Below are positions 1 through 64,000 of a stretch of DNA of 64,000 bases, piece by piece. The notes beneath the pieces are model-generated. The model was not told where the DNA came from. It saw only the letters and a list, made by a program, of their open reading frames with translations, and made no database searches. Numbering within the stretch: the stretch's first letter is position 1; every line of letters starts with the position of its first letter. Both the position numbers and the translations under genes were made by a program. The DNA lies in assembly GCF_016864015.1 (NCBI RefSeq), contig NZ_CP045067.1, positions 35,001 through 99,000 of the forward strand, written 5' to 3'. This stretch comes from Lacinutrix sp. WUR7 (GTDB lineage Bacteria > Bacteroidota > Bacteroidia > Flavobacteriales > Flavobacteriaceae).

Positions 1-32
1 AGACTACTTCTCTACTCTATATATAAGGTAAC

Positions 33-92
33 AAAAAGATTTAGCGGATAGCCTGACGTTAGTTACCCCTTTAGGTAAATAACGGAACGCCC
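33..92. repeat. Structured flavobacterial repeat, copy A (one half)
   Basis: This is the right half of a structured intergenic element that occurs twice more in the window (copies B and C). It holds the conserved block AAAAAGATTTAGCGGATAGC, then a variable hairpin, then AACGCCC. The hairpin arms are CGTTA-TTACC (57-67) and GGTAA-TAACG (74-84), ten pairs with one G/A mismatch. The matching left half (GCGTT and GGCATCC blocks) would lie beyond the window start. Coding strand is not known. It lies upstream of thrS but ends well before the thrS promoter. Confidence 0.7.
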
Positions 93-215
93 AAAAAATG
101 ATATATAAAACGCACTCCTTTTATAAGAACACAAAAAAAGGATGTACTACTCCTATTATATAACACATTCTAATAGCTCGGTTTTTCATAATTCTAAATT
201 TATACCTATATATAT

Positions 216-247
216 ATTGTGAGTGAATTTTTATACTATTATATTTG
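216..247 (+). promoter_or_regulatory. Bacteroidetes-type promoter of the thrS operon
   Basis: ATTG at 216-219 and TATATTTG at 240-247 are separated by 20 nt, matching the Bacteroidetes sigma-A pattern (TTTG, 19-21 nt, TAnnTTTG). Transcription would begin near 254, leaving a short leader before the ATG at 271. No other promoter-like match is seen before rpmI and rplT, so it probably drives the whole translation operon. Confidence 0.6.
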
Positions 248-270
248 TCACTTACATTTAATATTACACA

Positions 271-2205
271 ATGATACAGATTACTTTGCCTGATGGGAGC
301 ATAAAAGCGTTTGAAGAGAACACTACTCCTATGGATGTTGCTAAAAGTATTAGCGAAGGTTTGGCTAGAAATGTTATTTCGGCTAGTTTTAACGGTACAA
401 CAGTTGAGACTTCGACCCCGTTAACCACCGATGGATCTTTGATTCTTTATACATGGAACAATGATGAAGGGAAAACTGCATTCTGGCATTCTAGTGCTCA
501 CGTACTGGCACAAGCATTAGAGAGTCTTTACCCTGGAATAAAACTAACTATAGGTCCTGCGATTGATAATGGATTTTATTATGATGTAGATTTTGGCGAG
601 CATGTTGTTTCGGAAAAGGACTTCAAGACTATTGAGAACAAAATGATAGAGATAGCTCGTGGTAAACATGAGTTTAAAATGAGAGACGCTTCTAAAGCAG
701 AAGCTTTAGCTTTATATAAAGGTAATGAGTACAAAACAGAATTAATAGAAAATCTAGAAGATGGTACTATTACTTTTTGTGATCATGATACATTCACGGA
801 TTTATGTCGCGGTGGACACATACCAAACACTGGAATAATTAAAGCAGTTAAAATACTATCTGTTGCTGGGGCGTATTGGAGAGGTGATGAAAAGAACAAA
901 CAACTTACACGTGTGTATGGTATTTCCTTCCCTAAACAAAAAGAACTTACTGCATATTTAGAATTATTAGAAGAAGCAAAAAAGAGAGACCACAGAAAAC
1001 TTGGTAAAGAATTAGAGCTTTTTACTTTCTCGCAAAAAGTAGGTCAAGGTTTACCATTATGGTTACCTAAAGGAGCTGCTTTAAGAGAACGTTTAGAAGA
1101 TTTCTTAAAAAAAGCACAAAAGAAGGCTGGTTATGAAATGGTAATCACGCCACATATTGGTCAGAAAGAATTATATGTAACTTCTGGTCACTATGAAAAA
1201 TATGGTGCAGATAGTTTTCAACCCATAACTACGCCTAAAGAAGGTGAAGAATTTTTATTAAAACCAATGAATTGTCCGCATCACTGTGAGATATACAATA
1301 GTACACAATGGTCTTATAAAGATTTACCAAAGCGTTTTGCAGAATTTGGTACGGTATATAGATACGAACAAAGTGGTGAATTACATGGTTTAACTCGAGT
1401 ACGAGGTTTTACGCAAGATGATGCACATATCTTTTGTACTCCAGATCAATTAGACAAAGAGTTTAAAGATGTTATTGATTTAGTACTTTATGTTTTTGGT
1501 TCTTTAGGATTTGAAAACTTTACGGCACAAGTATCTTTAAGAGATCCTGAAACTCCGGAAAAATATATTGGAAGTGATGAAAACTGGGAAAAAGCAGAAG
1601 CAGCTATTTTAAATGCCGCAATTGACAAAGGTTTAAATTATGTTATAGAAACTGGCGAAGCCGCTTTTTACGGTCCGAAATTGGACTTTATGGTAAAAGA
1701 TGCCCTTGGTAGACAGTGGCAATTAGGAACGATTCAAGTAGATTACAACTTACCGGAACGTTTTGAATTAAGCTACAAAGGTAGTGATAACGAGCTTCAC
1801 AGGCCGGTAATGATACATCGTGCTCCTTTTGGAAGTATGGAACGTTTTATTGCTATTTTGCTAGAGCATACTGCAGGTAATTTCCCACTATGGCTGATGC
1901 CAGATCAAGTAATTGTGTTATCAATTAGTGAGAAATATGAAAAATACGCGAAAAATGTTTTAAGTTTGCTAGAAAATAACGAAATTCGCGCATTGATAGA
2001 CAATAGAAATGAAACGATGGGGAAAAAGATCCGTGAAGCGGAGATGAAGAAAATCCCATATATGATTATTGTCGGTGAAAATGAAGAGCAAGAAGGAAAA
2101 ATCTCTGTAAGACAACATGGAGGAGAAGATTTAGGCATGATTAGTGTAGAAGCATTCTCAGAAATTGTTGCAACAGAAGTGAATAAGACATTAAAGCAAT
2201 TTTAA
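271..2205 (+). CDS. thrS: Threonyl-tRNA synthetase
   Basis: Class II aminoacyl-tRNA synthetase that charges tRNA-Thr in the cytoplasm. At 644 aa it has the full family length. Order of domains: TGS domain (about 1-62), second additional/editing domain with HSSAH at 73-77 and CRGGH near 179-183, catalytic core, and C-terminal anticodon-binding domain from about 540. The core shows the zinc-site stretch [10 protein letters not shown], the motif 2 region ([13 protein letters not shown], then [11 protein letters not shown]) and motif 3 ([11 protein letters not shown]). The ATG follows a good promoter. It is first in an operon with infC, rpmI and rplT, a common bacterial arrangement. The frame stays open after its TAA all the way through infC. 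Confidence 0.97.
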
Positions 2206-2235
2206 AATAATAAGTTTAACTTAAATATAAAAGTC

Positions 2236-2790
2236 ATAGCAATACGTAGAAGAAGATCATCCTCGCCTAGAGTAATAAAAGAGGACCAACACAGAATTAA
2301 CTCTAAAATTAGAGCTGAAGAAATTCGGTTAGTAGGAGATAATATTGAAGTAGGTGTATATAAAACAAAGCAAGCTTTAGCAATAGCAGACGAACAAGGT
2401 TTAGATCTTGTTGAAATCTCGCCTAAAGCAATACCACCTGTGTGTAAAGTTATGGACTATAAGAAGTTTCTTTATGAACAAAAGAAACGCGACAAAGCTT
2501 TAAAATCTAAGGCAACAAAAGTTATTATTAAAGAAATAAGATTTGGTCCCCAAACGGATGATCATGATTATGAATTTAAGAAGAAACATGCCGAAAAGTT
2601 TTTAAAGGAAGGAGCTAAATTAAAAGCTTTTGTATTCTTTAAAGGACGTTCCATAATTTTCAAAGAACAAGGACAAATTTTATTATTAAAATTAGCCCAA
2701 GATCTGGAAGAATTAGGGAAGGTAGAACAAATGCCAAGATTAGAAGGTAAACGTATGACTATGTTTATCGCTCCAAGAAAGAATAAATAG
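2236..2790 (+). CDS. infC: Translation initiation factor IF-3 (ATA start)
   Basis: IF-3 binds the 30S subunit, keeps 50S off, and rejects non-AUG starts and poor initiator pairing. The first ATG in frame (2440) would give only 116 aa and lose the N-terminal domain. The homologous frame extends upstream without ATG, GTG or TTG near the expected start. The conserved flavobacterial beginning AIRRRR is preceded by ATA at 2236, giving 184 aa, the normal IF3 length. The N-terminal domain ([21 protein letters not shown]) and the C-terminal domain ([20 protein letters not shown]) are intact. ATA at 2227 or 2242 is possible instead. In E. coli the AUU start lets IF3 repress itself; the same logic is inferred here. 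Gap to thrS is 30 nt. Confidence 0.88.
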
Positions 2791-2791
2791 A

Positions 2792-2836
2792 CAATAGTGT
2801 ATACTATTGCATCTATGCTAAAACGAGTTTAGCATA
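2792..2836 (+). promoter_or_regulatory. Two consecutive hairpins between infC and rpmI
   Basis: Hairpin 1 is CAATAGT / ACTATTG (2792-2809, loop GTAT). Hairpin 2 is TATGCTAAA / TTTAGCATA (2814-2836, loop ACGAG), a perfect nine-pair stem. Neither is followed by a T run, so they are not intrinsic terminators. They may be an mRNA processing site or a regulatory structure ahead of the ribosomal protein genes. Confidence 0.5.
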
Positions 2837-2871
2837 AAAATAATAAGCGAAATTAAAAAACCTAGGAAAAA

Positions 2872-3069
2872 ATGCCTAAAATGAAAACAAAATCTAGTGC
2901 TAAAAAGCGATTTAAGCTTACAGGTACTGGTAAAATAAAAAGAAAGCACGCTTTTAAGAGTCACATCTTAACAAAGAAGTCTAAAAAGCGTAAGCTTAAA
3001 TTAACTCATGATGGTTTAGTACATAAAGCAGATGAGAGAAACGTTAAAATCATGTTACGTATTAAGTAA
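2872..3069 (+). CDS. rpmI: 50S ribosomal protein L35
   Basis: A 65-aa, very basic protein starting [20 protein letters not shown], which is the typical L35 N-terminus. It is a structural component of the large ribosomal subunit. It sits in the usual order infC-rpmI-rplT. The 81-nt gap after infC carries two hairpins. The start is fixed by the family N-terminus. Confidence 0.97.
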
Positions 3070-3082
3070 TATCGTTTTAATA

Positions 3083-3147
3083 GGTTAACACAAATTAATA
3101 ACCCTGGAGTTAGGCAACAAATAAAGCATCATTAAATTGATCGCCTA
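3083..3147 (+). promoter_or_regulatory. Possible L20 leader structure
   Basis: The 99-nt gap before rplT can fold: GGTTA (3083-3087) with TAACC (3099-3103), and TAGGC (3111-3115) with GCCTA (3143-3147) enclosing ATCA/TGAT. In other bacteria L20 represses its operon by binding an rRNA-like site in the leader, so this is a reasonable but unproven candidate. The stems are short. Confidence 0.3.
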
Positions 3148-3168
3148 CTACAAAAAACAATTAAAATT

Positions 3169-3513
3169 ATGCCAAGATCAGTAAATTCAGTAGCGAAGAG
3201 AGCCAGAAGAAAAAAGGTTCTTAAGCAAGCAAAAGGTTACTTTGGACGTCGTAAAAACGTTTGGACAGTAGCAAAAAATGCGGTTGACAAAGCGATGCAA
3301 TATTCGTATAGAGACCGTAGAGTAAAAAAGAGAACATTTCGTGCACTATGGATCACGCGTATTAACGCAGGAGCTAGAGAACATGGTTTATCTTATTCAC
3401 AATTCATGGGAAAAGTAAAAGCTAACAATATCGAATTAAACCGTAAGGTTTTAGCTGATTTAGCAATGAACAGCCCAGAAGCTTTCAAAGCAATTGTAGA
3501 TAAAGTAAAATAA
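3169..3513 (+). CDS. rplT: 50S ribosomal protein L20
   Basis: A 114-aa basic protein beginning [20 protein letters not shown], with the family stretch [20 protein letters not shown]20 binds 23S rRNA early in 50S assembly and is an autoregulator in several bacteria. It ends the thrS-infC-rpmI-rplT operon and is followed by a strong terminator. Confidence 0.97.
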
Positions 3514-3551
3514 GGCATTTGCCTAAATAATAACATATTTCGCTTATAAAG

Positions 3552-3585
3552 AAATCCGAATCTTCATTGATTCGGATTTTTTTTT
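3552..3585 (+). terminator. Intrinsic terminator after rplT
   Basis: Stem AAATCCGAATC (3552-3562), loop TTCATT, stem GATTCGGATTT (3569-3579), then a run of T to 3585. It closes the translation operon. Confidence 0.9.
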
Positions 3586-3658
3586 GCTTTTTTTCAAAAC
3601 TTTGAAAACAAACGTTTTGAAATATAATAAGTATCTTTCGGTATAAAACAGCTATCTC

Positions 3659-6600
3659 ATGAATCGTATATCTCTTATTCCCATCCTATTCCTCGTCTTT
3701 ACAATTACCGCTTTTAGTCAAGAAGATAATGAAAAGGAAAAAGCGACTTGGGATGTTTCGAATCCAGAAGGCAATTGGGATTTTAAAGAACTCCAACTCT
3801 CCACAGATGAAGGCACTTGGATGAATTTGGATGTGAGTCCGGATGGTTCAAAAATCGCCTTCGATTTACTTGGAGATATATACATTATGCCTATTCAAGG
3901 AGGAAAAGCTACCATTTTAAGAGAAGGATTGGCTTTTGAAATCCAACCGCGTTTTAGTCCAGATGGCAAACAGATTTCATTTACAAGTGATGCAGGTGGT
4001 GGTGATAATATTTGGATTATGGATATAGATGGTAGTAATGCAAAGCAAGTCACTAAAGAAAGTTTCCGACTTTTGAATAATGCTATTTGGACTCCAGATG
4101 GAAATTATCTAATCGCCAGAAAACACTTTTCTTCTAGACGATCTTTGGGTGCTGGAGAAATGTGGATGTATCATAAATCTGGTGGAAGCGGACTGCAACT
4201 TACCAAAAAGAAAAATGATCAACAGGATGTAAACGAACCCAGTCTATCTTCGGATGGAAAACATTTATATTACAGTGAAGATGTTTATCCTGGCGGATTT
4301 TTTCAGTATAACAAAGATCCTAACCAACAAATCTATGCTATAAATGCATACGATATGGAAACTGGTAAAACCGAAAGAATTACTGGTGGGCCTGGTGGTG
4401 CAGCGAGACCACAAATCTCAAGAGATGGTAAAAAGCTAGCTTTCGTAAAACGTGTTCGTACCAAAACCGTGTTATATATTCATGATTTAGAAACTGGTGA
4501 AGAACGGCCAATTTATGATGCATTGAATAAAGACCAACAAGAAGCTTGGGCTATTTTTGGCGTGTATACTAATTTTAGTTGGATGCCAAATAATGAAGAT
4601 ATTGTGTTTTGGTCTGGCGGAAAAATAAATCGCATAAACACCAACACTTTGAAAGTAACAAATATTCCTTTTCAAGCAGACGCAACCATTAAAATAGCCA
4701 AAGCAATAGAAGTGGATACTCCAGTTTCACCAGACACTTTTGACGCTAAAGTGATTCGTCATTTGGTAACCTCTCCTGACGAAAAGAGTGTTGTTTTTAA
4801 TGCGCTAGGTTATTTATGGACCATGAAAGTGCCAAATGGAACTCCGAAACGACTTACTTCTGGAACCGATTTTGAGTTTGAACCAGCCTTTTCTCCCGAT
4901 GGAAAAAATATCACTTATGTTACTTGGAATGATGAAAACCTTGGAAGTATTCACGCTATTTCTGCAAACGGAGGAACTTCTAAAAAATTAACCAAAGAAA
5001 AAGGAATCTATAGAACTCCTGCTTATTCTAAAAACGGAAAACAAATTGTGTTTAAAAAACAATCAGGAAATATTGCTCAAGGAAGGACTTTTGCAAAAAA
5101 CACAGGTTTGTATGTTATGGATGTAAATGGAAATAATATTCAGTTTATTACCAAAGAAGGAAATTTCCCTATTTTTAATGCGGAAGATAACCGCATTATA
5201 TATCAAAAAGGTCCCATGTTTGGTGGTAATCTAACTAAAGAATTAAAAAGTGTTGATTTAAACGGACAAGAGGAACGTATTTTAATTAAATCGGAACGTG
5301 GTAATCGATTAGTTCCAAGTCCGGATGGAAAATGGATCGCTTTTATTCATTTACATAAAGTATATATGGCACCAATGCCACAATCTGGTCAAGCTATAGA
5401 CTTAACAGATACTTCAAAATTTGTTCCTATCACGCAACTTTCAAAAGATGCGGGGATCAATTTACATTGGTCAAAAGAAAGTAAAAAAGTACATTGGACT
5501 TTAGGAAATACTTACTTTACAGCGGAAGCTTCCGAAGAAACCAAATTAACAGAAACGGGAATTACAATTAATATGGTTGTAAAAACGGATAAACCTGAAG
5601 GAATAATTGCATTTAAAGGTGCACGACTTATTACTATGGAAGGCGATCAAGTTATTGAAAACGGAATTATTATTATAAAAAATAATAGAATTGAAGCTAT
5701 TGGAAATGCTTCAGAAATCACGATTCCTTCCGAAGCAAAAGTTTATGACGTTACTGGGAAAACCATTATGCCAGGAATGGTAGATGCACATGCGCATATT
5801 GGCGCATTTCGTGCAGGATTAACCACACAAAAACATTGGCAATTTTACGCAAATTTAGCTTTTGGTGTGACTACTTCTCATGATCCTTCTGCAAATTCGG
5901 AAACCGTTTTTGCCCTTTCCGAATTACAAAAAAATGGAACTTTAGTAGGACCACGCCTCTACTCTACTGGATTTATACTATATGGTGCAGATGGTGATTT
6001 TAAGGCAACTATTAATAATTTAGAAGATGCGCGTTCTTCTATTCGACGCACAAAAGCATTTGGTGCATTGTCGGTTAAAAGTTATAATCAGCCAAGACGA
6101 GAGCAGCGTCAGCAAGTACTTCAAGCCGCTCGTGAAGAGGGAATATTTGTGGTTCCCGAAGGTGGATCTACATTTTATCATAACATAACTATGGTTATGG
6201 ATGGTCATACTGGAGTGGAACATAATATTCCTGTTGCTCCCGTTTATAAAGACGTTTTAGAACTTTGGGGAAATAGTAATGTTGGGTATACGCCCACACT
6301 GATTGTAAATTATGGCGGATTAAATGGGGAAGTATATTTCTATCAGCATACCAATGTTTGGGAAAACGAAAAATTACTGAAATTTATGCCTAGAAGCATT
6401 ATTGATTCTAGATCTAGACATCGTACTATGGCTCCGGAAGAAGAGTATAAAAACGGTCACATTTTAGTTTCTGAAACCTGTAAAGCTTTGGCTGATGCTG
6501 GTGTAAAAGTAAATCTTGGAGCGCATGGACAGTTACAAGGTCTTGGTGCACACTGGGAATTATGGATGTTACAACAAGGTGGCATGACTAACCATGAAGC

Positions 6601-6922
6601 ACTAAAAGCTGCAACTATAAATGGTGCCGATTACTTAGGAATGCATGCCGATATTGGTTCTTTAAAAGAAGGAAAGCTTGCCGATTTAATTGTTATGGAC
6701 GATAATCCGTTGGAAGATATTCGAAATTCGGAGAGCATTATTTACACCATGATTAATGGTCGTTTATACGATTCTGCAACTATGGATGAAATTGGAAACT
6801 ATTCGAAAAAGCGAACGCCGTTTTATTGGGAAAACAACAAATACAACGCAGGTTTTCCTTGGAATGAAGACAGTGAAAGTTTTACTCGAGGTGCTTGCGG
6901 CTGTCACTTAGGCACACATTAA
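3659..6922 (+). CDS. Secreted TolB-like propeller / amidohydrolase
   Basis: A 1087-aa exported protein with two parts. Residues 1-20 form a signal peptide ending FTITAFSQ. Residues about 50-620 are PD40/TolB-type beta-propeller repeats, shown by recurring units such as LDVSPDGSKIAF, PRFSPDGKQISF and PAFSPDGKNITY. From about 650 comes an amidohydrolase domain: metal-binding HAH in MPGMVDAHAHIG near residue 709, a lysine in SVKSYNQ near 805, later histidines (GHTGVEHN, LGAHGQLQG), and the typical tail GSLKEGKLADLIVMDDNPLE. Bacteroidota carry many such fusions; the substrate is unknown, a cyclic amide or peptide being plausible. The C-terminus ends in a Cys-rich GACGCHLGTH. Single gene between two terminators. 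Confidence 0.88.
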   Translation: MNRISLIPILFLVFTITAFSQEDNEKEKATWDVSNPEGNWDFKELQLSTDEGTWMNLDVSPDGSKIAFDLLGDIYIMPIQGGKATILREGLAFEIQPRFSPDGKQISFTSDAGGGDNIWIMDIDGSNAKQVTKESFRLLNNAIWTPDGNYLIARKHFSSRRSLGAGEMWMYHKSGGSGLQLTKKKNDQQDVNEPSLSSDGKHLYYSEDVYPGGFFQYNKDPNQQIYAINAYDMETGKTERITGGPGGAARPQISRDGKKLAFVKRVRTKTVLYIHDLETGEERPIYDALNKDQQEAWAIFGVYTNFSWMPNNEDIVFWSGGKINRINTNTLKVTNIPFQADATIKIAKAIEVDTPVSPDTFDAKVIRHLVTSPDEKSVVFNALGYLWTMKVPNGTPKRLTSGTDFEFEPAFSPDGKNITYVTWNDENLGSIHAISANGGTSKKLTKEKGIYRTPAYSKNGKQIVFKKQSGNIAQGRTFAKNTGLYVMDVNGNNIQFITKEGNFPIFNAEDNRIIYQKGPMFGGNLTKELKSVDLNGQEERILIKSERGNRLVPSPDGKWIAFIHLHKVYMAPMPQSGQAIDLTDTSKFVPITQLSKDAGINLHWSKESKKVHWTLGNTYFTAEASEETKLTETGITINMVVKTDKPEGIIAFKGARLITMEGDQVIENGIIIIKNNRIEAIGNASEITIPSEAKVYDVTGKTIMPGMVDAHAHIGAFRAGLTTQKHWQFYANLAFGVTTSHDPSANSETVFALSELQKNGTLVGPRLYSTGFILYGADGDFKATINNLEDARSSIRRTKAFGALSVKSYNQPRREQRQQVLQAAREEGIFVVPEGGSTFYHNITMVMDGHTGVEHNIPVAPVYKDVLELWGNSNVGYTPTLIVNYGGLNGEVYFYQHTNVWENEKLLKFMPRSIIDSRSRHRTMAPEEEYKNGHILVSETCKALADAGVKVNLGAHGQLQGLGAHWELWMLQQGGMTNHEALKAATINGADYLGMHADIGSLKEGKLADLIVMDDNPLEDIRNSESIIYTMINGRLYDSATMDEIGNYSKKRTPFYWENNKYNAGFPWNEDSESFTRGACGCHLGTH

Positions 6923-6930
6923 AAATTAAT

Positions 6931-6963
6931 AAAACCGAATCTTAATGGATTCGGTTTTTTTTT
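6931..6963 (+). terminator. Intrinsic terminator after the amidohydrolase gene
   Basis: Stem AACCGAATC (6933-6941), loop TTAATG, stem GATTCGGTT (6948-6956), followed by a long T run. The stem core resembles that of the rplT terminator. Confidence 0.9.
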
Positions 6964-6994
6964 GTTATACTAGAGTAAAGAAATTAGAGAATAT

Positions 6995-7792
6995 ATGACG
7001 CAAGTAAAAATGGTAATTACAGATATGGATGGTACCTTATTAAATTCCAATCATGAAGTTAGCCGCAGGTTTTTTGATGTTTTTAAAGAATTAAAAAAGC
7101 AAAACATTTTGTTTGTTGCAGCTAGCGGAAGACCTTATTATAGTATTACCACAAAACTAGCAGCTATTGTGGAAGACATTATTATTGTTGCAGAAAATGG
7201 TGGATTAGTTTTAGAGCAAGACACCTTACTTCTATCTAATGCAATGGATAATGAAACCCTTACTAAACTTTTTACAATTGTAAATAGCATAGAAAATACT
7301 TTTCCTATGTTTTGCACGAAACACCAAGCGTATATAAAAAGAGCTTCTTCAGATATGATTCAAGTGTTTTCGGAATACTATTCAAACTATACTATTATTG
7401 ATTCTATAGAAGAAATTAAAGATCCAGTGATTAAAATCGCGTTGTATCATGCTACCAATTCGGAAGCAAATATTTATCCTTTTGTGAAACATTTATCTCC
7501 GGAATATAACGTAGTAGTTTCTGGAAATCATTGGGTAGATATATCGGAAGCAGAATCTAACAAAGGGCATGCTTTACGTTTTCTTCAACAAAAGCACAAT
7601 ATAAGTCCTGCAGAAACGATGGCGTTTGGCGATTACAATAATGATTTTGAAATGTTACAAGGAGCAAGTTATAGTTATGCTATGGAAAATGCGCATGAAA
7701 ATATTAAAGCCATTGCGAATTATCAAACTACGAATAATGATGATTTTGGTGTGGAGCGAATTTTAGAACAATTAGTTTCCGAAGGCAGTTAA
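6995..7792 (+). CDS. HAD-superfamily (Cof-type) phosphatase
   Basis: A 265-aa cytoplasmic HAD hydrolase of the Cof/YbiV subtype. Motif I is DMDGTLL with nucleophile Asp10 and Asp12; motif II is the ASGRPYYS region; motif III lysine is in ESNKGHALRFL; motif IV is FGDYNNDFEML. A C2-type cap lies between motifs II and III. Family members dephosphorylate sugar phosphates, flavin or PLP; the substrate here cannot be told. Its last 21 nt overlap the 3' end of the convergent YjbQ gene. Confidence 0.9.
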   Translation: MTQVKMVITDMDGTLLNSNHEVSRRFFDVFKELKKQNILFVAASGRPYYSITTKLAAIVEDIIIVAENGGLVLEQDTLLLSNAMDNETLTKLFTIVNSIENTFPMFCTKHQAYIKRASSDMIQVFSEYYSNYTIIDSIEEIKDPVIKIALYHATNSEANIYPFVKHLSPEYNVVVSGNHWVDISEAESNKGHALRFLQQKHNISPAETMAFGDYNNDFEMLQGASYSYAMENAHENIKAIANYQTTNNDDFGVERILEQLVSEGS

Positions 7793-8194
7793 GACTACAT
7801 GTCTTCCGGAAGCATGATTTCTATGTTCACAAAGATAAATACCTTGCCAAATCCCTAGGTTTAGTTTTCCGTTTGTTATTGGAATTTGAACCGAAGTTCC
7901 CATTAAAGATGCTTTAATATGTGCAGGCATATCATCATCTCCTTCATAAGTATGTTTGTAATACGGCAGATTTTCTGGAACCATTTTATTGATATGACTT
8001 TCAAAATCTAATCTAACCGTTGGATCTGCATTTTCGTTTATGGTAATACTTGCAGAAGTATGTTTAATAAAAACCTGTAATTGTCCGATTTGAATGTCAC
8101 TCATTTCGGGTAGTGTGGATTCTATTTGCTCTGTTATGAGATGAAATCCTCTAGAATAAGGTTTGAGTTTAATTTCTTTTTGAAAAAATTTCAT
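7772..8194 (-). CDS. YjbQ / UPF0047 family protein
   Basis: A 140-aa protein of the YjbQ family (UPF0047). It shows the family stretches FIKHTSASITINENADP and, near the end, LCEHRNHASGRHVVLTAFGN, whose histidines line a metal-binding pocket. Weak thiamine-phosphate-synthase activity has been described for family members, but the main role is unclear. It is the last gene of a three-gene minus-strand unit, 3 nt after the EF-hand gene. It overlaps the HAD gene tail to tail by 21 nt. Confidence 0.9.
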   Translation of the reverse strand: MKFFQKEIKLKPYSRGFHLITEQIESTLPEMSDIQIGQLQVFIKHTSASITINENADPTVRLDFESHINKMVPENLPYYKHTYEGDDDMPAHIKASLMGTSVQIPITNGKLNLGIWQGIYLCEHRNHASGRHVVLTAFGN

Positions 8195-8197
8195 GTA

Positions 8198-8476
8198 TTA
8201 TTTAGAATCGTCTGTTATTTCATCTATCGCAAATTTAAACTCTTCCCAATTAATTAAGCCATCCCCATCTTTATCATAGCCTTCAATAAGTTTTGAAGAT
8301 ACTAAACCACGAATAAATCCGTTAATTTCTGCTTCTTTAAGTAGTTTTACGATTTCACTTTTGGAAAGTTTACCGTCACTATCTTTATCAAAGAAATGAA
8401 AAGCTTCTTCTGGAGTGTTAAAATTGTTTGTAATAAGGATTTGAATTTTGTTTAAGATAATTTCTTTAGTTGCCAT
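8198..8476 (-). CDS. EF-hand calcium-binding protein
   Basis: A 92-aa acidic protein with two canonical EF-hand loops: DKDSDGKLSKSE (30-41) and DKDGDGLINWEE (68-79), each with the D-x-D-x-D-G pattern and a final Glu. No signal peptide is visible, so it should be cytoplasmic. True paired EF-hands of calmodulin style are uncommon in bacteria. It lies 3 nt from yjbQ and 1 nt from the membrane-protein gene, so they are likely translated from one mRNA. Function unknown; calcium buffering or sensing is an inference. Confidence 0.88.
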   Translation of the reverse strand: MATKEIILNKIQILITNNFNTPEEAFHFFDKDSDGKLSKSEIVKLLKEAEINGFIRGLVSSKLIEGYDKDGDGLINWEEFKFAIDEITDDSK

Positions 8477-8477
8477 A

Positions 8478-9110
8478 TTAGTGCTTTTTTAAAAATAGAT
8501 ATTCCCTAAAAACCATACTTTGAAAAATAATATAAAATACGGAATTGAAAATCCATATATCAATATACGGATTTTCATATAATACTAAATCTAAATTTCC
8601 GAATAAAAATATGGTAATACTGCAGCATAAATACAAAATTAGACCAATAGAAAAATTAAAATAATTATGTTGTACATCCAGGTTTTTAATGATAAAAGAC
8701 AAAGCGTATACGACTAAAATTATAGATGTAGAAACTATTTCATAGATGTTAAACGTCCAAAATAATTCGGGATTAGCGGCATACATCCAAACTAAGATTA
8801 ATATTTGTATACCAAAAATTACAACTATTAATTGCTTCCATATTTTTTCTTTAAAAAGCTTATAAAACAGGGCACTTAAAAAAGCGAATTGAAAAATAAA
8901 ATAGAAATGAGAGATAAATAAATTTAAATTGGGATGTAGGTATCCAATAATATGACAAGCAATTTCTATGGTAGACAAGGCTATTAGGTATATTAGAAAA
9001 ATGCTATAGACTTTCTTGCGCATATTACTATTGGTTACAAATAGAAATGTATTACATAATAAAAAAGCCAATCCAATCAAACTAACAAGGAAACCAAATA
9101 ATAAATTCAT
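8478..9110 (-). CDS. Polytopic membrane protein, unknown
   Basis: A 210-aa, very hydrophobic protein with about seven predicted membrane helices and short loops, including charged turns (NSNMRKK, KEKIWKQ, KNLDVQHN). No catalytic or transport motif is recognised. The layout recalls the seven-helix membrane modules of Bacteroidota sensory proteins, but without a kinase domain. First gene of the operon with the EF-hand protein and YjbQ (1-nt spacing). Confidence 0.75.
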   Translation of the reverse strand: MNLLFGFLVSLIGLAFLLCNTFLFVTNSNMRKKVYSIFLIYLIALSTIEIACHIIGYLHPNLNLFISHFYFIFQFAFLSALFYKLFKEKIWKQLIVVIFGIQILILVWMYAANPELFWTFNIYEIVSTSIILVVYALSFIIKNLDVQHNYFNFSIGLILYLCCSITIFLFGNLDLVLYENPYIDIWIFNSVFYIIFQSMVFREYLFLKKH

Positions 9111-9333
9111 GATCTAGGGATTATTTTCGCAATTTTTGTTTCTTATTTTAGGAACTGAAAGCTATTCTGCTTTTCTGTATCCATAGAAGTAAGTAGGTGG
9201 CGTAAATTTATGTAAATAAAAGCTATATCCTTAAAATTATTCCCTTAAAAATGAATGCACTCGAAAGCGCCATGCTTAATTGCCCTATTGTGTTTGTTAT
9301 ATTTCTTCCCTAGATGAAGGTTTGTTAGGATTT

Positions 9334-9483
9334 GCGTTAAGGATTGTAGTGGCATCCTTTTTTTATGTTTGTTCCTGTATTTCGCGTAGTATTCGCAAAA
9401 TGCATGAATAATAAATAAAAAAAGATATAACGAAAAGCCTGCCAATTCTTGCTCTTCTTTAAAAAGAGCGAGAATAGAACGCC
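9334..9483. repeat. Structured flavobacterial repeat, copy B (complete)
   Basis: Left block GCGTTAAGGATTGTAGTGGC plus ATCC and a T run (9334-9364), a variable middle, then right block AAAAAAAGATATAACGAAAA (from 9417), a variable hairpin, and AACGCC (9478-9483). GCGTT (9334) pairs with AACGC (9478). ATCCTTTTTTT pairs with AAAAAAAGAT with one bulged C. The variable hairpin has 12-nt arms at 9445-9456 and 9464-9475, eleven Watson-Crick pairs and one wobble. The whole looks like a three-way junction RNA. Strand unresolved. Confidence 0.75.
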
Positions 9484-9506
9484 ATTATAATATTAAAAAA
9501 AAGGTT

Positions 9507-9544
9507 AAAAAAAAAACAGTGACATATTATCTATGACACTGTTT
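9507..9544 (-). terminator. Strong orphan minus-strand terminator
   Basis: AAACAGTG (9514-9521), CATA (9523-9526), loop, TATG (9532-9535), CACTGTTT (9537-9544): a 12-pair stem with one A/A mismatch. On the minus strand it is followed by ten T residues. The T9SS gene already has its own terminator upstream, so this one suggests a separate short transcript. Confidence 0.65.
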
Positions 9545-9640
9545 AATAATATAGGAAATCACCTCAATAACGGATTATTAATTAATAGCGGCTGTAAAGT
9601 TAATTGTTCTTTGCATATATATAAATAAATAGATTTAAAG
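9507..9640 (-). ncRNA. Candidate small RNA between two terminators
   Basis: The minus-strand interval between the terminator at 9688-9716 and that at 9507-9544 holds no gene. It has a possible -7 box (TATATATG near 9613-9620), and the motif CGTTTACATACAAA upstream at 9662-9649. A transcript of roughly 100-130 nt ending in the strong hairpin is inferred. The exact start is unknown. Confidence 0.3.
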
Positions 9641-9687
9641 TGCAATAGTTTGTATGTAAACGACATTTTATATTGTTTTCTAAGCAC

Positions 9688-9716
9688 AAAAAAGGCCGTA
9701 TTGCTACGACCTTTTT
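9688..9716 (-). terminator. Terminator of the T9SS LamG protein gene
   Basis: Arms AAAAAGGCCGTA (9689-9700) and TACGACCTTTTT (9705-9716) around loop TTGC, with one wobble. Read on the minus strand it ends in a T run, 20 nt after the stop codon. Confidence 0.85.
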
Positions 9717-9736
9717 CTACCTACAAATGATTAATG

Positions 9737-11974
9737 CTATTGTTTAATCACTCTCTTCGAAATTTCCCCAAATCTCGATTTTATTTTTAACAGATAGATG
9801 CCTTGACTAAAATTAGAAAGATCTAAATGATTGTTCTCTTGATTGTAATTTTCATGTAATAATGCACGCCCATTCATATCATATACCGCTACTTCAAAGT
9901 CTGTATTTAATGTGTTTGAAATAGTAAGTACTCCGTTTGTTGGATTAGGATACACACGAATGCTATTTTGCATATCGATTTGATTAACATCTAATGTTTG
10001 ACTAGCTATAACTTCATTAGAAATGGTAGAACAATTAGATTGTCCATTCAATACTACTCTAAATTTAAGCATGGTAAGTGTGTCTAAATTGTCTCCTGCA
10101 AAAGTTAAAGTCTGCGTTGTTGCACCAGAAACATCAGGGTCTGTTAATGAATCATCTAATTCCATCCATCCTTCTGGAGCAGGAGAACCACCTGGTGCTT
10201 CTCCTGTTAAAGAATACTCCCATTGGTATGAAGCAACACCTGAAGCTACAATGCTAAAAGATACAGAATTATCTGTATCAGAAAATGTTAGATCTTGAGG
10301 TTGCTCTACAATCAACGCTTGTGGAAGCATTGGAGAACCCGCTAAAAAATTACCTGTTGTTCCCGTTAATGGAAAACCTATTAACGTACCACTTATTGCA
10401 TTTGAAGATGCATTAGTAAGCATAGACTCTGCTGTATTATCTTGAGCATTATCTCCTTGGTTAAATGGATAATATGCAACTAAGCCAATTTCACTAGATT
10501 GTAATTCACAATACTTAAAGTGGTCAATTTGCGATGCAGTTCTTGCAACATCCCAGATTCTAACTTCGTCTATATCACCAATGAAATCTTCTGTTCTAGC
10601 ATTACCGCCAATTACAAAATTAGAAGATACATTTCCAAATGCTCCATTTGCAGTTGTAGAACTTATCAAAACTCCATCCACATATATACTAACGGTAGAT
10701 CCATCATAACTTGCAGCAACATGTTGCCAAGTATTGGTTGTTACTGTATTAGATGCTGTAACCGTTAAAATTGCAAAACTTGGTATATTTAATGCAACAA
10801 CATAGTTATTACCATCTCTTCTTAATAGCATTTGAAATTCACTATTATTTATTGGGAAAGAATAGTTACTAACAATAGTCCCAAATCCTGTATTCGTTTC
10901 TGGTCTAACCCAAGCCTCAAGAGTAACAGCATCTTTTCCAACAAAATGAGTTGTTAAATGATCACTTAAATCTACAACATCTAATCCGTCAAAATTTAAA
11001 TGTGTAGCTGGTAACGGATCATTAACGGTTACAACAACCTCTTCTCGTTCACTTTCGCAACCTGCATCATTTGTACTAACTACCCAATAAGAAGTATTTC
11101 CTAATGTTGCAGTACTTGGTGTTATGGATGCATAATCAACTCCTTCTGTTGCTACTGTATACCATAATAAACCAGTACCATTAGCAGCTGTTGTAGCACT
11201 TAACGGAGTCGCTGTATCTCCTTGATTATAAATTATTGGTGTTGTTACTGTTGGTGCATCTGGTGCATTATTAATAGTTACATTAACAGCAGTTCTACTA
11301 CTTTCAATACCATCTATGGTTTGAGAAACGTAATAAGTTCCTGTTGCTAATACCGTTGTTGTGTTTAAGGCTGTAGTTTCTGTTTCACTAATATACCACT
11401 GTAAGTTACTTCCTGTTGCTTCTAAATTTTCAACTGTTGCTCCAATGCAATATGCTTGATCGCTAGCTGTTGGGGCATCTGGTGCTTCTACAACAAAAGT
11501 TTTAAACCATAAATCAAAACCAGTAATGGTACTTCCATCTAAAGCATAAAGAAGACCATCTGCATAAGTAGCACCGCTAGTTAATCCAAACTCAATTTTT
11601 GATACTCCATCTACTGTTGTAATATATGCGGTATATAGTTGTCCAGAGGTGACATTTACTGTTGTTGAAATAGAAATTTCATATTCAGCATCGGATGCAG
11701 CAGTTAACGTAAATGCTTCCGTAGCTAAAAGTGTCCCAGAATTACCTCCTCCTTCATAAATCTTTAACTCACAAGCCAAAGGAGGATTATCAAGATTATA
11801 ATATTGAAAATTAAATTGAGATAATGTACCATCCAATCCCGCGGTAAAGCCTTGTCCCCATCCTTCACGATCATTAGCAAAAGGACTATCGGTATTCGAT
11901 TGATCAAGTGTTTGTCCGTAAGACATAATTTGGCATAAAAACACCAATATAAAAAAATAAAATTTTGATTTCAT
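9737..11974 (-). CDS. T9SS-exported LamG / Ig-like surface protein
   Basis: A 745-aa secreted protein. Residues 1-20 are a signal peptide (ending MSYGQ). An N-terminal beta-rich part (about 25-160) is followed by two Ig/PKD-like segments (about 165-320, with GTYYVSQTIDGI and NTSYWVVSTNDAG). Next is a LamG/concanavalin-like domain (about 330-490: TLEAWVRPETN, WQHVAASYDGSTVSIYVDG, IDEVRIWDVARTASQI). The last 75 residues are a type IX secretion sorting domain: VYPNPTNGVL, VYDMNGRALL, GIYLLKI. Such proteins are translocated by the Por/Spr machinery and attached or released at the surface. Binding to polysaccharide is an inference from LamG. Its upstream region carries a 14-bp motif shared with a second site, and the LytTR gene ends 105 nt away. 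Confidence 0.88.
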   Translation of the reverse strand: MKSKFYFFILVFLCQIMSYGQTLDQSNTDSPFANDREGWGQGFTAGLDGTLSQFNFQYYNLDNPPLACELKIYEGGGNSGTLLATEAFTLTAASDAEYEISISTTVNVTSGQLYTAYITTVDGVSKIEFGLTSGATYADGLLYALDGSTITGFDLWFKTFVVEAPDAPTASDQAYCIGATVENLEATGSNLQWYISETETTALNTTTVLATGTYYVSQTIDGIESSRTAVNVTINNAPDAPTVTTPIIYNQGDTATPLSATTAANGTGLLWYTVATEGVDYASITPSTATLGNTSYWVVSTNDAGCESEREEVVVTVNDPLPATHLNFDGLDVVDLSDHLTTHFVGKDAVTLEAWVRPETNTGFGTIVSNYSFPINNSEFQMLLRRDGNNYVVALNIPSFAILTVTASNTVTTNTWQHVAASYDGSTVSIYVDGVLISSTTANGAFGNVSSNFVIGGNARTEDFIGDIDEVRIWDVARTASQIDHFKYCELQSSEIGLVAYYPFNQGDNAQDNTAESMLTNASSNAISGTLIGFPLTGTTGNFLAGSPMLPQALIVEQPQDLTFSDTDNSVSFSIVASGVASYQWEYSLTGEAPGGSPAPEGWMELDDSLTDPDVSGATTQTLTFAGDNLDTLTMLKFRVVLNGQSNCSTISNEVIASQTLDVNQIDMQNSIRVYPNPTNGVLTISNTLNTDFEVAVYDMNGRALLHENYNQENNHLDLSNFSQGIYLLKIKSRFGEISKRVIKQ

Positions 11975-12005
11975 GTAAAATAGATTTGTTAGGTTTTTAA
12001 GACTC

Positions 12006-12013
12006 CAAATCTA
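12006..12013 (-). promoter_or_regulatory. Possible -7 box of the T9SS protein gene
   Basis: On the minus strand this reads TAGATTTG, a match to TAnnTTTG, 31 nt before the ATG. No good -33 box lies at the expected spacing, which would suit an activator-dependent promoter. Confidence 0.35.
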
Positions 12014-12045
12014 ACTTTTAACCCATGAAATACACATAAAAAGGG

Positions 12046-12073
12046 TTGAAACGCGCTATTTTGTATGTAAACG
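12046..12073 (-). promoter_or_regulatory. Candidate operator with direct repeats (LytTR-like)
   Basis: Minus-strand CGTTTACA (12073-12066) and CGTTTCAA (12053-12046) are spaced 20 bp start to start, about two helical turns, as expected for LytTR-type regulators that bind paired direct repeats. The 14-mer TTTGTATGTAAACG (12060-12073) recurs exactly at 9649-9662. The LytTR regulator gene ends 6 nt away. Assignment to that regulator is inference. Confidence 0.35.
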
Positions 12074-12078
12074 GCTAC

Positions 12079-12744
12079 TTAAAATTTTTTAGAAAAGGAT
12101 CTAGATAATGGGATTTCTATCTCACTAATGCGCACAAAATTTGCCGTAACACGTTGTATCTTATTACTATTAACGATATACGATCTATGCGTTTGTTTGA
12201 ATATAGCTACTGGCAGTTGTTCTGCAATGGTATTTAAAGATTTACGAATGGTATATTTTTTTGAAGTCGTTTGAATATTCACATAATTACCATCTGCCAT
12301 TATATATTTAATATCGTTATAATCTAAACTAACCGTGTCATAACCATCTTTGAACTGAAACATATTCACTTGCTTTTTTTGTAAAGCCAAGTTTATAGAG
12401 GCTAACAAATCTACTTTTTTAACGGGTTTGGTTAGATAGGCATCTGGATTTGTTTTTAAGGCTTCATTCATTAATGCAAAATCATGTTGCCCGGTTATAA
12501 AAATAATGATAGCATTTTTATTTTTAGCATTAGAAAGTGCTATTCCATCGTTTACACCTTTTAAATTAATATCCATTAATATGATATTTGGTGAAAAATT
12601 TTCCATTTCTAACAAGGCCATTTCTTTATTCTTCGCTATTTTGGTCTTCGTAAAGTTTTCTTCTTGAAGTAATTCTGCAATGTATTCTGCAATAAACACA
12701 TCATCTTCTACAATAAGTATTTTTGTATTTTTTATATTAGTCAT
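12079..12744 (-). CDS. LytTR-family response regulator
   Basis: A 221-aa two-component regulator. Receiver domain (about 8-125): acidic pair in ILIVEDDVFIAEY, phospho-acceptor Asp in ILMDINLKG near residue 57, Thr in FITGQHD, Lys in AYLTKPVKK. LytTR DNA-binding domain (about 130-221): YIMADGNYVNIQTTSKKYTI, FKQTHRSYIVNSNKIQ, IPLSRSFSKKF. It overlaps the histidine kinase gene by 8 nt, so the two form a system. Its target may be the adjacent T9SS protein gene. Confidence 0.93.
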   Translation of the reverse strand: MTNIKNTKILIVEDDVFIAEYIAELLQEENFTKTKIAKNKEMALLEMENFSPNIILMDINLKGVNDGIALSNAKNKNAIIIFITGQHDFALMNEALKTNPDAYLTKPVKKVDLLASINLALQKKQVNMFQFKDGYDTVSLDYNDIKYIMADGNYVNIQTTSKKYTIRKSLNTIAEQLPVAIFKQTHRSYIVNSNKIQRVTANFVRISEIEIPLSRSFSKKF

Positions 12745-14437
12745 TATGTAGTTCTTTAACTAGTGAAAATGAGAATCCGTTTTCGGTAGTAATCTTGTAA
12801 TCCATTTCCATTTGTCGGCAGATTTTATCTACCAATTTGGGTTTCATTGTTTTATTTAATGAAGTCGTTCCGTTATCGGAATAGTGAAAAGACAGCCAAT
12901 TATCGTTGTGCTTCAATTCAAAATTGATTCCTTTATTTTCTTGCGTATGGAAAGCGTGTTTTATAGAATTTATAGATAACTCTGAAAGTAACAACCCTAA
13001 ATACATTGCATAGTCTGAAGGAATATCTACAGAAGCAATCTTAAAATTTGTTTGAATATTATTTTCTGCAAACAATGCAAAGAAACTCTTTTTAACATCG
13101 TTTAAATAACTGCATGCATCTACTGTTCTTATGTCCTCATTTTTATACAGATGTTTGTGCAATGTAGAAATAGCTTCGACTTTAGTTAAAATATTTTTTA
13201 GCTGAAAATTGTTATCCTTGCTAGATTTCTTTAATTGATCGGAAATTAAAATAACAACTAATTGCAAATTATTATTAATACGATGATTGGCTTCACTTAA
13301 TAAAAACTGATTTTCTTGAGATAAATGTTTCAATTGTTTATTGCTCTTCTTCTCCTTTTTCAAGAAGTAGGAAATCAATAATGCCAAAGATATCACCGCT
13401 ATAAGTAAACCAATACTAACCAATAATTTTATTTGGTTAGAAGCTAATTCCTTCTTTTGATTAATAATCTCGAGATTATTAATGGTAATTTGATTTTCTT
13501 TATCTGTTAGTTTATATTGCGCTTCTACATTTAATAACAATTCCTCCTTTTGTATTTCATTATACTTCGTAGTAAGTGCTAATCTGTCTTTTAAATACTC
13601 GTATGCTTTTTCTGTATTATTAAGTCTAAAATACAAGTTTTGAATATTCTCATTAAAGATTATTTCATTGTATAATAAATTGTTTTTTTTAGAAAAATCG
13701 GCTGCATATAAAGCCATTTTCAATGCTTTGTCTAATTGATTGCTTCTTGATAAAGCCATAATATAACTTATATAAGCATCAGCTTCCTGTTGCTCCATAT
13801 TATTACTTCTTGCAACATCAATAATTTCCTCTAAATAGCGTATTGCCGTTTTATAATCTTTTTTACGTTCATAAACACCTGCAATTTCAAGTAAAGAATA
13901 AAACACATTATCTTTATCCTTTATTTTTTTTGATAAATCCAGTGATTTATTGGCATAAAAAAGTGTAGAATCTTGTATGTGATAAAACTCTGTAAAAAGT
14001 GCTGCTTTACGATTGTAATATTTAGCTAAATAAAGATCTTCCACCTTATTCCCCTTTAAAATAAGTGCTGCTTTATCAAGCTGAGCTGCAGATTCGGCTA
14101 GCATGGTTCTCTTCCTAAAAAACTCTGCCATTTTTACATGGTATAAAAACTTTAACTGCTTATCATCTATATTTTTAATGCTCTCAAAAGCCTTAATGTA
14201 ATAATCACTAGCTGTGTTATAATCTAGTTTAAGTTTATACACTTCTGCAAATCCTAAAAGCAAATGAATTTTCTGTTCCTCACTACGAGGTTCTACTAAG
14301 CGTTTAGCATAATAGGTTATTGCTTCATCTAGTTTATTTTCGTGAATTAAATTTTGACCAAAATCTACAATTTCATCCTTTTGAGAAAAGGACAATTGAA
14401 ACATAAGCAATGAAATACAAAGAAGAAGATATCTCAT
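12737..14437 (-). CDS. TPR-containing sensor histidine kinase
   Basis: About 566 aa. I choose ATG 14437 (MRYLLLCISLLMFQLSFSQ), which gives a clean signal peptide and starts 1 nt after the preceding stop; an upstream ATG at 14482 would add 15 basic residues inside that gene. Periplasmic TPR repeats occupy about 20-320, one membrane helix about 335-355 (LVSIGLLIAVISLALLISYF), then a HisKA_2-type box with His near 385 in SEANHRINNNLQL. The N box (ELSINSIKHAF) and G1-like YSDNG follow, but the glycine-rich ATP lid is replaced by a lysine-rich stretch (TMKPKLVDKICRQM). It is partner of the overlapping LytTR regulator. The ligand is unknown. Confidence 0.88.
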   Translation of the reverse strand: MRYLLLCISLLMFQLSFSQKDEIVDFGQNLIHENKLDEAITYYAKRLVEPRSEEQKIHLLLGFAEVYKLKLDYNTASDYYIKAFESIKNIDDKQLKFLYHVKMAEFFRKRTMLAESAAQLDKAALILKGNKVEDLYLAKYYNRKAALFTEFYHIQDSTLFYANKSLDLSKKIKDKDNVFYSLLEIAGVYERKKDYKTAIRYLEEIIDVARSNNMEQQEADAYISYIMALSRSNQLDKALKMALYAADFSKKNNLLYNEIIFNENIQNLYFRLNNTEKAYEYLKDRLALTTKYNEIQKEELLLNVEAQYKLTDKENQITINNLEIINQKKELASNQIKLLVSIGLLIAVISLALLISYFLKKEKKSNKQLKHLSQENQFLLSEANHRINNNLQLVVILISDQLKKSSKDNNFQLKNILTKVEAISTLHKHLYKNEDIRTVDACSYLNDVKKSFFALFAENNIQTNFKIASVDIPSDYAMYLGLLLSELSINSIKHAFHTQENKGINFELKHNDNWLSFHYSDNGTTSLNKTMKPKLVDKICRQMEMDYKITTENGFSFSLVKELHND

Positions 14438-14438
14438 A

Positions 14439-15695
14439 CTAGGTTTTCTGCTTCTTCTTTTTGGCAGCAGGAAATAACACATTATTTAAGATAAGTCTAT
14501 AACCTGGGGAAGTTGGATGCAGGTCTAATTCGGTTTTAGGATCCCCAACGCGATGGGTATAATCTTCGGGATCATGACCACCATAAAAGGTGAAAAATCC
14601 TTTTCCTTTGATACCGTGAATGTATTTTGCTTCTCCATTCGATTTATTTTCTCCCATAACCAAAACGTTACTTTTAATTTCTTCACGTGTAAAAGAAGTG
14701 GTTTGTCCCATAAAACCTTTAACTAATGCCGTGTGATTTTGACATAACATACTAGGAATTGGATCCCATTTAGCCGAGTAATCCATCAACGTAAAATAAT
14801 CTACCGTTTTAGAAATCCGTCTTTTTTGGGTCATATCTATGCTAGAGAACTCGTACACATTTGGGCTTTGCTCTAAGGTATAATCCTTGAATGCAAAGGT
14901 TTTGCTGTAGTCAATTTTATTTTGATAATTAGCGTCACTTCCATCGCCATCAAACATAGGTTCACAAATATCTAATCCTTGTGCAGAAAGTGCAATATCA
15001 AAACTATCTGTTGCGCTACACATGGCAAACATGAATCCGCCACCAATTACATAGTCTCGTATTTTTAAGGAAACGGCTAATTTTTCTTGTGAAACTTTAT
15101 CGTATCCTAATTTAGTAGCTAGTGCTTCTGCTTCTTTTTTTTCTTCAATATACCAGGAAGCCGTTTTATATGCTCTATAAAACTTACCATATTGTCCTGT
15201 GAAATCTTCATGATGTAAATGCAACCAATCATACAATAAAAGTGCATCGTTTAAAACTTCTTCATCGTAAATGGTTTCATAAGGAATTTCAGCATAGCTT
15301 AAAACCATAGTAACTGCATCGTCCCAAGGTAATTTTCCTCTTGGTGTATAGACTGCAATTTTTGGTGCTTTTTCTAATACAATGGCTTCCATGTTTTTAC
15401 TCGGACTACTAATTTCTTCTAGAATACCTTCCGCTTTAGCGTTAGATAAAACCTCGAAAGAAACGCCTCGTATTTGGCATTCGCGCTGAATTTCCTGACT
15501 ATCTGGTAAAAGAAAAGATCCCCCACGATAATTAAGTAGCCATTTTACTTTTAGCTGTTTTTCTAAAGTCCAATAGGTAATTCCGTAGGCCTTTAAATGG
15601 TTCTTTTGCGTTTCTGCATCCATAGGAATTAGAATGTAAGAAGCATAAGTGTGTGTTACTAAAAGTATTAGAATTAATGTGATTATTTTTTTCAT
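14439..15695 (-). CDS. Exported protein labelled asparagine synthetase B-like
   Basis: A 418-aa protein with an N-terminal signal peptide (KKIITLILILLVTHTYAS). Bacteroidota homologues are often auto-named asparagine synthetase B, but no N-terminal nucleophile Cys2 and no PP-loop ATP motif are visible, so that name is not supported. The stretch GGGFMFAMCSATDSFD near residue 215 resembles the nucleophile elbow of class I amidotransferase-like folds. The tail has GKGFFTFYGGHDPEDYTH and HPTSPGYRLILNNVLFPAA. Function unknown, probably periplasmic. It precedes the histidine kinase gene by 1 nt, hinting that it feeds or shares regulation with that system. Confidence 0.6.
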   Translation of the reverse strand: MKKIITLILILLVTHTYASYILIPMDAETQKNHLKAYGITYWTLEKQLKVKWLLNYRGGSFLLPDSQEIQRECQIRGVSFEVLSNAKAEGILEEISSPSKNMEAIVLEKAPKIAVYTPRGKLPWDDAVTMVLSYAEIPYETIYDEEVLNDALLLYDWLHLHHEDFTGQYGKFYRAYKTASWYIEEKKEAEALATKLGYDKVSQEKLAVSLKIRDYVIGGGFMFAMCSATDSFDIALSAQGLDICEPMFDGDGSDANYQNKIDYSKTFAFKDYTLEQSPNVYEFSSIDMTQKRRISKTVDYFTLMDYSAKWDPIPSMLCQNHTALVKGFMGQTTSFTREEIKSNVLVMGENKSNGEAKYIHGIKGKGFFTFYGGHDPEDYTHRVGDPKTELDLHPTSPGYRLILNNVLFPAAKKKKQKT

Positions 15696-15746
15696 TGCAA
15701 GAAAGATACTTAAAATTATTACGTTAAAACCTGCATTAATATAATT

Positions 15747-16478
15747 TTAACCAATAGCGTATTTAAGTAATGTATTATAATGAGGTTTGCATTGGTTTAA
15801 TAACGGTTTTAAATGCTCTGGGAAAGTTTCGGTCTTTGGTTTGTAGGCTAAATATCCCGTAGATTTATGAATATTTGCATACCAATATTTTGCCCAAACA
15901 CCATCTTCTGGTCTAGCTCCAGCTTGCCAATGCAACATGTTTTCATCAAAAGGAATACCTATAAAATCGCATAATTGGGTTAGAACTTTCTTCGGATTTA
16001 ATAAAACACGTTTCGAATCTAAAACAATTGGTTTTATATTATTTGTTTCCATATAATCTAACAACTCGGTATGTTTGGCATAACCAACATCTTCTATAGT
16101 TGGATTATGGATTACCTTATCAAACGAAGGAAGCATTTCTACAGGATCTCGCGTTAGTATCACATTGTATACCTCTTTCATAAAACCTCTATCCAAGTTT
16201 AATAAATGATGTGTCATATTTTTAAAAAAGAAAACAGGACTGGAAGTATTGGTCATCATTTCGGCTATCACCTTATTACCATCCTGTTCTAAAGTATATA
16301 AGATATCTTGGGTTCCTGGATGATAGTCTTTTGCATCGGTATTACTTAAATAGTGGGCATATAAAGGTTCATCCACCACTTTTGTATCTTGTCTTTGTGC
16401 AAAACTATACATTAAAGTGGTAGAAATATTTCTAGGCCCAGACCATAAACAGATGCGTTTAGTCTTTTCCATCTGCAA
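15747..16478 (-). CDS. Sulfotransferase-like P-loop protein
   Basis: A 243-aa protein with the sulfotransferase fold signature. The PAPS 5'-phosphosulfate loop is WSGPRNISTTLMYSF (about 12-26), and a 3'-phosphate-type motif is LTRDPVEMLPSF near residue 110. It lacks a signal peptide. Acceptor unknown; true sulfotransferase activity is not proven because related P-loop proteins have other roles. Its first 20 nt overlap the end of the class IV aminotransferase gene, so the two are translationally coupled and may act together. Confidence 0.75.
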   Translation of the reverse strand: MQMEKTKRICLWSGPRNISTTLMYSFAQRQDTKVVDEPLYAHYLSNTDAKDYHPGTQDILYTLEQDGNKVIAEMMTNTSSPVFFFKNMTHHLLNLDRGFMKEVYNVILTRDPVEMLPSFDKVIHNPTIEDVGYAKHTELLDYMETNNIKPIVLDSKRVLLNPKKVLTQLCDFIGIPFDENMLHWQAGARPEDGVWAKYWYANIHKSTGYLAYKPKTETFPEHLKPLLNQCKPHYNTLLKYAIG

Positions 16479-17382
16479 CTTCTTTATCTATAAGCTCATT
16501 ATATAAACCGCTTAGCTTTCTAGTAAAATCGCCATAAGATTTCTCACCTATTATTCTACCATCAATTTTTGTTACTGGTGTTAAGCCTCCAAATGTTCCA
16601 GTTACAAAAGCTTCATCTGCACCATATACATCAAACAAAGAGAAGTCTTTTTGATGACATGGAATATTATTTATTTTGCACGCTTCAATAACTTTTGCTC
16701 TGGTAATACCATTCATGCAATATTGCCCGGTAGAAGTATACACTTCGTTATCTTTTATAATGAAAAAATTAGTGGCGTTACAAGTAGCAACAAAACCGTT
16801 GACATCGAGCATTAAAGCTTCGTCGGCTCCAGCTTCAATGGCTTGAATAAGTGCTTGTACTTCGTGCAGTTTACTATGGCAATTTAATCTAGGATCTAAA
16901 TAATCTGGAGAACCACGACGAATGGTACTTGTAAATAAAGTGATTCCTTTTTCTTTACTTTCTGGAGACGCTTTTTTGTATTCTGGTAAAATAACCACAT
17001 TTGGTCCAGAAATAGTTAGTCTAGGATCTTGAGATGGTGTTTTTTTAATTCCTCTAGTAATCATAATACGCACGTGCACATGGTCTTGCATATTATTCTT
17101 GTTTAAGGTTTTCCAGACTTCTTCAATCAATCCTTCTTTAGTAAAAGGAAACTGCATACCAACGCTTGCTGCAGATTGCCACAATCTATCTAAATGATCT
17201 TTTAGAAAAACGAGAACCCCTTTGTGTAATCGTAGTGCTTCCCAGATTCCATCTCCTACAAGATAACCACTATCTAAAACCGAAATTTTAGCGTCCTCTC
17301 TTGGGTAGAATTCTCCGTTAATATAAATTTGAATGTCTTTATTTCTGCTGTCTTCTACAGCATTATGCGTACCATGAACCAT
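16459..17382 (-). CDS. Class IV PLP aminotransferase
   Basis: A 307-aa fold-type IV PLP enzyme of the branched-chain / D-amino-acid aminotransferase / aminodeoxychorismate lyase group. Seen: INGEFYPREDAKISVLDSGY at the N-terminus, catalytic Lys in LNCHSKLHEVQA, EALMLDVNGFVATCNATNFF, and the phosphate-binding region FVTGTFGGLTPVTKIDGR. Cytoplasmic. The exact substrate cannot be read from sequence. A few extra N-terminal residues (MVHGTHNAVEDSRNKD) precede the core, so translation could also begin slightly later. It overlaps the sulfotransferase-like gene by 20 nt. Confidence 0.85.
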   Translation of the reverse strand: MVHGTHNAVEDSRNKDIQIYINGEFYPREDAKISVLDSGYLVGDGIWEALRLHKGVLVFLKDHLDRLWQSAASVGMQFPFTKEGLIEEVWKTLNKNNMQDHVHVRIMITRGIKKTPSQDPRLTISGPNVVILPEYKKASPESKEKGITLFTSTIRRGSPDYLDPRLNCHSKLHEVQALIQAIEAGADEALMLDVNGFVATCNATNFFIIKDNEVYTSTGQYCMNGITRAKVIEACKINNIPCHQKDFSLFDVYGADEAFVTGTFGGLTPVTKIDGRIIGEKSYGDFTRKLSGLYNELIDKEVADGKD

Positions 17383-17439
17383 GAACTTATTATCTTTTAA
17401 TTTTGAGAATTAAAGATAATGAAAACCGCGTGTAATATT

Positions 17440-18453
17440 CTAAGAAATTAAATCAGATATTTTTTTAGTACTAGGAAACTGTTCGAAGATAATTTTAAGA
17501 AACACAGTAATAGGAATAGCCATAATAAGTCCTGGAATTCCCCAAAGAAATCCCCAAAACATTAACATCACTAAGACTGTTATAATATTTATGGAGAATG
17601 ATTTTCCCATAAAAACAGGTTCTAAAATAGCTCCAAATAATACTTGAACTCCTGTAATAGCAAGTACAAAGAAAAACAAAGTACTTGTTGGATCTAGTTC
17701 TATAAACGCAAAAATGGAAAGTGCAATGACTGCAATAAAAGAGCCAACCATTTGCACAAAATTAATTGCAAAGGCAAAAAGCCCCCAAAAGATTGGGAAA
17801 CTAACATCAAAGAAATAACAAGCTAAACCGGTACCAAGACCTGTTAAAAAGCTAACTAAAAACTTTACTTTTATAAAGGTATTTAGTTCTTTCTGTATTT
17901 TACCGTATGCTAATAGAGAAGTTCGTTTTTTCTTTAAAACCATCTTATTTAAAACATCCTGCATGTTAATAGACTCTGCTAATAAGAGTACCACAAAGAA
18001 TGCCGTCATGAGTAACATGGTTAAAAACTGACGTAAAAAACCAACGGTTGTACCAATGTTTTCTTTTTGAATAAATTGCGATAAGATGTTTTTGTCTTTC
18101 TGCATCTCTACCCCAAAAGTATTTTCTAGGTATTGTGCTGCATCATTTATTTTAACTTCCGCTTTTTCAAAAAAAGCAGTATCACTAGCCATAATTTGTT
18201 TACTAGATAATTTGATAAGCTCTACTCCTGCTTTTAATCCAATCCCAATTAATAAAATGACAATAATTATACTTACTATTTTTGGAACTCTACGTTTCCC
18301 TAACCAACGCATTAATGGTAAAAACAGTAATGCTATAAACATAGCAAACACCAACGGAATAAATATAAAAGACAATACTTTTAATAAATAAAATAAAATT
18401 GGTATCACTATAATTAATAGTAGTATGTTGGTGGTTCTGCGTTCGCTTAACAT
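17440..18453 (-). CDS. AI-2E family (PerM-like) membrane transporter
   Basis: A 337-aa membrane protein of the AI-2E/PerM family, with about eight membrane helices: two at the N-terminus, a soluble insert (about 70-140), and the conserved C-terminal half including FLTGLGTGLACYFFDVSFPIFWG and WGIPGLIMAIPITVFLKII. Members export small molecules or exchange sodium and protons; the cargo here is unknown. It stands alone between the aminotransferase and dnaB. Confidence 0.88.
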   Translation of the reverse strand: MLSERRTTNILLLIIVIPILFYLLKVLSFIFIPLVFAMFIALLFLPLMRWLGKRRVPKIVSIIIVILLIGIGLKAGVELIKLSSKQIMASDTAFFEKAEVKINDAAQYLENTFGVEMQKDKNILSQFIQKENIGTTVGFLRQFLTMLLMTAFFVVLLLAESINMQDVLNKMVLKKKRTSLLAYGKIQKELNTFIKVKFLVSFLTGLGTGLACYFFDVSFPIFWGLFAFAINFVQMVGSFIAVIALSIFAFIELDPTSTLFFFVLAITGVQVLFGAILEPVFMGKSFSINIITVLVMLMFWGFLWGIPGLIMAIPITVFLKIIFEQFPSTKKISDLIS

Positions 18454-18497
18454 GTAGGTTCTTATTTTTCTATTACTCTAGCTATTACAAATTTAGT

Positions 18498-20033
18498 TTA
18501 AAAAGGTACATCATTATCATCAAAATCATCAGGAGCACCAAATGCATCGCTAGGTGATGGTAAGTTTTCAGATATGAAAGTATCATCGTTTGCAGCTGCA
18601 TTCATTTTAGAATGAAACTCAAAAGGCGAATCAAAATCGTCAAGATTATCAAATTTACCTAAGTGTCCAATAAACTTTAAACGAATATTTTCTAGTCCAC
18701 CATTTCTATGTTTCGCAATAATAAATTCGGCTTGACCTTCAGTTGGTGAACGCTCTTCATCATCCCATTCATCAATTTTATAATATTCTGGTCTATAAAT
18801 AAAACTTACAATATCGGCATCTTGCTCAATCGCTCCAGATTCACGTAAATCGGATAGTAAAGGTCTTTTACTTCCTCCACGCGTTTCTACAGCACGCGAT
18901 AATTGCGATAGTGCAATTACAGGAACCATTAGTTCTTTTGCTAATGCTTTTAAGTTTCTAGAAATCATCGAGATTTCTTGTTCACGATTTCCACCATGAC
19001 TTGGTCCACCGGTCATTAATTGTAAATAATCAATCATGATCATTTTAATACCGTGCTGTGATGCTAGACGTCTTGCCTTTGCACGTAAATCGAAAATAGA
19101 AAGTGAAGGTGTATCATCAATAAACAAAGGTGCTTTTTCTAAACCTTTCACCTTTACGTTTAATTGTTCCCATTCGTGTTTTTCTAGTTTCCCTGTTCTT
19201 AGCTTTTCGGAAGACAATCCGGTTTCACTAGAAATCAAACGCGTAATCAGCTGCACAGAAGCCATCTCTAAAGAAAAGAATGCTACTGGTACATTTTGAT
19301 CTACGGCAATATTTCTAGCCATAGATAAGGTTAATGCTGTTTTACCCATACCTGGACGAGCAGCTACAATAATTAAATCGGAAGGCTGCCAACCAGAAGT
19401 AAGTTTATCTAGTTTATTGAATCCTGTAGCAATACCACTTAAACCTTCTTGATTGGATATTTCTTCAATTTTCTTTTTCGCTTGAATTACTAAGTCTTGA
19501 GCAGTTTCACTCGATTTCTTAATATTACCTTGTGTTACTTCGTATAATTTAGATTCTGCTCTATCTAATAAATCAAAAACATCTTGTGTTTCATCATACG
19601 AATCTTCAATGATTTCTGAAGATATTTTTATTAAACTACGCTGAATAAATTTCTGTAAAATAATACGTGCGTGGAACTCTATATGCGCGGAAGAAGACAC
19701 TTTTTGCGTAAGTGAAATAAGGTAAAAATCTCCTCCGGATAAATCTAACTTTTGATTTTTCTTTAATTGACTAGAAACGGTTAATAAGTCGACTGGCTCA
19801 CTGTTTTCAAAGAGTTGAAATATCGCTTCAAATATATGTTGGTGTGCTTCTTTGTAAAAAGCATCTGCACTTAAAATATCAATAACTTCATCTACACCCT
19901 TTTTATCGATCATCATTGCGCCAAGCACAACTTCCTCTAAATCAAGAGCTTGCGGAGGAATTTTCCCTCTTTCAAGATTGATTATTGTACTCTTATCGAC
20001 TGGATAGCCTTTTACTTGATTTGGTTGCTTCAT
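18498..20033 (-). CDS. dnaB: Replicative DNA helicase DnaB
   Basis: A 511-aa hexameric helicase that unwinds DNA at the replication fork. The N-terminal DnaB domain (about 18-125: PPQALDLEEVVLGAMMID) is followed by a RecA-like core with Walker A ARPGMGKTALTLSMA near 229-243, Walker B MIMIDYLQLM, and the H4 region ALSQLSRAVETRGG. An acidic tail (about 475-511) ends DDFDDNDVPF, similar to SSB-type acidic tips, which may mediate partner contacts. Length is normal; no intein interrupts the ATPase core. Confidence 0.97.
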   Translation of the reverse strand: MKQPNQVKGYPVDKSTIINLERGKIPPQALDLEEVVLGAMMIDKKGVDEVIDILSADAFYKEAHQHIFEAIFQLFENSEPVDLLTVSSQLKKNQKLDLSGGDFYLISLTQKVSSSAHIEFHARIILQKFIQRSLIKISSEIIEDSYDETQDVFDLLDRAESKLYEVTQGNIKKSSETAQDLVIQAKKKIEEISNQEGLSGIATGFNKLDKLTSGWQPSDLIIVAARPGMGKTALTLSMARNIAVDQNVPVAFFSLEMASVQLITRLISSETGLSSEKLRTGKLEKHEWEQLNVKVKGLEKAPLFIDDTPSLSIFDLRAKARRLASQHGIKMIMIDYLQLMTGGPSHGGNREQEISMISRNLKALAKELMVPVIALSQLSRAVETRGGSKRPLLSDLRESGAIEQDADIVSFIYRPEYYKIDEWDDEERSPTEGQAEFIIAKHRNGGLENIRLKFIGHLGKFDNLDDFDSPFEFHSKMNAAANDDTFISENLPSPSDAFGAPDDFDDNDVPF

Positions 20034-20146
20034 GTAAGCGAATGTAAATAAATTGTTGAGATATTAGTACGTATAAAGATAGTTCAATCTTCACAGGTAG
20101 TTAACATTTTAACTGTTAATAAGTAATAAATATTGTTAATAAGCAT

Positions 20147-20181
20147 AAAAAAAACTGAAGCGTCTAACTTCAGATTTTTTT
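20147..20181 (-). terminator. Intrinsic terminator after accA
   Basis: CTGAAG (20155-20160), loop, CTTCAG (20168-20173), flanked by A and T runs. On the minus strand it ends in eight T residues, 21 nt after the accA stop. Confidence 0.85.
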
Positions 20182-20201
20182 ATCAAGTGGTTTTATACGG
20201 A

Positions 20202-21155
20202 CTAGCCTTTATAAACTCCTATGTTTGTATATTTTTCCATACGTTGATTTACTAATTCTTTTGGTGATAAGTTTTTAAACTCCTCAAAACTTTTAAGAAT
20301 AGCCGTACTTACAGAAGCAAATGTTTTCTCTCTATCTTGATGCGCTCCACCAAGTGGCTCTTTGATGATCTCATCTACAATACCAAGTTTTTTCATATCT
20401 GTAGCAGTAAGTTTTAATGCATCTGCAGCCTGTTCTTTATACTCCCAACTTCTCCATAAGATAGAAGAACAAGATTCTGGTGATATTACAGAATACCAAG
20501 TATTTTCTAGCATTAATACTTTATTTCCAACACCAATACCTAATGCACCACCAGAAGCACCTTCACCAATAACAATGGTAATAATTGGCACTTTTAGCCT
20601 TGTCATTTCAAGTATATTTCTAGCAATAGCTTCTCCTTGTCCGCGTTCTTCTGCTTCTAAACCAGGATAAGCTCCAGGAGTATCTAATAACGTAACTACA
20701 GGAATACCAAATTTTTCGGCAGATTTCATTAAGCGTAACGCTTTTCTGTACCCTTCTGGATTTGCCATCCCAAAGTTTCTATATTGTCTAGTTTTTGTAT
20801 TGTATCCTTTTTGTTGTCCGATAAACATAAAACTTTGGTCTCCAATTTTACCTAGACCACCAATCATTGCTTTATCATCTTTAAAGGTTCTGTCACCATG
20901 AAGCTCTAAAAAAGAGTCTCCACAAAGTGCTTTAATATAATCTAAAGTATACGGTCTATTTGGATGACGTGACATTTGTACACGTTGCCATGGTGTCAGA
21001 TTTTTATATATATCCTTTTTGGTCTCTAAAAGTTTTTTTTCAATTTGCTTACAAGTTTCCGTAACATCTACATCACTTTCAGTACCAATGATTTGGCATT
21101 TTTGCAATTGATCTTCTAGTTCTTTTATAGGTAGTTCAAATTCTAAATATTCCAT
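20202..21155 (-). CDS. accA: Acetyl-CoA carboxylase carboxyltransferase alpha
   Basis: A 317-aa cytoplasmic subunit of acetyl-CoA carboxylase; with AccD it moves the carboxyl group from biotin to acetyl-CoA to make malonyl-CoA. Seen: [17 protein letters not shown]-terminus, [36 protein letters not shown], the oxyanion-hole region [20 protein letters not shown], and [15 protein letters not shown]. Length matches the family. A TAATTTTG box lies upstream near 21190-21197 (minus strand). Confidence 0.97.
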
Positions 21156-21210
21156 TTTTGAATTTAAGTTTAATTAATAGTTAGTGTGCAAAATTACGTA
21201 TTTTTTTTGT

Positions 21211-22113
21211 TTACTCTTTTATCTTCTTTGCTTTTAAAGCTTTCCTATTTTTCAAAATGCCGTTAAGTAGCACTACTCCAAGAATTAAAGATGCTCCATA
21301 ATAAAAATTTGTGGTCATTTTTTCTTTTTCAGGAAAAAGTAAGATTGCTAAAATAATACCATAAATAGGTTCTAAATTATAGGTAAGTACAACCGTATAT
21401 GGACTTATGTATCGCATTACATATACGGAAGCTATAAATGCATAGGCCGTACAAATAGATGCTAGAATGAATAAGTATATATAATCGGATGTAGGTAATT
21501 GAAAAAAGGAAAGGGAAAAACCATCATAAAAAACTAAAAGAAATATGGTTATAAAGGCTACTCCGCTTATAAATTCGTAAAACGAAATGGTAGTTGCACT
21601 GTGTTTTTCTAAAAATTTTCCGTTAAGTACGGCGAATAATGAGGATAGGAAAGCAGATGTGATACCTAAAATGATTCCGTTAATGTATTTCATTTCGCTT
21701 TGCGTGATAATAATCACTCCTATAATTACAATGACACCAAAGAGTATTTCGTACCAAATAACGCTTCGTTTGTAAATTAAAGGTTCTATTAATGAAGCAA
21801 AAAAAGCTCCAGTAGAAAACATCGCTAAAGTTATAGAAACGTTGGAAGCGTCTATGGCTCCAAAGAAGGTAATCCAATGTAAAGCTATAATTACACCTGC
21901 AATAGACAGCTTTACTATATCGTTTAAAGAAATTTTTATTTTCGTTTTAGAAACAGCGACGTAAACACCTACTAATATGCTTGCCATTGCCATTCTAAAC
22001 CAAACTAATGGCACCGAACTAATGGTAATTAGCTCACCTAGTATTGCGGTAAACCCAGCAATAAAGACCAGTACATGTAAGTGCAGGTAATTTTTTAGCT
22101 TATCGTTTAGCAT
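21211..22113 (-). CDS. EamA/DMT family permease
   Basis: A 300-aa membrane protein with ten predicted helices in two five-helix EamA repeats (about 8-140 and 148-290). Seen features include VPLVWFRMAMASILVG in repeat 1 and YNLEPIYGIILAILLFPEKE in repeat 2, which is the usual signature before the ninth helix. DMT permeases export amino acids or other metabolites; the cargo is unknown. Its start overlaps the end of the LptF/LptG gene by 14 nt. Confidence 0.9.
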   Translation of the reverse strand: MLNDKLKNYLHLHVLVFIAGFTAILGELITISSVPLVWFRMAMASILVGVYVAVSKTKIKISLNDIVKLSIAGVIIALHWITFFGAIDASNVSITLAMFSTGAFFASLIEPLIYKRSVIWYEILFGVIVIIGVIIITQSEMKYINGIILGITSAFLSSLFAVLNGKFLEKHSATTISFYEFISGVAFITIFLLVFYDGFSLSFFQLPTSDYIYLFILASICTAYAFIASVYVMRYISPYTVVLTYNLEPIYGIILAILLFPEKEKMTTNFYYGASLILGVVLLNGILKNRKALKAKKIKE

Positions 22114-23176
22114 GGTATAATAAGTATGTAGCTAGAACACCAAAGATTATATTAGGAAACCATACTGCTAGTATTGGCGAAAAGTCGGATTGCGCTGCCA
22201 TAACACCAAAGATTTTATCGAAAAACACAAATATCATTGCAATACAAATACCGAAAGCAAGGTTTACTCCCATTCCTCCACGACGTTTTATAGAAGATAC
22301 TGCAACTGCTATAATGGTTAATATAAATACCGAAACTGGCAAACTCCATTTTCTATACTTTACTAATTTATAACGTCCAATATTAGAGGATCCTCTTTGT
22401 TCTTCTTTAGCAATAAACTTTGTTAAGTCTCCATAGGTAAGTGTTTCTGCAATATACTCGACAGGAGTTAAATCTTCTAAATCGAAAGAAAACAAAGTAT
22501 CTTTTCTTTTTTCTTTTACTATAATATCATCGTGTTCTCCAATAGTTCTCTTTACATATCTAATCAATCTATACGTAGAATCCTTTTCAATATAGCGTAT
22601 ACTTTGCGCTTCTATTTTAGAGATCATTTTATCGTTTTCAAAATGCTCTAAAGTGAAGTTTTGTCCTAGTTTTTCTTTAATATTAAAACTACTTACATAT
22701 ATATAATCGTTATCATTAATTTGCCGAAAAACATTTTGTGTTTTTGCTGCGCTCTTTCCTTTTTTAAAGTATTTAAAATCGAAATCATTAAACCCTTTAC
22801 TTGCTTCTGGCGCTAAGTACAACCCTAATATCAAGGCAAATACAGCAACAATAGAAGCACCAATTAAATAAGGTCTTAAAAATCTGGTAAAGGAAACTCC
22901 GGAACTTAAAAAGGCTACAATCTCTGTATTATTTGCAAGTTTGGAGGTGAAAAAGATAACCGATAAAAACAAAAATAACGGGAAAAGTAAATGTGCAAAG
23001 TAAATGGTAAAATCTACAAAGTAAAGTAGGACTTCACCAATAGGCACATCATTTTCAAGAATTTTACCAATTTTTTCGGCAAGGTGTACTGTTATTCCAA
23101 TAGGAATAAAGAGTAGCAACATCATGAAAAATGTAGACAAATAGCGTTTTAATATGTACCAATCAAGTATTTTCAT
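22100..23176 (-). CDS. LptF/LptG family LPS-export permease
   Basis: A 358-aa inner-membrane protein of the YjgP/YjgQ family. Three N-terminal helices (about 10-130), a large periplasmic beta-jellyroll part (about 130-275) and three C-terminal helices (about 280-358). Start motif MKILDWYILKRYLSTFF is typical. With LptB and its paralogue it pulls LPS out of the inner membrane for transport to the surface. It lies just downstream of tgt, a neighbour pair common in Bacteroidota. Whether it is LptF or LptG cannot be decided here. Confidence 0.9.
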   Translation of the reverse strand: MKILDWYILKRYLSTFFMMLLLFIPIGITVHLAEKIGKILENDVPIGEVLLYFVDFTIYFAHLLFPLFLFLSVIFFTSKLANNTEIVAFLSSGVSFTRFLRPYLIGASIVAVFALILGLYLAPEASKGFNDFDFKYFKKGKSAAKTQNVFRQINDNDYIYVSSFNIKEKLGQNFTLEHFENDKMISKIEAQSIRYIEKDSTYRLIRYVKRTIGEHDDIIVKEKRKDTLFSFDLEDLTPVEYIAETLTYGDLTKFIAKEEQRGSSNIGRYKLVKYRKWSLPVSVFILTIIAVAVSSIKRRGGMGVNLAFGICIAMIFVFFDKIFGVMAAQSDFSPILAVWFPNIIFGVLATYLLYHAKR

Positions 23177-23224
23177 CCTCTATTAACCTCTCCAAAGGGA
23201 AGGGGTATTAAGTGTTTAAATTTA

Positions 23225-24355
23225 TTATAGACGTTTATCCATTTGTTTTACCATCATATCTTTCCATGTTCTAAAATCTCCTGCTAATATATGTTTTCTA
23301 GCTTCACGAACCAACCACATATAAAAACCAAGGTTATGAATGGTTGCAATTTGTTTTCCTAACAATTCATTTACGGAAAATAAATGTTTCAGATACGCTT
23401 TACTGTATTCTGTATCTACAAAGGTAATTCCCATTTCGTCAATTGGAGAAAAATCATCTTTCCATTTGGCATTTTTCATATTCATCGTTCCATGTGCTGT
23501 AAATAACATCCCGTTTCTTGCGTTACGTGTTGGCATCACACAATCAAACATATCAATACCTAAGGCAATGTTTTCTAAAATATTAATTGGAGTCCCCACG
23601 CCCATTAAGTAACGAGGTTTGTCTTCTGGAAGGATTTCTGTAACCACTTCTGTCATGGCATACATTTCATCAGCTGGTTCTCCTACAGAAAGTCCACCAA
23701 TGGCATTTCCTTCTGCTCCTGCATTTGCAATATACTCTGCAGATTGGCGACGTAAATCTTTATACGTACTACCTTGTACTATTGGGAAAAATGTTTGGTT
23801 ATAATCGTATTTTAAAGGTGTTTTCTCTAAATGATTTATACATCTATTCAACCAACGATGTGTCATGTGCATAGAACGCTTCGCGTAGTTATAATCACAA
23901 GGGTATGGCGTACATTCATCAAAAGCCATGATGATATCTGCACCAATACTACGCTGAATTTCCATTACATTTTCGGGAGTAAACATGTGCATAGATCCAT
24001 CTACATGCGATTTAAACTTAACACCTTCTTCTTTAATTTTTCTATTTGCTGAAAGTGAATATACTTGATACCCACCAGAGTCTGTTAAGATATTTCTATC
24101 CCAATTCATGAACTTATGCAGTCCTCCAGCTTTTTCTAAAATGGTTGTTTTTGGTCTTAAAAACAAATGATAGGTATTCCCTAAAATAATATCTGGATTA
24201 ATATCGTTTTTTAACTCACGTTGATGCACACCTTTTACAGACCCTACAGTACCAACAGGCATGAATATTGGAGTTTCTATTACACCATGATCTGTCGTCA
24301 TTACTCCTGCTCTTGCACTACTTTGTGCATCTTTTCCTTTTAATTCAAATTTCAT
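23225..24355 (-). CDS. tgt: tRNA-guanine(34) transglycosylase, zinc cysteines absent
   Basis: A 376-aa TIM-barrel enzyme that swaps guanine 34 of GUN-anticodon tRNAs for preQ1 in queuosine synthesis. Seen: DSGGYQVYSLS, GGLSVGEPADEMY, nucleophile region MFDCVMPTRNARNGMLFTAHG. The normal zinc loop CxCxxC that should follow is replaced by MGITFVDTEYSKAYLKH; only the fourth ligand His (TIHNLGFYMW) remains. The DNA reads cleanly here, so this is not a frameshift. Length is normal. A TATATTTG -7 box lies on the minus strand at 24376-24383. lptF/G follows 48 nt downstream. Confidence 0.95.
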   Translation of the reverse strand: MKFELKGKDAQSSARAGVMTTDHGVIETPIFMPVGTVGSVKGVHQRELKNDINPDIILGNTYHLFLRPKTTILEKAGGLHKFMNWDRNILTDSGGYQVYSLSANRKIKEEGVKFKSHVDGSMHMFTPENVMEIQRSIGADIIMAFDECTPYPCDYNYAKRSMHMTHRWLNRCINHLEKTPLKYDYNQTFFPIVQGSTYKDLRRQSAEYIANAGAEGNAIGGLSVGEPADEMYAMTEVVTEILPEDKPRYLMGVGTPINILENIALGIDMFDCVMPTRNARNGMLFTAHGTMNMKNAKWKDDFSPIDEMGITFVDTEYSKAYLKHLFSVNELLGKQIATIHNLGFYMWLVREARKHILAGDFRTWKDMMVKQMDKRL

Positions 24356-24468
24356 TTTAACATATTAAGAAGTGGCAAATATAATTAACTAAACAAGATA
24401 CCTTCTTAAACATTTAATAAAATTACAATTTCTACTACATTTCAATCTGTATAAAAGCTATTGAAACA

Positions 24469-24501
24469 TTTGTAAAAGAAAATAATTACTTTGTATCTTC
24501 G
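24469..24501 (+). promoter_or_regulatory. Promoter of the beta-barrel protein gene
   Basis: TTTG (24469-24472), 21-nt spacer, TATCTTCG (24494-24501), close to the Bacteroidetes consensus. Transcription would start near 24508, 25 nt before the chosen ATG at 24533, which supports that start over an upstream TTG at 24491. Confidence 0.55.
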
Positions 24502-24532
24502 TTTTAATAAGAAATCAATAAAACGAATTATT

Positions 24533-25126
24533 ATGAAAAATGTCTTAATTACAGGTCTTTTGCTTTTTGCCTTTATCTTTAATTCAAGCGCACAACAAGG
24601 ATCTGGATTTGGTATTAAAGCAGGTGTAAATTATAATGCTAATGGAAAGTATCTTGAATCTACTGAAACTACTTATGAAAACCCAGAAAGAAATGTTGGT
24701 TTTCATGTTGGTGTATTTGGAAAAATAGATGGAAAAATATTTTTCAAACCAGAATTGGTATATACCAAAACAAAAAGTGATTATGATAGTGACGCATTTA
24801 TTATGCAAAAACTTGATGCTCCATTATTAGTTGGTGTTAAGTTTTTAAAGTTCTTTAATGCTTTTGCCGGACCTTCTTTGCAATATATTTTAGATACTGA
24901 ATTTGATGGAGTTACTATTAGTGAAGTAGAAAATGATTTTACAGTAGGCTTAAATTTTGGTTTTGGAGTAAGCTTTAATTCCATTGGAATTGATTTAAGA
25001 TACGAAAGAGGTTTTAGTGAAAACGAAGCTACTTTTATTAGTAATAATCTTTTAGAAGGAGAAGGTGTTGATAAAATTGACACTAGACCAGATCAACTGA
25101 TACTAAGTTTTTCTATTTTATTATAA
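24533..25126 (+). CDS. Outer-membrane beta-barrel (porin-like) protein
   Basis: 197 aa from ATG 24533 (MKNVLITGLLLFAFIFNSSAQQ), which starts exactly with a signal peptide; an upstream TTG would place 14 charged residues before it and lies in the promoter. The mature part is built of alternating beta strands: FGIKAGVNYNANG, VGFHVGVFGKIDG, FFKPELVYTKTKSD, DLRYERGFSE and a C-terminal strand RPDQLILSFSILL. This is the common small PorT/OmpA-like eight-stranded barrel of Bacteroidota. Ligand and role unknown. Confidence 0.85.
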   Translation: MKNVLITGLLLFAFIFNSSAQQGSGFGIKAGVNYNANGKYLESTETTYENPERNVGFHVGVFGKIDGKIFFKPELVYTKTKSDYDSDAFIMQKLDAPLLVGVKFLKFFNAFAGPSLQYILDTEFDGVTISEVENDFTVGLNFGFGVSFNSIGIDLRYERGFSENEATFISNNLLEGEGVDKIDTRPDQLILSFSILL

Positions 25127-25143
25127 TTTTAAATCACCAAAAT

Positions 25144-25180
25144 AAAAAAGCCACTTTTCTATTAAGAAAGTGGCTTTTTT
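25144..25180. terminator. Bidirectional terminator
   Basis: Perfect 14-nt arms AAAAAAGCCACTTT (25144-25157) and AAAGTGGCTTTTTT (25167-25180). It serves both the beta-barrel gene and the convergent FKBP-like lipoprotein gene. Confidence 0.9.
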
Positions 25181-25199
25181 ATTTTAGTCTTTTCTGAAT

Positions 25200-26276
25200 T
25201 TATTCTTCAGGATACGTATCGTCTAAATAATCTGGAATACCGTTACCGTTAGAATCTGTAGCAACAAATGTATTAAGTGTGTATGTATTATCACTAAAGT
25301 CAAATTGAATATCAATAAGCACTTCATTTGCATCTATTTGATCGCTAGTATCAAAATGGTTTTGTGCATCCGCTTTAGTTAAAAATGGCAAACCATCATC
25401 ATCTAATTCATAAGAAATCAATTCAATTTCATCAATGGTATTTGTACCATCTCCATCGTCATCTGCATCAAAAAAGTCAGGAGCAGAATTTTCATCTGTA
25501 TCATCATCAAACACGTTAGCATCGTTGTCTAAATCTTCTAAAAAAGAAGGAATACCATCATTATCATGATCTAACAAAACACGATCAAATACGTTAAATT
25601 TAAATATAAGAGGTGTATAACTACTAACAGTCGTTAACGTTTGTCCAAAATAACCAATACCTGAAGGTAAAAAAGCAGCACCAATACCATGTTCATGATA
25701 AGCTAATGTTCCGTCATTATTTTCAGAAAAGCTAGTAGCTGTTTTAAACTCAATTAAGCTTTCTCTAAAGCCAGTAACAACACCACCACTTAACACCGTA
25801 GTAAGCTCAAAACTTGTAGGATTTATAGCATTATCAAAGACAAAACTTTCCGTTGTACTTCCTTCATAGGTTAATACCGCTTTATCTATAAAATGCACTT
25901 CATTCCCTAAACCTTGTCTCATCTCTAAGTAATAAAGTTTGTAAAACAAACCTTCCTCTGCAGGATCTTCTACCATTTTGAATTTAAGTTGGGGCATATC
26001 TATTAAAGCGGTTTCTGTAGAACCATCTTCTAAGGCGCTAAATACAATTTCAAAATCATCATTAGATGGATTATATAGATCGACAAAATCAAATGCATTA
26101 TCTTCTAAATTCAAATAATGCGTTTCTAAAAATGTTTCTATTTCTAAGATATCTTCAGCATAAACCTCTGTTCTATCTCTATATGAAATAGTTGTAGAAG
26201 AATCATCATCTGAAGAACAACCTGCAACTCCTATAATTAATGCAAATACTATTAATGCAATTTTTGTTAATTTCAT
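25200..26276 (-). CDS. FKBP-like lipoprotein with calcium-binding tail
   Basis: A 358-aa lipoprotein: signal peptide with lipobox VAGCSSDDDS (Cys20), the acidic residues after Cys fitting a surface-export signal. Residues about 105-245 follow the FKBP peptidyl-prolyl isomerase pattern (DKAVLTYEGS, FELTTVLSGGVVTGFRESL, GIGAAFLPSGIGYFGQ, TPLIFKFNVFDRV), but several catalytic-site residues of classical FKBPs are not obvious. From about 250 come Asp-rich thrombospondin-3-like repeats (DHDNDGIPSFLEDLDND, FDADDDGDGT, DSNGNGIPDYLDD) that should bind calcium. Foldase activity outside the cell is an inference. Confidence 0.75.
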   Translation of the reverse strand: MKLTKIALIVFALIIGVAGCSSDDDSSTTISYRDRTEVYAEDILEIETFLETHYLNLEDNAFDFVDLYNPSNDDFEIVFSALEDGSTETALIDMPQLKFKMVEDPAEEGLFYKLYYLEMRQGLGNEVHFIDKAVLTYEGSTTESFVFDNAINPTSFELTTVLSGGVVTGFRESLIEFKTATSFSENNDGTLAYHEHGIGAAFLPSGIGYFGQTLTTVSSYTPLIFKFNVFDRVLLDHDNDGIPSFLEDLDNDANVFDDDTDENSAPDFFDADDDGDGTNTIDEIELISYELDDDGLPFLTKADAQNHFDTSDQIDANEVLIDIQFDFSDNTYTLNTFVATDSNGNGIPDYLDDTYPEE

Positions 26277-26368
26277 TTGTGATTTTTTAATTTTTCTTTT
26301 GAAAAATGGAATACCATTAGATTCTAAATAGTTAAAAATCTTTTTGGTTATTTCATTATTACTATTTT

Positions 26369-26402
26369 TTTGCCTGCAAGATACAATTTTAAACTAATTT
26401 TG
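26369..26402 (+). promoter_or_regulatory. Probable promoter of the S4-protein gene
   Basis: TTTG (26369-26372) and TAATTTTG (26395-26402) with a 22-nt spacer, one longer than usual. The start codon is at 26440. Confidence 0.4.
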
Positions 26403-26439
26403 CACAAGAACATTAACGTAGTTTTTTATAATAAGTTAT

Positions 26440-26814
26440 ATGCGTATAGATAAATTTTTGTGGTGTGTTAGGTATTTTAAAACAAGAAGCATAGCAACAA
26501 CAGCTTGTAAAAAAGGGCACATTAAAATTAATGGTGATGCAGCAAAACCAAGTAGAGATGTATATGCTACAGATATTATTGAGGTACGAAAAAACCAAAT
26601 AAACTATAAATTAAAAGTTAATGATATACCACCAAATAGAGTTGGCGCAAAACTAGTTGATATTTACCGAACAGATATCACGCCTAAAGAAGCATTTGAA
26701 GCACAAGAACTTTTAAAATACTCTAAAGAGTATTACCGAAAAAGAGGAACTGGAAGGCCTACTAAAAAGGACAGAAGAGATATTACCGATTATAATGAAG
26801 AAAATGAAGATTAA
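26440..26814 (+). CDS. S4-domain RNA-binding protein (Hsp15-like)
   Basis: A 124-aa basic protein. An S4 domain begins at once (MRIDKFLWCVRYFKTRSIAT, then CKKGHIKINGDAAKPSRDV), as in Hsp15/HslR, which rescues stalled 50S-peptidyl-tRNA complexes. The C-terminal half is a charged tail (ELLKYSKEYYRKRGTGRPTKKDRRD) also found in Hsp15. Ribosome-rescue function is inferred from the family. Followed by a phosphoribosyltransferase gene 52 nt downstream. Confidence 0.88.
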   Translation: MRIDKFLWCVRYFKTRSIATTACKKGHIKINGDAAKPSRDVYATDIIEVRKNQINYKLKVNDIPPNRVGAKLVDIYRTDITPKEAFEAQELLKYSKEYYRKRGTGRPTKKDRRDITDYNEENED

Positions 26815-26840
26815 AATTATTACATTTAAATAATCTCAAT

Positions 26841-26848
26841 TATCTTTG
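26841..26848 (+). promoter_or_regulatory. -7 box before the phosphoribosyltransferase gene
   Basis: TATCTTTG matches TAnnTTTG exactly, 18 nt before the ATG at 26867. No clear -33 box is seen at the right distance. Confidence 0.35.
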
Positions 26849-26866
26849 AAAAAACAACTCTAAATA

Positions 26867-27370
26867 ATGGTTAGCAAAAAGAACAGTATTCTAACTCACG
26901 AAGAAATTAATCATAAAATTAAACGAATTGCTTATCAAATTTATGAAAGCAATGTTAATGAAGAAGAAGTTGTTTTAGCTGGTATAGACAGTAACGGTTA
27001 TATTTTAGCAAAAAAACTAAAAACTGCATTATCTAAAATATCTACAATAAAGCCAATATTATGTAAGGTTATTATTGATAAAAAAAATCCTTTAAATAAA
27101 ATTAGTACTTCTATACCTGCAAAAGATTACACCAATAAGTCTGTGATTTTAATAGATGATGTATTAAATAGTGGTACCACCTTAGTTTATGGTGTTAAAC
27201 ATTTTTTAGATGTGCCCTTAAAACAATTTAAAACGGCAGTCCTTGTAAATAGAAATCATAAAAAATATCCTGTTAAAGCAGATTTTAAAGGGATTTCGCT
27301 TTCTACTTCACTACATGAACATATTGACGTAGTCTTAGAAGGAAACAATTTTGAAGCCTTTTTAAAATAA
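26867..27370 (+). CDS. PyrR-like phosphoribosyltransferase
   Basis: A 167-aa type I phosphoribosyltransferase. The PRPP loop is VILIDDVLNSGTTLVYG (about 89-105), with the two acidic residues expected. GIDSNGYILAKKL near residue 41 is the PPi loop region. Overall it resembles PyrR or uracil/hypoxanthine phosphoribosyltransferases, but there is no RNA leader evidence of attenuation, so the base it uses is open. Its last 9 nt overlap the convergent aroK gene. Confidence 0.8.
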   Translation: MVSKKNSILTHEEINHKIKRIAYQIYESNVNEEEVVLAGIDSNGYILAKKLKTALSKISTIKPILCKVIIDKKNPLNKISTSIPAKDYTNKSVILIDDVLNSGTTLVYGVKHFLDVPLKQFKTAVLVNRNHKKYPVKADFKGISLSTSLHEHIDVVLEGNNFEAFLK

Positions 27371-27880
27371 CTGCATTAAAATAGATTCTGCTATTTCATT
27401 TTCTTTTTTATTAGCATCAATAGTAAATTCTGCTTGCGAATAATATCCAAGTCTTTCAAAAAGGTGTTTACCAATAAACTCTGTTAATGCTTCTTTTGTT
27501 TTAAGATGCGCAATTAAAGGTCTTTTATCGGTTTCGTTTAAGACTCTTTCTACCAAGTTAGGTATTGTCACTTGTAAGTAAAGTGTTTTTACATTTGCAT
27601 CCTTTAAAAGCAAATCCATATTATTAGCATAACAAGGTGTCCCTCCTCCTAAACTAATTACAATTTTGTTTTTGGTAGCAATTAGCTTTTTTAAAGAATC
27701 GTGTTCTTTTTTTCTAAAATAGATCTCTCCTTTGGTGGAAAACAGGCTACTAATAGTTGTATTTTCTTCTTTTTCAATAAAATCATCTAAATCTATAAAC
27801 TCATATTCTAGAATATCTGCTATTTTTCTTCCAAAATAGGATTTTCCAGATGCCATATACCCAAGTAAAACTATTATCAT
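27362..27880 (-). CDS. aroK: Shikimate kinase
   Basis: A 172-aa cytoplasmic P-loop kinase that phosphorylates shikimate at the 3-hydroxyl, fifth step of the chorismate pathway. Seen: Walker A LLGYMASGKSYFGRK at the N-terminus, shikimate-binding Asp in FIDLDDFIE, GEIYFRKKEHDSL, VISLGGGTPCY, and the adenine lid region NETDKRPLIAH. Length matches the family. It overlaps the preceding gene tail to tail by 9 nt. Confidence 0.93.
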   Translation of the reverse strand: MIIVLLGYMASGKSYFGRKIADILEYEFIDLDDFIEKEENTTISSLFSTKGEIYFRKKEHDSLKKLIATKNKIVISLGGGTPCYANNMDLLLKDANVKTLYLQVTIPNLVERVLNETDKRPLIAHLKTKEALTEFIGKHLFERLGYYSQAEFTIDANKKENEIAESILMQLF

Positions 27881-27964
27881 TTTCTGTTATAAATTGATTA
27901 TTAAAAACATACACTTATGAGAATACAAAAAAACAAAAAAACTTTAAAATTTTCTTGAAAAACC

Positions 27965-27995
27965 ATTGTTTTATTAATTAAACATTTTATATTTG
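27965..27995 (+). promoter_or_regulatory. Promoter of the first tRNA-Lys gene
   Basis: ATTG (27965-27968), 19-nt spacer, TATATTTG (27988-27995): a near-perfect Bacteroidetes promoter. Transcription should start near 28002, about 36 nt before the mature tRNA. Confidence 0.7.
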
Positions 27996-28037
27996 CACCC
28001 GCTAACAACAATATTATATGTTGTTATTTGAAATAAT

Positions 28038-28110
28038 GACCTGGTAGCTCAGTTGGTAGAGCATCTCCCTTTTAAGGAGAGGGTCCTGGGTTCGAGCCCC
28101 AGCCCGGTCA
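28038..28110 (+). tRNA. tRNA-Lys(TTT), first copy
   Basis: A 73-nt cloverleaf without encoded CCA: acceptor GACCTGG / CCCGGTC, D arm GCTC/GAGC, anticodon stem TCTCC / GGAGA with loop CTTTTAA (anticodon TTT), T arm CTGGG / CCCAG. Position 5-68 of the acceptor is a T/C mismatch. Identical to the second copy. Confidence 0.97.
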
Positions 28111-28117
28111 CTAAAAG

Positions 28118-28147
28118 CCATTAATTTTTAATTAGTGGTTTTTTTTT
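28118..28147 (+). terminator. Terminator after first tRNA-Lys
   Basis: CCATTAAT (28118-28125) pairs with ATTAGTGG (28131-28138) including one wobble, followed by a run of T. Confidence 0.75.
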
Positions 28148-28210
28148 ATATATCTCTAGAAATAGAGTATGATCATTTTTTTAGTATTACATAAATTGTT
28201 ATTAAACAAT

Positions 28211-28283
28211 GACCTGGTAGCTCAGTTGGTAGAGCATCTCCCTTTTAAGGAGAGGGTCCTGGGTTCGAGCCCCAGCCCGGTCA
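28211..28283 (+). tRNA. tRNA-Lys(TTT), second copy
   Basis: Identical over all 73 nt to the copy at 28038-28110, including the T5/C68 acceptor mismatch. Only a few flanking bases agree, so the duplication is confined to the tRNA. No clear promoter of its own was found. Confidence 0.97.
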
Positions 28284-28284
28284 C

Positions 28285-28317
28285 AAAAAAAGTTAAGCAT
28301 TCGCTTAACTTTTTTTT
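28285..28317 (+). terminator. Terminator after second tRNA-Lys
   Basis: Arms AAAAAAAGTTAAGC (28285-28298) and GCTTAACTTTTTTT (28303-28316), loop ATTC, T run. It begins 2 nt after the tRNA. Confidence 0.9.
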
Positions 28318-28339
28318 ATTTATATTAGTTTTTTATTTT

Positions 28340-28423
28340 GCGCACGTGGCGGAATTGGTAGACGCGCCAGCTTGAGGGGTTGGTGGACATTAGTCTGTGG
28401 AAGTTCGAATCTTCTCGTGCGCA
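28340..28423 (+). tRNA. tRNA-Leu(GAG)
   Basis: An 84-nt class II tRNA. Acceptor GCGCACG / CGTGCGC, D loop with GGAATTGGTAGAC, anticodon stem CCAGC / GTTGG with loop TTGAGGG (anticodon GAG, reads CUC/CUU), long variable arm, T loop TTCGAAT. No encoded CCA. Confidence 0.95.
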
Positions 28424-28464
28424 CAAATTTAGACGAACACCTCGATTTCGTTCTATTATACGCA

Positions 28465-29019
28465 TTAAAACGATAATAATTCGTCAATTGTTTCTCTAAC
28501 GGTTTCACTATTCCAATTTGCAGCACCTTCTTTATCTATTATAATTTTCCCTTCTTTGTTTATTAAAAAAGTTCTTGGGATGCTGGATATATTAAATTCG
28601 GAACTTTCTGATGTAGGAGTAAATACATTAAATGAATACTTATTTTTAAATAAAAACGCATTTACTACTTCCTTTTTTTCATTGGAAACAAATAGAAACA
28701 CCACCTTATCTTTATAAGCATCCTGTAACTTTTGAAGGTTAGGCATTTCTGCAATACAAGGCGGACACCAAGTAGCCCAAAAATTTATTAAAACTACTTT
28801 GCCTTTAAAATCTTTAAAGTTAACCGTATTTCCTTTTACATCTTGTAATTCCCAACTAGCATAGTGTATCACCTTGCTATCTTCTTCCGCTTTGACAGAA
28901 GGGCTAAACAAAGCCAAACCTTTATGCAACATTACTTGAATAGGCTTTCTTGTTTGCGGTATTATCATTAGCGCAATGATTACAAAATAGAGTACATTTT
29001 TAAGTTTTATTTTTTTCAT
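28465..29019 (-). CDS. TlpA-like thiol-disulfide oxidoreductase
   Basis: A 184-aa thioredoxin-fold protein anchored by an N-terminal helix (LYFVIIALMIIPQ). The active site is WATWCPPCIAEM near residues 82-93. It has the TlpA/ResA insert pattern and cis-Pro segment ISSIPRTFLINKEGKI. It probably reduces or shuffles disulfides in the periplasm, for example in cytochrome c maturation. It ends 42 nt from the tRNA-Leu gene, convergent. Confidence 0.9.
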   Translation of the reverse strand: MKKIKLKNVLYFVIIALMIIPQTRKPIQVMLHKGLALFSPSVKAEEDSKVIHYASWELQDVKGNTVNFKDFKGKVVLINFWATWCPPCIAEMPNLQKLQDAYKDKVVFLFVSNEKKEVVNAFLFKNKYSFNVFTPTSESSEFNISSIPRTFLINKEGKIIIDKEGAANWNSETVRETIDELLSF

Positions 29020-29103
29020 AATATAAAAAAGATGAAGCGTTATTTAATAATTAAACAACGCTTCAAATCTAACAAAAAAACAAGGATTAAACCTTTAATA
29101 TTA

Positions 29104-29979
29104 TTATCTAGTTACCGATCCCGAAAGAGATACTACAGGTCCTGCTCCCATTGCAATTGCTGTATGGTTCATTGCGTCTGTAGGAACCACGTGTGCTAAT
29201 GGTTTTAATGTAAATGGTGTTGCACTATTATCTGGACTAGGCTCTACAGAAACAACTATTGTTGCTCCTTTTAAGTCTGTAGGAAATGTCATTCCTGCTG
29301 GTGCATTTTGTAAAAAGTCTTCTCCTGGAAATCCTGGTCCATTTCCAGCATCTCCTTTAAATGGGGAAGTTGCTGCATTATCATCTGCCATTGCCGCATC
29401 TGTAAAAGTTCCTGTACTTACTGGTGTACCGTCAATTACCGCCCAACCTTCATATTTCCATCCATCTGCAAGTGTTGGTAAGTCTAAACCAGTTACTGCT
29501 GTTCCTGAAGTATTATCTAAAAACCAAACACCACTAGCTTCATTAGTATCATCCATATCTGTAGGAGTCGCTAAAATGTATGTTCCTGTTGCTGTCGAAA
29601 AATCTGCTACTAAATTAGAATTTACATTTGCAGAACTTCCTGAAAAATCTCCAGCTAAAATTTTTGTTGCTGCTGGTGCAGGGTCAGCATCTACTGCTGG
29701 TTCAATAGACAATACAAATGTTGTTGCTGCCGTTAATTGGGTAGCATCTACAGTAAATGTTTTTGGAAAAGATACATCTGTAAAAGTTCCTGTAGAAACT
29801 GGAGAACCGTCTACAATAATCCATCCTTCGTAAACGAAATCGGATCCTAATGCTTCTAAACCTGCTAGGTCTAATGTTAAATCTGCTGTTGAAGGAGTGT
29901 TGTTGTTATCGTCATCACTACTGCATGAAGTGGCAAAAATCCCTAATACCATAACTGCTAAAATTGTTTTTCTAATCAT
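29104..29979 (-). CDS. Lipoprotein with two tandem repeat domains
   Basis: A 291-aa lipoprotein: signal peptide and lipobox ATSCSSDDDN (Cys19), with acidic residues after Cys that suit surface export. The mature chain contains a duplicated unit: YEGWIIVDGSPVSTGTFTD (near 52) and YEGWAVIDGTPVSTGTFTD (near 179). Each is followed by a strand like FVLSIEPAVD or IVVSVEPSPD. This resembles the extracytoplasmic part of anti-sigma-K-type proteins, but no sigma factor is nearby. Function unknown. A 16-bp perfect palindrome lies upstream. Confidence 0.75.
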   Translation of the reverse strand: MIRKTILAVMVLGIFATSCSSDDDNNNTPSTADLTLDLAGLEALGSDFVYEGWIIVDGSPVSTGTFTDVSFPKTFTVDATQLTAATTFVLSIEPAVDADPAPAATKILAGDFSGSSANVNSNLVADFSTATGTYILATPTDMDDTNEASGVWFLDNTSGTAVTGLDLPTLADGWKYEGWAVIDGTPVSTGTFTDAAMADDNAATSPFKGDAGNGPGFPGEDFLQNAPAGMTFPTDLKGATIVVSVEPSPDNSATPFTLKPLAHVVPTDAMNHTAIAMGAGPVVSLSGSVTR

Positions 29980-30006
29980 TGCTTTATAATTTTATTATTA
30001 ATAATT

Positions 30007-30014
30007 CAAAATTA
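30007..30014 (-). promoter_or_regulatory. -7 box of the lipoprotein gene
   Basis: On the minus strand TAATTTTG, matching TAnnTTTG, 28 nt before the ATG at 29979. A palindrome sits at and beyond the -33 position. Confidence 0.4.
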
Positions 30015-30035
30015 TATCTTATAGCAACAATAAAA

Positions 30036-30051
30036 TGTTAGCTAGCTAACA
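30036..30051. promoter_or_regulatory. 16-bp perfect palindrome, candidate operator
   Basis: TGTTAGCTAGCTAACA is a perfect 16-bp inverted repeat directly after the Crp/Fnr stop codon and about 22-37 bp upstream of the lipoprotein -7 box. It could be an operator, or half of a weak transcription end for the regulator gene (a short T-rich stretch follows on the minus strand). Confidence 0.4.
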
Positions 30052-30723
30052 CTAAGCACTTTTTTTATAAATTCTTATTTCTTTTCTGTTGAAATCTAAC
30101 ACTTTCTCTTCTTTTAATTCATTTAAAAGTATATTAAGGGTAGGTCTTGAAGTTCCTATTAAAGAAGCAATATCCTTTTGTGTGTATGGATGTTTAATGA
30201 CGTGATCTCCTGTTTTAGGACAGTTATAACCATATTCATCACATAATTCATTTAAAAATTCTTTTAAACGTGATTTGGTATCTTTAAATAAAAGTAGTTG
30301 TAGTCTTCGTTCTAGTTTTTGAAATTTAAATCCGATAAACTTATATATCTTAAAACTGAAGGTTTGATTGTCTCGCATTAAATCATGCATAGTATCTACA
30401 CCAATAGGACAAATAGAAGTTAAATTATCTACCGATTGCGCAAATTCTTTTCTGGTTAATTGCCCTAGAATTGCTTTTTCTCCAAACAATTCTCCTCTAG
30501 TTAGAATGGCTTTTACTACTTCTTCTCCATCTTCATTGTAGTAACCAATCTTTACTTTTCCTTTTTCAATGAGATATACTTTATTAGCAGAATCTTCTTC
30601 AAAATAGATATAATCCTTTTTCTTATAAGCATCAAAACTATGATTGTTCTTATACGCCTTGAATTTATGAGGACATAGTACTTTAAATAGATTTACATCA
30701 TCAAAAAACCAAAGTGAATTCAT
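30052..30723 (-). CDS. Crp/Fnr family transcription regulator
   Basis: A 223-aa regulator. The N-terminal cyclic-nucleotide-binding-like beta-roll (about 25-140) includes YFEEDSANKVYLIEKGKVKI and TRGELFGEKAIL. The C-terminal winged helix (about 150-220) has YTQKDIASLIGTSRPTLNIL and LDFNRKEIRIYK. The cAMP-contact residues of Crp are not evident, and there is no N-terminal cysteine cluster as in Fnr, so the effector is unknown. It may control the adjacent lipoprotein gene through the palindrome at its 3' end. Confidence 0.88.
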   Translation of the reverse strand: MNSLWFFDDVNLFKVLCPHKFKAYKNNHSFDAYKKKDYIYFEEDSANKVYLIEKGKVKIGYYNEDGEEVVKAILTRGELFGEKAILGQLTRKEFAQSVDNLTSICPIGVDTMHDLMRDNQTFSFKIYKFIGFKFQKLERRLQLLLFKDTKSRLKEFLNELCDEYGYNCPKTGDHVIKHPYTQKDIASLIGTSRPTLNILLNELKEEKVLDFNRKEIRIYKKSA

Positions 30724-30791
30724 AGGTATTATATTTTACAGTATTTAATTAATTGTCGCTATTTGGCATAAAAACTTACAAATAAGCACAA

Positions 30792-30821
30792 AAAAACTCC
30801 TGAATAGCTTCAGGAGTTTTT
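30792..30821 (-). terminator. Intrinsic terminator after the first aconitase
   Basis: Arms AAAAACTCCTGAA (30792-30804) and TTCAGGAGTTTTT (30809-30821), loop TAGC. Near-symmetrical, so it could also act on the plus strand. Confidence 0.88.
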
Positions 30822-30844
30822 AATTCATTTATTATTATTTTCTT

Positions 30845-33115
30845 TTAAGAATTGTTTTCTTTTTTAATTAAGTTTAATGCAGAACCTTCATTATACCAAT
30901 CAATTTGTGGTTGGTTATAGGTATGGTTTAGCTTAATTACATCTTTACTTCCATCGGCATGAACAATCTCTAGTGTTAATTGTTTTCCAGGTGCAAATTC
31001 ATTTAAATCGGTAAAGTTGAATGTATCGTCTTCTTGAATTAAATCGTAATCGTTTTCATTAGCAAAAGTTAAACCTAACATTCCTTGTTTTTTAAGGTTT
31101 GTCTCATGAATACGTGCAAAAGATTTTACAATAACTGCAGCAACACCTAGATGTCTTGGTTCCATAGCAGCATGTTCACGAGAAGAACCTTCTCCGTAAT
31201 TATGATCTCCAACTACTATAGTTTTTACACCAGCTGCTTTATAAGCTCTTGCTGTATCTGGCACTCCGCCAAACTCGCCAGTTAATTGATTTTTAACAAA
31301 GTTTGTTTTCTTACCGAAAGCATTTACAGCTCCAATTAAACAGTTGTTAGAAATATTATCTAGATGTCCTCTAAAACGCAACCATGGTCCAGCCATAGAA
31401 ATATGATCTGTGGTACATTTACCAAAAGCTTTAATTAATAGTTTCGCGCCATTAATAGTATTTCCTAATGGTTCAAATGGTGTAAGTAATTGTAAGCGTT
31501 CTGAAGTTGGACTAACAGAAACTTCCACTTTACTACCATCTGCAACTGGTTCTAAATAGCCAGCATCTTCCACTGCAAATCCTTTTGGCGGTAATTCCCA
31601 TCCTGTTGGCTCATCGAACATTACTTCTTGACCATCTTCATTAATCAATTTATCGGTTAACGGATTAAAATCTAATCTACCTGCAATTGCAATAGCAGCC
31701 GTTATCTCTGGAGAGGCCACAAAAGCGTGTGTATTTGGGTTACCATCTGCACGTTTCGCAAAGTTTCTATTAAACGAGTGTACAATACTATTTTTTGGTG
31801 CATTTTTAGGATCGCTATATCTTGCCCATTGTCCAATACATGGTCCACAAGCATTCGTAAATATTTTAGCATCTAATTTTTCAAAGATTCCTATAATACC
31901 ATCTCTAGCCGCTGTATAACGCACTTGTTCTGATCCTGGATTAATACCAAGTTCTGCTTTCATTTTTAAACCTTTATCTAAAGCTTGTTGTGCAATAGAA
32001 GATGCTCTGGATAAATCTTCGTAAGAAGAGTTTGTACAAGAACCTATTAAACCCCATTCTACTTGAAGTGGCCAATCGTTAGCTTTTGCTTTCTCGTTCA
32101 TTGTTTTACCAACTGGAGTAGATAAATCTGGAGTAAAAGGTCCATTTAATAATGGTCCTAATTCCGATAAGTTAATTTCAATAACTTGATCGAAGTATTG
32201 TTCTGGATTTGCATACACTTCTGCATCTCCTGTTAAATATTCTCTTACTTTATTTGCAGCATCTGCAACATCTGCTCTATCGGTAGCACGTAAATAACGT
32301 TCCATAGAATCATCATAACCAAATGTTGATGTGGTAGCTCCAATTTCTGCTCCCATATTACAAATCGTTCCTTTTCCTGTACAAGACATCGAAGTAGCTC
32401 CTGTTCCGAAATATTCTACAATTGCTCCAGTTCCTCCTTTTGCAGAAACGATACCAGCAACTTTTAAAATCACATCTTTTGGTGCCGTCCAACCCGAAAG
32501 TTTTCCAGTTAATTTAACACCTATTAATTTTGGGAATTTAAGTTCCCAAGCCATTCCTGCCATAACATCAACAGCATCTGCTCCACCAACTCCAATGGCA
32601 ACCATACCTAATCCACCAGCATTTACTGTATGTGAATCTGTACCAATCATCATTCCTCCTGGAAACGCATAATTTTCTAGGACTACTTGGTGGATAATCC
32701 CTGCTCCTGGTTTCCAGAAACCAATCCCGTATTTATTAGAAACGGAAGCTAAAAAATCAAACACCTCACTACTTACCGAGTTTGCGTGTTTTAAATCTGA
32801 TGTCGCTCCGTCTTTTGCTTGTATTAAGTGATCACAATGTACCGTAGTTGGTACTGCTACTTGTGGTTTACCTGCTTGCATAAATTGCAATAATGCCATT
32901 TGTGCAGTTGCATCTTGACAAGCAATACGATCTGGCGCGAAGTCTACATAATCTGTACCCCTTGTGAATGCCTTTGTAGGACTTCCATCCCAAAGATGAT
33001 TATATAATATTTTTTCTGAAAGTGTTAACGGCTTACCAACAACTTCACGTGCTTTATCTACACGTTCCGCCATTTGAGCATAAACCTTCTTGATCATATC
33101 AATATCGAATGCCAT
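30845..33115 (-). CDS. Aconitate hydratase (mitochondrial-type)
   Basis: A 756-aa [4Fe-4S] enzyme that interconverts citrate and isocitrate in the TCA cycle. Iron-sulfur cysteines are seen in [10 protein letters not shown] near residue 358 and [10 protein letters not shown] near 423-426. Substrate-site motifs include [14 protein letters not shown] and, in the swivelling domain, [18 protein letters not shown]. Length and order match the mitochondrial aconitase class. A second, AcnB-type aconitase is encoded 565 bp upstream on the same strand, so the cell has two unrelated aconitase classes side by side. Confidence 0.95.
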
Positions 33116-33278
33116 AGTATTTTTGTTTTAATTTTATCCTACTAAGATACAAAATGTAGAATGACTTTAAAAACGGAATTAACATATAAATAATGATACT
33201 AAAATAAGTTTTTTCTATACTATAATTCTTCGAAATAAAAAGGAGTTTTTTTTCAATATTCGGAAACTTATAAAACAC

Positions 33279-33309
33279 AAAAAGCCCGAATCTAAGATTC
33301 GGGCTTTTT
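33279..33309. terminator. Orphan perfect terminator hairpin
   Basis: 14-nt perfect arms AAAAAGCCCGAATC (33279-33292) and GATTCGGGCTTTTT (33296-33309), loop TAA. Works on either strand. No gene ends here: both aconitase genes run on the minus strand and one starts 164 nt beyond. Confidence 0.85.
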
Positions 33310-33331
33310 ATATGCTTTACTGTTAAAAACA

Positions 33332-33396
33332 CCCCTATGAGCTACGCTCGGTATCTTCAATGAAAATATATTTTCATTTCAATAATCCTCAAGGGG
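33332..33396. ncRNA. Structured segment with long-range stem
   Basis: CCCCT (33332-33336) and TGAG (33338-33341) pair with CTCA (33388-33391) and AGGGG (33392-33396), nine pairs with one bulge. Inside lies the perfect palindrome AATGAAAATATATTTTCATT (33359-33378), and GAGC/GCTC can form a competing small hairpin (33339-33349). It sits between the orphan terminator and the structured repeat and may be part of the same transcript. Confidence 0.45.
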
Positions 33397-33421
33397 ACAT
33401 TACTCATACTCTAGAATTAGT

Positions 33422-33569
33422 GCGTTAGGGATTGCAGTGGCATCCTTTTTTTTTATAAGTACCTAAATACGTATTAAAAGGTTTATTTAAGATGCTATCC
33501 TATTGTTCCTTTTTTACAATGATGTTAAAAAAAGATATAGCGGAAAGCCCGACCCTTGTGGTAACGCCC
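33422..33569. repeat. Structured flavobacterial repeat, copy C (complete)
   Basis: Left block GCGTTAGGGATTGCAGTGGC plus ATCC and nine T residues (33422-33454); right block AAAAAAAGATATAGCGGAAA from 33527, small hairpin ACC/GGT (33552-33562), ending TAACGCCC. GCGTTA (33422-33427) pairs with TAACGC (33562-33567). The T and A runs pair as the second arm. The T/A arms close a variable middle (33455-33526). Same architecture as copy B. Confidence 0.78.
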
Positions 33570-33625
33570 AAATTATGGACACAACAATGGATACTTGAGT
33601 ATTAATAGAAATGCGTTTAAAACAA

Positions 33626-33654
33626 AAAATCCCGAATCTAAGACTCGGGATTTT
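33626..33654 (-). terminator. Intrinsic terminator after acnB
   Basis: AAAATCCCGAATC (33626-33638), loop TAA, GACTCGGGATTTT (33642-33654), with one A/C mismatch; T-rich on the minus strand. It lies 26 nt after the stop. Confidence 0.82.
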
Positions 33655-33679
33655 GATTTATTGTAAGGTAATCTGTTGA

Positions 33680-36478
33680 TTATCTCACTAATTGTTTAGT
33701 TGATGGCTTGAATTTTGTTAAAACAATACCATCCACTGCAGCTTCATATTCTGCCATCGTAGGTGTTCTTCCTAAAATGGTAGATAACACTACAACTGGT
33801 GTAGAAGATAATAAGGATTCCCCTTTTTTCTCTCCAGAATCTTTTACAACTCTACCTTGGAATAAACGTGTTGAAGTCGCCATTACCGTATCTCCTGGTG
33901 CCGCTTTTTCTTGGTTCCCCATACATAAGTTACATCCTGGACGTTCTAAGTATAACATGTTTTCGTATCCTGTACGTGCTTCTCCTTTAGGTGCATTGTC
34001 ATCAAATTCGAAACCAGAGTATCTTACTAAAACTTCCCAGTCTCCTTCTGCTTTTAATTCATCTACAATATTATATGTAGGAGGTGCAACTATTAATGGT
34101 GCTTTAAACTCCACTTTACCATATTGCGCTTCTACGTTTTTCAACATTTGCGCTAATATTTTCATATCTCCTTTATGCACCATACAAGATCCTACGAAAC
34201 CTAAATCTACTTTTTTAGTTCCTCCGTAGTAAGACAATGGTCTAATATTATCATGTGTATAACGTTTAGAAACATCATCGTTATTTACATCTGGATCCGC
34301 GATCATTGGTTCTACAATTTGGTCTAAATCAATAATAACTTCTGCATGATATTTAGCGTTAGCATCTGGTCTTAAAGATGGTTTCATACCAGTTTTAAGC
34401 TCTATAATTCTAGTTTCTGCTTTATCTACAAGACCTTTAAGTACTTGTTTCGCATTGTCCATTCCTTTTTCAATCATGATTTGGATACGACCTTTTGCGA
34501 TTTCTAAAGATTCGATTAAGGTATCATCTTCAGAAATACAAATAGATGCTTTTGCTTTCATCTCTGCTGTCCAATCTGTAAAAGTAAAGGCTTCATCTGC
34601 AGTAAGTGTTCCGATGTGTACTTCGATCACACGACCTTGGAATACGTTTTCACCCCCAAACTGCTTTAACATTTGTTGTTGTGTTGCGTGCACCACATCA
34701 CGGAAATCCATATACGATTTCATTTGTCCTTTAAAGGTTACTTTAACGGATTCTGGAATTGGCATTGAAGCCTCACCTGTAGCTAATGCCAAGGCAACGG
34801 TTCCTGAATCTGCTCCAAAAGCAACACCTTTAGACATACGTGTATGTGAATCTCCTCCAATAATGATATCCCAATCACCTACAGTAATATCATTAAGTAC
34901 TTTATGAATAACATCTGTCATTGGAAAGTACTTTCCTTTTGGATCACGACCGGTAATTAAACCAAAATCGTTCATAAAGCTCATTAATCTTGGAATATTA
35001 GCTTTAGACTTATCATCCCAAACTGAAGCAGTATGACAACCAGATTGGTATGCACCATCTACTATTGGAGAAATAACTGTAGCAGCCATCATCTCTAATT
35101 CTTGAGAAGTCATTAAGCCTGTAGTATCTTGAGAACCTACAATGTTAACCTCTGCACGAACGTAAGAGCCAGCATGTAAAGTTGCTCCTGAAGTTCCTAC
35201 TGCATTTTTATTAAATATTTTTTCAACCGCTGTTAAACCTTGTCCTTCAATAGTCACTTCTTTAGAAGTAGCATATACTTGAGGAGCTTCAATACCTAAG
35301 GTTTTTGCCGCAAATGTTTGTAATTTTTTACCAAATACAACAGCATAAGAACCACCTGCTTTCATAAACTCCATTTTTTGTGGTGTAAATGCTGCAGAAA
35401 TATCTTTAAGTTCTTTATCTCCGTTATATAGTTTTTTCTCTTTTGTATTTATGGTAAGAAATGTACCTGTAGCTACAGAATACATTTCTTTTAATATTGG
35501 TTCCCCATCTGCATCTCTAACGGTATTTCCTTCTGCATCTTTTTGTTGTACCCAGTTTTTAAGATCTAAACCAATACCTCCTGTTACACCAACTGTTGTT
35601 AAGAAAATTGGAGCAATACCATTAGTCCCTGCAATTACAGGAGCAAAATTAATAAATGGTACATATTGACTAAAAGGAACACCTGTCCATAAAGCCACAT
35701 TGTTTACACCAGACATTCTAGAAGAACCAACTCCCATTGTTCCTTTTTCTGCAATTAGCATGACACGCTTATCTGGATGTTGTTCTTTTAAAGCTAATAA
35801 TTCATTTTGCATGTCTTTATTATGCTCGAACATACATTGACCATGTAACTCACGATCGGATCTGGAATGTGCATCTCCTCCTGGAGATAATAAATCGGTT
35901 GAAATATCACCTACTCCAGCAACATAAGTAACTACGTCTATTGTTTCGTCTAGCTCTGGAAGCTTTGTAAAAAACTCTGCCTTAGCATAACTTTCTATAA
36001 TGTCTTTTGCTATTTCACTACCATTATTGAATGCATCTTCTAAACGAGAAGTATCTGCTTCATAAAGGAAAACTTGTGTTTTTAAAACGGCTGCAGCTTC
36101 TTTTGCGATAGCAGCATCTGCTCCTAAAGCTAAATCTAATAATACTCTCACGGAAGGTCCTCCTTTCATGTGCGACAATTGCTCTAAAGCAAAAGCTGGA
36201 GTAATCTCTTCCACAGTAGATTCTCCTAAAATGATTTCTTTTAGAAACTTTGCTTTAACACTTGCAGCACTTGTTGTACCAGGTAAAACATTATAGATAA
36301 AGAAGTTTAGAGATTCTTCTCTATCCGCATTATCTACATCTTTAATTTGAGTAATGATTTCGCTAAGTAATTCAGCACCATCAATTGGCTTAGGATGAAG
36401 ACCTAATTCTTTTCTGTCTTCAATCTCTTTAAGGTAATCTTTATACGTGTTCATATAACTGGAATAATTCTTTTTCAA
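33680..36478 (-). CDS. acnB: Aconitase B / 2-methylisocitrate dehydratase
   Basis: A 932-aa AcnB-type enzyme. The N-terminal HEAT-like domain (about 1-160) and swivelling domain (about 165-390, with GTMGVGSSRMSGVNN) precede the iron-sulfur core, the reverse of the other aconitase class. Core motifs: GGDSHTRMSKGVAFGADSGT, GSCMVHKGDMK (cluster Cys near 765) and GCNLCMGNQ (near 848-852). It catalyses citrate-isocitrate conversion and often 2-methylisocitrate dehydration in propionate use. Here it lies upstream of the second aconitase with a repeat between. Confidence 0.96.
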   Translation of the reverse strand: MKKNYSSYMNTYKDYLKEIEDRKELGLHPKPIDGAELLSEIITQIKDVDNADREESLNFFIYNVLPGTTSAASVKAKFLKEIILGESTVEEITPAFALEQLSHMKGGPSVRVLLDLALGADAAIAKEAAAVLKTQVFLYEADTSRLEDAFNNGSEIAKDIIESYAKAEFFTKLPELDETIDVVTYVAGVGDISTDLLSPGGDAHSRSDRELHGQCMFEHNKDMQNELLALKEQHPDKRVMLIAEKGTMGVGSSRMSGVNNVALWTGVPFSQYVPFINFAPVIAGTNGIAPIFLTTVGVTGGIGLDLKNWVQQKDAEGNTVRDADGEPILKEMYSVATGTFLTINTKEKKLYNGDKELKDISAAFTPQKMEFMKAGGSYAVVFGKKLQTFAAKTLGIEAPQVYATSKEVTIEGQGLTAVEKIFNKNAVGTSGATLHAGSYVRAEVNIVGSQDTTGLMTSQELEMMAATVISPIVDGAYQSGCHTASVWDDKSKANIPRLMSFMNDFGLITGRDPKGKYFPMTDVIHKVLNDITVGDWDIIIGGDSHTRMSKGVAFGADSGTVALALATGEASMPIPESVKVTFKGQMKSYMDFRDVVHATQQQMLKQFGGENVFQGRVIEVHIGTLTADEAFTFTDWTAEMKAKASICISEDDTLIESLEIAKGRIQIMIEKGMDNAKQVLKGLVDKAETRIIELKTGMKPSLRPDANAKYHAEVIIDLDQIVEPMIADPDVNNDDVSKRYTHDNIRPLSYYGGTKKVDLGFVGSCMVHKGDMKILAQMLKNVEAQYGKVEFKAPLIVAPPTYNIVDELKAEGDWEVLVRYSGFEFDDNAPKGEARTGYENMLYLERPGCNLCMGNQEKAAPGDTVMATSTRLFQGRVVKDSGEKKGESLLSSTPVVVLSTILGRTPTMAEYEAAVDGIVLTKFKPSTKQLVR

Positions 36479-36884
36479 TCTTAATTAAATGCTATTTCAT
36501 TTGAGAAAATGTCATATATCAAACGTTTTCGTTGGCTTCGCTAATACTCAAATTATATTAATGAAAAAATATTCATTTGTAAAAAAGATAAAAGGGTTGA
36601 TTTTTTAAAATATCAAGCGAAATTACAAAATTTAGGAGAGTTTAAAAAATAATTAAAGATATGCTGGAATGATTAAATATACCCCAACAAAAAGACACAT
36701 ATAGAACTGTTTATTACGAATACGATAATTTAAGAAGTGAAAAATAGTAAATTAATAAATGAACTTCGAAATATTGCTAAACAATCTATTTATAACAGTT
36801 CTAAATTAATATTATAGAGGAAATATTTAGAAGAAAAGCGGGTAATAGGAAACTATAAAAGTGGCTTCTTGTAAGAAGAATAAA
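36479..36884. other. 406-bp intergenic region, no clear gene
   Basis: No intact reading frame. Around 36690-36830 short plus-strand segments with protein-like composition (YRTVYYEYDNLRSEK, then LINELRNIAKQSIYNSSK in another frame) are separated by stops, which could be an old gene remnant but is too short to identify. A TAATTTCG box (minus strand, near 36610-36620) may be the acnB promoter. Confidence 0.4.
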
Positions 36885-37838
36885 TTAAAATAAGCTTTTA
36901 ATTATTTGCTCTTCGGAAATACCTTCTGCTTCCGCTTTATAATTTTTGATAATTCGATGACGAAGAATACTGGTAGCTACTGCTTGAACGTCTTCCATAT
37001 CCGGAGAAAATTTACCGTTTATAACCGCATGTGTTTTTGCTGCTAATATTAAGTTTTGAGAAGCTCTTGGTCCTGCTCCCCAATCGATATAGCTTTTTAC
37101 TAAGTGGGCTGCAGTATCACTATCCGGTCTTGTTTTAGCAACCATTTTTACGGCATATTCAATTACATTATCTGCAACTGGAATACGACGAATAAGTTGT
37201 TGGAAACCAATAATTTCTTCTGCATTAAATAACGCACTTACTTTTGCTTGCACATCAGACGTTGTAGCTTTTACCACTTGCACTTCCTCTTGAAAAGACG
37301 GATAATCTAAATGTATAGCGAACATAAATCTATCTAATTGTGCTTCTGGTAATGGGTAAGTTCCTTCTTGCTCAATTGGATTTTGTGTTGCTAAAACAAA
37401 GTATGGTAAACTTAATTTATAATGGTGCCCAGAAACAGTAACTGCTCTTTCTTGCATTGCTTCTAGAAGTGCTGCTTGTGTTTTTGGAGGCGTTCTATTG
37501 ATCTCATCTGCTAAAATAATATTGGCAAATATTGGACCTTTTATAAATTTAAAGTTTCTGTTCTCGTCTAAAATTTCACTACCTAAAATATCACTAGGCA
37601 TTAAATCTGGAGTGAATTGTATTCTTTTAAAATCTAAGCCTAAGGTTTGAGCAATTGTATTTACCATTAGCGTTTTTGCTAAACCTGGTACACCAATTAG
37701 AAGTGCATGTCCTCCTGAAAATATAGATATCAGGATCTGACTTACTACTTCATCTTGTCCGATAATAACTTTAGCAATTTCTTGCTTTAAGTTTTTATAT
37801 TTTTTTACAAATTGTTCTACAGCTGCTACGTCAGACAT
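36885..37838 (-). CDS. MoxR-family AAA+ ATPase (PPIase operon)
   Basis: A 317-aa AAA+ protein. Walker A GVPGLAKTLMVNTIA near 37-51, Walker B ILADEINRTPPKTQ near 108, sensor 1 ATQNPIEQEGTYPLPEAQ, arginine finger region ASQNLILAAK. MoxR ATPases work as chaperones that mature specific partner complexes, often with vWA/DUF58 proteins. No DUF58 gene is beside it here; instead it starts 1 nt after the SurA-like gene, so it is last in a periplasmic folding operon. A different MoxR with a DUF58 partner lies at 55.7 kb. Confidence 0.92.
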   Translation of the reverse strand: MSDVAAVEQFVKKYKNLKQEIAKVIIGQDEVVSQILISIFSGGHALLIGVPGLAKTLMVNTIAQTLGLDFKRIQFTPDLMPSDILGSEILDENRNFKFIKGPIFANIILADEINRTPPKTQAALLEAMQERAVTVSGHHYKLSLPYFVLATQNPIEQEGTYPLPEAQLDRFMFAIHLDYPSFQEEVQVVKATTSDVQAKVSALFNAEEIIGFQQLIRRIPVADNVIEYAVKMVAKTRPDSDTAAHLVKSYIDWGAGPRASQNLILAAKTHAVINGKFSPDMEDVQAVATSILRHRIIKNYKAEAEGISEEQIIKSLF

Positions 37839-37839
37839 A

Positions 37840-39258
37840 TTATTTCTTTAACCAGTTACTAGTAAAATCGCAATCTCTATGCTCTCCATTAATTTTAATA
37901 TAGGTATCCAAGATTTTTTCATCTTGCCATTTCCCGATAGCATTAAAACGTTTTTCTGTTAAAGCTAGTTCTTTAATTTTTAAGTAATCGCGAGAGTAAT
38001 CTGCTTCGTGCTCATCTACTCTATCTGTAACACGTAATATTTTAAACTTCACTTTTCCGGTTCTGTCTTGTTCTGTTTGCACTAAACTTATTTCACCTTC
38101 TTTTAAATCTTGAATTTGCGTGTATAATTCGGTATCAATTTTAGTTAATTCGAAATTATAATCTTGCGTTGCTGGGTTTATTAAAAATCCGCCTTCACTT
38201 CTCGTTTCTTTTTCGTCACTATATCTCTTTGCTGCATCTTCAAAAGTAATTTCTCCACTTACTATTTTTTGACGTACATCTTCTAAAGCTTCTTTAGCTT
38301 CAGTGATTGCAGATTCAGAAACTTCTGGTATTAGTAGAATATGTCGAACATCAAATTCTTGTCCTCTAATTTTTTCTAATTGAATAATATGGTAACCAAA
38401 GTCTGTTTCAAAAGGGTCTGAGATTTCTCCTTCTTGCAATGCAAAAGCAACATCTCTAAACTCTTTTACCATTAGTGGTTTTTCTCTATTTAAAGTGTAT
38501 AAACCACCTTTTGCTACCGATGCTTTATCATCGGTATACAATACTACTTTAGAACGGAAACTTGCTCCATTTTCTAATACGTCAGATTTAAATTCTTTAA
38601 GCCTGTTGATTACTTTTTGCGTTTCTTCTGGCGCTACTTTTGGTTCTATTACTATTTGAGACACTTTAAGTTCTGTCCCAAATGTTGGTCTTTCGTCTTC
38701 TGGTATTTTATTAAAAAAGATTCTAACTTCTTCTGGTGTAACTTCAACTTCATCCACAATACTACTTTGCATGCGTTTTGCTAGCTCATTGCTTTTGTTA
38801 ATTTCAAACATTTCATCTCTAAAGCTCTTTTCATCGTCTTTTTTATAAAAGTCAAGAAGCTCTTGCATGTTTCCACCTGTTTGAGATAAGAATTGTTGAA
38901 TTTGATAATCGACATTACTTCTTATTTCCGCATCCGATACTTCAATACTATCTTGTACTGCATGATGTGCATATAGTTTATTTTCTAGAAGCGAACCAAA
39001 TAATTGACATCTTGGAATATCATCTGTAGATACACCTTGTGCTTTCATTTGTAAAATGGTTTTATCTATATCAGACTCTAATATAATATGGTCACCAACA
39101 ACTGCTGCTACACCATCAATTTTTGTAGCTTGATTAGATAGAAATGTCTTGACACTATCACTAACAACTTCTTCTTTTACTTGATCTTCTATGATCTCTT
39201 GTGCAGTTAATACGTTTGTAATTAATACTGCTATACTTAATATAAATAGGTGTTTCAA
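37840..39258 (-). CDS. SurA-like peptidyl-prolyl isomerase
   Basis: About 472 aa. I favour TTG 39258, which gives a signal peptide at once (LKHLFILSIAVLITNVLTAQ) and leaves 1 nt after the previous stop, matching the spacing elsewhere in this operon; ATG 39297 would add 13 basic residues and overlap the gene before it by 38 nt. SurA N-domain (about 35-170) is followed by two parvulin domains (ELKVSQIVIEP and EFDVRHILLIPEV, each ending in a GYHIIQL-type or G-rich strand). SurA escorts outer-membrane proteins through the periplasm and is the natural partner of the two related genes upstream. Confidence 0.88.
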   Translation of the reverse strand: MKHLFILSIAVLITNVLTAQEIIEDQVKEEVVSDSVKTFLSNQATKIDGVAAVVGDHIILESDIDKTILQMKAQGVSTDDIPRCQLFGSLLENKLYAHHAVQDSIEVSDAEIRSNVDYQIQQFLSQTGGNMQELLDFYKKDDEKSFRDEMFEINKSNELAKRMQSSIVDEVEVTPEEVRIFFNKIPEDERPTFGTELKVSQIVIEPKVAPEETQKVINRLKEFKSDVLENGASFRSKVVLYTDDKASVAKGGLYTLNREKPLMVKEFRDVAFALQEGEISDPFETDFGYHIIQLEKIRGQEFDVRHILLIPEVSESAITEAKEALEDVRQKIVSGEITFEDAAKRYSDEKETRSEGGFLINPATQDYNFELTKIDTELYTQIQDLKEGEISLVQTEQDRTGKVKFKILRVTDRVDEHEADYSRDYLKIKELALTEKRFNAIGKWQDEKILDTYIKINGEHRDCDFTSNWLKK

Positions 39259-39259
39259 T

Positions 39260-40123
39260 TTATTTGTAGATTTCAAATTTTTTGTTTGTAATTGCATCTT
39301 TTGTTATATCCTTTTCTAGTTCTCTTATTTTTTCTAATTTCCTTTTATTAATAACAATTTGGTCTATTGTTGGCTTTACATACTCCAAAGGAGCAGTGCT
39401 ATTTTGCAATAGTACGTCATTAATTTGCATCAAATATAAACCTAATGAATCTTTGAGTTGTATAAAATTAGTTTTTTTTAACAGTTCATCTTTATTATCT
39501 GTATTAATTACAGGAATTTTCCCTACTATTTGATTCCATCTTATCCAAATAGAATCGTTTAACGAGTAGGATTTAAATTGAATCGATATAGAATCTAAGT
39601 CTCTTTTATCTTTTGTGTCAAATCTTCTAAATTTTTTAGCTATTTCAATGGCATCTGCTTCTTGCATTTTTTCATCCAAATTAATATAGCGAAACTTAAT
39701 AAGCACTTCATTTAATTTAAAAGCTTCTTTATTATCGACATAATAAGCCTCTGCTTCTTCTTGTGAAACTACAGTATCTAAATCTCTATTCACAAGTGCT
39801 TCTAAATATGCTTTGGAGTATAGATCATTTTTATATTGCTCTACTAACCTATTATATTGATTTAGTTTTTTTTCATTTAAATTTAACTTTGCGCCTTGCA
39901 CCAATAATTGCTGAGTTGCCCAACCGTTAATATAATTATTTATTAAAACAATACTGTCTTGCTTAGATGCATCCGAAGAAATTAAATCCTGTATATCTTC
40001 TTTATACAAATAAGCTTCATTCACTCTCGCTACAGGAACTCTATTATCTGTTTCTTGGAAAAAATCACAAGAAAACAATAGAAGTAAAGTAGCGAAAATT
40101 AATATGTAAGATTTGAACTTCAA
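39260..40123 (-). CDS. SurA-related lipoprotein without parvulin domain
   Basis: A 287-aa lipoprotein: LLLLFSCDFFQETDN with lipobox Cys19. Residues about 30-150 resemble the SurA N-domain (PVARVNEAYLYKEDIQDLI, VLINNYINGWATQQLLVQGA). The rest is helical and charged, and the parvulin catalytic signature seen in its neighbours is missing. It begins directly after the upstream stop and is followed by SurA. A chaperone or scaffold role in the same pathway is inferred. Confidence 0.75.
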   Translation of the reverse strand: MKFKSYILIFATLLLLFSCDFFQETDNRVPVARVNEAYLYKEDIQDLISSDASKQDSIVLINNYINGWATQQLLVQGAKLNLNEKKLNQYNRLVEQYKNDLYSKAYLEALVNRDLDTVVSQEEAEAYYVDNKEAFKLNEVLIKFRYINLDEKMQEADAIEIAKKFRRFDTKDKRDLDSISIQFKSYSLNDSIWIRWNQIVGKIPVINTDNKDELLKKTNFIQLKDSLGLYLMQINDVLLQNSTAPLEYVKPTIDQIVINKRKLEKIRELEKDITKDAITNKKFEIYK

Positions 40124-42055
40124 TTATTTATTTAATTTAGATTTTACCGTGTTTAGTACTTCTTGATTTATAATAACCTTATATTTATTTCCTAGTGCTA
40201 CCAACCAGTTTTTTTCTTTTTCATCTTGAAAATCGCTAGACACTTTACCTTTAGCTTCTTGGAATGTTTTAAATGCCTTTGGAAGCACCTCATTAACTTT
40301 TACAACACTATAAGAGCCATTATGGTTAAATATTTTGGATACACCTTTAGTAAACGAAAAGTCTTTTGGTAATGCTTGATGCTCTACATCCATTATGCCT
40401 GAAGTAAATATTACATTAATTTGGTCTTTCGTATTCACCGTATTTTTTATCTCTTCAATAGTTTTTCCTTTTTTCAGTAATTTAGATACTTTACTTATAT
40501 CCCTCTTTTTTGCGGAAGAAGCTACAACAGCATCCACACGCTCATTAAAAAAGTAATTCTCTTTGTTTGCTGTATAATATTCTTGCACAGCTACGGAATC
40601 ATTAGCTGCCGCTTTCCAGATTTCTTTTTCCATTAAATCAAATAACAACAAACCGTCACGATATTCGCCAAGTATATTTGCAAAATCTTGATTTTCAAAT
40701 TCTAGATTTTCTTCTTGATAAGCAAGGATGTTTTCCTCTAAAAATGAATTATATGCATTTGCAACAATTGTACTAAATGGTAATTGCTTTGCATTTCTAC
40801 GTTGATTTTTAATTAAAAAATTTGAAAAATCGGAATAGGTAAATTGCTTGTTTTCTATTTTTACAAATGCTTTCTCCGGTTGAAAGTTAGACGGGATTTT
40901 CCATTTACTTTTATAATACTCTGTATTTAATATAGATGTAAAATATGCTAAATCTTTATCTACGTTAGATATGGTATAACGTTGTTTTAATTCATTTATT
41001 CTTGAGGTACTTATTAACTTAGACCTACTATCTCTCTTTACTTTAGCCTCTAGCGTAGACTTCATATCTTCAAAAGGAGCAGTTTCTATTTTTTTAATGA
41101 GCTTGATAATATGCCAACCAAAGCTAGATTTAAATGGCTTTGTATAAGTTCCTTCCTTTTCAATAGCGAAAGCCTGATTTTCAAATTCTTGAGAACGTAA
41201 TTCCCCACTAGAAAAAGGAGACAACTTTCCTCCTTTATCTGCCGTACTTTTATCTTCAGAAAATTGTTTTGCTAAAGAAGCAAAGTCTTCGTCTTGTTCT
41301 AATTTTTTATAAATATCTTGTATTCTACTTTCTGCGTCTTCCTTATCTAGGTTAACCATGATATGCGCAATTTCTCTTTGCCCTCTAGATTTACGTTTAT
41401 CTAAAACTTGTACTATATGGTAACCAAATTGGGTTCTAAATGGCAATGAAACTTCTCCGATTTCTGTATTATATGCAGCGTTTTCAAAAGGATAAACCAT
41501 TTTAAATCCTGAAAAATAACCTAAATCTTCGGCATAAACGGTTTTACCATTATGCACCTCTTTTTGCACAGCTTTATAGCCTTCTGCTATTACTCGCTCT
41601 CTTAATTTAAGCAATTGATTATAAACAGCTAATGTATCATTAGGACTAGCATCTTCATCTATTTTAATTAAAATATGACTAGCTTTTACCTCGTTAGAGA
41701 CACGCTCATAAGCCTCTTCTACTAAAGCATCTGTGACTTTATTATCTGTTAAATAGTTTTTAGCAAGTTGACTTTTATAGTTATTTAATTCTCTTTTATA
41801 CTTAGGCATGGTATCAAAACCTAGGGCCTTTGCTTCTTTTAACTTTAGCTTATAGCTAACAAAAAGATCTAAATATGCATCTACATCTTTTTGAGACTCA
41901 TCTTTCACTAAGTCTAAATTTTTATTAAACACTCTAATAAATTCTGAAGCATAAACAGGTTCTTGATCTACTGTAAAAAGGACATCACTGCTTTTATCTT
42001 GTGCTTGAAAACTTAAGGTAAATACTAAAAAGAAAAGGGTTAAAATAATTCTCAT
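40124..42055 (-). CDS. PpiC/SurA-type peptidyl-prolyl isomerase
   Basis: A 643-aa periplasmic foldase. Signal peptide MRIILTLFFLVFTLSFQAQ. N-terminal SurA-like helices (about 20-115), parvulin domain 1 (about 123-225: EVKASHILIKIDED, PFRTQFGYHIVQVLD), parvulin domain 2 (about 227-328: QREIAHIMVNLDKE, PFKSSFGWHIIKLIK), and a long C-terminal helical domain. First gene of the operon with the SurA-related lipoprotein, SurA-like PPIase and MoxR. It has a good promoter. Confidence 0.92.
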   Translation of the reverse strand: MRIILTLFFLVFTLSFQAQDKSSDVLFTVDQEPVYASEFIRVFNKNLDLVKDESQKDVDAYLDLFVSYKLKLKEAKALGFDTMPKYKRELNNYKSQLAKNYLTDNKVTDALVEEAYERVSNEVKASHILIKIDEDASPNDTLAVYNQLLKLRERVIAEGYKAVQKEVHNGKTVYAEDLGYFSGFKMVYPFENAAYNTEIGEVSLPFRTQFGYHIVQVLDKRKSRGQREIAHIMVNLDKEDAESRIQDIYKKLEQDEDFASLAKQFSEDKSTADKGGKLSPFSSGELRSQEFENQAFAIEKEGTYTKPFKSSFGWHIIKLIKKIETAPFEDMKSTLEAKVKRDSRSKLISTSRINELKQRYTISNVDKDLAYFTSILNTEYYKSKWKIPSNFQPEKAFVKIENKQFTYSDFSNFLIKNQRRNAKQLPFSTIVANAYNSFLEENILAYQEENLEFENQDFANILGEYRDGLLLFDLMEKEIWKAAANDSVAVQEYYTANKENYFFNERVDAVVASSAKKRDISKVSKLLKKGKTIEEIKNTVNTKDQINVIFTSGIMDVEHQALPKDFSFTKGVSKIFNHNGSYSVVKVNEVLPKAFKTFQEAKGKVSSDFQDEKEKNWLVALGNKYKVIINQEVLNTVKSKLNK

Positions 42056-42088
42056 AATTCAGATAAATATATAATATATAGGTTCTTG

Positions 42089-42119
42089 CAAAAATAGAAA
42101 TATAAACCTATTTAACAAG
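42089..42119 (-). promoter_or_regulatory. Promoter of the periplasmic PPIase operon
   Basis: On the minus strand CTTG (42119-42116), 19-nt spacer, TATTTTTG (42096-42089), a very good Bacteroidetes promoter 33 nt before the ATG. Confidence 0.65.
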
Positions 42120-42318
42120 CTGTATTAACAAAGCATTAATAAGTTTTAATTACCGCTCCTTTTACATTTAGTATTACACTTAAAATAAGCTATAAAATGC
42201 AGGCAAGGTTGCCTTTAAAAAATTGCTTTTGGTTTAAAACACTTATATTATATATACTTTTACTTTATTAAAATACTAAAAAAACTATCTTTATACTCTA
42301 TTTAATCATTTCATAATA

Positions 42319-42774
42319 ATGAAATACACCACAGAAATTGTTATTAAAATTCCTTTAGAAAAATTTATTGTAATTTTTCTAAATGCCGATAACATGAAAC
42401 ATTGGCAAAAAGACCTTGTAAGCTTTGAACATGTTTCTGGCACACCAGGTACTGTTGGTAATACAATGAAACTAAATTACACCATAAACAAACGTAAGAT
42501 GGAACTTATTGAAACCATTACGCACATGAATTTACCTCATGAGATTTCTATTTCTTACGAAACAAAAGGAATGCGTAACACACAAAAAAACAGTTTTCAA
42601 AAAACGCCGGAGGGCCACACGAAGTGGATAAATAAAAACGAGTTTTCACCAACCACATTTCTATTTAGAATGATGCTATTATTAATGCCTAGAGCATTTA
42701 AAAAACAATCTGAAAAATATTTAGCAGACTTTAAAAAATTTGCAGAAAACAAAACATATATCCAAAATGCGTAA
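42319..42774 (+). CDS. SRPBCC-fold protein
   Basis: A 151-aa protein of the START/SRPBCC superfamily (polyketide cyclase-like): N-terminal strand KYTTEIVIKIPLEKFIVIFL, NADNMKHWQKDLVSFEHVSGTPGTVG, and a long C-terminal helix. These bind small hydrophobic ligands; the ligand is unknown. It overlaps the next small gene by 8 nt (ATGCGTAA), so both are made together. Confidence 0.82.
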   Translation: MKYTTEIVIKIPLEKFIVIFLNADNMKHWQKDLVSFEHVSGTPGTVGNTMKLNYTINKRKMELIETITHMNLPHEISISYETKGMRNTQKNSFQKTPEGHTKWINKNEFSPTTFLFRMMLLLMPRAFKKQSEKYLADFKKFAENKTYIQNA

Positions 42775-43000
42775 ACTAAAACTTATCTGGGATTTTAGAG
42801 GTCCTGCAGCAGAAAAAACTGCCCAGCATCATGAAATCCATTTAAAAGAATACATACAAAACCAGACTACAAACGTAGATTTAGTTGGTCATGAAATTAT
42901 TCATGAACTACATACCATTGCTTTTATGGTTATCAATGAAGAAGACAAAAAAATCTTTAGAGACACCTTAAAACCACACAGAGGAGAATGGATGGATTAG
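42767..43000 (+). CDS. Small conserved protein, unknown
   Basis: 77 aa from ATG 42767 (MRKLKLIWDFRGPAAEKTAQ); an upstream ATG at 42740 would add nine residues inside the SRPBCC gene. Contains HHEIHLKEYI and VGHEIIHELHTIAFMVINEED, rich in His and Glu, which could bind metal. I do not recognise the family beyond similar small flavobacterial proteins. Translationally coupled with the SRPBCC gene. Confidence 0.7.
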   Translation: MRKLKLIWDFRGPAAEKTAQHHEIHLKEYIQNQTTNVDLVGHEIIHELHTIAFMVINEEDKKIFRDTLKPHRGEWMD

Positions 43001-43152
43001 TTAAACACTAAACCATAACCAAAAAGTTATACACTGAAATTCCGGATTCGAAAACAGATTATTTTCATCACTAAAAAGCAATGATAGATAAAATCTATCT
43101 AAGGAAGTCAAAACGCTATTAATGAACTACTTACAACTTACAAACTAAACAA

Positions 43153-44430
43153 TTAATCTACCCTTTTAAATGGTCTAATAATTAATCTAGCCGCTTTATC
43201 AAAGTTAATATAATTATACCCCCAATTAAAAAAAACAATCACTCTATTTCTAAACCCTACCAAAGACATCAGGTGAACAAACATCCAAACAAACCAAGCG
43301 AAAAATCCGCCAAACTTAAAACGTTTTAAATCCACAACCGCTTTATTCCTTCCAATAGTAGCCATAGAACCTTTATCCTTATATACAAATTCTTTTAGAG
43401 GTTTACCATTTATAAGATTCATTAAATTCTTACCAAGAAGTTCGCCTTGCTGAATTGCTGGTTGCGCAACCTGAGGATGTCCATTAGGATAGTCTACGGT
43501 TTTCATTAAGGCAATATCCCCTAAAGCAAAAATAGATGCATAGCCATTAATTTGATTATAGGTATTTACCAAGTAACGATTTACGCGTTCGGTTAGCACA
43601 TCTGCTTTTAATCCTTGAATAGGTCTTCCTGTGACACCTGCAGCCCAAATTAATGTTTCCGATTCTAATTTCAAATCTGAATTTGTCTTCACTGTTTTTC
43701 CATCATAATCCGTCACAAAAGTGTTGCAATGCACCTGCACGCCAAGATCCAGTAAAAACTTTTCCGCCTTTTTAGAAGCATGCTCACTCATTGGTGGCAA
43801 TACTCTTGAATTACCTTCTAACAGATGAATATTCATATCCTTAGGATTTAGATCTCTGTAATCTCTAGGAAGAATGTTGTTTTTAAGCTCCGCAATTGCA
43901 CCAGCTAACTCTACTCCTGTTGGTCCACCACCAACAATAACAAAGTTTAAAAAAGATTTTCTATCACTATCGGAACTAGAAATAGCCGCTTTTTCTAAAT
44001 TTTGAAGCATTAAACTTCTAATATCTAAAGCTTGCGGAATGGTTTTCATGGCCATACTATATTTTTTAACAGCAGCGTTACCAAAATAATTTGTTTTGGT
44101 ACCAGTAGCAATCACCAAATAATCATAGCTCAAATTTCCAATATTGGTTTGAATAGATTTCGTTTCCGGAAAAATCTGTTCTACTTCGGCGTACCTAAAA
44201 AAAGCATTTTCATGTTTCTTAATAATTTTCCGTAAAGGATATGCAATAGAATCTGGCTCTAATCCGGCACTAGACACTTGATATAATAAAGGCTGAAAAG
44301 TATGGTAATTACGCTTATCTATTAAAACGACTTGTACTTTTTTATTTTTTAAAGACTTAGCTAGTTTAACTCCAGCAAAGCCACCACCAACAATAACAAT
44401 TCTAAGGTTTTTTGACTCAGGAATATTCAT
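43153..44430 (-). CDS. Type II NADH dehydrogenase-like oxidoreductase
   Basis: A 425-aa flavoprotein of the NDH-2 family. FAD motif VIVGGGFAGVKLAKSL near 12-27, second dinucleotide motif FVIVGGGPTGVELAGAIAEL near 163, and IFALGDIALMK near 300, followed by AQPAIQQGELLGKN. The C-terminus (VHLMSLVGFRNRVIVFFNWG) holds hydrophobic or amphipathic helices that attach NDH-2 to the membrane. It should oxidise NADH and reduce quinone without pumping protons. Single gene. Confidence 0.88.
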   Translation of the reverse strand: MNIPESKNLRIVIVGGGFAGVKLAKSLKNKKVQVVLIDKRNYHTFQPLLYQVSSAGLEPDSIAYPLRKIIKKHENAFFRYAEVEQIFPETKSIQTNIGNLSYDYLVIATGTKTNYFGNAAVKKYSMAMKTIPQALDIRSLMLQNLEKAAISSSDSDRKSFLNFVIVGGGPTGVELAGAIAELKNNILPRDYRDLNPKDMNIHLLEGNSRVLPPMSEHASKKAEKFLLDLGVQVHCNTFVTDYDGKTVKTNSDLKLESETLIWAAGVTGRPIQGLKADVLTERVNRYLVNTYNQINGYASIFALGDIALMKTVDYPNGHPQVAQPAIQQGELLGKNLMNLINGKPLKEFVYKDKGSMATIGRNKAVVDLKRFKFGGFFAWFVWMFVHLMSLVGFRNRVIVFFNWGYNYINFDKAARLIIRPFKRVD

Positions 44431-44560
44431 AAATGAAGACTAAAAATTAGGAAAACAAAGGTACAAAATTAGCCTCTTAAACACTACTTTTAAATATTCT
44501 TAATCTTATATTGTAACGTTTTTAAATTAATGCTACTTATAGAGTAACTAAACCACCAAA

Positions 44561-45055
44561 TTGAATAAAGAGTTAGAACATAGTTTTGTAGAGCAACTTG
44601 AAAAACATCAAAACATTGTACATAAAGTTTGTAGGTTATATACCAACAATCAAGATGCACATAATGATTTGTTTCAAGAAATAACCATACAGCTTTGGCG
44701 TGCATTCCCTAAATTTAGAGGTGACGCTAAATTTAGTACATGGATGTATCGCGTTGGACTAAACACTGCAATTACACTGTATAGAAAAAGTAAACGCAGA
44801 GTAAGCACACAAGACTTTGACGCTATACAGTTTAAAATTAAGGCCGATGAGTATGATGATACAGAAGAAGAACAATTAAAGCTACTATACAAAGCGGTGC
44901 ACCAATTAAACGACATTGAAAAAGCACTTGTCTTTTTATACTTAGAAGACAAAAACTACAGAGAAATTAGTGAAACAATGGGAATTAGTGAAGTAAATGC
45001 AAGAGTGAAAATGAATAGAGTGAAAAACAAATTAAGAACCATTTTAAATCCGTAA
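44561..45055 (+). CDS. ECF-type RNA polymerase sigma factor (TTG start)
   Basis: A 164-aa sigma-70 family protein. Region 2 (about 20-88): VCRLYTNNQDAHNDLFQEIT and FSTWMYRVGLNTAI; region 4 (about 110-160): IEKALVFLYLEDKNYREISE, then EVNARVKMNRVKNKLR. The only sensible start is TTG 44561: an in-frame stop lies at 44549, and no ATG occurs before region 2. The next gene (4 nt later) codes for a membrane protein and is the likely anti-sigma or partner. Confidence 0.88.
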   Translation: MNKELEHSFVEQLEKHQNIVHKVCRLYTNNQDAHNDLFQEITIQLWRAFPKFRGDAKFSTWMYRVGLNTAITLYRKSKRRVSTQDFDAIQFKIKADEYDDTEEEQLKLLYKAVHQLNDIEKALVFLYLEDKNYREISETMGISEVNARVKMNRVKNKLRTILNP

Positions 45056-45059
45056 AACT

Positions 45060-45704
45060 ATGGATGAATTAGAATTATTAAAAAAAGACTGGAAGAAAGA
45101 GGGTACAGCACGTTATCCTAAACTTTCGTATAATGAAATCTACAGTATGATATTGAAGAAATCTTCTTCAATAGTAAAATGGATTTTTATAATAAGTATA
45201 CTAGAATTTGCTTTTTGGCTAATTTTTGCAACCATTATTAAAACAACTAGAAACAGTGATCAGATTACAAGCCTGGAATCTAGCACACTATTCATAGTGC
45301 TTTCTGTTATTTCATATTCCGTTTTAGGGTATTTCTTTTATAAGTTTTATATAAACTATAGAACAATAAACAGTACAGATAATACTACCAAATTAATGGA
45401 GAACATACTTAAAACCAGACGCACCGTTAAACAGTATGTTGGTTTTAATTTAGCATTTATGGTATTTAGTATCATTGTAATGCTGCCTTACGCTATTAAT
45501 CATGATGCACGTACTAAATCTCTCATTGAAAAAGCTACTGCAAATGGTGACGTTTTTAAGTTTTACGCCGGCATGGCATTAGGAGTCTTTCTTGTATTAG
45601 TAGTTACCGTAGGTGTTTTACTACTGTTCTACTACTTAGTATATGGTATTCTATTAAAACGATTAAATAGAAATTACAAAGAATTAAAAAAATTAGAATT
45701 TTAA
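45060..45704 (+). CDS. Membrane protein paired with sigma factor
   Basis: A 214-aa protein with a cytoplasmic N-terminus (MDELELLKKDWKKEGTARYP) and about four membrane helices (near 38, 75, 133 and 178). Starts 4 nt after the sigma gene. Flavobacterial proteins in this position with the start DELELLKKDW are generally thought to be anti-sigma partners; binding through the N-terminal helix is an inference. Confidence 0.72.
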   Translation: MDELELLKKDWKKEGTARYPKLSYNEIYSMILKKSSSIVKWIFIISILEFAFWLIFATIIKTTRNSDQITSLESSTLFIVLSVISYSVLGYFFYKFYINYRTINSTDNTTKLMENILKTRRTVKQYVGFNLAFMVFSIIVMLPYAINHDARTKSLIEKATANGDVFKFYAGMALGVFLVLVVTVGVLLLFYYLVYGILLKRLNRNYKELKKLEF

Positions 45705-45706
45705 AT

Positions 45707-46516
45707 TTACTCCTTAACTTTCCATTTACGTTTCTTATTAAGCTCTTCTTGTAAAGCAAGTTCTTTTTGTGGTATAACTTTTAAGAAGGAAGGATGTTGC
45801 TCTATAGCATATTCTATTTTTTCAACAATACTTGCAATGCTCTCGTTTTCATAATCAATATGTAAAGGTTCTTTGATTTCAAAAGACTGCATGATATTTT
45901 TCTTTTTAATACGTAATCCTTTCTTATCAAAGCTACGTCTAAAACCATCAATCACTATTGGCACAACAATAGGTTTGTATTTCTTAATAATATGTGCTGT
46001 ACCTTTTCTAATAGGCTTAAAAGGCGTTGTTGTTCCTTGCGGAAAAGTAATAACCCAACCATCATCTAATGCTTTACTAATATTAGAGATATCACTCATT
46101 TTTACTTGTCTGTTTATATTTTCGCCTTTAGCTCTCCAGGTACGTTCTATACTAATAGAACCAACATAAGCTAATATTTTAGGCAACAAACCAGCACTCA
46201 TGGTTTCTTTTGCAGCTACATAATATAAATTCAATTTAGGATTCCATAGGTATCCAATATTTTTTATAGAATCGTCTCGATCACTTAAACTCGCGTTAAA
46301 TACATGAAACATTGCAACTACATCTGCAAAATAGGTTTGGTGGTTAGAAATAAACAAAACGTTTGTATCTGGAAGTTTTTTAATAATCTCGGAACCTTCA
46401 ATTTGCAGTTCATTAAATCCACGAAATCGTCTATGTGAAATCGCTCCTAAAATACGAATCAGCCATTTTTTAATAAAAAGATTATGACCAAAAGGATTTT
46501 TATCAAATAAACCCAT
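45707..46516 (-). CDS. 1-acyl-glycerol-3-phosphate acyltransferase family
   Basis: A 269-aa PlsC-type acyltransferase. Catalytic motif NHQTYFAD near 59-66 (H-x4-D), second motif ITFPQGTTTPFKPIRKG near 155, and a VVPIVIDGFRRSFD region. Motif 2 is FPQGT rather than the usual FPEGT, a change seen in some family branches. It acylates lysophosphatidate or a related lipid at the inner membrane. Ends 2 nt from the convergent sigma-partner gene. Confidence 0.88.
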   Translation of the reverse strand: MGLFDKNPFGHNLFIKKWLIRILGAISHRRFRGFNELQIEGSEIIKKLPDTNVLFISNHQTYFADVVAMFHVFNASLSDRDDSIKNIGYLWNPKLNLYYVAAKETMSAGLLPKILAYVGSISIERTWRAKGENINRQVKMSDISNISKALDDGWVITFPQGTTTPFKPIRKGTAHIIKKYKPIVVPIVIDGFRRSFDKKGLRIKKKNIMQSFEIKEPLHIDYENESIASIVEKIEYAIEQHPSFLKVIPQKELALQEELNKKRKWKVKE

Positions 46517-46566
46517 AAATATGTTTTGCTTTTTAATTAGAATACAAATGTAATAAAACTAAGCCT

Positions 46567-47208
46567 TTACAAGACTAGTTTTAACAAGTCTTTAATTTCG
46601 CTTAGCATCATTGCCGTTGCCCCCCAAACCACATGATTATTAAGCTGGAAAGCTGGAACATCCACATCTTCTTCATAAGACGTTGAAACCGTTTTGGTTA
46701 TCACATTTCGCTCATCTAAAAAATGAGCAAGAGATACTTCTATGATAGCCTCCACTTCACTTTCTTGCTTAACAAAATGAGGTGTCGTATTACTATAACC
46801 AATAAAAGGCTGCACATAAAAGTTACTTGGCGGAATATACACTTGTGTTAAAGCCTTTAGGGTTTCAATAGTATGCATTGGTACTCCAATTTCTTCTTCA
46901 GTTTCCCGTAAAGCGGTGTGCTTCAAATCACTATCTTCCTCTTCTACTTTACCCCCAGGAAAACCTACTTGCGCAGAATGGACCCCTTTATAGGTTTTTC
47001 TTAAAATTAAAACAAACTTTGTTTCTTGTAGTGAATCCGGATAAAACAATGCAAAAACGGCAGATTGTTTCGCGTTTTTTATTTTGCCTTGTTGCTCCTT
47101 TAAAAGTGCTTCTCTAAAAGGAGGCGACATTTTAAATTGCGATGCTTCGGCTGGAAGTGCTAAATTGCTTATTTTTGATGTTGCTTTTAAAAACTGATTA
47201 AAATTCAT
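46567..47208 (-). CDS. NUDIX hydrolase, CoA-pyrophosphatase type
   Basis: A 213-aa protein. NUDIX box: GFPGGKVEEEDSDLKHTALR then ETEEEIG, near 83-110, preceded by the UPF0035 stretch HSAQVGFPGG that marks CoA and other dinucleotide-pyrophosphate hydrolases. It probably cleaves CoA or acyl-CoA to phosphopantetheine and 3',5'-ADP. Its start codon lies only 2 nt from that of the divergent cyclophilin gene, whose promoter sits inside this reading frame. Confidence 0.88.
   Translation of the reverse strand: MNFNQFLKATSKISNLALPAEASQFKMSPPFREALLKEQQGKIKNAKQSAVFALFYPDSLQETKFVLILRKTYKGVHSAQVGFPGGKVEEEDSDLKHTALRETEEEIGVPMHTIETLKALTQVYIPPSNFYVQPFIGYSNTTPHFVKQESEVEAIIEVSLAHFLDERNVITKTVSTSYEEDVDVPAFQLNNHVVWGATAMMLSEIKDLLKLVL
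47146..47177 (+). promoter_or_regulatory. Cyclophilin promoter inside the NUDIX gene
   Basis: TTCG (47146-47149), 20-nt spacer, TATTTTTG (47170-47177). The -7 box is a full consensus match, 33 nt before the cyclophilin ATG; the -33 box has one mismatch. It lies within the first codons of the divergent NUDIX gene. Confidence 0.5.
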
Positions 47209-47210
47209 CT

Positions 47211-47918
47211 ATGCGACTTATATTATTATGTGTTATGTGTTTCCTTTTTCTGAATTGTGAAGATAAAAAAACAGATACAAAGAAGCCTTCAAAAATAGTT
47301 CAAAATACTTCCGAAGAAAAAAAAGTCGCTAAAAAAGATTCTGTAATAGAACCCGTAAGAGAGTTTCCGCTGCTAACAGATGAGAATGCTATGGAGTTCT
47401 TTTTAGAATATGAAAAGCATAACAAAGAAAATAAAGTTAGAATCTCTACCCATTTTGGAGATATAGACATCCTACTCTATGATAAAACGAAATTTCATCG
47501 TGCAAATTTCATCTTTCTAACCAAACAAGGCTATTTTGATAACACACAGTTTTACCGAATTGTAAATAACTTCATCATTCAAGGTGGTAACACTGATGAT
47601 CCTAAAGTAAAACGAAAAAGAAAAAAAATAGGTAAATATTTGCTTCCAACAGATACTAAACGCGGATACAAACATGACCGAGGATCTTTAAGCATGCCAA
47701 GCGGAGCCATTGAAAACCCGTATAAACTAGCTTCTCCATATCAGTTTTTTATTGTTCAGAAAAAAGATGGCGCATATCACTTAGATGGCGATTATACCAT
47801 TTTCGGAAAAGTTATTCGCGGCATGGATGTCGTAGATGAAATAGCAAAACAAGAAACCGACAATGCAGAATGGCCTTTACACAATGTATATATTACAAAG
47901 GTAGAAATTATCGAGTAG
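47211..47918 (+). CDS. Cyclophilin-type peptidyl-prolyl isomerase lipoprotein
   Basis: A 235-aa lipoprotein: MRLILLCVMCFLFLNCEDKK with lipobox Cys16. Cyclophilin domain about 75-235: FHRANFIFLTKQGYFDNTQF, YRIVNNFIIQGGNTDD (active-site Arg, Gln), RGSLSMPSG, SPYQFFIV, YTIFGKVIRGMDVVDEI. It speeds prolyl isomerisation outside the cytoplasm. Divergent from the NUDIX gene with a 2-nt gap between start codons. Confidence 0.93.
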   Translation: MRLILLCVMCFLFLNCEDKKTDTKKPSKIVQNTSEEKKVAKKDSVIEPVREFPLLTDENAMEFFLEYEKHNKENKVRISTHFGDIDILLYDKTKFHRANFIFLTKQGYFDNTQFYRIVNNFIIQGGNTDDPKVKRKRKKIGKYLLPTDTKRGYKHDRGSLSMPSGAIENPYKLASPYQFFIVQKKDGAYHLDGDYTIFGKVIRGMDVVDEIAKQETDNAEWPLHNVYITKVEIIE

Positions 47919-47948
47919 TTGCTGCAAGAGGATGTTGAATAATTATTT

Positions 47949-47988
47949 CACAGAGATTCACCGAGACTCACAGAGTCCCACGAAGAAA
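47949..47988. repeat. Four-unit 10-nt degenerate tandem repeat
   Basis: Consecutive units CACAGAGATT, CACCGAGACT, CACAGAGTCC, CACGAAGAAA, each starting CAC and mostly GAG at position 5-7. Intergenic, between the cyclophilin and peptidase genes. Similar CACAGAG-type runs are known between genes in Bacteroidota; function unknown. Confidence 0.55.
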
Positions 47989-48140
47989 CTCTAACCAAAT
48001 TAGAAATTTTTTAATATTATTTCAATACTGTATGCTACTTATTGCATACTGCGACTGCATACCGAATACTAAAAAAACGAATATTAAATAGTACTGCAAT
48101 CAATCTAGCAATCTGTATCTTTAAAACCTTAAACCAATAA

Positions 48141-50300
48141 ATGAAAATGAAAAAACCCCAACCTTTGCAATACATAAAAGCAATAGGCATCTTCGCTTTA
48201 ATTACGTTTACCAATTGCAAACAAGAAGAAAAACAAGACCCTACAAAAATGAGCGAAAATATATTAACACAAGAATGGACTGGTCCGTATCAAGGCGTTC
48301 CCGCTTTCGATAAAATGAAAGTTACAGACATTAAAGAAGCTATAGAATTTGGGATGACCGAAAGCCTAGCAGATATTGACGAAATAGCAAATAATACCGA
48401 AGCACCAACCTTCACCAATACCATTGCTGCTTTAGAAGCTTCCGGAAAAACATTAGATAGAGTGTTTAACTACTACGGCATTTTAAGTAGTAATATGTCT
48501 TCGCCAGCATTTAGAAGTATTCAAGCAGAATTAGCTCCGGAATTATCGGAATACAGTTCTAAAATAACACAAAACGAAAAACTTTTCCAACGTATTAAAG
48601 CCGTTTATGATGCATCGCAAGTAACACCATTAGAACCACAAGAACAACGTGTTGTAGATCTTACTTATAAAAAGTATGAGATGAATGGCGCCAACCTAGA
48701 TCCTGCAAAAAAAGAACGTTACGCAGCTATTAACAAAGAACTTTCGTCTTTATACAATACGTTTTCAGACAACGTTTTGCATGACGAAGAGAATTATGTG
48801 ACCTATTTAAATGCAGATCAATTAGATGGTTTATCGGAAGGTTTTATAAAATCCGCAGCAAAAATAGCTACAGATAAAGGGCAAGATGGTAAATACGCCA
48901 TTACAAACACAAGATCTTCTATGGATCCTTTTCTTACCTACGCTACCAATCGTGCATTGCGTAAGCAGGTTTGGGAACACTATTATTCTAGAGGAGATAA
49001 CGGAGACGAGTTTGACAACAATGCTATTATAGCACAAATATTAAAATTACGTAAAGAGCGTGTCGCTTTAATGGGATATACCAATTATGCGGAATGGCGT
49101 TTACAAGATAGAATGGCAAAAACGCCAGAAAACGCTATGAATTTAATGATGGCTGTTTGGCCTGCTGCAATTGCTAGAGTTGCAGAAGAGGTTGCAGATA
49201 TGCAAACCGTTGCCAATGATAATGGAGATAACATTACAATAGAACCTTGGGATTATCGCTTTTATGCTGAAAAAGTAAGAAAAAAGAAATACGATCTGGA
49301 TAGTGATGAAGTAAAACAATATTTACAATTAGATAAATTAACGGAAGCATTATTCTTTACTGCCGAAAAGTTATTTAACTATAAATTCACTACTGTTAAA
49401 GAAGGTACTGTTCCTGTATTTCAGGAAGATGTACATGTTTGGGAGGTTACCGACAAAGACTCAGGAAAACATATTGGCCTATGGTATTTAGATCCTTTTG
49501 CGCGTGAAGGAAAACGCTCTGGTGCTTGGGCTACAACCTACAGGAGCTATACTAATTTTGAAGGCGAAACCAATGTACTTGCATCTAACAATTCTAACTT
49601 TGTAAAACCTGCGCCAGGAGAAGCTGTGCTTGTTTCGTGGGATGATGCTACTACATTCTTTCATGAATTCGGACATGCATTACACTTCTTTTCTTCTAAC
49701 GTAAAATACCCTACTTTAAACGGAGGCGTTAGAGATTATACCGAGTTCCAATCGCAATTATTAGAACGTTGGCTATCTACAGATCAAGTCATTAATAAGT
49801 TTCTAGTCCACTATAAAACAGGAGCACCTATTCCTGCGTCTTTAGTTACAAAAATTAAAAAAGCGGCTACCTTTAATCAAGGATTTGGTACCACAGAATA
49901 TTTAGCTTCTGCTCTAATAGATATGAAATTACATCTTGCAGATCCAACAGATATAGATATTGATGCTTTTGAAAGAGAAACTTTGGCGGAATTAAAAATG
50001 CCTAAAGAATTACCAATGCGTCATAGAACACCACACTTCGGACATGTTTTTTCTGGGGAAGGATATGCAACCGCGTATTATGGTTATATGTGGGCAGATG
50101 TTTTAACTAGCGATGCTTCGGAAGCTTTTGCGGAAGCTCCTGATGGTTTTTACGATAAAGAAACAGCAGACAAACTAGTGAAATATTTATTTGCTCCTAG
50201 AAATGCTATGGATCCTGCGGAAGCATATCGATTATTTAGAGGTCGTGATGCTAAAATTGAAGCATTAATGAAAGACAGAGGTTTTCCTATTACGGAATAA
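48141..50300 (+). CDS. M3-family metallopeptidase lipoprotein
   Basis: A 719-aa zinc peptidase of the thimet oligopeptidase / peptidyl-dipeptidase Dcp family. The N-terminus (YIKAIGIFALITFTNCKQEE) looks like a lipoprotein signal with Cys27. Zinc motif FFHEFGHALH near residue 505-514 (HExxH), third ligand Glu in YTEFQSQLLERW. Late motif YAYY-type GEGYATAYYGYMWADV. Such enzymes trim short peptides in the periplasm. Start could also be the ATG two codons on (48147). Confidence 0.93.
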   Translation: MKMKKPQPLQYIKAIGIFALITFTNCKQEEKQDPTKMSENILTQEWTGPYQGVPAFDKMKVTDIKEAIEFGMTESLADIDEIANNTEAPTFTNTIAALEASGKTLDRVFNYYGILSSNMSSPAFRSIQAELAPELSEYSSKITQNEKLFQRIKAVYDASQVTPLEPQEQRVVDLTYKKYEMNGANLDPAKKERYAAINKELSSLYNTFSDNVLHDEENYVTYLNADQLDGLSEGFIKSAAKIATDKGQDGKYAITNTRSSMDPFLTYATNRALRKQVWEHYYSRGDNGDEFDNNAIIAQILKLRKERVALMGYTNYAEWRLQDRMAKTPENAMNLMMAVWPAAIARVAEEVADMQTVANDNGDNITIEPWDYRFYAEKVRKKKYDLDSDEVKQYLQLDKLTEALFFTAEKLFNYKFTTVKEGTVPVFQEDVHVWEVTDKDSGKHIGLWYLDPFAREGKRSGAWATTYRSYTNFEGETNVLASNNSNFVKPAPGEAVLVSWDDATTFFHEFGHALHFFSSNVKYPTLNGGVRDYTEFQSQLLERWLSTDQVINKFLVHYKTGAPIPASLVTKIKKAATFNQGFGTTEYLASALIDMKLHLADPTDIDIDAFERETLAELKMPKELPMRHRTPHFGHVFSGEGYATAYYGYMWADVLTSDASEAFAEAPDGFYDKETADKLVKYLFAPRNAMDPAEAYRLFRGRDAKIEALMKDRGFPITE

Positions 50301-50326
50301 AAGAAGACACGTAAATAAATAAGTAA

Positions 50327-50370
50327 GATTCGGAGCATGTTTTATACAACGCTCCGAATTTTTATTTTTA
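50327..50370 (+). terminator. Intrinsic terminator after the M3 peptidase
   Basis: ATTCGGAGC (50328-50336) pairs with GCTCCGAAT (50351-50359), 14-nt loop, then a T-rich tract. Confidence 0.8.
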
Positions 50371-50423
50371 AGGTAAAGGCACTTCATTTTAACTAAAGAG
50401 AGAAAGGAATACAGACTACCTTT

Positions 50424-51041
50424 CTAAATAGCCTCCGACTGTTTTTTATATAAGTTAGGTAAACTAATTTTAAATTTAACCGCAATTAGCCTTACTATCA
50501 TAACAACTACTCCTGCGATAACAAAAACAAAATCATTCTCTATTGGAAATTTTCGTATTAAAAAATAAGTAAGTCCTCCAAGAATACAAGCCGTGGCATA
50601 AATCTCTTTTCTAAAAATTACAGGAATTTCATTACATAAAATATCTCGTATAACTCCTCCAAAACATGCAGAAATAGTACCAAGCGCAATACAAATTATA
50701 GGATGTAGTCCTGCCGAAAGTCCTTTTTCTATTCCAACAACGGTATACAAACCAATTCCAATAGTATCAAATAAAAACAACGATGTTCTTAAGTAATTAA
50801 TCTTACTTCTAAAAAGTATCGTCAAAAAGGTAGTAACCAATATCACATAGGTAAAGGTCATATTGGTCATCCAAGCAACTGGTGTTTGCCCAATAAGAAT
50901 ATCACGTAAAGTACCTCCTCCTACTGCGGTTACAAATGCAATGATAAGAATCCCAAAAGGATCCATTCTTTTGTTCATAGCGATTAGAACTCCAGAAATA
51001 GCAAAGGCAATGGTTCCTAAAATATCGATGATATAAAACAT
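50424..51041 (-). CDS. TRIC-type (UPF0126) cation channel family
   Basis: A 205-aa membrane protein with seven helices made of two related halves, shown by GGGTLRDILIGQTPVAWM (near 41-58) and GGVIRDILCNEIPVIF (near 125-140). These glycine-kinked motifs define the UPF0126/TRIC family of trimeric potassium-type channels. Substrate ion not tested in most bacteria. Single gene. Confidence 0.9.
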   Translation of the reverse strand: MFYIIDILGTIAFAISGVLIAMNKRMDPFGILIIAFVTAVGGGTLRDILIGQTPVAWMTNMTFTYVILVTTFLTILFRSKINYLRTSLFLFDTIGIGLYTVVGIEKGLSAGLHPIICIALGTISACFGGVIRDILCNEIPVIFRKEIYATACILGGLTYFLIRKFPIENDFVFVIAGVVVMIVRLIAVKFKISLPNLYKKQSEAI

Positions 51042-51105
51042 AGTTTTTTTTTGTATTATGAAATCTTTCTACAATAGCGATTACTATCGAGATAGGTAAA
51101 ACAAC

Positions 51106-51822
51106 TTACATGGTTTGCGTATAATAATTATAGTCTTTAATAACAATCTCCACAAAATCAATTGGTTTTTCTGTTGGAATTACTTGCATTACATTCACAA
51201 TTCTATCAAATAATTGTATAATAACATGATGCTGTCCGTTGCGTTTTGCATTTTCATACATATTTTTAATGGTCTCCATTTCCGTATCGGTAAAAATGGT
51301 TACCTGGCTATATTTAGGCACATAATTAGATTCCAAGTCTTTTAAAATAGTGTCCTCTAAACTTATGTTACGCTTTTCACTAATTACTGTCGTCCCAGCT
51401 GCAATATCTCCTACTCGTTGTCCATTACCTCTTATTAAAATAGTAAATACTGCTACTCCTCCAGAAGTTAAAACGACATCAACAAGACGTAAAATCCATC
51501 GTACAAAATAATTAGAAAAGCCTGCTTTTGAACCGTCTAGTTTCACCACACGTGTTTTCATAGCGTACTTCCCGATGGTTTTTCCGTCCCAAAAAGTTTC
51601 CAACAGCACATAATATAGAAAAGCGGGTAAAGATACTAATAAATATAAGGCCCATAAATCGCCCATATCCAAATCCAAACTTATTAAAAGCAGGATTACA
51701 AGCATTAAATACAAGAAAATCACAAAACTATCAATAAGATAACCCAGCATTCTATCGCCTATATTTGCAACGTTTTGATTTATAACAACATTTTGAGCCG
51801 TTTCAATTTGAAATTCTTCCAT
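51106..51822 (-). CDS. RDD-family membrane protein
   Basis: About 238 aa from ATG 51822 (MEEFQIETAQNVVINQNVAN); earlier in-frame starts would run into the divergent SpoIIM-like gene. RDD domain: IGDRMLGYLIDSFVIFLYLM (Arg-Asp pair), FWDGKTIGKYAMKTRVVK, RWILRLVDVV, GQRVGDIAAGT. Three to four membrane helices, with a soluble tail from about 150. Divergent by 34 nt from the SpoIIM/DUF4129/DUF4350/MoxR/DUF58 operon, a pairing that is widespread in Bacteroidota. Confidence 0.9.
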   Translation of the reverse strand: MEEFQIETAQNVVINQNVANIGDRMLGYLIDSFVIFLYLMLVILLLISLDLDMGDLWALYLLVSLPAFLYYVLLETFWDGKTIGKYAMKTRVVKLDGSKAGFSNYFVRWILRLVDVVLTSGGVAVFTILIRGNGQRVGDIAAGTTVISEKRNISLEDTILKDLESNYVPKYSQVTIFTDTEMETIKNMYENAKRNGQHHVIIQLFDRIVNVMQVIPTEKPIDFVEIVIKDYNYYTQTM

Positions 51823-51856
51823 ATTTTCTTTTCTTTGAAAGCAAACTACACCTCCT

Positions 51857-52858
51857 ATGCGTGAAGCTGCTTTCGTGAAGCAAAATAAAGATAAATGGTT
51901 AAAGTTTGAAAGGGTTCTTTCAAATAATATATATATTAATCCAGATGAGTTATCAGATTTGTATATAGAAATCACAGATCATTTAAGTTATGCCAATACT
52001 TTTTACAGTAATAGCAATACAGAACGCTACTTAAATCAGTTAGCCTCACAAGCACATCAAAAGATTTATAAGACAAAAAAGGAATCTAAAAACCGCATTA
52101 TTTCTTTTTTTAAATCCGAATTCCCCATCATGTTCTACCAACATCTTCGGGAACTTCTTATTGCTTTTTTAGTATTTGCTTTATTTGTTATTGTTGGCGC
52201 GTATTCTGCAGCGAACGAAGGGGATTTTGTGCGTTCTTTTTTAGGTGATAGTTACGTAAACATGACCCTTCAAAATATTGAAAAAGGAGATCCAATGGCT
52301 GTATATAAGGAACAAGGTGAGTTTAATATGTTTTTAGGAATTACCTTAAACAATATTAAAGTAGCACTCATGGCATTTGCTTATGGCTTATTATTAGGCC
52401 TGGGGTCTTTATATATTATGTTGCAAAACGGAATCATGCTTGGTAGTTTTCAATATTTCTTTTATGAACAAGGCCTACTTTGGGAATCTGCTAGAACCAT
52501 ATGGATTCATGGCACAATAGAAATTTCTGTTATCATTATTGCTGGTTGCGGAGGATTAGTTTTAGGAAACGGCATGCTCTTTCCTGGAACATACACCAGA
52601 CTAGAATCATTTAAACGTGGTGTAAAAAACGGTTTAAAGATTTTAATAAGTACTATCCCCTTTTTTATTATTGCTGGATTTTTGGAAGGCTTTGTAACCA
52701 GACACACCGAAATGCCAGATTGGCTAGCGATATTTATTATTTCTAGTTCTTTAGCATTAATAGTATTTTACTACGTAATTTACCCAATAAAATTACATAG
52801 ACGAAAACACTTAAAAGATACTCTAGAAAAACAACTAAACACTTTAAAACAAGTATGA
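51857..52858 (+). CDS. SpoIIM / stage II sporulation M-like membrane protein
   Basis: A 333-aa membrane protein of the SpoIIM family; the host does not sporulate. The cytoplasmic N-terminus (about 1-95) has WLKFERVLSNNIYINPDELS and TDHLSYANTFYSNSNTERYL. Then about five helices with IEISVIIIAGCGGLVLGNGM and FPGTYTRLESFKRGVKNGLK typical of the family. It overlaps the next gene by 4 nt (ATGA). First gene of the MoxR-DUF58 operon. Confidence 0.88.
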   Translation: MREAAFVKQNKDKWLKFERVLSNNIYINPDELSDLYIEITDHLSYANTFYSNSNTERYLNQLASQAHQKIYKTKKESKNRIISFFKSEFPIMFYQHLRELLIAFLVFALFVIVGAYSAANEGDFVRSFLGDSYVNMTLQNIEKGDPMAVYKEQGEFNMFLGITLNNIKVALMAFAYGLLLGLGSLYIMLQNGIMLGSFQYFFYEQGLLWESARTIWIHGTIEISVIIIAGCGGLVLGNGMLFPGTYTRLESFKRGVKNGLKILISTIPFFIIAGFLEGFVTRHTEMPDWLAIFIISSSLALIVFYYVIYPIKLHRRKHLKDTLEKQLNTLKQV

Positions 52859-53727
52859 AGAAATTAATAGAATTTAAAAAGCAACGGGAATTAGGAGATA
52901 TTCTAACGGATACTTTTGGCTTTATTAGAAAAGAATTTAAGCCTTTTATAAAAACAATTTTCCAAGTTTCTGGAATATACTTAGTATTATTCTTAATTTC
53001 AATTTCATTTTATGTCTACTCTGCTGGTGAAATGTTTAATTTTAATATTGGACAACAGGCAAATATTAGCAATTTACCATTACTTTTAGGTTCTTTATTT
53101 ATGTTTATGATCTTTGGTTTATTAGCGTATACCTTTGCCGATTCTGCTGTACTACATTATATAAAATCATATATAGAAAACGAGGGAAATGTAAACATCC
53201 TAGAAGTGAAACAACAAGTAAAAGAAACCTTTTGGGGCTTTTTAGGATTAAGCATCTTAAAATGGATTACATTAATAGTTGCCATGATGTTTTGTTTGCT
53301 ACCAGTCTTTTATTTTATGGTTCCAATGTTTATTGTTTTTTGCGTTTATGTTTTTACCAATAAAGACTCCACAATGTCTTATAGCTACAGCTTCAATCTT
53401 ATAAAAAATGAATTCTGGATCACCTTTGCAACTATTATAGTTATAGGATTAATTATTATGATTGCTAGCTACGCTTTTGGTATTCCTGCAGCAATTTATA
53501 GTATTGTAAAAATGGGTGTTTTTTCTGGTGAAATAGACCCAGAGAAAATGACAGGAATAATCGACCCAATATATATCCTGTTAAATGTTATTAGTTACCT
53601 TTTTAAGTTTTTACTAAACCTAATCTTAACGGTCGCTTCGGCTTTTATATATTTTAATTTGAACGAAAAACTAAACTTTACAGGAACTTTAGAACGTATT
53701 CAATCCTTAGGAAAGAAAGAAGAATAA
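52855..53727 (+). CDS. Polytopic membrane protein of the MoxR-DUF58 operon
   Basis: A 290-aa protein with a basic N-terminus (MKKLIEFKKQRELGDILTDT, then FGFIRKEFKPFIKTIF) and about six membrane helices. The layout resembles the membrane domain family found near glycerophosphodiester phosphodiesterases, without an enzymatic domain. It overlaps SpoIIM-like gene by 4 nt and is directly abutted by the DUF4129 gene. Function unknown; conserved position suggests a structural role in the complex. Confidence 0.75.
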   Translation: MKKLIEFKKQRELGDILTDTFGFIRKEFKPFIKTIFQVSGIYLVLFLISISFYVYSAGEMFNFNIGQQANISNLPLLLGSLFMFMIFGLLAYTFADSAVLHYIKSYIENEGNVNILEVKQQVKETFWGFLGLSILKWITLIVAMMFCLLPVFYFMVPMFIVFCVYVFTNKDSTMSYSYSFNLIKNEFWITFATIIVIGLIIMIASYAFGIPAAIYSIVKMGVFSGEIDPEKMTGIIDPIYILLNVISYLFKFLLNLILTVASAFIYFNLNEKLNFTGTLERIQSLGKKEE

Positions 53728-54459
53728 ATGCAGCTCACTAAAATACTTCTTTGTTTTTTACTTATTTCCTCTTGGGCTTTTTGCCAACAAGACACGTTAA
53801 ACGTGCAATATGATGACTCTAAATTAACGGAGCAGCAAATCCATAAAGAAGATTTAAACAAATATAAAAACGACAAAAATTTTAATTATACAGAAACCGT
53901 TCCAACAGAAAACTTTTTAAATAAGATAATTCGATGGTTTAAAAATATAATAACTAAAATTTTTGAATGGATTTTTGGTGTTGGTAATGCTACCGGAATT
54001 TTAAAATTTATATTTGAAGTAGTTCCGTATCTACTTCTAGCCTTCCTTATTTTTTTACTACTAAAATTCTTTTTAAAAATAAACTCAAAAAATATCATTA
54101 CTGGTAAACAGAATCAAGCGACTGTAGCATTTACAGAAGAGGAACAAATCATTAAAAACGAAGATATACTTGCGTTAATTCATGAAGCAGTACAGCAACA
54201 AAATTACCGATTAGCAATTCGGTATTACTATTTATTATCTCTTAAAAAATTAACCGAAGGCAACATTATCTCGTGGGAGCAACAAAAAACCAATGAAGAT
54301 TACCTTTCAGAAATTAAAACTAAAAGTTTACAATCTGGATTTGCCGACATTACCAAAATCTATGATTATGTTTGGTATGGTGAATTTGAAGTAGATGCCT
54401 TACGATTTGAAAAACTAAAATCCCCATTTGAAACACTTCATAAAAACATTAAACCTTGA
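53728..54459 (+). CDS. DUF4129 domain protein
   Basis: A 243-aa protein: signal peptide (ILLCFLLISSWAFCQ), a short periplasmic segment, one membrane helix (about 93-115, VVPYLLLAFLIFLLLKFF) and a C-terminal cytoplasmic DUF4129 domain (LAIRYYYLLSLKKLTEGN, YDYVWYGEFEVDALRFEKLK). DUF4129 often accompanies transglutaminase-like and DUF58/MoxR proteins. Starts immediately after the previous stop and overlaps the next by TTGA. Confidence 0.85.
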   Translation: MQLTKILLCFLLISSWAFCQQDTLNVQYDDSKLTEQQIHKEDLNKYKNDKNFNYTETVPTENFLNKIIRWFKNIITKIFEWIFGVGNATGILKFIFEVVPYLLLAFLIFLLLKFFLKINSKNIITGKQNQATVAFTEEEQIIKNEDILALIHEAVQQQNYRLAIRYYYLLSLKKLTEGNIISWEQQKTNEDYLSEIKTKSLQSGFADITKIYDYVWYGEFEVDALRFEKLKSPFETLHKNIKP

Positions 54460-55691
54460 ATAACAGAGGAAAACTATATATCATTCTTACGGTTTTAGCA
54501 ATACTTTCTATTGTGGTTTTAGAGTATACAAAACCACAAAAAGTAAATTGGTTTCCTAGCTATGCGTCATACCATAAAATACCTTTTGGAACGTATGTTT
54601 TTCAAGAACAAATGGAACGTATTTTTAAAAAAGAAAACATTGTTGAAGTCGATAAAACTCCTTTTGAATTTTTAGAACAAAAGGATAGCATACAAGGAAC
54701 TTACGTTTTTATTAACAACAACCTCGCTTTTGGAGATGCAGAACTGGACAAGCTCTTAGCATGGACCGCTAAAGGAAACACGTTATTTATTGCATGTGAA
54801 CAGTTAGGCGGAAAACTACTAGATACCTTAAATATTAAAACGTCTGTACTTAGTAATTTTGATAATTTGAAGAATAGTTATCAGTTTCAGTTAAAGAATA
54901 AGCAACTAAAAAAGGATAGCTTATATACTTTTGAAAAAGCAAATTACATGTACTATTATAAAGAAATTGATACTTTACATACCAAGGTCGTTTCAGTAAT
55001 AGATAATGCTTCTAACGCTACACTTCAACTAGAAGAAGAACATATAAATACTATTAAACAATCTTTTGGTGAAGGCACGATTATACTGAGTACTTTTCCG
55101 CAGGCATTCACCAATTATTTTCTACTTATTGCTCCCAACCAGAATTATACAGCAGGAATTTTATCGTATATAAATCCTTCCGAAACCATATATATAGACC
55201 AATACTACAAGTCTGGAAAGAAGTATTATTCTTCGCCTCTATATGTCATGCTCCATACCAAAGAACTAAAATGGGCGTATTACATAATGCTTATTGCCGT
55301 TTTTATCTATGTGATTTTTGACGGAAAACGTAAGCAACGCGCTATTCCTATCCTTAAACCCTTACGCAACCAAACTATAGATTTCACAAGAACTATTGCT
55401 AATATGTATTATGAAAAAGAAAAACATACAGAAATGGCAAATCATAAAGTCAGTCATTTTTTAGAATTTATTAGAAGCCAGTTTCATTTAAATACTGCAA
55501 CTATAGACGCTACTTTTTTAGAAAATCTTGCAGCGAGAAGTAATAATACAATTGCAGAAACCACACTTCTTTTTAAAACCATAGACACCCTTCAGCATAA
55601 AACAGAAATTAATAAAATAGAACTCCAAAAACTAAATACGTTAATCGAGGCATTTAAATCTAAAAACACATGGAAGAAAACCAAGACATAA
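54456..55691 (+). CDS. DUF4350 domain protein (TTG start)
   Basis: A 411-aa protein. An N-terminal helix (LYIILTVLAILSIVVLEYT), an extracytoplasmic DUF4350 domain (about 30-255; PFGTYVFQEQMERIF, GNTLFIACEQLGGKLLDTL, GEGTIILSTFPQAFTNYF), a second helix near 278 and a cytoplasmic helical tail. TTG 54456 overlaps the preceding TGA as TTGA, which signals coupled translation. It overlaps the next MoxR gene by 22 nt. Function unknown; the DUF4350 fold is amidotransferase-like. Confidence 0.82.
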   Translation: MNNRGKLYIILTVLAILSIVVLEYTKPQKVNWFPSYASYHKIPFGTYVFQEQMERIFKKENIVEVDKTPFEFLEQKDSIQGTYVFINNNLAFGDAELDKLLAWTAKGNTLFIACEQLGGKLLDTLNIKTSVLSNFDNLKNSYQFQLKNKQLKKDSLYTFEKANYMYYYKEIDTLHTKVVSVIDNASNATLQLEEEHINTIKQSFGEGTIILSTFPQAFTNYFLLIAPNQNYTAGILSYINPSETIYIDQYYKSGKKYYSSPLYVMLHTKELKWAYYIMLIAVFIYVIFDGKRKQRAIPILKPLRNQTIDFTRTIANMYYEKEKHTEMANHKVSHFLEFIRSQFHLNTATIDATFLENLAARSNNTIAETTLLFKTIDTLQHKTEINKIELQKLNTLIEAFKSKNTWKKTKT

Positions 55692-56656
55692 ACTTTGATA
55701 ATAGAATTCCTTTAGAAGAATTAAAACAAACGGTAGAAAATATTAAACAAGAGTTAAGCAAAGTAATTGTTGGGCAAGCCAATTTTATTGAATTGCTAAT
55801 TGTAGCTTTATTAGCAGATGGACATGTGCTTATTGAAGGGGTTCCTGGTATTGCAAAAACCATAACAGCAAAGCTATTTTCTAAGGTTCTAAAAACCGAT
55901 TTTAGTCGTATACAATTTACACCAGATTTAATGCCAAGTGATGTATTAGGAACTTCTATATTAAATATGAAGACTTCAGAATTTGAGTTTAAAAAAGGTC
56001 CTATTTTTTCTAATATTGTTTTAATAGACGAAATTAATCGCGCTCCAGCAAAAACCCAAGCGGCACTTTTTGAAAGTATGGAAGAACGCCAAGCTACCGT
56101 AGATGGAACAACGTATACCTTTGAATCTCCTTTTATGGTTTTAGCAACACAAAACCCAATTGATCAAGAAGGAACTTATGCTTTACCAGAAGCACAATTA
56201 GATCGATTTATTTTTAAAATTAAAGTAGAATATCCAACGTTGGAAGAAGAAATACAAATTATTGAAACCCATCATGAACGTAAAGGAGAACAACCAGAAA
56301 CACGCATTCAAACCATTTTAGATGCCAAAAAACTTTCGGAGTTTAAATCTAAAACACAAGCTATTGTAGTAGAAGGAAAAATTATTAAATATATAGCAGA
56401 AGTCGTTGCTAAGACTAGAAACCATCCGCATTTATATTTAGGAGGATCGCCAAGAGCATCTATTGCTATACTAAATACGGCAAAAGCTTTTGCTGCCATT
56501 CAAGGTCGTGATTTTGTAATTCCTGAAGATGTAAAAAAAGCAGTAACTCCGGTATTAAATCACAGAATTATTTTAACACCAGAACGCGAAATGGAAGGCA
56601 TGACCACAGAGCAAGTTATTGAAATGATTGTACAATCTGTAGAAATCCCTCGTTAG
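55670..56656 (+). CDS. MoxR-family AAA+ ATPase (DUF58 partner)
   Basis: A 328-aa AAA+ ATPase. Walker A GVPGIAKTITAKLFS near 57-71, Walker B VLIDEINRAPAKTQ near 119, sensor 1 ATQNPIDQEGTYALPEAQ, SPRASIAILNTAKA near 263. About half of the residues visible in core motifs agree with the other MoxR (36885-37838), so the two are paralogues with different partners. Followed by the DUF58 gene 17 nt on, the classic MoxR-DUF58 chaperone pair. Confidence 0.93.
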   Translation: MEENQDINFDNRIPLEELKQTVENIKQELSKVIVGQANFIELLIVALLADGHVLIEGVPGIAKTITAKLFSKVLKTDFSRIQFTPDLMPSDVLGTSILNMKTSEFEFKKGPIFSNIVLIDEINRAPAKTQAALFESMEERQATVDGTTYTFESPFMVLATQNPIDQEGTYALPEAQLDRFIFKIKVEYPTLEEEIQIIETHHERKGEQPETRIQTILDAKKLSEFKSKTQAIVVEGKIIKYIAEVVAKTRNHPHLYLGGSPRASIAILNTAKAFAAIQGRDFVIPEDVKKAVTPVLNHRIILTPEREMEGMTTEQVIEMIVQSVEIPR

Positions 56657-56673
56657 AAAAGCGAAAACTACCT

Positions 56674-58005
56674 ATGAAATTTATTAAATCGTTATACATA
56701 CATAAACAATTTTACATCTACATGGCAATAGCAAGTGCATGCTTTTTGCTGTCATTATGGATTAAAATTTTGTATCCTATTGCGTGGATTGTCACCATAC
56801 TTATTGCTATTTTACTTTTTGTCGATGTACTGCTACTCTATCGTTTTAAAAACGGAATTAAAGCAAGACGTTTACTTCCAGAAAAATTTTCTAATAGTGA
56901 TGCAAACCCAGTTCCAATAACGATTACCAACAGTTATATTTTTCAAGTGTATTTAGATGTAATTGATGAGTTACCTATACAGTTTCAAAAAAGAGATTTC
57001 TCGTATCAAGTTAGTCTTATAGCAAATGAGATTCATGATTTTAGCTATTCGGTTCGTCCTGTAGAACGTGGCGAATATTTCTTTGGAAGCTTGAATATTT
57101 TCGCCTCTTCTAAATTAAAAATTGTAAAACGAAAGTACCAGTTTCAAAAAGAACAAATGGTTTGTGTGTATCCTTCGTTTATACAAATGCAGAAATATGA
57201 TTTCCTTGCTATTGGTAATCATTTAACGGAATTTGGATTTAAAAAGATTCGAAGAATTGGAAACACACAAGAATTTGAACAAATAAAAGATTACGTTACT
57301 GGTGACGATTTTAGAACGGTGAATTGGAAAGCCACAGCAAAACGTGGTGCATTAATGGTAAACCAATATCAAGATGAAAAATCGCAACCAATCTACTCCA
57401 TCATTGACACAGGACGTGTAATGAAAATGCCTTTTGATGGTTTAAAGTTATTAGATTACGCTATTAATTCTACTTTAGCTTTTAGTAATGTCGCTTTAAA
57501 AAAACATGACAAAGTTGGCATGTTATCCTTTTCAAAAACTATTGAAACGTTTTTACCAGCCATTCATAAACTCACCTATCTCAATAAAATTTTAGAAAAC
57601 TTATATAACATTAACACACAATTTACGGATAGCGACTTCGGATTGCTTTATGCACAAATAAAACGAAAAGTAACACATAGAAGCTTACTACTTCTATATA
57701 CTAACTTTGAACATATAAGTGCCTTAAAAAGACAACTACCTTATTTACAAGCTATTTCTAAAAAGCATATGTTGGTTGTTATTATGTTTGAAAATACCGA
57801 ATTAGATGCACTTATTGCTGAAGATGCAGAAGACCTGCAAAGCATCTATCATAAAACAATTGCTGAAAAATTTAGCTTTGAAAAACGTTTAATGGTAAAG
57901 GAATTACAAAAGTATGGTATTCAAACCATACTTTCAGCCCCAGAAAAACTGACCATCAACACCATAAATAAGTATCTAGAAATTAAAGCAAAAGGGCTGT
58001 TATAG
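56674..58005 (+). CDS. DUF58 protein (MoxR partner, vWA-like)
   Basis: A 443-aa protein. Two N-terminal membrane helices (about 12-60), a beta-rich extracytoplasmic or peripheral part, and the DUF58 core: QIKDYVTGDDFRTVNWKATA near 205, MVNQYQDEKSQPIYSIIDTG, followed by a vWA-like domain in which the MIDAS-type DxSxS is reduced to IIDTGRVMK. DUF58 proteins are thought to present clients to MoxR. Last gene of the operon. Confidence 0.9.
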   Translation: MKFIKSLYIHKQFYIYMAIASACFLLSLWIKILYPIAWIVTILIAILLFVDVLLLYRFKNGIKARRLLPEKFSNSDANPVPITITNSYIFQVYLDVIDELPIQFQKRDFSYQVSLIANEIHDFSYSVRPVERGEYFFGSLNIFASSKLKIVKRKYQFQKEQMVCVYPSFIQMQKYDFLAIGNHLTEFGFKKIRRIGNTQEFEQIKDYVTGDDFRTVNWKATAKRGALMVNQYQDEKSQPIYSIIDTGRVMKMPFDGLKLLDYAINSTLAFSNVALKKHDKVGMLSFSKTIETFLPAIHKLTYLNKILENLYNINTQFTDSDFGLLYAQIKRKVTHRSLLLLYTNFEHISALKRQLPYLQAISKKHMLVVIMFENTELDALIAEDAEDLQSIYHKTIAEKFSFEKRLMVKELQKYGIQTILSAPEKLTINTINKYLEIKAKGLL

Positions 58006-58135
58006 CATTCAATATATAAGATTAGTATTCCACATTTTACAATTCATCCTAGGAAACAAACAATTGGGTAATCCTTTTTTAGAAATCCTTCTTATTTATA
58101 GCACCTTTACATGGTAACCAATAAAAACATACACC

Positions 58136-58597
58136 ATGAACTTTTTAATGAAAAACAACAAATGGAAATCTATAAGTAAATCCATAGTATTAATAGCACT
58201 ATTTATGGCATCCGCTTTTAGTAGTCAAGCACAAAATAAAACTACAGGAAATACCATTACTGTTACTGTGGAAAACATTAGAAACACGAATGGAAAAATA
58301 TTATCCTCCTTACATGATGTAAACACTTTTATGAAAGGAAAGGAAGGAATTCAAACCGCAGAAACTTCCATTGAGGGAAATACGGTAACCATTACGTACA
58401 AAAATGTGCTTCCTGGTACCTATGCTATTATGTGTGTCCACGATGAGAATGATAATAAAAAAATGGATTTTGAACTAAACGGAATGCCTAAAGAAAACTA
58501 CGGCATGTCTAACAACCCAATTCTTTATGGGCCACCAACTTTTGATGTTGCAAAACTTATTGTAAAAGAAGATTTAAATATTACGATTCGTATTTAA
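58136..58597 (+). CDS. DUF2141 secreted protein
   Basis: A 153-aa secreted protein. Signal peptide after a short basic stretch (KSIVLIALFMASAFSSQAQ). The DUF2141 domain follows: ITVTVENIRNTNGKILSSLH, VLPGTYAIMCVHDENDNKKM, DFELNGMPKENYGMSNNP. Single beta-sandwich, function unknown. Start could be ATG 58136 or the Met four codons later (58148). Confidence 0.85.
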   Translation: MNFLMKNNKWKSISKSIVLIALFMASAFSSQAQNKTTGNTITVTVENIRNTNGKILSSLHDVNTFMKGKEGIQTAETSIEGNTVTITYKNVLPGTYAIMCVHDENDNKKMDFELNGMPKENYGMSNNPILYGPPTFDVAKLIVKEDLNITIRI

Positions 58598-58614
58598 TAC
58601 TTATAAAAAAATAA

Positions 58615-58646
58615 AAAGCCACGAAAAATAAAATTTCCGTGGCTTT
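58615..58646. terminator. Bidirectional terminator between DUF2141 and dps
   Basis: AAAGCCACG (58615-58623) pairs with CGTGGCTTT (58638-58646); inner AAA/TTT extend the stem past a bulged C. Serves two convergent genes. Confidence 0.75.
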
Positions 58647-58688
58647 ATCACTTATTATCAATTAGTTATTCAGGGAATAACTATTTAC

Positions 58689-59168
58689 TTAGACGGTTTC
58701 ATTCAACCAAGCTTTCATCATCCACATAGTTTTTTCTTGTTCCGAGATAAAACCGCTCATCATAGCGTTTGTTCCTTCATCATTAGCATCTCCAGACTTC
58801 ACTAAAATAGCGCGTTCTAATTTTAATAATTCTGTTAAAGAATCCACTATTAATTCTACTGCTTTCGTATCTACAGAGATATTTTTTCCTACAGGAACTT
58901 TAGCATGTTTACTATAATCTGCAAAAGTATGTAGAGGAGTTTCCCCTAAAGTTAAAATACGTTCTGCAATTTCATCTACTTTCATGTTTGCATCTGTATA
59001 TAATTCTTCAAATTTAATATGAAGATTAAAAAATGCTTTCCCTTTAATATTCCAATGTATACCTCTTAAATTTTGGTAATACGTTTGAAAATTAGCTAAC
59101 AATCCGTTTAAATCTGTCGCTAATTCTTTTGTTATTTCTGAGTCTAATCCTATACTATTTAGTGTCAT
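58689..59168 (-). CDS. dps: Dps-family ferritin-like protein
   Basis: A 159-aa DNA-protection and iron-storage protein. Inter-subunit ferroxidase ligands are in place: His38, His50, Asp65 and Glu69 (LRGIHWNIKGKAFFNLH, VDEIAERILTLGETPL), with the same spacing as in Listeria and E. coli Dps. It forms 12-mers that oxidise iron with peroxide. It is divergent from oxyR, fitting peroxide induction. -7 box TAAATTTG lies on the minus strand at 59193-59200. Confidence 0.95.
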   Translation of the reverse strand: MTLNSIGLDSEITKELATDLNGLLANFQTYYQNLRGIHWNIKGKAFFNLHIKFEELYTDANMKVDEIAERILTLGETPLHTFADYSKHAKVPVGKNISVDTKAVELIVDSLTELLKLERAILVKSGDANDEGTNAMMSGFISEQEKTMWMMKAWLNETV

Positions 59169-59192
59169 AATTCTTGTTTTTATTTTGTACTA

Positions 59193-59200
59193 CAAATTTA
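59193..59200 (-). promoter_or_regulatory. -7 box of dps in the dps-oxyR spacer
   Basis: Minus-strand TAAATTTG, a match to TAnnTTTG, 25 nt before the dps ATG. The -33 position is poor, which suits an OxyR-activated promoter. The spacer also carries two ATTGATA copies 30 bp apart (59233 and 59263). Confidence 0.45.
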
Positions 59201-59272
59201 TTCAATAATTAATGATTTTCAGTATAAGTTTTATTGATAGTTTTTATATTTTTATAGTCTAAATTGATACAG

Positions 59273-60214
59273 ATGACAATTACACAATTATACTACGTAT
59301 TGGCTGTTGCCGAAAATCAGAATTTCACTAAAGCTGCCGAAAAATGTTTCGTTACACAACCAACATTAAGTATGCAAATACAAAAGCTAGAAAGCGAATT
59401 AGATATTCTTATTTTTGACAGAAGCAAGAAACCTATAGAACTTACAAACGTTGGTAGAAAGATTGTAAACCAAGCAAAAAACATAGTTAACGAATCGTAT
59501 AGAATTAAAGATATTGTAGACCAACAAAAAGGATTTATAGGTGGCGAATTTAGATTAGGAATTATACCTACTGTCATGCCAACACTGCTTCCTATGTTTT
59601 TAAAAACATTTATAAAAAAATATCCAAAAGTGAAGCTTATTATTGAAGAGCTTACTACCGAAGAAATTATTTATAGAATTAACGAAGGGCATTTAGATGC
59701 CGCCATTGCTGCAACACCTTTACTAAACGAAAACATAAAAGAACGTGTCCTTTATTTTGAACCTTTTGTAGGATACATTCCACAAAGTCATCGATTACAC
59801 ACCAAAAAGAAAATTAGCACTTCAGATTTAGAGATTGATGACATGCTTTTACTAGAAGACGGACATTGTTTTAGAGATGGTGTTATTAATTTATGTAAAA
59901 CGTTTAAGGATCATAAAGAAGACCAATTTCAATTAGAAAGCGGAAGCATTGAAACACTTGTAAAGCTATCTAACGAAGGTTTAGGCATGACTTTATTACC
60001 TTATTTACACACTTTAGACATGCAAGATAAAGCGAAAGAAAACATACACTATTTTAATGATCCTTCACCAGCAAGAGAAGTAAGTATGATTTACCATAAA
60101 AGCGAACTTAAAATGCAAATCATTGAAGCTTTACAAGATGTTATTGCAGGAATTATAAGAGGAGCAATTGCATTTCAAAATGTAGAAATTATTAGTCCTT
60201 TACCTAAAAAATAA
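59273..60214 (+). CDS. oxyR: OxyR-type peroxide-sensing LysR regulator
   Basis: 313 aa from ATG 59273 (MTITQLYYVLAVAENQNFTK); an upstream TTG would add three residues. HTH (about 1-60: FTKAAEKCFVTQPTLSMQIQ) and LysR effector domain. The peroxide-reactive pair is exact: Cys199 and Cys208 in EDGHCFRDGVINLC, the same numbers as in E. coli OxyR. Hydrogen peroxide should form the Cys199-Cys208 disulfide and activate targets such as the divergent dps gene. Confidence 0.95.
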   Translation: MTITQLYYVLAVAENQNFTKAAEKCFVTQPTLSMQIQKLESELDILIFDRSKKPIELTNVGRKIVNQAKNIVNESYRIKDIVDQQKGFIGGEFRLGIIPTVMPTLLPMFLKTFIKKYPKVKLIIEELTTEEIIYRINEGHLDAAIAATPLLNENIKERVLYFEPFVGYIPQSHRLHTKKKISTSDLEIDDMLLLEDGHCFRDGVINLCKTFKDHKEDQFQLESGSIETLVKLSNEGLGMTLLPYLHTLDMQDKAKENIHYFNDPSPAREVSMIYHKSELKMQIIEALQDVIAGIIRGAIAFQNVEIISPLPKK

Positions 60215-60317
60215 ATCTAGAAACGGAAGGTTTTATAATGCACACTTTTCCTCTAACTACTTCTGTAATGGTTTATTCATTCTGGATGTAGGTTATTTTT
60301 GTAAACTGTTATTTTTT

Positions 60318-60572
60318 ATGGAAGGCAACAAAGATATATCCGAGCAAAAAGTAGCCAGTTTTTTAAAGGGATATAGAAACCAACGAGAATTATCGGATAA
60401 AGAAATGGCATTAATACCAGATGCTGGAGCTTCTATATTTATTTTCTATTTAGGCGTACAAGCACAACGATTTGATTGGTCTAATATATTTTTAAGCGAA
60501 AACTATCTTAAAATGTTTGTTGGTAGAATACGAGTTTGGATGGATTATTATAAAATGAAAGTGATTAATTAA
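60318..60572 (+). pseudogene. C-terminal remnant of an APH-family kinase
   Basis: An 84-codon frame (MEGNKDISEQKVASFLKGYR, ELSDKEMALIPDAGASIFIF, YLGVQAQRFDW, LKMFVGRIRVWMDYYKM) that resembles the last helices of aminoglycoside-phosphotransferase-family kinases (homoserine kinase / SrkA type: FLxGYxxxRxLSxxE). The kinase N-lobe, the HGD catalytic loop and the DxD metal site are missing, and the 103 nt upstream do not encode them. It is most likely a decayed gene; an independent short protein is possible. Confidence 0.5.
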
Positions 60573-60883
60573 AAGAAACTGTATGTTGGGTTCTAATTAT
60601 TGCTTCTAAATTTTATAAATGGTAAATTCTTAAAGTTAATAAAACAGTGTGCTTTTAACTCTAATAAAACTTAATTAACTGAAGGTTAAGCTTTTATATG
60701 TCTATTTTTTAAACATAAAGTATTAAATGATCTTGAAATTTTGTATTTTAGAAAAACACTAATGCTTGACATAAAAAGAGTTGTGTGCAAGTTAGAAAAG
60801 GTTAACACAAAGTAAAGGGTTGTTAACAGTTGTAGTACGTGTGTTTTTAAAACTCTAAAAACATTATTAAAACCATTCCAATC
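60573..60883. other. 311-bp intergenic region
   Basis: No gene seen. AT-rich, with a loose CTTGAC / CAAG hairpin near 60765-60800 and a pair of TTAACA motifs (near 60800 and 60822) upstream of the metallophosphoesterase gene. No strong promoter match. Confidence 0.4.
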
Positions 60884-63586
60884 ATGGCAGATACAATTCA
60901 AATTGCCTCGAAAAAAATCAAAACAAGATATTTAAAACTTATAACAGGAGGCTTAAATCTCGGCACTAAAACTTCACCAGTAAACAAAGTAGATTTTGGA
61001 GGTTACTTTCAAGATTTTCAAAGAGGTAGAATTTATACCCATCATACCGTAGGCACTTTCGAAGTTCATGGTGGTATATTAAAAAAATACAAATCAAGAG
61101 GGGAATTTGGAAGGAGTACGTTTACAAGAAGAAGAGAATTAGGTTTTCCAAAATCAAATGAAAAAAGGACTGTTGAAGGGTTTCCAAAAAGTATTTTTGA
61201 AAGCGGTGAAATCATATATGTTCCGCACACAAATGGAGGAGTTTCTATTAGCGGTTCCATATATAAGGATTGGAAAACCTCCTCAAAATTAAAGACCTAT
61301 GGATACCCCGTAACTAGTAATATGCTAAGTGCTCAAATGGAATTAGTTTTTTTTGAACGAGGAATCTCCATTTATAATAAATCAATTAATGAAAAACCGA
61401 TTTGGTTGCGACTTTCATGTCCTTTAATTGGAAGTCCTGGAATCACAAAAACAGATTTATCAAATCTGCCCATAAAGTTATCTTTAGATTTAAAATCGTT
61501 CAATAAGCTGGGTGGCATGGATGGAATTAACAAAATAATAAAAGGAAGAATTGCACTGCGACAAGTAAACGCAAAAGACAAGATTATTTCCTTAAAAATA
61601 GGAAAAACAAGTCGAAGCTTGAATCCTCTTGGATTAAGTAAAAGAAAAAAAATCACTTTACATCTATCCTCTACGGTTTTATTAGGTGGCCCCAGATTTG
61701 ATCATGCACCAAAACTCTATGACTTAGTTTGCAAAAACGAATCAAACACATTCTACAATCTAAGTCCTCATTGTATTTATTCTCGAAAGAGTTGGGAAGA
61801 TTTTGGCATCCTCCATGCTACAGATATTCATGTATCGAAACGAATTGACAATTTTAAAAATAAATTTAATGAAGCTAAAAGGAAACACCCTGCACATTCA
61901 CAAACGATAGACGCGGGAATTACTGCCCTCAACAATTGGAACAATGGTTTTAGAGATTTCATTAGATATGCGAATGCTATGTACAAAGAAGGAATTGTTG
62001 ACGGTATAATTGCAACTGGTGATTTGGTAGATTATCTATTTGAAGGAACGGATAATAAATCGGCGGGTGGTAATTTTAAATTTTTTAAAGATCTTTTGCT
62101 TGGAAGATCTCCATATCCTGAAGGAGAACATAATCAGGAAGAATTACTTGTTCCTATTTTTACAAGTCTTGGCAACCATGATTATAGGGTAAATCCTTAC
62201 CAAGTATATCAAAGAATAGATATTCCAATTGTATCAGATAAAGATGTAAAACAATATGGCCCATATAATTTAAGTAAAAAAGAGGCTAGAATACTTCAAG
62301 GTGGTAATCCCGAAAAGTTTAACAACGGTGATGAAGGAAGAATAAAAATTTCCAGAGACACAGCTTTTAAACAAGCAATTCCAGCTACCAAAACAAAGTT
62401 TTGGAAGAAAGATTATTTAAGCTATTACAAATCATACATAAATAAAAGTATGAATTACCAGGTGCTACTGGATAAGCATAAATTAATATTATTAGATACA
62501 GGTCCTGATCTTGGGAGTCCTGACGGTAGTTGGGACAGTTGGTCCGCATTTACTACAAATTTCGGTTTTGGAGATAGTAATGAAGAAGCTTTTCAGAACA
62601 GACACTCCCCAAACTCAAAAGGTCCTGATTCCCTAGCATACAATCGCTTAAAGCAGATTAAAACAACGGACGGCATTATTATAGTAGGAATGCATGCACC
62701 ACCAATAAACACCTTTGGAAATGAGTATCCACATTATTTTAGAGAAACGGAACATGCACAAGCAGATGAACTTGAAACCGTAAACTATATTAGAAGACAT
62801 AAAAAACATTTATTTATGGACCCCTTAGGGCATCATCCACTTAGTAATAAAATGGCCAAGGCTAACGTAAAGGCTAGATTTCCAAATTGGTTAACAAATT
62901 CTAGTGCTTTTAAATTTGGATCAAATAAAGAGTTACTAGATAATGGTGTTTCTCGTGGAGATATTAAGAATTTTCTAAAATTGCTATGTGGACTCGAAGG
63001 AAGTAAAAAACCAATTGATTTATTGCTTTGTGGCCATGATCATATCAGCTCTGAAATCCGTTTAAAATGGAAAAATAATAGAATGGAATATTACACCGAT
63101 TTTTATTCCGAAAACCCTTTGAGATATCATACATCCAAAAAATATAAAGGAGAATTTGGGGCATATAATCTAGTAAAAATAGCAATTAAGGCTGGGGCTC
63201 GTGTGAACCAACCAATTAGAATAATTCAAGAAGAAGGCAATGACGTAAAACTTTTGGAAATCCCTCCTTATTCAAAACCACTGAACGAGGCCTCTAATAA
63301 AAGGGATTGGTGGCAACATCATAAACCCTTATTAATACAGGGAACACCTTTGGGACCAACAGAACACACCAACCGAACACGTAAACTTCCAGCACCTAGC
63401 CAACCTTCCAATGAAGGCTGTAAATTACTCATTATTAGGAAGAATAAAATCGACAAAATACTTCATATCTCCAGAAGGGAATTGTCAAAATCAAATTATA
63501 CAATTTCTAAGGATGTGCACCCAGTGACCTTTAAAAGCACAATAAAACCTTCAAGTACAAATGCACCTTTAACCACTAATTTATAA
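60884..63586 (+). CDS. LGFP-repeat metallophosphoesterase fusion
   Basis: A 900-aa protein of a kind I cannot name. Residues about 40-175 hold two to three LGFP-type repeats: LGFPKSNE, VEGFPKS, TYGYPVTSN, with intervening FESGEIIYVPHTNGGVSISG and FFERGISIY; LGFP repeats bind cell walls in actinobacteria. A beta-rich linker (about 175-305) leads to a calcineurin-type metallophosphoesterase (about 308-745): LHATDIH near 312, ATGDLVD near 378, SLGNHDYR near 428, IVGMHAPP near 600 and LCGHDH near 714, so all metal ligands are present. No signal peptide, lipobox or T9SS tail is seen. The last 120 residues are unassigned. A broken small gene follows 64 nt on. Confidence 0.72.
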   Translation: MADTIQIASKKIKTRYLKLITGGLNLGTKTSPVNKVDFGGYFQDFQRGRIYTHHTVGTFEVHGGILKKYKSRGEFGRSTFTRRRELGFPKSNEKRTVEGFPKSIFESGEIIYVPHTNGGVSISGSIYKDWKTSSKLKTYGYPVTSNMLSAQMELVFFERGISIYNKSINEKPIWLRLSCPLIGSPGITKTDLSNLPIKLSLDLKSFNKLGGMDGINKIIKGRIALRQVNAKDKIISLKIGKTSRSLNPLGLSKRKKITLHLSSTVLLGGPRFDHAPKLYDLVCKNESNTFYNLSPHCIYSRKSWEDFGILHATDIHVSKRIDNFKNKFNEAKRKHPAHSQTIDAGITALNNWNNGFRDFIRYANAMYKEGIVDGIIATGDLVDYLFEGTDNKSAGGNFKFFKDLLLGRSPYPEGEHNQEELLVPIFTSLGNHDYRVNPYQVYQRIDIPIVSDKDVKQYGPYNLSKKEARILQGGNPEKFNNGDEGRIKISRDTAFKQAIPATKTKFWKKDYLSYYKSYINKSMNYQVLLDKHKLILLDTGPDLGSPDGSWDSWSAFTTNFGFGDSNEEAFQNRHSPNSKGPDSLAYNRLKQIKTTDGIIIVGMHAPPINTFGNEYPHYFRETEHAQADELETVNYIRRHKKHLFMDPLGHHPLSNKMAKANVKARFPNWLTNSSAFKFGSNKELLDNGVSRGDIKNFLKLLCGLEGSKKPIDLLLCGHDHISSEIRLKWKNNRMEYYTDFYSENPLRYHTSKKYKGEFGAYNLVKIAIKAGARVNQPIRIIQEEGNDVKLLEIPPYSKPLNEASNKRDWWQHHKPLLIQGTPLGPTEHTNRTRKLPAPSQPSNEGCKLLIIRKNKIDKILHISRRELSKSNYTISKDVHPVTFKSTIKPSSTNAPLTTNL

Positions 63587-63650
63587 TTAATTAGTTTTAA
63601 AATAAAATCCAGTAAAAATGTAGCTATATAACAAAAAAATACACTGAATT

Positions 63651-63962
63651 ATGTCACCAATTAGAGAAGTATTTGTAAAAAAAGGAAAATGGAAAACAGT
63701 AGAATAGTTTTTTAACGCGAATGGTGTTGCTTTTTTTAAAGCTCCCGAAGATGCTTCTATTAAAGTTAGATATGGAGTTGGATGGTTGGGAAAAGATAGG
63801 CAAAAGAAAAAATTAGACGGAAGAACTTATAAAAAACTTAAAGTTGGTAAATATTCATTACTTCGAGCTAGAATGCAAATAAAAGTTAAAAAGAACACTA
63901 TGATAACTTATTATGTTGACGGAACCGGAGTAGCACAAGATTTCCCAAAAATAAAGTTCTAA
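63651..63962 (+). pseudogene. Small gene interrupted by in-frame TAG
   Basis: A 103-codon frame (MSPIREVFVKKGKWKTVE, TAG at 63705-63707, then FFNANGVAFFKAPEDASIKV, RYGVGWLGKDRQKKKLDG and on to KIKF before TAA at 63960). Everything after the TAG keeps good codon and amino-acid patterning, so one recent nonsense change best explains it; programmed read-through or a sequencing error are alternatives. It would be a small basic, beta-rich, signal-less protein. Sitting 64 nt behind the LGFP metallophosphoesterase gene, it may be its partner. Confidence 0.6.
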
Positions 63963-64000
63963 AATAGCTTTATAGGTAACCTATTTATTGTATCCAAATT

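Follow-up and report, generated by a model that had tools for sequence, protein, structure and literature searches.

Copies of Flavo-1 are kept foldable into a three-way junction made of a closing stem P1, a stem P2 with conserved internal loops and a free hairpin P3, after which an unpaired GCCCAAA follows. Its inner P2 section serves as a cartridge. The core known to Rfam as Flavo-1 (cartridge A) is exchanged for core B, core C or short cores within a frame that keeps its place and orientation. Many copies lie right against stop codons, mostly those of genes on the opposite strand; resident copies retain their pairing through compensatory change, and in phage contigs cartridge A is found behind a gene that resembles the large terminase. 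The Flavo-1 copies thus belong to a larger modular family. From this pattern we infer, with somewhat less than even confidence, that the working form is a folded single strand of DNA, which a protein supplied in trans would bind with a specificity set by the cartridge.

Flavo-1 copies in the Lacinutrix window

Flavo-1 RNA is Rfam family RF01705, reported by Weinberg et al. in 2010 (PMC2864571). The accessible text of PMC9029176 lists it without function, and in these sources, as far as they are accessible, it has been a catalogue entry without function since 2010. The elements described here share with it the sequence and the two-block stem, the occurrence in Flavobacteriaceae and the presence of many copies per genome.

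The window (the whole 64-kb stretch of Lacinutrix sp. WUR7 DNA that was analysed) holds two whole copies, B and C, and part of a third, A (Table 1). A first-pass annotation had listed three copies in which two conserved blocks pair through GCGTT with AACGC and a T run with an A run; this pairing, the coordinates and the letters are confirmed. Its count of three holds for B and C as whole elements, while A is a right half only. The left half of A falls beyond the edge of the window, in a stretch given as N in the genome, and the RF01705 search gave no report for this half copy. The suggestion that the blocks might equal Flavo-1 is borne out for B and C, which both score above the Rfam cut-off of 42 bits; a faster genome-wide search gave just 26.4 bits for a portion of copy C. 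At up to three mismatches, the right block matches the window three times (33-52, 9419-9438 and 33529-33548; 0.08 expected from shuffles), and the left block with GCGTTA matches exactly at two positions (9334 and 33422; 0.00 expected from shuffles). As annotated, each copy has a P3 hairpin of its own, with ten positions including one mismatch in A, twelve positions, one of them T-G, in B, and three positions in C. A short P3 of the copy C type is also found in many other copies.

Table 1. Flavo-1 elements and their parts in the window.
Feature	Position	Strand	Basis
Copy A, right half only	33-92	+	right block with 2 mismatches
Copy A, right block	33-53	+	read from sequence
Copy A, P3 arms	58-67 and 74-83	+	read from sequence
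Copy A, P1 right arm AACGC	86-90	+	read from sequence
Copy B, whole Flavo-1, cartridge A, extended form	9334-9483	+	Rfam match 9329-9448, 50.0 bits; left block exact, right block 1 mismatch
Copy B, P1 left arm GCGTT	9334-9338	+	partner AACGC 9478-9482
Copy B, P3 hairpin	9445-9475	+	arms 9445-9456 and 9464-9475, read from sequence
Copy C, whole Flavo-1, cartridge A, extended form	33422-33569	+	Rfam match 33415-33558, 46.2 bits; both blocks exact
Copy C, P1 left arm GCGTT	33422-33426	+	partner AACGC 33563-33567
Copy C, short P3 hairpin	33552-33562	+	ACC 33552-33554 with GGT 33560-33562

The own genome (G000, 3.99 Mb) contains at least 47 Flavo-1 matches at E<=1 and at least 40 above the cut-off. 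These counts are lower bounds because 150 of 1052 candidates were scored. Across 40 genomes, the own one included, 26 have matches at E<=0.01 and 22 have matches above the cut-off. The best named phoH matches come from Lacinutrix sp. (93%) and Lacinutrix neustonica (90%), which points to a probable Lacinutrix-like flavobacterium.

Fold and covariation

The Rfam consensus pairs the two blocks only and has neither P1 nor P3. The fold described here adds P1 (GCGTTA/TAACGC) and the varying hairpin P3. Among 103 parsed copies from the genus, 84 have this extended form, with P1, with P3 between the right block and P1, and with GCCCAAA after P1. Nine follow a 'classic' form (TAGCC...AGCTTCTAA) without P3, and ten fit neither rule. 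The P3 hairpins of the 84 extended copies comprise 66 distinct sequences, and their stem score reaches 5 or more in 65% of cases versus 4% for shuffled letters.

Three window copies are too few to show covariation. In 58 de-duplicated host and viral copies, rows with misplaced or degenerate P1 retained, covariation is seen, and it is strong in a blind as well as in a structure-aware test. In the blind mutual-information test on the 58 copies, the nine top column pairs are partners in P1 or P2, with values of 0.340-1.133 against a maximum of 0.237 in 60 column shuffles. Rank 10 is a C-A position inside P2 and rank 11 lies at the foot of P3; ranks 12 and 13 (0.264 and 0.243) also exceed the shuffles but join columns that do not pair in the fold. 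Over all 58 rows the named fold has 94.2% of its 1044 cells paired, versus 28-54% when the partners are slid by 1-3 columns, with double changes in 13 of 18 pairs. The structure-aware test on 46 of the 58 copies finds 95.7% of 828 cells paired (shuffled 81.6%; slid 30-49%) and double changes in 13 of 18 pairs, and 0 of 500 shuffles reach either measure. The two-block stem by which Flavo-1 was defined covaries in the copies here. P1, which is absent from the Rfam model, shows double changes in four of its five pairs in the 46 copies, and the helix of two base pairs between the two unpaired internal loops is paired in 98.9% of cells.

Exchangeable cores in a constant frame

The right-frame search pattern AGC-S-Y-GAC, 4-33 nt, GTAACGCCCAA matches 7 of 7 genus genomes (reversed control 0) and 65 of 199 family genomes (one control match). 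Cores were read by eye at 30 genus loci, where 21 are A or variants of it, six are core B (TTGTTGGAGC/GCGACTGCC) and three are core C (TTTGTTTGAGC/GCGAG); one of the A loci is without a regular left half. A set of 51 distinct elements, which includes loci fetched by core B, divides into 29 A, 13 B, 7 C and 2 with neither. At the loci from the family search, the left frame is found too in 24 of 24 cases at up to two mismatches, with 11 A, 2 B, 3 C and 8 unclassified cores. Read by eye, the eight comprise A-like cores with compensated changes, B/C-like cores and two short cores. Cores B and C and the short cores go unreported by Rfam; nine phoH loci with core B gave a single match, at 41.3 bits, below the cut-off of 42.

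Exchange of the core is seen at one and the same chromosomal site. In the 400 nt behind phoH at 80 named loci, core A is present in 7, core B in 10 and neither in 63, and a purC-like gene follows in all 17 carriers and in 55 of the 63 non-carriers. On a quick phoH tree the three states (A, B, none) need 11 changes, and A and B alone need at least four among the 17 carriers. One sister pair differs in its core (L292 with A, L334 with B; SH-aLRT 98). A and B may alternate at the phoH-purC site through a core swap in an element that stays put, or through loss of one element and insertion of another at the same position.

Placement at genes and retention between species

Placement was read from 105 copies, 48 from the own genome and 57 sampled from four other genus genomes. 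In 36 of the 48 own copies and in 73 of all 105, orthologues included, the right-hand neighbour gene is encoded on the opposite strand. Neighbour orientations are -- in 50 copies, +- in 23, ++ in 24, -+ in 7 and ?+ in 1, so that divergent intergenic regions hold seven. The right end of P1 lies 7-10 nt from the stop codon of the right gene in 25 of 58 cases and within 13 nt in 32 of 58, and the left end lies within 15 nt of a same-strand stop in 17 of 38. Since GCCCAAA occupies most of the gap of 7-10 nt, the element in effect abuts the stop codon. The window copies are not of this tight kind. B and C, at 254 and 112 nt, show the majority orientation; copy A has the minority orientation and lies 178 nt upstream of the start of ORF 271-2205. 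A constant sense orientation upstream of one gene class, as in cis-regulatory leaders or riboswitches, is not seen among the 105 copies, and the flanks of the 84 extended copies hold no promoter-like pattern at a fixed distance on either side. A replication-strand rule was set aside as weak: 30 copies run counter to the leading strand and 18 follow it (hand count; origin near 1.3 Mb from a skew fit, terminus placed by hand at 3.3 Mb).

Many of the 105 copies have both neighbour genes and the orientation in common with a copy in another species. In the alignments listed for 22 groups of such orthologous copies the cores are conserved, and the P2 tips and P3 vary. Compensated changes separate some orthologues. 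In the L008 group, P1 reads GCGTTA/AACGC versus GTGTTA/TAACAC, and the same copy has AGTG/AACG versus AATG/AATG; the L014 group has AGCG/AGCG versus AGTG/AACG. Other palindromic repeats are inserted in P2 tips or core flanks in one species and not in another. Nested palindromes of the types GTTCGAGTG...CGAGAAC and CCTGCAAGGTTTTAAAACC are seen in P2 tips or P3 of L014, L029, L065, L093 and L012 and are missing from the orthologue in some groups.

Copy C sits between two aconitase-like ORFs, 30845-33115 and 33680-36478, both on the minus strand. At this site the element is also present in G001, G002 and G004 and is missing in G005. Two closely similar terminator-like hairpins lie on either side of copy C (33283-33312 and 33626-33653 of the window); in the element-free G005, a single hairpin of this type separates the aconitase-like genes. 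Loss by recombination or absence may both account for G005, and this reading of an empty site concerns site C in G005 only. A further dispersed repeat (33325-33401) lies in the same intergenic region and has several more copies in G000, G002, G003 and G004; it is missing from the G001 locus, where Flavo-1 stays.

Copies in phage contigs

A search of IMG/VR with three patterns gave 20 contigs with a clear copy (hand count, up to four anchor mismatches). In 17 of them, representing about 12 distinct sequences, the element lies antisense directly behind an ORF of 530-580 aa or a fragment of one. The right block and the stop are 19-52 nt apart in 14 measured cases, one of them at 95. The contigs L162, L165 and L191 have other neighbours, and L173/L195 and L183/L188 carry a second copy elsewhere, away from the terminase-like gene. 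The adjacent ORFs are homologous to each other at about 21-90% identity. Three of ten match a PHROG large-terminase family at E<=0.001 (best 6.9e-16), and Pfam gave no match for the four tried; the remaining ORFs are named terminase because they are homologous to the matching ones. The phage P1 stems differ in sequence and keep their pairing (GCGAT/ATCGC, GCAATA/TATTGC, GGGTT/AACCC, GCATAA/TTATGC).

Approached from the terminase side, in two sets of 80 loci of which 148 were testable, an antisense element lies within 130 nt in 17 of 148 loci, some of them contigs already counted, and in 0 of 148 with reversed letters; two of the 148 loci have a weak sense match at threshold. The link is strong from the element side and a minority trait from the terminase side. 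Prophages with such a terminase occur in 7 of 149 family genomes at 26-34% identity. In named phages, one blastn search returned 17 records, all at chance level (E about 1 or more). For cartridge B, 21 stretches of viral contigs match one pattern and 0 have the left half. Rfam reported Flavo-1 and nothing else on ten viral contigs. Another conserved noncoding motif, roughly GACCCGCYC ... GGATATATGA in this or a variant form, is found behind the terminase-like gene at L161, L173, L203, L205, L210-L214, L216 and L218, including places that lack Flavo-1. Of six genes scanned that neighbour the phage element on its left, past the gap, two encode ArdC N-domain proteins.

Folded DNA or structured RNA

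The first-pass annotation had taken the pairing as the mark of a selected RNA structure. Pairing kept by selection is upheld by the covariation, and its RNA nature is not upheld by the mispairs, the lack of a promoter-like flank and ambiguous transcript data. An RNA helix would be expected to favour G-U, yet the pairs are almost all Watson-Crick. In P1 and P2 of 90 de-duplicated copies we count 11 G-T, 10 A-C and 37 other mispairs in 1080 cells, so that G-T is no commoner there than chance mispairs. The ratio of G-T to A-C is 5:2 in P3 and 8:3 in the P2 tips of de-duplicated copies, 13 to 5 together; with related copies included, the P3 count is 13 versus 2. Eight tRNAs of the same DNA have 16 G-T in 173 pairs, a comparison in which the ARAGORN brackets under-count A-C. 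Three tRNA genes stand in tandem at 28038-28423 of the window, the first two identical in score and sequence. The strand given by Rfam has purine-rich internal loops and the lower folding energy in 66 of 84 copies by a slight margin. The same lean is found in 33 of 43 own elements and in 102 of 172 flanking stretches.

According to the accessible text of a 2021 transcriptome study of Flavobacterium psychrophilum (PMC9723704), Flavo-1 hits lie in either sense to transcribed regions and many lie outside them, some transcribed 5' regions coincide with hits, and transcription gave no clue on Flavo-1. Because of the P1/P2 mispairs, the missing promoter-like flank, the mixed orientation and this transcriptome, we lean to folded DNA bound in trans. 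The working form would be a folded single DNA strand, as a hairpin or cruciform; a protein supplied in trans would bind it with a specificity that resides in the cartridge, and the folded site would be used on chromosomes and on phage DNA alike. The covariation of P1 and P2, the compensated changes between orthologues, the exchange of cores in one frame and at one site, and the placement in 17 of 20 phage contigs also argue for this reading. Against it stand the purine loops and the energy on the Rfam strand, the G-T excess in P3 and tips, the small size of the tRNA comparison (eight tRNAs, A-C under-counted), the absence from the own genome of RAYT, the one candidate family of binding proteins tested, and the low share of terminase loci with the element (17 of 148). 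In bacteria, covarying folds are mostly RNA, which also counts against DNA. A further step is possible, although we hold it more loosely. Flavo-1 would be one of the cartridges in a modular family of DNA sites that fold and are common to Flavobacteriaceae and phages, in which a constant frame (P1, outer P2, P3 and GCCCAAA) stands at gene ends and the exchangeable core decides which host or phage protein recognises the site. Core swapping would then be the record of a contest, or of a division of labour, between recognition systems.

A serious rival, and a real possibility, is that the element is a structured RNA with a cis effect where transcripts end. It would belong to the 3' region of the neighbour gene, or be a short RNA antisense to the end of that gene, and would influence termination, stability or 3' processing. 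Such an RNA fits the close approach to stop codons at both ends of the element, the purine-rich loops and lower energy on one strand, the G-T surplus over A-C in P3 and tips, and the transcribed 5' regions that coincide with Flavo-1 in the accessible text of PMC9723704. It fits less well with the two orientations to genes, with hits that are sense, antisense and outside transcribed regions in the same source, and with P1 and P2 showing no G-T preference and the flanks no fixed promoter pattern. A family of small RNAs acting in trans, with variable hairpins or middles setting the targets, would agree with the Rfam type 'Gene; sRNA' and with many copies that differ in P3 (66 distinct in 84); we consider it unlikely, given that there is no promoter-like flank, that position is tied to the stop codons of neighbours and that the accessible text of PMC9723704 reports no consistent transcripts.

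Equally doubtful is the reading of the copies as remains of a mobile repeat, functionless in place, whose hairpins were perfected by template switching (quasi-palindrome correction). Dispersal, a presence that varies by species (site C missing in G005, the phoH site empty in 63 of 80), Watson-Crick-only pairing that is blind to strand and the palindromes inserted in tips would all be expected of such remains. Local hairpin correction does not explain, however, that P1 covaries across the whole element and that the two-base-pair helix between the unpaired internal loops covaries as well; loops and core are conserved, and orthologous copies are kept. Least probable in our view is a signal for phage DNA packaging, or one otherwise related to terminase, that spread into host chromosomes. 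Such a role is suggested by the single orientation directly behind the terminase-like gene, which holds for 17 of the 20 viral contigs (about 12 sequences once duplicates are merged) and for proteins down to about 21% identity. Against it, the element accompanies few of the related terminase loci (17 of 148), host copies follow ordinary genes (phoH and an aconitase are examples), a second copy lies elsewhere in two contigs, and the name terminase derives from PHROG matches of three proteins in ten.

Relation to known systems

attC, REP/RAYT and the ends of IS200/605 are, by their geometry, single-strand hairpin sites, and the folded DNA proposed here may work in a similar mode without being a member of any of them. 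REP and BIME elements with RAYT transposases are dispersed palindromic repeats at gene ends, as is the element described here; it differs in being a three-way junction with exchanged cores and in that RAYT is missing from the own genome. A RAYT as mobiliser was rejected, with 0 PF01797 (Y1 transposase) matches in G000 at E<=1e-5 despite abundant Flavo-1, and RAYT is present in 13 of 40 relatives without tracking the number of Flavo-1 copies. Integron attC sites stand just behind a stop codon, fold on the strand opposite to the coding strand and have a free terminal hairpin, and the element resembles them in all three respects. In contrast to the outward GTT polarity of attC R boxes, its ends read GCGTTA...TAACGC with inward GTTA polarity, and its neighbours are syntenic ordinary genes rather than cassettes.

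While Flavo-1 itself is known, P1, P3, the cartridges and the phage copies are not described in the accessible main text of the open-access literature on it, and the placement at stop codons is not described in the accessible text of Weinberg et al. 2010 (PMC2864571). Together, P1, P3, the exchangeable core, the stop-codon placement and the phage copies turn Flavo-1 into a testable problem, with the questions of which protein reads the cartridge, whether it does so on DNA or RNA, and what advantage a phage draws from keeping the element next to that gene. Copies that the present Rfam model misses would also be found by a model that combines the frame with the cartridges. Within the own genome, two Flavo-1 copies (L031 and L070, G000:C1:811458 and 812091) lie on opposite strands and point towards one another across about 600 nt.
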